Below are positions 1 through 21,168 of a stretch of 21,168 nt of DNA, piece by piece. Source of the DNA: a virus; IMG/VR virus record IMGVR_UViG_3300034374_008555, positions 1 to 21,168 of that record. One strand, given 5' to 3'. The notes under the pieces were generated by a model that saw only the letters and a list, made by a program, of their open reading frames with translations, ran no database searches and was not told the DNA's origin. Within the stretch, counting starts at the first letter, position 1. Every line of letters begins with the position of its first letter. A program made the translations under genes and the position numbers.

Positions 1-101
1 GTGAATACGTTCCTGTCGTAGAAATGATACTTAAAATACTTCCTAAAAATAAGATCGAAAAGGCAATACCTAAGATCAGAGCAGTAATTAACGGACTTTA
101 A
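1..101 (+). CDS. C-terminal end of an unidentified protein (5' partial)
   Basis: The frame beginning at position 3 stays open from the window edge to a TAA at 99-101. It gives about 32 residues ending in AVINGL, rich in Lys, Ile and Pro. The next start codon lies 16 bases downstream on the same strand, so this is probably the tail of the preceding gene in the same series. Too little is visible to assign a family, and a chance open frame this short cannot be excluded. Confidence 0.5.
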   Translation, partial: EYVPVVEMILKILPKNKIEKAIPKIRAVINGL

Positions 102-117
102 CGCTAAAACTAACGAC

Positions 118-666
118 ATGGAAAAGAAAGTAACAAAAGAAGAAGCCGAAGCGAGGGCGTTAGAACTGTATCCAATTCTTGAAGAGTTTGACGTTGATAG
201 ATTGAAGCCACTCAGAGAAGCGTACTTGCAAGGCTGGGATGATTTGCAAGTAGCAATGGATGCGAAACAAGCTGCTGATGAAGTTGACAGAGACAAACAG
301 AAAGAGAAAATCAATGCATTGCTTGTTACGGCATTGCGAGAACTCACAGATAGTGAAAGTTTGGTTCTTATTAAAGCATTGCAAGAGCGAAATCCTTTGT
401 ACAACAAACAGACATGTGGTTTTTGCGTTGAACCAGCTACGGAATTGACAGATGAAAAACATTCTGAAACGCTTGACACCAAAGAGAATGAAGGTTCGGA
501 GTTACCTTCGGAAAAGCAAAAGGAAAAACAGACCTGCGGATTCTGCGTTGAACGGAAACAACATCAAAAAGAACTTTTAAAAGAAATGATGCGAAAGGAT
601 GAAGAGGATGGGGTTTACGAACATAACCAACTACGTGAAGCGACAAAGAACTCGAAAAAGCATTGA
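118..666 (+). CDS. unknown charged protein with two copies of a KQTCGFCVE motif
   Basis: The 182-residue product is not recognised. It is strongly charged and looks largely helical, with Glu/Lys/Gln-rich stretches at residues 1-95 and 145-182. Its distinctive feature is an exact nine-residue repeat, KQTCGFCVE, at residues 97-105 and 137-145, joined by an acidic Glu/Ser/Thr-rich linker. The two DNA copies (406-433 and 526-553) match at 24 of 28 bases. The paired CxxC elements could bind one zinc ion or form redox disulfides. CGFC resembles a thioredoxin-type CxxC, but no thioredoxin fold surrounds it. The ATG at 118 follows an A-rich leader. The next gene starts one base after the stop. Confidence 0.75.
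   Translation: MEKKVTKEEAEARALELYPILEEFDVDRLKPLREAYLQGWDDLQVAMDAKQAADEVDRDKQKEKINALLVTALRELTDSESLVLIKALQERNPLYNKQTCGFCVEPATELTDEKHSETLDTKENEGSELPSEKQKEKQTCGFCVERKQHQKELLKEMMRKDEEDGVYEHNQLREATKNSKKH
406..553 (+). repeat. duplicated 28-base CxxC-coding segment
   Basis: Two direct copies of a 28-base segment, at 406-433 and 526-553, sit 120 bases apart in the same reading frame and encode KQTCGFCVE twice. They differ at four bases, three of them silent third positions and one (a/c) also silent in the Thr codon. The peptide has therefore been kept while the DNA drifted. This suggests an old internal duplication under protein-level selection. Confidence 0.8.
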
Positions 667-667
667 G

Positions 668-799
668 ATGAAACACGAAATAATCCTATGCAACCACCGA
701 GCCAAGAAGGGAACACTTCAGGCCAAGAAGTACGGAACACTCATTATATTTTTATCCTGGTTATTTACAGCAGGGATGGTGTATTCAATGACATTATAG
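668..799 (+). CDS. small single-pass membrane protein, unknown
   Basis: A 43-residue product: a basic N-terminal half (two AKK segments) followed by one hydrophobic stretch, about residues 26-43, running to the C-terminus. It resembles a small inner-membrane protein with an N-in orientation. The frame extends upstream, but the ATG at 668 is chosen because it starts one base after the stop of the preceding gene, which suggests coupled translation. No family is recognised. A second open frame of exactly the same length, 688-819, overlaps it and could be the real gene instead. The choice rests on spacing and on the coherent basic-plus-hydrophobic pattern. Confidence 0.45.
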   Translation: MKHEIILCNHRAKKGTLQAKKYGTLIIFLSWLFTAGMVYSMTL

Positions 800-851
800 A
801 GGAAGCCGAAAATCTTTAACAGAGTAGGCATTGACAGGCTAAAACAAAAAC

Positions 852-959
852 ATGGAAGACAGCTTGTATTACCTCAGTGAGGATCACATCGAAAACCTGA
901 ACGATGAGATCAAAGAGGAGATATTTCAGGAAATATTAACTGATAATGACAATGACTGA
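852..959 (+). CDS. 35-residue acidic protein, unknown
   Basis: The ATG at 852 follows an A-rich leader (ctaaaacaaaaac) very like the one before the gene at 118. It opens a 35-residue frame dominated by Glu, Asp and Asn and ending in TDNDND. Its TGA stop (957-959) shares one base with the ATG of the next gene, a typical coupled junction. A short acidic phage peptide of this kind could bind a host protein, but nothing in the sequence shows that. Support comes from the leader and the junction, not from homology. Confidence 0.5.
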   Translation: MEDSLYYLSEDHIENLNDEIKEEIFQEILTDNDND

Positions 960-1192
960 TGAATAAAGATCTGTTCAACAGTACCATAACGCACGGTAAA
1001 TGCCAAATGCGTAGCAGTGATCAACTTCATTTGAACAACATCACGTTTGATCCGAGAACAGTGTCTGCCTATGCCAGACATGTAGAGGATCAGATGGATG
1101 AGATCCTATTTGAAGGGAAGGACGATTCAGAACTTGTGCAGCTCATACAGATGCATCAGGTCACATTACTCTCACTTGTTAAAATGAACTAA
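959..1192 (+). CDS. unknown small protein (77 aa)
   Basis: A 77-residue soluble product, probably helical in its second half (about residues 34-77: an acidic run followed by Leu/Gln/Met-rich helix). It overlaps the preceding 35-residue gene by one base and ends one base before the next start codon, so it lies within a coupled chain of genes. No motif or family is recognised. It carries one Cys (residue 15) and no metal-binding pattern. Confidence 0.6.
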   Translation: MNKDLFNSTITHGKCQMRSSDQLHLNNITFDPRTVSAYARHVEDQMDEILFEGKDDSELVQLIQMHQVTLLSLVKMN

Positions 1193-1193
1193 G

Positions 1194-1772
1194 ATGATAA
1201 CTGTAATATTGGCAACAGCAGCAATGGTTGCAATACTGGGTATTGTACATCATTCCATTGGTGTAATAGGTACAAGGAATCTGCAACCTCCTCTTTTATT
1301 GTTGATGGGAGCAGTATGTCTGATGTCAGGATCAATGTATCTTACTCCGGTACCTGCGAACATTCTCCGTAGTGTGATAATAGCATCTATACTTTTCTGG
1401 TTCATTTATACTGTAATAGTGGCTCAGATAGAACCTCAACGTAGGAGTTCTGTCAAACTGAGCGATGATCAGAAGAATAAGATCAGGGATCTTGCCAAGG
1501 AGATACTTGCAAAAGAAGGATCTGATTTTGATGTGGATAAAGAGGTAAAACCCGTTGTGGTACATCATCCTCTGGACAATGATGCCATGATGCCCATTCC
1601 TGCAGGAACTGAGGTATCAACTCCTGAAGGTGATGGCATTGTTGAACTCTTCATACCTACACTTGAGATGGTACATAACTCAGAGGAGTTCCGTAATGTC
1701 AAAGGTTATCGTGTCCGTATGGGAGATAACAATATCAGATACTTCAAAGCAACTGAAGTAAACCAAAAGTAA
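1194..1772 (+). CDS. membrane protein with three TM helices and a soluble C-terminal domain
   Basis: The 192-residue product has three hydrophobic segments near residues 2-26, 33-51 and 57-78. A basic PQRRSS boundary follows, then a hydrophilic tail of about 110 residues, predicted to lie in the cytoplasm. Residues 137-190 (PAGTEVSTPEGDGIVELF, later GYRVRMGDNNIRYF) alternate in the way small beta-barrel modules do, but the family is not recognised. The gene starts one base after the stop of its neighbour and lies 54 bases upstream of the AAA+ ATPase. It may therefore anchor or receive the ATPase/VWA machine at the membrane; that is inference from position only. Confidence 0.75.
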   Translation: MITVILATAAMVAILGIVHHSIGVIGTRNLQPPLLLLMGAVCLMSGSMYLTPVPANILRSVIIASILFWFIYTVIVAQIEPQRRSSVKLSDDQKNKIRDLAKEILAKEGSDFDVDKEVKPVVVHHPLDNDAMMPIPAGTEVSTPEGDGIVELFIPTLEMVHNSEEFRNVKGYRVRMGDNNIRYFKATEVNQK

Positions 1773-1826
1773 AAGGTATAATGGCCACCTGTAACGGCCT
1801 ATAATCTTATTCCTATAAAAAACGTA

Positions 1827-2843
1827 ATGGAAAAAGATATTGAAAGAAAACTCGGACTTATGCTGATGTCCGGGCAAATGAGAAATCTCGTAAGATCAGC
1901 TATCAAAGATGAGATCAGTGACGAACGTATCGATTCAAGGATCAATACATTCATTTCTGGTATTGAGAAGTCTATGAAGAACTCTCTTGATCAGGCAGTT
2001 AAAGACATAAAGAACCGGACTGCTGTACGGCATATCACTCTCAAGGATGTCACCTATGAGGTTGATCCTTTGAGTACACATCAGAAGACACCTGAGGTTC
2101 TGATGTATCTACAACTGTTCAAGCAGGCCATGATCGTGGGACCTACAGGTTCAGGTAAATCCACTCTTGCCAAGCAGGTTGCGGATATCATGGATCTCAG
2201 ATATGCCACATTCTCCTGTAATGAGGAGGCATCGAAGACAGAGCTGATAGGTTTCAATGATCTTGCAGGATACAACTATCCTACGTTCCTTGACTTCTAT
2301 GAGAACGGTGGTGTCATGCTCATTGACGAGTATGATGCCATGTCTCCCGGTATGTCCATCGTATTGAATGCTGCATTCGATCGTAGTGGTATGCTGTCCG
2401 TCCCTACCCGTAAGGGTAATACCATGGCAAAGAAACATGAGGACTTCTACTGTATCCTTGCAGGTAATACCTGGGGCAATGCAAGTATGGATTACTCTGG
2501 CCGTGATATTCAGGATACTGCATTCCTTGACAGATTCAAGATGTGTAGGGTTCATATCGATTATGATCATGAGTTGGAGACATCTCTCACTGATGCAGCA
2601 TGGATGGATATGATGACAGCTATCAGGACCCAGATCAAGAAGATGGGTATCAATGATGTCATTTCCACCCGTACCGTGGTCGATTGTTATACCCTGTTCC
2701 AGAATGGTCTGAACACTTACAAGATCATGAAGACCCTTACCTCTCATTGGGATCCCAAAGAGCAGGAAGTGTTTCTGAAGAATGTTAAAGAACCTTGTAA
2801 AAAGTATGAAAATGGACTTAAAGAGCAGGAGATTACGGTCTGA
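1827..2843 (+). CDS. CobS/MoxR-like AAA+ ATPase
   Basis: A 338-residue AAA+ ATPase of the MoxR/CobS type. It has a helical N-terminal region (1-65). The ATPase core shows Walker A GPTGSGKST (105-113), Walker B MLIDEYD (164-170), a sensor-1 Asn in LAGNT (214) and a likely arginine finger in FLDRFK (Arg236). The order IDEYDAMSP, RSGML, AGNTWG, FLDRF closely follows the CobS subunit of aerobic cobaltochelatase. In the family these ATPases form rings that work with a VWA-domain partner to insert metal or remodel a client protein. The next gene encodes such a VWA-like protein, which supports the call. CobS-like genes occur in other phages; the substrate here is unknown, and B12 synthesis is not shown. 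Confidence 0.9.
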   Translation: MEKDIERKLGLMLMSGQMRNLVRSAIKDEISDERIDSRINTFISGIEKSMKNSLDQAVKDIKNRTAVRHITLKDVTYEVDPLSTHQKTPEVLMYLQLFKQAMIVGPTGSGKSTLAKQVADIMDLRYATFSCNEEASKTELIGFNDLAGYNYPTFLDFYENGGVMLIDEYDAMSPGMSIVLNAAFDRSGMLSVPTRKGNTMAKKHEDFYCILAGNTWGNASMDYSGRDIQDTAFLDRFKMCRVHIDYDHELETSLTDAAWMDMMTAIRTQIKKMGINDVISTRTVVDCYTLFQNGLNTYKIMKTLTSHWDPKEQEVFLKNVKEPCKKYENGLKEQEITV

Positions 2844-3744
2844 TGACTGTGAGTATGTTACATTCAGATCTATCTTTGAGTTCCTCAGACTTGTCAATGA
2901 TCAGGATGAAGTGCATCCTGATGTTGAGAAGAAAGGCAGTGAGCATGATAGGAAAGAGGTCATAAAGAGTTGTTATAAAGGTGAGGACCCTTCATGGAGA
3001 TATGGTGAGGATGACAACTTTGAAACCTACAATAAAAGATGGGAAGATCTTGATCCCCGTGAGGATATTGTAGAGAGTATAAAGGCATCATTCAAGGACG
3101 CCATGAACTCCGATGGACTTCAGCACCTTTTCAGACAGATGGTATCCAAGCGTAAGAAACGTGAGTTCCGTGATGACCGTGGCAGATTCAGTGTTCCAAG
3201 AGCACTCAGTGGTAATATTGATATGTATGTATCCAGAAAGAAGAAAGCTTCAAACGGATTCAAGATCGGTATAAAACTGGGACTCAATGGAGGTAATGGT
3301 GATTCTGACTTTGTAAGACTCATTACCAATCTTACTATCTCCATCATGATGATAGAGGCTGCCGGTATACCTGTTGAACTGCATATTCTTTTTGATTCCC
3401 AAGGCATGACAGAAGAGTATGACAGACAGGGTATAAGCATGATAGCAAAGGCAAGTTCAGAGCGTATGAATATCAATCGTATGGCTCTGCTTGGCAATGT
3501 CGGCACGTTCAGACATCATGTTTTTCTCGGCTGGTGCTATTTCATGTCAGGTGAGATAGACTCCGGTCTTGGTCATGATTGCAATATCAAGTATAAAGAG
3601 GACGCTGAGCTTCTTGGACTTGATGTGATACTCGGTTCTGAGTTCAAGGACAACTCGCCTGAAGAGGCATTCAATCTATTAACAAAACAAATATTCAATA
3701 AAAATGATAAAGAGATTTCTAAAGTCGGTGCTGTTAAACACTAA
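2806..3744 (+). CDS. CobT/VWA-like partner of the AAA+ ATPase
   Basis: About 312 residues. The N-terminal half is charged and helical (residues 1-140), with a basic patch SKRKKREFRDDRGRF. The C-terminal half reads like a von Willebrand A domain: strand KIGIKLGLNG, helix FVRLITNLTISIMMIEAAG, strand VELHILFDSQG, then a second helix and GWCYFMSGEIDSG. It follows the CobS-like ATPase and overlaps it, the usual MoxR-VWA arrangement. The metal site DxSxS expected after the first strand is missing: the residues are LGLNGGNGDSD. The start is uncertain: ATG codons at 2782, 2806 and 2812 are all in frame inside the upstream gene, and 2806 is chosen for its A-rich leader. Confidence 0.65.
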   Translation: MKMDLKSRRLRSDDCEYVTFRSIFEFLRLVNDQDEVHPDVEKKGSEHDRKEVIKSCYKGEDPSWRYGEDDNFETYNKRWEDLDPREDIVESIKASFKDAMNSDGLQHLFRQMVSKRKKREFRDDRGRFSVPRALSGNIDMYVSRKKKASNGFKIGIKLGLNGGNGDSDFVRLITNLTISIMMIEAAGIPVELHILFDSQGMTEEYDRQGISMIAKASSERMNINRMALLGNVGTFRHHVFLGWCYFMSGEIDSGLGHDCNIKYKEDAELLGLDVILGSEFKDNSPEEAFNLLTKQIFNKNDKEISKVGAVKH

Positions 3745-4579
3745 TTCAGTAGCAACAGCCATGGGAACCAATCAGATCGCACTCAAAGCGTTGAAAGATC
3801 ATGGTCTCATAGGGCAGGACAATGCCCTCAGAATAATGGTAGGCTCCAATAACAGAATAAGAAGGGCTTACATCAATGCAAAGCTCCATGATCTTCTGGG
3901 AAAATTCGAGTCTGTTCAGTTCTATGCTGAAGCTGCTCAGATATGCAAGGAGATAATTGATCTTGCTCTTGATTATCCTGATAACATCTCCATCGGTAAT
4001 CCTGTTTCCGATCGTATCAAAGATACTGGTATCCAAGGTACTGAGGGGGGACATCAGTATGAGGACAGGATGTCTGATCTGGACAGGATACTGAATGTGG
4101 ATGATCCACGTAAGATACCTTTGGAGATAAGAACAAAGATCATTGATCACTACATCACTCTTATGGAAGAGTCCCCTCTGATCACAGAAGAGGACTTTAA
4201 AGTAAGCGCGTACTCTGACAGGAATCTTACTGACATCCTCTTGGATGATGAGGAATACAGATCAAAGGTGATACGTACAGTTGTCAATGCTTCATGCAAT
4301 TCACCGATGTCTGACAATGTTGTGGATGACATACTCAAGTTGGGTCTGTCTTACAAGGAAATGATCATGGGAGGTTATTTTCTCTCTGTCATCAATAGGG
4401 TCAGACTCGGAATGAAGAAGACCAATGAACAGGCAGGACAGTCTAATGATCTGATAATGAACAACATATTCAATGTATGCATTCCCTATTCACTGGGAAT
4501 AGCACTGAATGAGTTCAGCATCAGTGAGTTGAGAGTAAAGTTAGAAGAAACCCTTATGATATCTGAAGAAAATGTTTAA
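3704..4579 (+). CDS. unknown helical protein (291 aa) coupled to the AAA+/VWA pair
   Basis: A 291-residue, mostly helical, soluble product with no recognised motif. It starts 41 bases inside the VWA-like gene at an ATG preceded by a very A-rich leader (attcaataaaa). That argues for the upstream start and for coupled translation. Its stop overlaps the next start by eight bases. The N-terminal segment MIKRFLKSVLLNTNSVATA could be read as a weak signal peptide, but the body looks cytoplasmic and the upstream genes are not exported. Its tight coupling suggests that it works with the ATPase, perhaps as an adaptor or client. Confidence 0.75.
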   Translation: MIKRFLKSVLLNTNSVATAMGTNQIALKALKDHGLIGQDNALRIMVGSNNRIRRAYINAKLHDLLGKFESVQFYAEAAQICKEIIDLALDYPDNISIGNPVSDRIKDTGIQGTEGGHQYEDRMSDLDRILNVDDPRKIPLEIRTKIIDHYITLMEESPLITEEDFKVSAYSDRNLTDILLDDEEYRSKVIRTVVNASCNSPMSDNVVDDILKLGLSYKEMIMGGYFLSVINRVRLGMKKTNEQAGQSNDLIMNNIFNVCIPYSLGIALNEFSISELRVKLEETLMISEENV

Positions 4580-4907
4580 AACAGGAGACAAGTTGATATG
4601 TACACAGACATCGGTAATTCACATGCCGATGTATGTGAACATGGGAAAGAAGGTAGTAGAACACACTGATACCCTTATCAGTGAAAGCTCTATTGCTGAG
4701 CAGATGGAGTCGAACAGAAAGATGTTCGTTCCGGTATTGACAGTTGAGCGTGTGTTCGATGATGTTGATGGTAAGCAGTGGCTACAGTTCCGTAATGGAC
4801 AGAGAACGCCAAAGAGATATCAATTGCACCATCTGCATCCTGGATCCAAGTTCCGTCATGCAAAAGTATCAGATCTAAAACCTAAAAACTTCAAGAAGAA
4901 TGGATGA
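4572..4907 (+). CDS. unknown small protein (111 aa)
   Basis: A 111-residue product of mixed strand and helix, with a basic C-terminal part (HHLHPGSKFRHAK, then KPKNFKKNG). The sequence VERVFDDVDGKQWLQFRNGQR suggests a small beta module of the SH3 or KOW kind, with a loop and paired strands. No family is recognised. Start and stop overlap the flanking genes by eight bases each (ATGTTTAA before, ATGGATGA after), so all three are probably translated as a coupled set. The basic tail would suit nucleic-acid binding, but that is a guess. Confidence 0.7.
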   Translation: MFKTGDKLICTQTSVIHMPMYVNMGKKVVEHTDTLISESSIAEQMESNRKMFVPVLTVERVFDDVDGKQWLQFRNGQRTPKRYQLHHLHPGSKFRHAKVSDLKPKNFKKNG

Positions 4908-5385
4908 TATCCTAAAAGACATACCTGACTATACTTTCAGGTCTAAGATCAACAGTATAAAGATGCTCTTGAGCAAGGGTTGCCTTATCGTATTCACTGA
5001 CAATGAAAGTGGATTCCTTCCAGGTGCTCCGTATATTGTGGACAATGTAAAGGAAGTATATAACTCACGTTATGAGATAACAGCTACCAATACCCGTACA
5101 CATGACAGACACACTTATACTGTAGCAAGGGATTCCTTTCAGATCATAGGTGCTCAGAGATCAGTGGTGGAGTCCACCATCAAGAGTCTTGAGAGGGAGC
5201 AGAAGAAACTTGAGTTCCTGAAAAACAAGATGGACACTCTGGGTCTTACCGATCCTGCTGATTTCATTGACATCCGTAAGGAGATGATAGGCGCCATCCT
5301 TAACAGGATAGATGATCCTGATATTGACAGGACCGAGAAGGTTCAGGTCATTGCTGAACTGATGGACAGTATGTTGTCCATCTGA
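4900..5385 (+). CDS. unknown protein with beta-rich N-terminus and coiled-coil C-terminus
   Basis: A 161-residue product. Residues 25-90 look beta-rich (LIVFTDNESGFLPGAPYIVD, later RHTYTVARDSFQII), similar in pattern to the C-terminal part of the membrane protein at 1194 and to the protein at 4572. Residues 92-160 form a long charged helix with heptad-like spacing (VESTIKSLEREQKKLEFLKNKM), a likely coiled coil. It is the last gene of the block containing the AAA+/VWA pair and is followed nine bases later by a strong hairpin terminator. Function is unknown; the coiled coil suggests oligomerisation or docking. Confidence 0.7.
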   Translation: MDDILKDIPDYTFRSKINSIKMLLSKGCLIVFTDNESGFLPGAPYIVDNVKEVYNSRYEITATNTRTHDRHTYTVARDSFQIIGAQRSVVESTIKSLEREQKKLEFLKNKMDTLGLTDPADFIDIRKEMIGAILNRIDDPDIDRTEKVQVIAELMDSMLSI

Positions 5386-5393
5386 TATCATTG

Positions 5394-5422
5394 GAGAAGA
5401 GGGAAAGCCCCTCTTCTCTTTT
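5394..5422 (+). terminator. hairpin terminator after the AAA+/VWA block
   Basis: A ten-base-pair perfect stem, GAGAAGAGGG (5394-5403) with CCCTCTTCTC (5409-5418), closes a five-base AAAGC loop. TTTTC follows, a typical Rho-independent terminator. It lies nine bases after the stop of one gene and 25 bases before the ATG of the next, which leaves no room for a full promoter. It may act as a partial terminator or an RNA-processing site. Confidence 0.85.
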
Positions 5423-5443
5423 CATTTTCAATAGCTTTATAAA

Positions 5444-5869
5444 ATGGCCAATAAACAGACAACAATAGCCCAGAAGATAAGAGCATTCGTAGGCCCTAAT
5501 AAGATAATGTATTTCAACAGGCAGGGAGGATTCAGCAGATACATAGGTGACAATCCTATCAATGTCAATGAGAACTGTGTCTTTGAACTCATGGATCCAC
5601 TTGAGATGAGTGATGACCTGATAGAGGCCTTTGCAAGGGATACTGATATGTCAGTAGAGGATGTAAAAGCAGAAATAGGCATGTTCAGATATGACATATC
5701 TGATAAAATGCCCGTATCTTTGGCATCTTTGCTGGCTCAGGGACGCTATGACTCACCGGTATACGGTAGGAGTCTTCTCGGTTCAGGGCTTGCAGTGACA
5801 ACTATAGCACCATTGATAGAAGAATATGATAGAACTCATCAACACGAAGAAGAAATGCTGCCTTTTTGA
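5444..5869 (+). CDS. unknown protein (141 aa) preceding DNA polymerase
   Basis: A 141-residue soluble product of unknown family. The N-terminus MANKQTTIAQKIRAFVGPNK is basic; the middle is acidic (MDPLEMSDDLIEAFARDTDM, then a helix VEDVKAEIGMF); the C-terminus ends in HQHEEEMLPF. It is the first gene after the hairpin, and its leader gctttataaaATG is typical for this genome. It overlaps the polymerase start by 44 bases, so the two are probably translated together. It could be a replication accessory protein, but only its position says so. The acidic tail with a hydrophobic end recalls protein-docking tails such as that of SSB. Confidence 0.7.
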   Translation: MANKQTTIAQKIRAFVGPNKIMYFNRQGGFSRYIGDNPINVNENCVFELMDPLEMSDDLIEAFARDTDMSVEDVKAEIGMFRYDISDKMPVSLASLLAQGRYDSPVYGRSLLGSGLAVTTIAPLIEEYDRTHQHEEEMLPF

Positions 5870-7724
5870 GCATCTGCTTGAAGAGGAATGTGTGCAGGTG
5901 GACACAGAGACCATGGGTTTCGATCCACACACATGTGAACTTCTATCATTACAGCTCGGTACTGCTGACGGAGAACGTCAGTATGTGATAGATTGTAAGG
6001 AGGTGAACATATCAGAGGTACCTCTTATCAAAGAGATACTGGAGAGTGTTCCTTCCATCTATCACAATGCCAAGTTCGATCTCAGATTCCTGTATCACCA
6101 TGGGATATTCCCAAGGAAGGTAATGGACACATTCTTGAATGAGTGTGTCCTTACTACAGGACTCTCTCAGAGAGGACTCGGTCTGGATGTAGTGGCATTC
6201 AAGTACTGTGATGCTGTAATGACGAAAGACATCAGAGGTAACATACACCGTGAAGGGTTGACTCCCAGAGTGATACGGTATGCTGCAGATGATGTCAAGT
6301 TTCTCAAGGGCATCTATGACTCTCAGATGGAGAGAGCCAAAGAACTTGACCTTGAACGTACGATCTCCTTGGAGTCACAGTATGTATCTGCTCTTGCATA
6401 TACAGAGTATTGTGGATTCAAGTTGGACATAAAGAAGTGGTTGGAGAACAATGCCGACCATCAGGCTCAGGAGAAAGAAGCTGAGCAGGAAGTTGTCAAT
6501 TGGATATTCGATAACATGCCTCAGTACCGTGAAGCGCAGTTGGATCTGTTCTCTGAGGATAAGACGATATCTCCTAAGATAACCTCCACAAAGGATATGA
6601 CAGAGGTGTTCAAGACACTCGGTGTGGACACTACTGTCATGGATAAGGGCAGACCTAAGGACTCCATAGAGTCCAAGCACCTTAAGAAGTTCAAGAATGA
6701 GTTCCCTCTCATCCCAATATATTTGAGATACATGGAGAAGAGGAAACTGGTAACGACATATGGAGAGTCATTCTTGAAGCATGTGAACAGGAGTACCGGT
6801 AGATTGCACAGCAATTACTGGCAGATACTGAATACGGGCAGGATATCATCATCCGATCCCAATCTTCAGAACATTCCTGCTGACGAGAATATAAGAAAGT
6901 GTTTCATTGCAGATGAAGGTAACACTCTTGTTGTGGCTGACTATTCAGCACAGGAGACAAGGGTACTGGCTGACATGGCCAATGAACGCAACTATATAGA
7001 TTTCTTTAAGAACGGTGATGGTGATTCGCATTCCATGGTAGCTTCCAGAATGTTCTCTGAGATAGAGGGCAGACCGGTAGTGGTAAGCAAGAAACAGAAC
7101 TCTGATAAGAGACAGATCGGTAAGATACTGTCATTTCAGATAGCCTATGGTGCATCAGCATTCTCCGTAAAGGACAGCTTCGGTATATCTGAGAAGGAAG
7201 CTCAGAAGTTCATTGATGCGTATCTTGATTCCTTTCCTGATCTCAAGAAATACTTTGAGAAGAGAAAGAAAGAGGTGATAGCATATGGACATGTGGTAAC
7301 TGACAGAGTATCAAAGCGAAAGATATTCATGGAAGGTTTTGATCGATTCTCTGAGTTGCGGGAAGAGATACAGGACATCTATGATAACGGATCGGTGCCT
7401 GACAGAGCAATGATACGTGAATACTATACCACTAAGGGTAAGTATGAACGTAATGCTCTGAACTATCCGATCCAATCGGTCTCCGCAAGTATGATGAAGC
7501 TTGCAGGAGTAAAAGTGTTCAATCATATTCTGGACAATGACCTACAAGGCAAGGTCAAGATGGTCTCATTCATCCATGATGAGATGTGTTTAGAATGCCC
7601 TATTGATATGGCTGAAGATATGGCTGCCATGGTACAGGATGCCATGGAATCTGCAGCTCGGGCGTTCTGCGATCATGTTGAGATCCCTGCTGTTCCGAAT
7701 ATTACAGAGTATTGGCAAAAATGA
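5826..7724 (+). CDS. polA: family A DNA polymerase with 3'-5' exonuclease
   Basis: A 632-residue replicative DNA polymerase of the PolI family. The N-terminal DEDDy proofreading domain shows VDTE (Asp26, Glu28), NAKFD (Asn81, Asp85) and YAADD (Tyr152, Asp156). The polymerase domain shows TGRISSSDPNLQNIP (337-351), motif A ADYSAQETR (Asp372), motif B with the R-K-F-Y pattern (Arg429, Lys433, Phe437, Tyr441), and motif C IHDE (583-586). All expected catalytic residues are present. Phe437 corresponds to E. coli Phe762, the position that governs rejection of dideoxynucleotides. There is no 5'-3' exonuclease domain, as in phage replicases. It probably copies the phage genome with the helicases, SSB and primase downstream. 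Confidence 0.97.
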   Translation: MIELINTKKKCCLFEHLLEEECVQVDTETMGFDPHTCELLSLQLGTADGERQYVIDCKEVNISEVPLIKEILESVPSIYHNAKFDLRFLYHHGIFPRKVMDTFLNECVLTTGLSQRGLGLDVVAFKYCDAVMTKDIRGNIHREGLTPRVIRYAADDVKFLKGIYDSQMERAKELDLERTISLESQYVSALAYTEYCGFKLDIKKWLENNADHQAQEKEAEQEVVNWIFDNMPQYREAQLDLFSEDKTISPKITSTKDMTEVFKTLGVDTTVMDKGRPKDSIESKHLKKFKNEFPLIPIYLRYMEKRKLVTTYGESFLKHVNRSTGRLHSNYWQILNTGRISSSDPNLQNIPADENIRKCFIADEGNTLVVADYSAQETRVLADMANERNYIDFFKNGDGDSHSMVASRMFSEIEGRPVVVSKKQNSDKRQIGKILSFQIAYGASAFSVKDSFGISEKEAQKFIDAYLDSFPDLKKYFEKRKKEVIAYGHVVTDRVSKRKIFMEGFDRFSELREEIQDIYDNGSVPDRAMIREYYTTKGKYERNALNYPIQSVSASMMKLAGVKVFNHILDNDLQGKVKMVSFIHDEMCLECPIDMAEDMAAMVQDAMESAARAFCDHVEIPAVPNITEYWQK

Positions 7725-7739
7725 AAAAGAAGAATTAAA

Positions 7740-8939
7740 ATGAAAGATCCCCGTGACAGAGTACAGAGAGAAGCATTCAAAGCCTGGTGTGAAAATGGCC
7801 GCCAGGGGACAATACAGGCCATCACAGGTGTAGGTAAGACATTCATTGCATTGCATGCGATAAATGAGCTTGAAGTAGGAGACAGGATACTCTTCCTTGC
7901 TGAAACACGACAACGTGAGCAGGATCTGAAAGAGCAGATCGTCAAATACAGAGAGGTCTTCGGTATAGATCTCAGTGGCAAGGACATAGAGTTCATGTGT
8001 TATCAGTCTGCCTATCGTAAGGTAGGTATGGAACACACTCTTGTAATTGCAGATGAGATACATGATTCCCTATCTCCGGCATATTCAAAGTATTATCGTA
8101 ACAACAGTTATGACCGTATAATGGGACTGTCAGCTACGATAGATGACGATGAAGTGACCATAGATGGGGAAGAGACCACAAAGATGGACCTGCTCAATAC
8201 CATTGCACCCATATGCTTTTCATACACGTTGGATGAGGGACAGGAGGATGGTACTTCCAGACCACTTGATATCTATGTACTGCACCACAAGCTGGACAGT
8301 ACCAGAAAGATCATACCTGGAGGTAGTAAGAAGAAGCCGTTCATGACCACTGAGGCAAAGACATACGAGTATTGGGACAAGAGATTCAAAAGATCCATGT
8401 TCTATCGTAATCCATCTCAGAAAGAGGTCGAGTTCAGGATAAGCTCCAATAGAAGAGCTGAGCTTCTGTATTCCCTTCCCTCAAAAGTAGAAGCTATAAA
8501 TCAGATACTTGCAGAACTTAATGGTAAAACCATTATCTTTGGCAACGATCTCAATGCACTGGAGCAGATAACTCCTAACGTAGTGAGATCAGCTAAGAAG
8601 GGAGAGTCTGCCAAACAGCGTGAGTCAGAGAACTCAAGCATCAGGCAGAAGTTTGACAACGGGGACATAGATGTGATAGCATCATTCAAGATGCTGAAAC
8701 AAGGTGCCAATCTTAAAGGCATCGATAATGTCATTCTCATGTCGTACTACAGTAAGGAGAGAGATCTTCTTCAACGTGTAGGTCGATTGAGAAAGGATGG
8801 CAATCGCATCGGTACCGTTATCATCCCGGTAACTGTAGGTACACAAGAAGAAAAATGGTTCACAAAGATGACAGAGGGAGTGAACATAAGAATGACTCCC
8901 TGTTTGAACGTGACGGATCTTGTATCCAGGCTGAAATAG
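7740..8939 (+). CDS. superfamily 2 DNA helicase (DEIH box)
   Basis: A 399-residue SF2 helicase or translocase. Motif I is AITGVGKT (27-34), motif II is the DEAH variant DEIH (105-108), motif III is SAT (131-133) and motif VI is QRVGR (345-349). KTIIFGND, ASFKMLKQGANLKGIDN and an LMSYYSKERD segment mark the second RecA-like lobe. The layout resembles the XPB/UvsW/RapA-like helicases that many phages carry for fork restart, recombination or R-loop removal. It starts 15 bases after the polymerase stop, in an A-rich leader. The exact subfamily is not resolved. Confidence 0.93.
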   Translation: MKDPRDRVQREAFKAWCENGRQGTIQAITGVGKTFIALHAINELEVGDRILFLAETRQREQDLKEQIVKYREVFGIDLSGKDIEFMCYQSAYRKVGMEHTLVIADEIHDSLSPAYSKYYRNNSYDRIMGLSATIDDDEVTIDGEETTKMDLLNTIAPICFSYTLDEGQEDGTSRPLDIYVLHHKLDSTRKIIPGGSKKKPFMTTEAKTYEYWDKRFKRSMFYRNPSQKEVEFRISSNRRAELLYSLPSKVEAINQILAELNGKTIIFGNDLNALEQITPNVVRSAKKGESAKQRESENSSIRQKFDNGDIDVIASFKMLKQGANLKGIDNVILMSYYSKERDLLQRVGRLRKDGNRIGTVIIPVTVGTQEEKWFTKMTEGVNIRMTPCLNVTDLVSRLK

Positions 8940-9118
8940 AGAATGTTGATCTTATACAGGCATTCATCGATATCCTGCGGGAAGAGATGGATGATATACA
9001 GGAGGATCAACTACCACTGTTGTTAAGGAAAAGGTTCGGTATCGGTCTCAGTTATGAGCAGGTACAGGACATTCTTTACGGCAGACCGTATATTGTAGAA
9101 GAAGGGATACAGGGATAG
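8855..9118 (+). CDS. unknown small acidic protein (87 aa)
   Basis: An 87-residue product whose first 28 codons lie inside the end of the helicase gene. The N-terminal part is low in pattern. Residues 28-87 are acidic and probably helical (AEIENVDLIQAFIDILREEM onward) and finish with GLSYEQVQDILYG, which reads like a small helix-turn-helix or UBA-type three-helix bundle. The ATG at 8855 has the A-rich leader seen elsewhere (cacaagaagaaaa). No later in-frame ATG precedes the conserved-looking helical part, which supports this start. The family is not recognised; it may assist the helicase or bind DNA. Confidence 0.6.
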   Translation: MVHKDDRGSEHKNDSLFERDGSCIQAEIENVDLIQAFIDILREEMDDIQEDQLPLLLRKRFGIGLSYEQVQDILYGRPYIVEEGIQG

Positions 9119-9147
9119 TATATTTATGATCCTTGTAAAGTAGTAGA

Positions 9148-9741
9148 ATGATTATTACAATCGATACGGAGATTCTTGATGAACATCTTATAAGACCTGA
9201 TGAGTATGTATATCTGGCCAGACTCATGGCCGATACGGATGCTCTGAAGAAAGTACTGTTGAATGTTGACGGTAAGAAACTTGTAAGACGTGGATACATT
9301 GAGATAAATGATGGGCAGGCCTATCTGACAGATAAGACCAGAGAACTTTTCAAGATACCGAGAGAAGGATTTGTTACTCCTAAGGTGGACATTGATGCTG
9401 CAGTAAGTGTAGAGAACATCAAAGAGTTCGCTAAGAAGTATCAGGCCCTGTTCCCTGTAGGTGTGAGAAGTGGAGGTTATCTTGTAAGAGGTACTGCACA
9501 GTCATGTGAAAGTAAGCTTAGATCCTTTAGAAGAAAGTATCCTGATTATGATGAGGCGATCATCCTTCAGGCGACCAAGAACTATGTGGACAGAAAAGCA
9601 AGAGAGGCCTATAATCATATGAAGCTGGCACCATATTTCATCGAAAAGGATGGAATATCGATGCTTGCAGCAGAATGTGAGGAATTATTGGCCAAAGGTA
9701 CAACAGGAAGAAGTGATGATGACTGGGGAAAGGACGTATGA
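9148..9741 (+). CDS. winged-helix-like protein upstream of the replicative helicase (possible helicase loader)
   Basis: A 197-residue product. Residues 1-70 suggest a winged-helix arrangement (helices around EYVYLARLMADTD and KKVLLNVDGKKLVRRGYI, then a short hairpin INDGQAYLTDKTR). Residues 88-175 are a helical, basic region (KLRSFRRKYPDYDEAI, NYVDRKAREAYNHMKLAPYF) like the C-terminal parts of phage replication-initiation proteins. It overlaps the DnaB-like helicase by 26 bases. Winged-helix proteins next to a replicative helicase are often loaders or origin-binding proteins. That is the best guess, but no catalytic or diagnostic motif confirms it. Confidence 0.55.
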   Translation: MIITIDTEILDEHLIRPDEYVYLARLMADTDALKKVLLNVDGKKLVRRGYIEINDGQAYLTDKTRELFKIPREGFVTPKVDIDAAVSVENIKEFAKKYQALFPVGVRSGGYLVRGTAQSCESKLRSFRRKYPDYDEAIILQATKNYVDRKAREAYNHMKLAPYFIEKDGISMLAAECEELLAKGTTGRSDDDWGKDV

Positions 9742-10795
9742 TGCTGCGTATGATCGAATAATTGGAAACCGTGACAGGGTTCTGTCAGGAAAGGTCAACT
9801 GTATACCTTTCAAACTACCAAGACTCCAAAAATTCGTACCGGGACTTGAACCAAAGACCTACACCATAATCACAGCATCAAGTGGTGTGGGGAAGTCAAA
9901 GCTTGCTAAGCTGTTGTATGTGATAAGGGCGTATGATTACATCAGGGAGAACCCCGATTGTGGGATCAAACTGAAGATCTTTTACTTCTGCCTTGAGGAG
10001 TATAGAGAGATATTCATGCAGTCACTTATCATCCACCGTCTTTATACTCTGTACAATAAGAGGGTGGATATCAAGGTACTGAACTCCATGCATCCTGAGA
10101 AGGTGTTGGATGAGGAAACTGTTGAGCAGATAAGAGGGCTCAAGGAGTATTTTGATGAGATGGAGCGTAACTGTCTGGTGATCTATGATAGACTGAAAAG
10201 TCCTGAGAAGATATACCATGCATTGAAAAGTTATGCTGAGACAAACGGTAAATGGGAGAATGATGTATATGTTCCCAATGATCCTGAAGAGCTGGTGGTA
10301 CCGATCTTTGATCACATATCACTTCTTCAACCCGGCAAGGGAGAGTCATTGATGGATGCGATAAACAGATTCTCTTCAAACTTTCTTGTCGATCTCAGGA
10401 ATACTTACGGGATGTCCCCTATTGTGGTCCAACAGCAGTCCTCTGATAAGGAGAAGCAGGTCTATACCACATCAGGTTCTTCTGTGGAATCAAAGTTGGA
10501 GCCGTCACTGGACGGCCTGGCCGACAATAAGAAGACACAGAGGGATGCGGACATGGTAATAGGACTGTTTGCACCTAACAGATATGAGATACCTCAGCAC
10601 AGAGGTTACAATATCCGTAAGATGCAGGACTTCTATCGATCCATCTCAGTTCTCAAGAACAGGTATGGGGCTTCAAATCTGAGAGTAGGGACGTTCTTCG
10701 ATGGTTGCGTAGGTGACTTCGTAGAGCTGCCCAATGTATCAGATGAAGTACAGATGAGTAGAGTTTTCAATTTAATAGAAACACTTAATGAGTGA
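9716..10795 (+). CDS. DnaB-like replicative helicase ATPase (RecA core only)
   Basis: About 359 residues: the RecA-type ATPase of replicative helicases without the usual DnaB N-terminal domain. Walker A is ASSGVGKSK (54-62). A Glu-rich strand YFCLEEYREIF corresponds to motif H1a, FDHISLL to Walker B, the Gln run IVVQQQSSD to motif H3, and LKNRYGASNLRVGTFFDG to motif H4. The frame is open further upstream to 9650. The ATG pair at 9716/9719 is chosen because it leaves a short 26-base overlap and the extra upstream residues look non-coding. It would unwind the fork ahead of the family A polymerase, with the primase at 12330. Confidence 0.85.
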   Translation: MMTGERTYDAAYDRIIGNRDRVLSGKVNCIPFKLPRLQKFVPGLEPKTYTIITASSGVGKSKLAKLLYVIRAYDYIRENPDCGIKLKIFYFCLEEYREIFMQSLIIHRLYTLYNKRVDIKVLNSMHPEKVLDEETVEQIRGLKEYFDEMERNCLVIYDRLKSPEKIYHALKSYAETNGKWENDVYVPNDPEELVVPIFDHISLLQPGKGESLMDAINRFSSNFLVDLRNTYGMSPIVVQQQSSDKEKQVYTTSGSSVESKLEPSLDGLADNKKTQRDADMVIGLFAPNRYEIPQHRGYNIRKMQDFYRSISVLKNRYGASNLRVGTFFDGCVGDFVELPNVSDEVQMSRVFNLIETLNE

Positions 10796-11522
10796 AATTA
10801 TCCTGCCAAGGGAGAAGGTAAAGGCCACCCAGGTGAATCCTAGAAGGCTTGTGCTATATGCACCTCCCAAAATGGGGAAGACCACACTTGTATCAATGTT
10901 GGGCAACTGTCTGATACTTGATCTGGAGAACGGTTCTGACTTCGTTGATGCCATGAAACTGAAGGCGAACAGCGTAGATGAGATCCGTCAGATCATGGAC
11001 AAGATAGATGAAGCCGGAAAACCCTATGACTATATAGCCATAGACACGGTGACCAAACTTGAGGAGATGGTACTTCCACTTGCCCTCAAGTTGTACAAGA
11101 ACACACCTATGGGTAAGAACTTCAAGGGTGATGATGTCAGAAAGTTACCTAACGGTGCAGGTTATCTGTATCTGCGTGAGGCCTTTTCAAAGGTGATAGC
11201 ACGGATAGAGAAGAGTGCATCAAAGGGTATAATCCTGATAGGTCACCTGAAGGAGAAGATGCTCGGTAAGGAAGGTAAAGAGGTGAATGCAAAGGACATC
11301 AACCTTACAGGACAGAACAAGAACATTGTCTGTGCTGATGCAGATGCCATCGGATACCTGTACCGGGACAAGAACAAGACCATTCTCAACTTCTCATCAT
11401 CTGAGGAAGTGCTCTGCGGATCCCGATCTGCACACCTTAAAGGTAAAAGCATCATACTCGGTGAAGAGGTTGATGGTAATTTGGTATCCCACTGGGATGA
11501 AGTATATTTAACTAATCAGTAA
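10788..11522 (+). CDS. Sak4-like RecA-family ATPase (AAA_24)
   Basis: A 244-residue single RecA-like domain. Walker A is APPKMGKTT (25-33), a strand LILDLENGSD follows, the Walker B-like segment is DYIAIDTVTKLEE (81-93), and IILIGHLKEK is a later core strand. This matches the phage AAA_24 or Sak4 group: small RecA-like annealing ATPases known to work with the phage SSB in homologous recombination. The gene immediately downstream is the putative SSB, the pairing expected from that literature. The start overlaps the helicase stop by eight bases (ATGAGTGA). Strand annealing has not been shown for this protein. Confidence 0.85.
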   Translation: MSEIILPREKVKATQVNPRRLVLYAPPKMGKTTLVSMLGNCLILDLENGSDFVDAMKLKANSVDEIRQIMDKIDEAGKPYDYIAIDTVTKLEEMVLPLALKLYKNTPMGKNFKGDDVRKLPNGAGYLYLREAFSKVIARIEKSASKGIILIGHLKEKMLGKEGKEVNAKDINLTGQNKNIVCADADAIGYLYRDKNKTILNFSSSEEVLCGSRSAHLKGKSIILGEEVDGNLVSHWDEVYLTNQ

Positions 11523-11533
11523 AACTGATAAAA

Positions 11534-12328
11534 ATGAAGATCGATAATAGATCAAATGACGAAGGTGGATCAAGAAAATTGTACACCGGCATTGCTAACA
11601 TGAAAGTAGTAGCGATCAATCCTACAATGTCTGAGCTCACTGATCTTGGATACAATCCACAACAGGAACCTGAGTACATCTCAGTGACACCTGAAGGCCA
11701 TGCCAAGGTAGTGATCGATTTCTTCCTCAAGCATGAGGAGACAGGACTTCTTGCAAAGAGAAGATTCTGGTTGGAGAACCGTGATCGTGATACCCGTGCC
11801 GGTGATAAGAAAGAGTACATCAATAACTACGGACAGACAACATTCGTAGAAAGCATTGATGCTCTTCAGCAGTGGTTCGGTAAAGAGGGTGCACGTCCTT
11901 CCAAGGTAGGTGAGGGACAGCTCATCAACTTCATTGCAGCTTGGGCCAATGTGAATCCTTATGCAGATGCAGCAGGTAACAGAGGTCTTTGCTACTTCGA
12001 GGACGTGTCCAAGTTGTTCACCAATGATCTGAGTGAGATCCGTGAGATCTTTGATCAGATCAAGGATGACAATGAGGTAAAGGTGTTACTCAATGTAATT
12101 ACCACTGAAGACGGTAAGACCTATCAGGATGTTTACATGCATCACTTTGATAGAGCAGCTTCCAAGTCTACCAAGGCATGGGAGAACGCACTTGCCAATG
12201 ACTACACTCAGTGTAAAGGTAACTACCAGAACTCCCTTGAGTTCAAGGAGTACGTTCCTAAACCAGTGGAAACCACTGATACTCCAGACTCTGTGATCCC
12301 AGAGCCTGAGACAGAGGCACCTTGGTAA
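11534..12328 (+). CDS. putative phage single-stranded DNA-binding protein
   Basis: A 264-residue protein placed between the Sak4-like ATPase and the primase. The first 170 residues alternate strands and loops with many aromatic residues (RRFWLENRDRD, YGQTTFVESIDALQQWFG, INFIAAWANVNPY), consistent with an OB-type fold. The C-terminus is a disordered Pro/Glu/Thr-rich acidic tail ending ETEAPW, an acidic run plus terminal aromatic like the protein-docking tip of bacterial SSBs. No invariant motif defines phage SSBs, so the call rests on context and the tail. The leader actgataaaaATG is typical of this genome. Another nucleic-acid-binding role remains possible. Confidence 0.6.
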   Translation: MKIDNRSNDEGGSRKLYTGIANMKVVAINPTMSELTDLGYNPQQEPEYISVTPEGHAKVVIDFFLKHEETGLLAKRRFWLENRDRDTRAGDKKEYINNYGQTTFVESIDALQQWFGKEGARPSKVGEGQLINFIAAWANVNPYADAAGNRGLCYFEDVSKLFTNDLSEIREIFDQIKDDNEVKVLLNVITTEDGKTYQDVYMHHFDRAASKSTKAWENALANDYTQCKGNYQNSLEFKEYVPKPVETTDTPDSVIPEPETEAPW

Positions 12329-12329
12329 G

Positions 12330-13256
12330 ATGTTCCAGACAAGGAATGCGGAAGTACCATTAAGGATAGATATCCTTGAGGAGTACAGTGAGCTGCAGAT
12401 ATACAGACACTACTTTCCTGACATTCCTATAGGTGAGTTGACATCCTCTCCGTTCAGAGAGGATAAGAATCCTTCATTCATAATAAGGGTGAAGGATGAT
12501 CACACCTATTATCATGACTATGCATTGGGAGAGACGGGGGATGTTATATCCTTCGTCTCCAATGTATATCCTGAACTGGACCGTGATGAACTGCTGTTAC
12601 AGATAACAAAGGATCTTGATACCGGTGAAGTACCTGACGTCACATATGTGAGAAAGAATCCCATAAAGAGGGATCTGAAGATAAAACGCAGGGAATATAC
12701 TAAAGGAGATCTGGCATTCTGGGATCAGTACGGTATCACACAAAGGACTCTGAAACTGTTCAGGGTCAGCCCCATTTCATATTACTGGATAAACGACACG
12801 AGGTTCACATGTGAAGAGCCTGCATATGCCTATGATCTCGGTGGAGAGTACAAGGTGTACAGACCTACCAAGGAGGATTACAGGTTCATAGCAGGTGGTG
12901 TCAAGATACAGGGTATAGATCTGTTACCACGCACACACGACATTCTGATCATTCAGAAATCATACAAGGACGTGATGCTGTGCTATGAGTTCGGATATCC
13001 TGCAATGGCACCGCAGAGTGAGACGTGTCCGATACCTTCTGATATAATGGAGGACATGAAACAAAGATTCAAACGTATTGTCATACTCTATGATAACGAT
13101 GATGCTGGCATAAAGGCCGCAACACAACTGTCAGAACAGTATGATCTTGAGAAAATATTCCTTACTGAGGCAAAAGATCTTTCAGATCATGTATTTTTGC
13201 ATGGCAAGGAGTATACCAAGAATACGTTAAAAGAACTGTTGAATGAACAACAATAG
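12330..13256 (+). CDS. DnaG-like primase with altered zinc-finger and Toprim sites
   Basis: A 308-residue primase-like protein. Residues 39-80 follow the CHC2 primase zinc domain in outline (SSPFREDKNPSF ... GETGDVISFV), but every zinc ligand is gone: the usual CPFH reads SPFR and the FHCFGC segment reads YYHDYALG. The Toprim part follows, with DILIIQKSYKDVM (204-216) in place of the usual Glu-containing first motif and ILYDNDDAG (252-260) as the DxD metal motif. It lacks a helicase-binding or helicase domain. It probably makes primers for the phage fork; the changes may mean different DNA recognition. Its start lies one base after the SSB stop. Confidence 0.8.
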   Translation: MFQTRNAEVPLRIDILEEYSELQIYRHYFPDIPIGELTSSPFREDKNPSFIIRVKDDHTYYHDYALGETGDVISFVSNVYPELDRDELLLQITKDLDTGEVPDVTYVRKNPIKRDLKIKRREYTKGDLAFWDQYGITQRTLKLFRVSPISYYWINDTRFTCEEPAYAYDLGGEYKVYRPTKEDYRFIAGGVKIQGIDLLPRTHDILIIQKSYKDVMLCYEFGYPAMAPQSETCPIPSDIMEDMKQRFKRIVILYDNDDAGIKAATQLSEQYDLEKIFLTEAKDLSDHVFLHGKEYTKNTLKELLNEQQ

Positions 13257-13602
13257 AAGAAGGGGTAATAAATGGGAACTGGATTGCATAGCCATCTTGA
13301 AGGATATCTTTCCTGATGCTGTAAGCTCAAGGGCTGAGAGCAGGGCGAGAGATGCTGCCAAGGTGGACATATGTCATACAGGTGAGTTTAATTTCCAATG
13401 TAAGAATTTATCAAAGAAGGTAAATTACGATGAGATACTGGCAGAGATGCCGGACGAGGGGAAGATCAATGTCATACTCAGTAAGTTGACAGAGAAGAAA
13501 GGTAAGCGCTTCTATGAGAAGGGCAGATTCGTAATGCTCGATATGATGGATTTTGTAAGGATTCTAAATGGATACATTGAGAATAGCAAACCTCGGTCTT
13601 GA
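13243..13602 (+). CDS. PD-(D/E)XK nuclease, Holliday-junction-resolvase-like
   Basis: A 119-residue protein with the layout of small archaeal-type Hjc resolvases and related nucleases: a basic N-terminus NNNRRRGNKWE with Glu12, then RAESRARDAAKVD with Asp42, then a strand ending in FQCK (Gln52, Lys54), which together form an E-D-QxK catalytic set. The length fits the resolvase family (about 120-140 residues). Its position after the polymerase, Sak4, SSB and primase genes suggests resolution of branched replication and recombination intermediates. It overlaps the primase by 14 bases. A restriction-type or single-strand nuclease role is also compatible with the motif. Confidence 0.75.
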   Translation: MNNNRRRGNKWELDCIAILKDIFPDAVSSRAESRARDAAKVDICHTGEFNFQCKNLSKKVNYDEILAEMPDEGKINVILSKLTEKKGKRFYEKGRFVMLDMMDFVRILNGYIENSKPRS

Positions 13603-13858
13603 TAGGGATGTTCTGGAATATCTGGAGTCAAGGCTCGGGAAGAATGCATCTTTTACACTGGCACGTAATTATCTGGAGGACATGATGACAGAGTATTCAC
13701 TCAATATCATGGTACCTGAACCGGATGAGATGGTGATCCAGTTGATAAAGGATCATTATACACTAAGTACATATTATTCACAACTCATACAAAAATTTGA
13801 AGAAAATGAGAACGATCACAGTAAAAACAGGAAGCGGAGTACAGAGCTATCAGTCTAA
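13568..13858 (+). CDS. unknown small helical protein (96 aa)
   Basis: A 96-residue, mainly helical product that overlaps the nuclease gene by 35 bases and the ubiquitin-like gene by 53. Residues 1-75 contain several amphipathic helices (GLDRDVLEYLESRLG, FTLARNYLEDMMTEYSL, DEMVIQLIKDHY). The final 20 residues (EENENDHSKNRKRSTELSV) are polar and basic and lie entirely within the overlap with the next gene. That tail may therefore be shaped by the overlapping frame. No family is recognised. Its position between a nuclease and the Ubl makes it a candidate partner or substrate of either. Confidence 0.65.
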   Translation: MDTLRIANLGLDRDVLEYLESRLGKNASFTLARNYLEDMMTEYSLNIMVPEPDEMVIQLIKDHYTLSTYYSQLIQKFEENENDHSKNRKRSTELSV

Positions 13859-14024
13859 TGCAACAACCTTGGCAGAACTTTCTGCAGAAACAGGAGTTGA
13901 CTTTACAGGTCAGTCAGTAATTGCCAAGGAGGCAAGACTGATGATGGATGATCTGAGTACACCGTTACCTACAGGGAATATCACCCTCGTTGCCAGCGCT
14001 TCCCGTATGAAGGCAGGCGCTTAA
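13806..14024 (+). CDS. ubiquitin-like beta-grasp protein (Ubl)
   Basis: A 72-residue protein with the strand order of a beta-grasp Ubl: a first hairpin (MRTITVKTGSGVQSYQS), a helix (TTLAELSAETG), a strand (SVIAKEARLMMDDLS), and a last strand leading into a flexible C-terminal tail (GNITLVASASRMKAGA). The length matches ubiquitin, ThiS/MoaD and PRTRC protein C. The tail ends Lys-Ala-Gly-Ala, not Gly-Gly, so Ala removal or direct use of the Ala terminus must be considered. The ATG at 13806 is preferred over an in-frame TTG at 13797. Identification as a Ubl depends partly on the E2, JAB and E1 genes that follow. It is the last gene before a terminator. Confidence 0.75.
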   Translation: MRTITVKTGSGVQSYQSNATTLAELSAETGVDFTGQSVIAKEARLMMDDLSTPLPTGNITLVASASRMKAGA

Positions 14025-14031
14025 AATGAAA

Positions 14032-14063
14032 GGAGAGAGAGGCGAAAGCCTCTCTTTCTTTTT
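14032..14063 (+). terminator. hairpin terminator between the Ubl and E2 genes
   Basis: An eight-base-pair stem, AGAGAGGC (14036-14043) with GCCTCTCT (14048-14055), closes a GAAA tetraloop. It is extended by further pairs with G-T wobbles and followed by a T-rich run (TTCTTTTTC). It begins eight bases after the Ubl stop and its stem ends 37 bases before the E2-like ATG. Transcription of the replication operon should largely end here, with read-through possibly supplying the E2-JAB-E1 genes at a lower level. Confidence 0.85.
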
Positions 14064-14092
14064 CTTATTCACTAACTATAAATAAATATACC

Positions 14093-14995
14093 ATGGTGAT
14101 AACACAGGCCGTCACGGCCGGATCCATAAAAGAATGTGCTCTGCATTTCTTTGATCATGTGGAAGTATCCTCCAATTTTGTGTACATACTGTTTCCGGAG
14201 CTTACAGTTACCAATGAGCTGGATCTCAGTATAGACATACAGGATCTTGTAGTAAAGTTGGAGTACAGTATACTCAGGGACAATAAGGTCATGTTTGAAA
14301 ACATGCAGGGACTGCGTATACAGACCGATCTTACTCAGTTTCTGGGATATTATTCCCACTCCCATCTTCCTAAATTCGGACTTGATGACTTTAACAGATT
14401 CTGTCTTGGAAGTGATACTCCTATGAAAGCTGCTTTGGATACTACAGAAGTTGACATGGATGTTGTATTCGGTCTTGTGAACTCATTCGTACGTAATGAA
14501 TCAGTAGCAGGAGTACCTCATGTAAAACTGGATACTGTACTGGACCTGAACAATGTATTGTCACATCTCTTAAAAAGTAAGGTCCCTACCATACGTCACA
14601 TATCAAGTATTGCAAAGGATATGTTGGAGAATGGTAATCTTTCCTATCAGTATGTGTCTGACGGTATTCTTCCTAGAATAAAGATACGGTCAGGAGATGA
14701 TGAGAGGTTGCTGAGACTTTTAGTGGACAATGGACTGGGAACAGACATGTCCTCTTATAGTATGTTACAGCTCATGCAAAAGATACACTTATCTGTTCGG
14801 GAAGAGGATGGAGAGTATCATCTCGGTCTTTTGAATCCCTTTACCATTGACGGTGTGACAATTGACAGAAAACATATAATCCCTACTGAGGAGGAACTGT
14901 CCCACATCAGAGACAATGTGAGTTCAGGGGCTGAAGATGTAAAAAAGGCCTACAAGTATTTAGAAACATTCTTAAATAAATATCTTAATCTATGA
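14093..14995 (+). CDS. E2-like ubiquitin-conjugating-fold protein
   Basis: A 300-residue protein with the hallmark of prokaryotic E2-like proteins. The segment YYSHSHLPKFG (86-96) corresponds to the conserved His-Pro-His/Asn flap, and FCLG (103-106) carries the candidate thioester cysteine, Cys104. The preceding 80 residues provide strands expected of the UBC fold (NFVYILFPELTVTN, DLVVKLEYSILRDNKVMF). The remaining 190 residues are helical, of unknown role, and longer than a minimal E2. The next gene is a JAB peptidase and the one after it an E1-like enzyme, the classic prokaryotic conjugation neighbourhood. The family would transfer the Ubl to a target Lys; activity here is inferred. The gene starts a new transcript segment after the terminator. 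Confidence 0.75.
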   Translation: MVITQAVTAGSIKECALHFFDHVEVSSNFVYILFPELTVTNELDLSIDIQDLVVKLEYSILRDNKVMFENMQGLRIQTDLTQFLGYYSHSHLPKFGLDDFNRFCLGSDTPMKAALDTTEVDMDVVFGLVNSFVRNESVAGVPHVKLDTVLDLNNVLSHLLKSKVPTIRHISSIAKDMLENGNLSYQYVSDGILPRIKIRSGDDERLLRLLVDNGLGTDMSSYSMLQLMQKIHLSVREEDGEYHLGLLNPFTIDGVTIDRKHIIPTEEELSHIRDNVSSGAEDVKKAYKYLETFLNKYLNL

Positions 14996-16014
14996 AACAC
15001 TTTGAAATGCCCCAAGGTTATACCTTGATGATCAGCCCATCGCTGATGAATGAGATAGCGTATCTTCATTCAAAGAATGACAATAAGGAATGGTGCGGTG
15101 TACTGTTCTACGAAAAAGTATCAGGATCCATCTTTACAGATGATCTTGTGCTACGTGCAAAACACATCTATCTTCTTGACATAGGAAGTTCTGCATATAC
15201 AGAAGGCTCCATTGATCTTGAACTCCTTGATTTCTTTGAAGAGGTTCCTGAAGCTGAAGACATGAAACGTGGATTCATTCACACTCATCATGGTATGAAA
15301 GCATACTTCTCAGGAACTGACATGTCTGAGCTGTATGACAATACCAAGTACTATGATTACTATCTGTCCCTCATAGTCAACCATGCTACCCTGTTTGTTA
15401 CCAAGATAGGCATGGAGGCTGAGATAGGAGTGACAGGAACTGCATTTAAAATAGAGAACCCACCTATTCTTACATTCGATGGTAAGGTGGAGTTTGATAT
15501 TCCTGTCAACCTTGCAGCAAGACAGTTCAAGCTGTCAAAGCCTGTGGTACAGGGATATCAGAGTTCAAGACAGTTGTACAAGGACACTCCGTTCGAGGAT
15601 CATATCTCTCCTAACCAGATGACCATCTTTGATGTGCCTGGAGTGGAGTCTGAGTTTGATAAATATCCGGAGCATATGTACAGCATCAATGCCTTTACTG
15701 CAGTACGTAAGTTGATAGGTCTGCCGATAAGTAAGGAGTTTACAAAGGAAAATATCATAAATGCGTTGAAACCCTTTGAAGCTTTTTCTGAAGAAACAAA
15801 GCGGGCCATCATTGATACTGAGATAGAGCATTCTATCGGTCTTATTTTACAAGAGGTCTATGGTACTCAGGAAGAGGATGTGGTTTTAGGATGTAATGAG
15901 ATCTATAACGTGATGGCGGATTATTTTCCAGAAGACAGAGAGCTCAAGGATCATCCGTTCGTACAAGAAGTGATAAATACACTTTTTGAAGAAATAGGAG
16001 TATTGACCATGTAA
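14992..16014 (+). CDS. JAB/JAMM metallopeptidase (Ubl deconjugase or processing enzyme)
   Basis: A 340-residue protein whose first 150 residues are a JAB/MPN domain with an intact zinc site: Glu33 in KEWCGVLFY, and the HxHx7SxxD motif formed by His97, His99, Ser107 and Asp110 (FIHTHHGMKAYFSGTDMSEL). All catalytic residues are present, so active cleavage of isopeptide or C-terminal peptide bonds is likely. It could mature the Ubl tail (ending AGA) or strip the Ubl from targets. Residues 150-340 form a large extension with no recognised domain (TIFDVPGVESEFDKY, later a helical part). The start overlaps the E2 stop by four bases (ATGA), implying coupled translation. Confidence 0.92.
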   Translation: MKHFEMPQGYTLMISPSLMNEIAYLHSKNDNKEWCGVLFYEKVSGSIFTDDLVLRAKHIYLLDIGSSAYTEGSIDLELLDFFEEVPEAEDMKRGFIHTHHGMKAYFSGTDMSELYDNTKYYDYYLSLIVNHATLFVTKIGMEAEIGVTGTAFKIENPPILTFDGKVEFDIPVNLAARQFKLSKPVVQGYQSSRQLYKDTPFEDHISPNQMTIFDVPGVESEFDKYPEHMYSINAFTAVRKLIGLPISKEFTKENIINALKPFEAFSEETKRAIIDTEIEHSIGLILQEVYGTQEEDVVLGCNEIYNVMADYFPEDRELKDHPFVQEVINTLFEEIGVLTM

Positions 16015-16044
16015 TTACAGTAACTTATAATAAAATCATATAAA

Positions 16045-16722
16045 ATGAATGATACACGTTATGGTAGATTCAAGGACAGCCCATGGTTCGGTAAATCCCT
16101 CCCTCCTATTATTGTAGGAGGTGCGGGCGGTATCGGATCATGGTTCATGATCCTTCTGATGCGTACAGGAGATCATCAGGTAATGCTGATGGATCCTGAT
16201 ATTGTAGAGGAGAGCAATCTTGCAGGTCAGTTCTACACTGAAGCTGATATAGGTAAAACAAAGGTGGCTGCTGTCTCTGATCATGTTGATAGGATGTGCG
16301 GTAATAAGCCTGGGCTGTTTTACAATACTGAAAGATATCTTCCAGGATCTGAGGCTACTCCCATCATGGTCTCATGTTTTGATAACATGCAGGCCAGACA
16401 GGACATGTTCGCCAACTGGGAGAAGCAGGACAACCCTAAGCTCTTTATAGATGGTAGGATGAATGCTGAGGCGTTTCAGTTATTTGCAGTGACCCCTAAG
16501 AATGCAGAGAGGTATAAAGAACATCTGTATGATGATTCTTCTGTACCAGATCTTGCATGCAGTTACAAGGCAACTTCTCACACTGCAGCCATGCTTGCAG
16601 GTAAGATGGTAGCTGTTCTGAACAACTGGATATGCATTGATCATGGATCTGATGCGACCAGGGAGTTGCCTTTCTTCATAAAGTATGATCTTTCAATGAT
16701 GATGGAAACCGTAGAGTTATGA
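16045..16722 (+). CDS. ThiF/E1-like Ubl-activating enzyme
   Basis: A 225-residue Rossmann-type adenylating enzyme. The nucleotide loop is VGGAGGIG (24-31). The acidic strand and following segment MDPDIVEESNLAGQFYTEADIGKTK (49-73) match the D-x-D-x-V-x-x-SN-L block of E1/ThiF/MoeB, with Lys71/73 at the conserved lysine. SCFDNMQAR supplies the conserved Asp113, and Cys172 in DLACSYKATSHTAAM is the candidate catalytic cysteine. The usual Arg of NxRQ is replaced (NLAGQ), and there are no zinc CxxC pairs. The length equals a single-domain bacterial ThiF-type E1. It would adenylate the Ubl C-terminus and pass it to the E2-like protein. Confidence 0.9.
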   Translation: MNDTRYGRFKDSPWFGKSLPPIIVGGAGGIGSWFMILLMRTGDHQVMLMDPDIVEESNLAGQFYTEADIGKTKVAAVSDHVDRMCGNKPGLFYNTERYLPGSEATPIMVSCFDNMQARQDMFANWEKQDNPKLFIDGRMNAEAFQLFAVTPKNAERYKEHLYDDSSVPDLACSYKATSHTAAMLAGKMVAVLNNWICIDHGSDATRELPFFIKYDLSMMMETVEL

Positions 16723-17441
16723 GAATAATACACAATAAAAGCAATAAGAAGGTGATACGGTCCATGCCGGTCACAGGTTGGCCTGTAGAACATAGAGTGA
16801 TTGATGGTTATATCTATGGATTCTCAAACTCAGTACCTCTGTTTGAGATGAAGTACAACACTTCAGCTAGATTCATTCCTCTTGATGCCATTATTCAAGG
16901 GTCAAGCTCCATAAGCTGTAAGATCATACACAGTTATGGAAAGAAACGTAAGGATATAATGGATCTTGTAAATGATCATGTGGGAAATGATGTTGCCAAC
17001 TATATGATGAGCAGTAGAGCTCCTTATGATGATACTCTGTTCCTTAAGGATGGGGTCATGTACAGACATAAGGATGATGTTGTTATCCCACTGTTCGGAT
17101 TATTCATAAAGAACAATACTACGAACAGGATATCCATTAAGAAGGATGTTGCCATCAACGCTGCAATAGGTAGCTCTGTCATCAATGTTCCGCATGACTC
17201 AGTACTGTATGTTCATCCGCTATGCCTTACAAAAGGTACAAAGGAGGAGTATACTTTCGGACCACATGTGAGAAAATTGAAAAAGACCTTTGAAAGACTT
17301 GAGTATTCTGAGGATCTGAGTATATTTGACGACATGTTCGATCACAGGATCAAGGCCCCTAAGGGATTTGGCGAGTTTGAACAGTTCAACAGTAAAGTAA
17401 ATACACACTTAAAACAACTAATAAATGAAATCTATGAATGA
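16719..17441 (+). CDS. unknown protein coupled to the E1-like gene (240 aa)
   Basis: A 240-residue product of unknown family, beginning with a basic segment (MRIIHNKSNKKVIRS). The body contains aromatic- and Val/Ile-rich strands (YIYGFSNSVPLFEMKYN, VVIPLFGLFIKNN, SVINVPHDSVLYVHPLCL) and ends with helices (RKLKKTFERLEYS, NSKVNTHLKQLINEIYE). Its ATG overlaps the E1 stop by four bases, the same junction as E2/JAB, which makes it a candidate fifth member of the conjugation operon. No catalytic pattern stands out. It could be a substrate adaptor or target, or simply a neighbour. Confidence 0.75.
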   Translation: MRIIHNKSNKKVIRSMPVTGWPVEHRVIDGYIYGFSNSVPLFEMKYNTSARFIPLDAIIQGSSSISCKIIHSYGKKRKDIMDLVNDHVGNDVANYMMSSRAPYDDTLFLKDGVMYRHKDDVVIPLFGLFIKNNTTNRISIKKDVAINAAIGSSVINVPHDSVLYVHPLCLTKGTKEEYTFGPHVRKLKKTFERLEYSEDLSIFDDMFDHRIKAPKGFGEFEQFNSKVNTHLKQLINEIYE

Positions 17442-18447
17442 ACAGGAGTACAGAAATGCAGAGGGTATATCAAGGTCACTTCTCAGTGACTTTGATGATC
17501 ACCCCATGAATGTGAAAGAACCCAGAGAAAGTGTAGAATCAGATGCATTCCGTATAGGGAGTGCATTTGACGCTCTGATGTTCCAGACACCGGATGAATG
17601 GAATGAGAGATACTATGTATCGACTGCAACTCCTCCTACAGGAATGATGGTAGGTATGGTAGAGGCTGCAATAAACATCAAACTTGCAGATCCTTTTGGA
17701 GATGTTGATGTTGCAGATCTTGCGTTTGAAGCCTCTGACTACAAGCCTTCCTATAAGAAGACCGCACTTACTCAGTTTGAGACCTTCAGTGACTACATCA
17801 ACGAAAGATGTGAGAATGATGGTAAGGTCTGTATTTCTCAGGAAGAGTATGATATGATGAGCAGAATGAAGGCGAACTGTCTGACAGACAGCTCTGCCAG
17901 AAGATTCTTTATCAGAAATGCACATCCTGATCTTGAGCTGAAGTTTCAGGTACCGGTATTCTGGGAGCAGTCAGGAGTAACATGCAAGGCCCTTCTTGAT
18001 ATTGTACTTGTAGATCATGCGGAGAAGAAGATATACCCTGTGGATCTGAAGACAACTTCAAGCAGTGTATATTATTTTGCATCTTCATTCATCAAGTACA
18101 AGTATTATCTACAGTCCTCCATGTACACTGCAGCAGTTGAAGAGCTGTTCGCCAATGAGATCTCTGAGGGTTATACTGTTGAGAACTTCAAGTTCATTGT
18201 AGTAGGCACTACTGGACGCAATGAAGTTCTTACATATACTGTATCTGATGCAGATCTGCGGGCAGGAGATTACGGTTATACTGATCTGTATGGTAACTAT
18301 CATAGAGGTTGGATAACCCTTCTTGAAGATCTGTCATGGCACTATGAGAATGATCTTTGGCAACATCCACGTAATGTGTATGCACACGATCATGACATGC
18401 CTTTAAACTGTACAGCACCATGGAAACAGCAACTGCAGTTACAATAA
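17425..18447 (+). CDS. RecE/Cas4-type PD-(D/E)XK exonuclease
   Basis: A 340-residue nuclease of the RecB/RecE superfamily. It opens with the ISRSLLSDFDDHP segment (15-27) typical of the family's N-terminus, then FRIGSAFDALMF (42-53). The catalytic region has LELKFQVPVF, CKALLDIV (Asp192) and YPVDLKT (Asp207, Lys209), followed by LQSSMYTAAV (Gln230, Tyr234), the QxxxY motif of RecB-like nucleases. In phages such enzymes resect DNA ends for annealing by a recombinase, here perhaps the Sak4-like ATPase. It follows the E1 block with a 17-base overlap. A 5'-3' exonuclease role is the most likely. Confidence 0.85.
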   Translation: MKSMNEQEYRNAEGISRSLLSDFDDHPMNVKEPRESVESDAFRIGSAFDALMFQTPDEWNERYYVSTATPPTGMMVGMVEAAINIKLADPFGDVDVADLAFEASDYKPSYKKTALTQFETFSDYINERCENDGKVCISQEEYDMMSRMKANCLTDSSARRFFIRNAHPDLELKFQVPVFWEQSGVTCKALLDIVLVDHAEKKIYPVDLKTTSSSVYYFASSFIKYKYYLQSSMYTAAVEELFANEISEGYTVENFKFIVVGTTGRNEVLTYTVSDADLRAGDYGYTDLYGNYHRGWITLLEDLSWHYENDLWQHPRNVYAHDHDMPLNCTAPWKQQLQLQ

Positions 18448-19163
18448 AGGATCCTACCTGTGTAAGTATCAGAGTCGATGATACTGCAGAGATACGGCAG
18501 GATGATAAGACCATTCATGAAGTACGTCACTCCGGTATGAGTTACGCTCCTGGCAGGATCATTCCTGTCCAGGACGGACTCTTCCGTATAGAGAGTATAG
18601 AGAAGAAGGGACCTAACCTTTATTATCTGTATTCCATGGAGACGTCTGACTCTTCCATATTCCTGACACCGATGTTATTCAATACAAGGTCTCAGGTAAT
18701 GTGGGACACATACTTCATGAATGTATTCCTGTGGATGGAAGATGTACCTACCATGAGACTTCATGTTCTTTTACGTAAAGGTTATACTGATGCATTCAAT
18801 GCATTGGAGGCCATTATAAAGAACCATGATGACTTTGTGGACAGGTTGGAGGTCGATGATTTCTCGGTCATGTACGTGTTCAACGTGCCTATAATATATG
18901 AGGACGACTTCCTTAAGTTTGTAAAAGGCAAATACTCTCAGATGTCAGATGCCTATAAGGTAAGGATACTTGATTTTCATTCAATGAAAAAGACCCATGA
19001 GGTCTATGGTATCCTGTACAGGACAGATAAGAGAAAGGCCAAAGTAGAAGAAAGAATAGGCGAGGATCTTCCTGATTCTGCCGAACTATATCACATAATA
19101 GATGAAGATAGGGAAACATATAAGACCAGATACAGGATCTTCAGATCTCAAGCAATGGGATAG
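18420..19163 (+). CDS. unknown protein (247 aa)
   Basis: A 247-residue product between the RecE-like nuclease and uracil-DNA glycosylase, overlapping both (by 28 and 62 bases). It has a mixed strand/helix N-terminal half (residues 10-85, including FRIESIEKKGPNLYYLYSME) and a helical middle (MRLHVLLRKGYTDAFNALEA). Its charged C-terminal region (RTDKRKAKVEERIGED, then RETYKTRYRIFRS) is rich in basic residues and would suit nucleic-acid binding. No catalytic motif or family is recognised. Given its neighbours it may be an accessory DNA-repair or recombination protein. Confidence 0.7.
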   Translation: METATAVTIKDPTCVSIRVDDTAEIRQDDKTIHEVRHSGMSYAPGRIIPVQDGLFRIESIEKKGPNLYYLYSMETSDSSIFLTPMLFNTRSQVMWDTYFMNVFLWMEDVPTMRLHVLLRKGYTDAFNALEAIIKNHDDFVDRLEVDDFSVMYVFNVPIIYEDDFLKFVKGKYSQMSDAYKVRILDFHSMKKTHEVYGILYRTDKRKAKVEERIGEDLPDSAELYHIIDEDRETYKTRYRIFRSQAMG

Positions 19164-19812
19164 GATCATGAAGCCTATAATGGCTGATATGTCAGATCTT
19201 GGTATGAGAGTTGCAAAGTTACGGGCAGCTACCTTGGTAATACCTTCCAAGAAAGATACCTTCCGGGCATTTGAACTTACTCAACCTGAGAACTTAAAGG
19301 TGATACTTGTAGGACAGGATCCATATCCTAAGTATGGACAGCCTACAGGTGTGGCCTTTGGAGTTGACATTGAGAGATCCAAGACAGTTCCTTTTTCACT
19401 GAAGATGATACTGGAGGAGGTTGAGAACACTACCGGTGTCCTTCAGCTTGATCCTGATCATACTCTTGAGCCATGGTGCAGGCAAGGGGTTCTCATGTTG
19501 AACACTGCCTTTACACTTGAAGCAGGACGGATAGGTTCCCATACAGAGATGTGGAGACCTTTTACTGAAAGACTGTTGACAGCCATCACAAAGGAATATC
19601 CTGATGTGCCTGTCATCTTCTTAGGATCCAAAGCTGCTGCATTTGAGAAGTGTCTGAACGGCAATCCCGTACTCAAGGCATCCCATCCTGCAGCAGAGGC
19701 CTATGGTAGAAGAGGAGGTTTTCTTAAAAGTGGTATCTTCAGTAAATGCAATATAGTATTGGAAGAACAGGGTAAAGAGCCTATAGACTGGAATCTACAT
19801 GAAAGCGTATAA
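19102..19812 (+). CDS. ung: uracil-DNA glycosylase, family 1 (Ung)
   Basis: A 236-residue uracil-DNA glycosylase that removes uracil from DNA. The water-activating motif GQDPYP (71-76, Asp73), uracil-recognition Asn134 in LMLNTAF, the strand VIFLGSKAAAF, and a His motif at SHPAAEAY (His195) follow the family 1 order. The C-terminal IVLEEQGKEPIDW closely matches the end of E. coli Ung. The usual HPSPLS minor-groove loop, with its intercalating Leu, is HPAAEA here. The ATG at 19102 lies 62 bases inside the previous gene. A later ATG at 19168 is possible but would remove the conserved Trp region near residue 19. It probably guards phage DNA against dUTP incorporation or deamination. Confidence 0.95.
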   Translation: MKIGKHIRPDTGSSDLKQWDRIMKPIMADMSDLGMRVAKLRAATLVIPSKKDTFRAFELTQPENLKVILVGQDPYPKYGQPTGVAFGVDIERSKTVPFSLKMILEEVENTTGVLQLDPDHTLEPWCRQGVLMLNTAFTLEAGRIGSHTEMWRPFTERLLTAITKEYPDVPVIFLGSKAAAFEKCLNGNPVLKASHPAAEAYGRRGGFLKSGIFSKCNIVLEEQGKEPIDWNLHESV

Positions 19813-19960
19813 AGTAGTACTGACCCATAAAAAGAGGTTGGAAACAAGAATAGTGGTCGTACTGGCTACTGACACTGCAGGTCTTAAACTGCAAATTGCT
19901 ATGCAATTTCCGGATTATGATTGGTTTGCACCTGCAGATGAGGTCTATGATGTTGTTTAA
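19799..19960 (+). CDS. 53-residue unknown protein
   Basis: A 53-residue frame opened by an ATG 14 bases before the end of the glycosylase gene. The product begins with a basic strand-like segment (MKAYKVVLTHKKR, then RIVVVLATDTAG) and ends with an acidic, aromatic segment (QFPDYDWFAPADEVYDVV). It reads like a single beta-alpha-beta unit. Real codon-like composition and the short overlap seen throughout this operon support it. No family is recognised. It is the last gene before a roughly 50-base A/T-rich gap with a possible promoter. Confidence 0.6.
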   Translation: MKAYKVVLTHKKRLETRIVVVLATDTAGLKLQIAMQFPDYDWFAPADEVYDVV

Positions 19961-19965
19961 AACAT

Positions 19966-19973
19966 TATATTTG
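19966..19973 (+). promoter_or_regulatory. possible Bacteroidota -7 promoter element
   Basis: TATATTTG fits the Bacteroidota -7 consensus TAnnTTTG. It lies 37 bases before the ATG at 20011, in the A/T-rich gap 19961-20010. No good -33 TTTG partner stands at the usual distance, so this is only a candidate promoter for the MazG-like and ribonucleotide reductase genes. Confidence 0.3.
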
Positions 19974-20010
19974 TGATCTCAGTATATTTTTAATTCAATA
20001 ACTAACTAAA

Positions 20011-20547
20011 ATGAATAGAGGTGGACCCAAGTATGTGGTCAAAAGACCAACTCTTATCAATAGAGTTGCAAACTGGAGTCGTATCGGAGGACTTCCAAAG
20101 ATGAATCAACCTGGATTTCCTGAATCAAATGTTCAGGGATCCCATTACGAACAGATCGTAGAGGAACTTGAAGAGCTCAGACAGGCTCTTAACAGGGATA
20201 CTCAGAATATCGTAGAGATAGCTGACGCTCTTGGAGATCTTGTGTGGGTGACCTTACGTATGAGTATGGTACATGGACTTGACATCAATTATGTGATGAC
20301 CAAGATCTATGAGAGTAACATGTCAAAGTTCTGCAGTTCAAAGGAAGAGGCGGAAGAGACAGTTACAGCATATCTTAACGGAGAGCATCCCAACAAACAG
20401 GGTCAAAAGATCAAATGTTATTTTCAGGAAATGGACAACGGACGTTACTATGTGATCAAGAGAGAATCAGATCATAAGGTAATGAAGTCTATCAATTACG
20501 TTGAACCTGATTTCAGCGAACTCTTAGGAGAAGAGGTAACTCAGTAA
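20011..20547 (+). CDS. MazG-like NTP pyrophosphohydrolase
   Basis: A 178-residue protein with an all-alpha MazG/dUTPase-like NTP pyrophosphohydrolase domain at residues 44-105. The metal-binding pattern is EELEE (51-55) followed by EIADALGD (Glu69, Asp72, Asp76), then the final helix ending around MTKIYESNMSKF. The family hydrolyses NTPs or dNTPs to NMP and pyrophosphate; in phages it is linked to nucleotide-pool control or (p)ppGpp interference. Residues 108-178 form a small beta-rich tail (KIKCYFQEMDNGRYYVIKRE) beyond the core. A leader ctaactaaaATG and a -7-like element precede it. The exact nucleotide substrate cannot be told. Confidence 0.8.
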   Translation: MNRGGPKYVVKRPTLINRVANWSRIGGLPKMNQPGFPESNVQGSHYEQIVEELEELRQALNRDTQNIVEIADALGDLVWVTLRMSMVHGLDINYVMTKIYESNMSKFCSSKEEAEETVTAYLNGEHPNKQGQKIKCYFQEMDNGRYYVIKRESDHKVMKSINYVEPDFSELLGEEVTQ

Positions 20548-20567
20548 TTATAATAACAGTGGCAGTT

Positions 20568-20593
20568 AAAGACGAGGTAACCCCTCGTCTTTT
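20568..20593 (+). terminator. hairpin terminator before the ribonucleotide reductase gene
   Basis: A ten-base-pair perfect stem, AAAGACGAGG (20568-20577) with CCTCGTCTTT (20583-20592), closes a five-base TAACC loop. A short T run continues from the right arm. It begins 20 bases after the MazG-like stop and ends 20 bases before the next ATG. As with the two other hairpins here, a gene start follows immediately, without room for a promoter. Confidence 0.85.
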
Positions 20594-20612
20594 CTGTCTC
20601 TAAACAATTCAA

Positions 20613-21168
20613 ATGGATAAAAGTAATCAGATCCTAAGTGACATAGTTGTCTTTAACAAGTACGCAAAGTACTTATCGAACGAAGAAAGAAGAGAGACGT
20701 GGGAAGAGATAGTTGATAGGTACATCATTATGATGAAGAAGAAGTACCCCAACCTTACTCTTGAAATAGAAGAGAATGCCAAGTTCATATATGATAAGAA
20801 GATACTCATGTCGATGAGAGGTGCTCAATTTGCAGGACCTGCAATTGAAAAGTCAGAATCCAGGGTATATAACTGTGCATATCTTCCTATTGATGACTAC
20901 CGTGCATTCAGTGAGACGATGTTCCTGCTTCTTGGTGGTACCGGTGTAGGATATTCTGTACAGCGTGATCATGTGAATAACCTTCCAGAGATAGTAAAGC
21001 CTAAGAAAAAGCAGAAGTATCTTGTAGGAGATTCCATTGAGGGATGGGCAGATGCAGTGCGTCATCTTATGGCAGCCTACTTCGGACTACGTAAGACAAA
21101 GCCTGTGTTTGATTTCTCTGATATCAGACCTAAAGGTGCAAGACTGGTAACTGCAGGTGGTAAAGCCC
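20613..21168 (+). CDS. nrdJ: class II (B12-dependent) ribonucleoside-triphosphate reductase, N-terminal part (3' partial)
   Basis: The ATG at 20613 opens a frame of 185 complete codons that runs off the window without a stop. The sequence follows the N-terminal region of the monomeric adenosylcobalamin-dependent ribonucleotide reductase, RTPR type: IVVFNKYAKYL, RRETWEEIVDRY, SMRGAQFAGPAIE, RVYNCAYLPIDDYRAFSE, LLLGGTGVGYSVQ, and the DFSDIRPKGARL strand. The Cys in YNCAYLP is the first residue of the redox pair in this family. The enzyme makes deoxynucleotides from ribonucleotides and needs coenzyme B12, so the phage would depend on host cobalamin. It lies after a hairpin and a MazG-like gene. 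Confidence 0.92.
   Translation, partial: MDKSNQILSDIVVFNKYAKYLSNEERRETWEEIVDRYIIMMKKKYPNLTLEIEENAKFIYDKKILMSMRGAQFAGPAIEKSESRVYNCAYLPIDDYRAFSETMFLLLGGTGVGYSVQRDHVNNLPEIVKPKKKQKYLVGDSIEGWADAVRHLMAAYFGLRKTKPVFDFSDIRPKGARLVTAGGKA

Follow-up and report, generated by a model that had tools for sequence, protein, structure and literature searches.

Why would a phage carry ubiquitin-like (Ubl) conjugation genes, and at which proteins would they be aimed? Bacterial Ubl cascades are known as anti-phage defence, Bub being one host Ubl-based defence system, and PRTRC sets are carried by plasmids. A phage-borne set turns the picture round, as the virus, and not host defence, may be tagging proteins. The window analyzed here is a stretch of 21,168 nt, positions 1 to 21,168 of IMG/VR record IMGVR_UViG_3300034374_008555. 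Its ORF list holds four + strand ORFs at 13806-16722, in the order Ubl, E2-like protein, JAB and E1, exactly where a sequence-only reading of this DNA had placed them. The motifs named in that reading were present and conserved: H89-S-H91...C104-x-G106 in E2, E33/H97/H99/S107/D110 in JAB, and the loop G25-S32, D113 and C172 in E1. Conservation of the whole cassette and of its active sites, a beta-grasp model of the Ubl and weaker model support for E2 bore out its claim of a phage-borne Ubl/E2/JAB/E1 set. Sequence and structure models support the four genes as an apparent phage-borne ubiquitin-like conjugation set.

The Ubl gene (13806..14024, + strand) starts with ATG at 13806, encodes 72 residues and stops at 14022-14024. 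An alternative TTG start at 13797 would add three residues. The protein lacks cysteine, and neither Pfam nor NCBIfam gave a match for it at E values up to 1. Its AF2 model (pLDDT 83) has a strand-strand-helix-strands arrangement and was matched to ISG15, ubiquitin, TtuB and ferredoxin by Foldseek (probability 1.00, best E 9e-4), with VIA Z scores of up to 7.8; the beta-grasp fold proposed earlier is thus supported by model and matches alike. Gly71 (14016-14018) is followed in the window by a single Ala, the last residue. Among the representatives, the last glycine was kept in 67/67 and was never the final residue, the tail after it varying from 1 to 213 residues (five or fewer in 13/67, zero in 0/67). 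By its model the Ubl is thus a beta-grasp modifier with a C-terminal Gly, but one that would be exposed only after trimming. As the glycine always bears a tail, never of zero length, the pattern is that of a processed precursor. The Ubl is probably trimmed by the JAB protein, with Gly71-Ala as the predicted trim site. This constant arrangement of glycine plus tail offers a simple model of Ubl maturation.

The E2-like protein (14093..14995, + strand; 300 aa) comprises a UBC-like domain, at about residues 1-145, and a C-terminal part, and is hypervariable. The active-site Cys104 (14402-14404, + strand) lies in the same UBC-like domain as H89-S-H91. Both C104 and G106 were kept in 70/70 representatives and H91 in 69/70. 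Pfam gave only a chance-level row (0.17) and NCBIfam no family up to E 1. In the VIA-align comparison of the AF2 model (pLDDT 89.5), the nine best rows were all E2/UEV entries, and Cap2 was also among the matches (Z 3.4). Nevertheless, the Z scores of these nine rows were only 3.8-5.0, and Foldseek alone returned no match at E 0.001. The UBC fold implied earlier for this protein is therefore weakly supported by the model, the VIA ranking agreeing with it and Foldseek failing to reproduce it.

The JAB/JAMM metalloprotease (14992..16014, + strand; 340 aa) matched Prok-JAB at 6.6e-5, just below cut-off (23.2 vs 25 bits), and its profile matched CSN5 at 0.003. The metalloprotease residues were kept in nearly all of 70 sequences (E33 in 67, H97 in 67, H99 in 68, S107 in 69 and D110 in 69). 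From its sequence, the protein is predicted to act as Ubl maturase and deconjugase.

The E1, a ThiF-type adenylyltransferase (16045..16722, + strand), is a single domain of 225 aa. It matched Pfam ThiF above cut-off (5.4e-17) and phrog_15670 at 4.6e-47. Compared with solved structures, its profile best matched UBA5, a Ubl-activating enzyme (9.4e-13), and the best NCBIfam model was ThiS adenylyltransferase (1.4e-14). The protein has an adenylation domain with a glycine-rich nucleotide loop (16117-16140, + strand), the Asp and a candidate catalytic Cys, Cys172 (16558-16560, + strand). G26, G28, K73 and D113 were kept in 72/72 representatives and C172 in 71/72. Typical E1s carry an arginine in an N-x-x-R-Q motif. 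The corresponding position is a glycine in 64/72 phage E1s, which counts against a standard E1 reading.

Gene X follows directly (16719..17441, + strand; 240 aa), its start overlapping the stop of E1; it is likewise hypervariable. It matched no known family up to E 1 in Pfam, NCBIfam and PHROG, and the X group of the window gave no link to other X groups that would make X one family in all clades. In 63/72 representatives, no more than 30 nt separate the end of E1 from the start of a complete ORF of at least 100 aa. Gene X may belong to the set, and is a candidate adaptor, E2 partner or substrate.

Loci were fetched almost wholly through E1. All four genes were found in this order on one strand in 88/93 E1-family loci, duplicates included, and in 67/72 after thinning at 90% E1 identity; six of these 67 have an insertion of more than 400 nt between two cassette genes. 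Wherever all four are held, the order is Ubl-E2-JAB-E1 (88/88 loci). Since a search resting on E1 recovered its three partners as well, in an unchanged order, the four-gene set is not due to chance, and the neighbourhood search that had been suggested gave a positive answer. Carriers include crAss-like Steigviridae, for example crAss001, and Flavobacterium phages, with Bacteroides phages represented too. The cassette was kept in 45/51 crAss-like records with a close capsid. This retention and the position in the replication module would also suit a housekeeping role.

The flanking genes agree with the earlier placement of the set between replication and recombination genes. Upstream are a DnaG-type primase (12330..13256, + strand; phrog_12622, 6.9e-34) and a RusA-like resolvase (13243-13602). 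Downstream are an exonuclease VIII-like/PD-(D/E)XK nuclease (17425..18447, + strand; phrog_412, 2.1e-33) and a uracil-DNA glycosylase (UDG; 19102..19812, + strand; NCBIfam 7.3e-46, just below cut-off). Among the 72 representatives, profile matches in the fetched flanks were obtained for primase in 67, exonuclease in 54 and UDG in 46.

The cassette was compared with known systems. In Bil, the Ubl, E2, JAB and E1 are BilA to BilD in that order, and the JAB protein BilC is described as exposing the C-terminal Gly of BilA (PMC11354881). The phage set thus shares the parts, the gene order and, as predicted, maturation of the Ubl by JAB. However, it resides in phage genomes, its E1 has one ThiF domain in 225 aa and its Ubl is of one domain, whereas BilD is described with two adenylation domains plus a Cys domain and BilA with two domains (PMC11354881). 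The PADLOC BilD model matched the phage E1 weakly (5e-4 in the window, 2.5e-5 in crAss001), and no other Bil model was among the matches listed in that scan. Assignment to Bil was rejected, the E1 lacking the BilD-type two adenylation domains and Cys domain.

The PRTRC order C-F-B-A-ThiF corresponds to Ubl-like, F, E2, JAB and E1 and is similar to the phage order, except that the position of F between C and B is empty in the phage set. The phage E1 is homologous to PRTRC ThiF (hhalign 98.7%), scoring 42.1 bits with TIGR03736 against a cut-off of 144.75. The phage JAB and protein A both have an HxH....[FY]FS.TD stretch (hhalign 31%, E 5e-4, 30 columns), and C-x-G occurs at the E2 cysteine in both E2s. 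Ubl, E2 and JAB matched no PRTRC TIGR model up to E 1, their profiles found no PRTRC protein at E 0.01, and hhalign-type comparison of the Ubl and E2 profiles with PRTRC C and B gave no match. NCBIfam scans of the 30 proteins within the 21-kb window showed no PRTRC model but ThiF, with neither ParB, E nor F. PRTRC membership was rejected, as the E1 is related to ThiF but the A/B/C families, apart from the JAB stretch, and the ParB/E/F partners were not found in the window.

CBASS type II shares the E1 and E2 chemistry and the JAB deconjugase. Its Cap2 is an E2-E1 fusion. In the phage set all parts are separate genes and the Ubl is a dedicated one. No CD-NTase, which is itself what Cap2 is described as conjugating (PMC10097602), was named by NCBIfam among the 30 window proteins scanned; with no E2-E1 fusion either, CBASS type II was also rejected. 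Lambdoid TAPI/TAPK pair a Ubl with a conserved C-terminal Gly with a JAB, cleavage after the Gly being predicted (PMC1779556); these are tail genes, with no E1/E2 in the set described in that paper, whereas the present set is full and lies in the replication module. Our literature searches found no published description of this cassette in phages. The remark that no described phage system with this exact order was known stands to that extent, but the order itself is common to Bil, with PRTRC close.

The genes of the cassette evolve at very different rates. E2 had the lowest identity of the four genes in 65/66 close pairs. Over up to 50 close pairs, mean identity was 0.56 for E2 and 0.52 for X, as against 0.80 for Ubl, 0.74 for JAB and 0.85 for E1; the neighbours stood at 0.88 (primase), 0.79 (exonuclease) and 0.84 (UDG). 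Median dN/dS was 0.64 for E2 (nine pairs) and 0.92 for X (seven pairs), compared with 0.11 for E1, 0.21 for JAB and 0.16 for primase. The ratio of amino-acid to silent changes exceeded that of Ubl, JAB and E1 combined in 6/6 pairs for E2 (p 0.023 to 2.4e-5) and in 5/5 pairs for X (p 0.051 to 3.3e-6).

A 60-nt scan of the window against one related locus, L005, revealed two divergence islands on the + strand. Their bounds match the E2 gene (14130..14995, 38-70% identity per bin) and gene X (16722..17400, 37-75%). Outside the islands identity was mostly 77-100%, with a single 70% bin at 15840. In the same comparison, dS was 1.58 for E2 versus 0.46-0.62 in its neighbours. The JAB of L005 is somewhat nearer to those of L017 and L018 than to that of the window, which complicates the origin of the L005 E2. 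The high dN/dS of E2 and X could also reflect relaxed constraint. Judged from the sequences, the fast evolution fits quickly changing targets better than fixed replication proteins, as though the two genes were racing against some host factor, and offers a handle on target identity.

With a probability of about 0.5, we favor a conjugation cascade run by the phage, comprising the four core genes and X and aimed at fast-changing targets. We infer the catalytic steps, Ubl maturation by JAB, what X does and what is targeted as follows. JAB would trim the Ubl precursor after the conserved Gly; E1 would adenylate this Gly and load the Ubl onto its own Cys172. The Ubl would pass to Cys104 of the E2-like protein, which, probably with gene X, would couple it to its targets inside infected cells; JAB could also reverse this step. 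The constant engine would consist of Ubl, E1 and JAB, and the variable, target-facing parts of E2 and X, which on this reading change fast because their targets do. The likeliest targets would be host proteins that hinder phage growth, or components of competing elements.

A cascade with a housekeeping role, directed at phage proteins of replication, recombination or late expression and controlling their timing or turnover, appears rather unlikely, though several observations speak for it: the set lies between primase and recombination/repair genes, stays near them in the counts above, and occurs in phages of both Bacteroides and Flavobacterium. Nevertheless, E2 and X fall far below primase, exonuclease and UDG in identity, which is unexpected if they meet only replication proteins, and in three relatives the stretch from primase to UDG can contain unrelated genes. 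Rapid change in E2 and X would also suit a set that diverts or undoes host Ubl defences (Bil, Bub, CBASS Cap2/Cap3), with JAB as deconjugase and Ubl, E1 and E2 as decoys, and such host systems are described for CBASS Cap2/Cap3 (PMC10097602) and Bil (PMC11354881). We consider this improbable. A decoy needs neither near-invariant catalytic cysteines in E1 and E2 nor a Ubl of its own, and the parts presumed to meet the host system (Ubl, E1 and JAB) are slower-evolving than E2 and X.

The best NCBIfam match of E1, a ThiS adenylyltransferase, and the likeness of the Ubl model to TtuB, a sulphur carrier, could point to a sulphur relay in which a ThiS/MoaD-like carrier and its activating enzyme serve a cofactor or modified nucleotide; the GenBank label of E1, often 'thiamine biosynthesis protein', would agree. 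However, a relay has no place for an E2-like protein with an invariant Cys, the best structure match of E1 is UBA5, and NCBIfam named no sulphurtransferase or desulphurase among the 30 window proteins. It is accordingly very improbable.

Returning to the phage-run cascade, a more specific proposal is put forward tentatively: a widespread group of tailed phages, including cultured crAss-like phages of human-gut Bacteroides, may use it as a weapon against host defence or competitor proteins, with E2 and X as paired, swappable targeting modules on the constant Ubl/E1/JAB engine, in a slot that elsewhere is occupied by rIIA/rIIB or by another peptide-ligating (amidoligase) system. Three related phages have such contents between primase and UDG: rIIA/rIIB in cr116_1, and amidoligase-type sets in both cr108_1 and phi14:2. 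The cassette is carried by the cultured phages crAss001, DAC15 and FpV4, which makes its function directly testable. In crAss001, UDG directly follows gene X.

All four genes proposed by the sequence-only reading, for the ubiquitin-like protein (Ubl), E2, JAB and E1, were found as ORFs at 13806-16722 on the + strand of the 21,168-base virus record. A fifth gene without known family, X (16719-17441), starts at the E1 stop. E1 belongs to the ThiF family (Pfam, 5.4e-17; phrog_15670, 4.6e-47), and its profile searched against solved structures gave UBA5 as the top match (9.4e-13). The JAB protein matched Prok-JAB at 6.6e-5, slightly below the family cut-off, and its profile matched CSN5 among solved structures (0.003). 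Ubl and E2 gave no meaningful match in Pfam and NCBIfam; E2 matched phrog_15310, of unknown function, at 1.8e-5. A match of the E2 alignment profile to ubiquilin (E 0.48) was taken as chance. The claimed replication and recombination surroundings were also recovered: genes for a DnaG-type primase, a RusA-like resolvase and an exonuclease VIII-like nuclease lie near the cassette, and a uracil-DNA glycosylase (UDG; 7.3e-46) is also among the neighbours.

Modelled at pLDDT 83, Ubl shows the strand and helix order of a beta-grasp fold, as had been proposed for this 72-residue protein. Foldseek gave a probability of 1.00 to ISG15, ubiquitin, TtuB and plant-type ferredoxins, with a best E of 9e-4. 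'Ferredoxin' heads the list. The beta-grasp fold is common to plant-type ferredoxins too and the protein has no cysteine, so a 2Fe-2S cluster in Ubl was rejected. The E2 model (pLDDT 89.5) had no Foldseek match at E 0.001, which is not read as absence of an E2 relationship. On re-alignment with VIA, for which Z values below 8 carry the tool's own warning that they may reflect merely a common arrangement, the best row for Ubl had Z 7.8 (rmsd 2.4, 69 residues), and the nine best rows for E2 were E2 or UEV entries (Rad6, Z 5.0, rmsd 4.0, 124 residues; UBE2H, 4.9; Tsg101, 4.7), followed by kinetochore proteins and Cap2. The 300-residue protein is taken as a likely, not a proven, E2.

The four-gene cassette is real and conserved. 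A neighbourhood search for the same genes elsewhere found Ubl, E2, JAB and E1 together at 88 of 93 E1 loci, duplicates included, with the order Ubl-E2-JAB-E1 on one strand in 88/88 complete loci. E1 was the retrieval query for 90 of the 93 (L009 and L011 came via E2, L016 via Ubl); because nearly all loci were retrieved through E1, the presence of Ubl, E2 and JAB is independent evidence. Thinning at 90% E1 identity left 72 representatives, of which 67 hold the complete set, and in six of these 67 two cassette genes are separated by an insert longer than 400 nt. Five of the 93 loci are incomplete. L090, L093 and L034 run into contig ends. The E1 locus L061 has no recognised Ubl. The 229-kb Xanthomonas phage PhiXhv-15 (L021) carries E1 alone within the stretch read, with no recognisable Ubl, E2 or JAB near it; this E1 relative (5860-6543) adjoins an 892-residue protein of unknown kind.

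The characteristic residues are retained across the representatives: C104 and G106 (70/70) and H91 (69/70) in E2; E33 and H97 (67 each), H99 (68), S107 and D110 (69 each) in JAB (n = 70); D113 and K73 (72/72) and C172 (71/72) in E1. Between the window and the related locus L004, dN/dS was 0.11 for E1, 0.20 for JAB and 0.18 for Ubl, low values which indicate that these frames are under purifying selection.

With E1 as the tblastn query, 78 matches were obtained among 50,697 phage records (29 Flavobacterium, 29 Bacteroides, 12 uncultured and 8 others), and none at 1e-5 in the plasmid collection. An E1 profile scan of viral contigs yielded 151 relatives, of which 80 were kept. The genome scan gave two MAG contigs. 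One, a 12-kb contig binned as a Clostridium MAG (L101), holds all four cassette genes; it is probably a phage contig and perhaps misbinned. In crAss001 (gp79-gp75), DAC15, cr126_1, cr85_1, cr106_1 and FpV4 the order is Ubl, E2, JAB, E1 and one further gene, with genes inserted between Ubl and E2 in cr106_1. GenBank labels on the cassette proteins include 'thiamine biosynthesis protein', 'contains metalloprotease domain' and, for one E1, 'E1 enzyme family protein'; a conjugation system is named in none of the annotated stretches read.

With the crAss001 capsid as a marker, 115 phage records matched, 51 of them at 60% identity or more, and E1 is present in 45 of these 51 (checked by name). The other six comprise a record of just 4 kb, the incomplete PhiCrAssBcn25, and the genomes cr116_1 and cr108_1, which together account for four records. 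PhiCrAssBcn25 is no guide to dispensability, because this partial record is without replication genes. A crAss-type capsid was found in 23 of the 44 IMG/VR records tested, which span 25 to 169 kb and may be fragments. None was found in L004 and L025, the nearest long relatives of the window, so that the family of the window is inferred.

The glycine closing the Ubl domain (Gly71 in the window) is kept in 67/67 representatives and is the last residue in none. The tail behind it is highly variable among the phages, from 1 to 213 residues, and has at most five residues in 13 of the 67 Ubls (for example a single Ala, Lys or Phe). This combination is the sequence pattern of a modifier that would require trimming. 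C-terminal extensions occur in crAss001, DAC15, cr126_1, cr85_1 and FpV4. The cr106_1 Ubl is without one: its gene stops two residues past the glycine, and the remainder of the usual extension is a separate downstream ORF. A parallel for Ubl maturation is the trimming of BilA by BilC (PMC11354881). In the product of the cr126_1 Ubl gene (4870-5796), the extension carries at residues 158-220 the C-terminal domain of ribosomal protein L7/L12 (PF00542, 5.1e-12), an unexpected fusion partner. At 4459-5662 in cr106_1, the Ubl gene is immediately followed by one for an HNH endonuclease, which separates the Ubl domain from the usual extension.

E2 and X change fast. In 60-nt bins over 13500-17700, identity between the window and the related locus L005 is mostly 77-100%, with a single bin at 70%, apart from two blocks at 37-75%, one coinciding with the E2 gene and the other with X. 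Protein identities are 0.93 for Ubl, 0.88 for JAB and 0.95 for E1 versus 0.49 for E2 and 0.48 for X. Silent sites diverge too: dS reaches 1.58 in E2 and lies at 0.46-0.62 in the Ubl, JAB and E1 genes, which suggests that the E2 allele was exchanged rather than that its amino acids simply changed faster. The L005 E2 is closer to the loci L017 and L018 (0.64) than to the window (0.49), while its Ubl is 0.93 identical to the window and 0.89 to L017/L018. Over its first 92 residues, the L005 JAB is 0.97 and 0.95 identical to L017 and L018 and 0.90 to the window, with a near tie over 169 residues (0.93 to L018, 0.92 to the window). These gene-wise comparisons established no recombination source for the L005 E2. 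Comparison with L024, a more distant locus, shows one dip in addition to those at E2 and X, of 0.55 at 15800-15999.

Mean identities over at most 50 close pairs, with ten duplicate loci removed by hand and the near-identical window and L002 both counted, were 0.88 for primase, 0.80 for Ubl, 0.56 for E2, 0.74 for JAB, 0.85 for E1, 0.52 for X (44 pairs), 0.79 for the exonuclease (43) and 0.84 for UDG (29). With duplicates kept, E2 was the least identical of the four cassette proteins in all but one of 66 pairs, the exception being L031/L032 (Ubl 0.83, E2 0.90). Median whole-gene dN/dS was 0.92 for X, 0.64 for E2, 0.31 for Ubl, 0.21 for JAB and the exonuclease, 0.16 for primase, 0.11 for E1 and 0.06 for UDG, from 5 to 9 pairs per gene, some non-independent, after leaving out values with saturated dS and pairs missing a gene. 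Compared with Ubl, JAB and E1 combined, amino-acid changes were in excess in E2 in 6/6 pairs drawn from different clades (p 0.023 to 2.4e-5) and in X in 5/5 pairs with data (p 0.051 to 3.3e-6). When E2 was split at residue 150 in four pairs, changes fell in both halves. The pattern fits parts that meet changing partners. It may instead reflect relaxed constraint, although the catalytic residues of E2 are retained.

Pairwise hhalign failed to unite X of all clades as one family. Groups 0, 1, 3, 4 and 7 are weakly interlinked by six links (E 6e-5 to 3e-3), as against E 0.027 to 0.68 in X-versus-E2/JAB/Ubl controls; group 2, that of the window, had no link to other X groups (best E 0.027). Seeded profile searches found crAss-type X in 24/72 representatives, every one adjoining E1, and window-type X in 3/72, two adjoining E1. 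An ORF follows E1 in 69/72 by a loose rule and in 63/72 by a tighter one.

In the proposed mechanism, the Ubl precursor would be trimmed by JAB, activated by E1 and received by C104 of E2. E2 would then hand Ubl to a target, a step in which X may be an adaptor, a partner or a substrate, and JAB could reverse the tagging. The first half of this scheme follows the established chemistry of these protein families. A phage-run conjugation cascade with a role in conflict, taken as a whole statement, is given a probability of about 0.5 and is preferred over three other readings. A housekeeping role for the cascade is the most plausible of these, and doubtful. That the set acts as a decoy against host Ubl defences is improbable. 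A sulphur relay is more improbable still, placed low because the set includes an E2.

The interval between primase and UDG has other contents in three related phages. In cr116_1 it holds rIIA-like and rIIB-like genes (phrog_612, phrog_2979, phrog_609; 18138-25437), and in cr108_1 genes for an ATP-grasp protein, a phiEco32-type COOH-NH2 ligase, amidotransferases and an amidoligase (27200-36173). By annotation, Cellulophaga phage phi14:2 has a cr108_1-like amidoligase set there (20971-28370). The four cassette profiles found nothing at E 0.01 in 50-kb stretches of these phages. The rIIA orthologues are called a poorly understood counter-defence system in PMC7824862. The common slot hints, no more, at related roles of the cassette, rII and amidoligase sets.

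The cassette was tested as a member of Bil, PRTRC and CBASS and accepted in none of them. The phage order equals that of Bil, but the two-domain E1 of Bil is absent. It also equals that of PRTRC once F is omitted; the phage E1 is homologous to PRTRC ThiF and the phage JAB has a short stretch in common with PRTRC A, whereas the models of PRTRC proteins A, B and C were not matched and no counterpart of ParB, E or F was found. The cassette probably works like Bil and PRTRC and is assigned to neither. The sequence-only reading had put this gene order forward as one not known from described phage systems. The order is shared with these sets, and no account of a full Ubl/E2/JAB/E1 set in phages was found in the literature searched, with most subscription papers and preprints outside its coverage. 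An early survey (PMC1779556) reports pairs of Ubl and JAB among phage tail genes, and bacterial E1/E2/JAB operons of which some lie on mobile elements. In a term search of two crAss-phage papers, PMC7886860 mentions uracil-DNA and contains no ThiF, ubiquitin, JAB, thiamine or amidoligase; PMC6235969 contains no ThiF, ubiquitin, metalloprotease, thiamine or uracil-DNA.

PRTRC protein C offers a small parallel to a trimmed Ubl (n = 4 clusters). In two Burkholderiales clusters where protein A, the JAB protein, is annotated, it runs on for some residues past the glycine; in two Bacteroidota clusters without an annotated JAB it stops exactly at the glycine. In the Bacteroidota clusters a hypothetical gene occupies the place of F.
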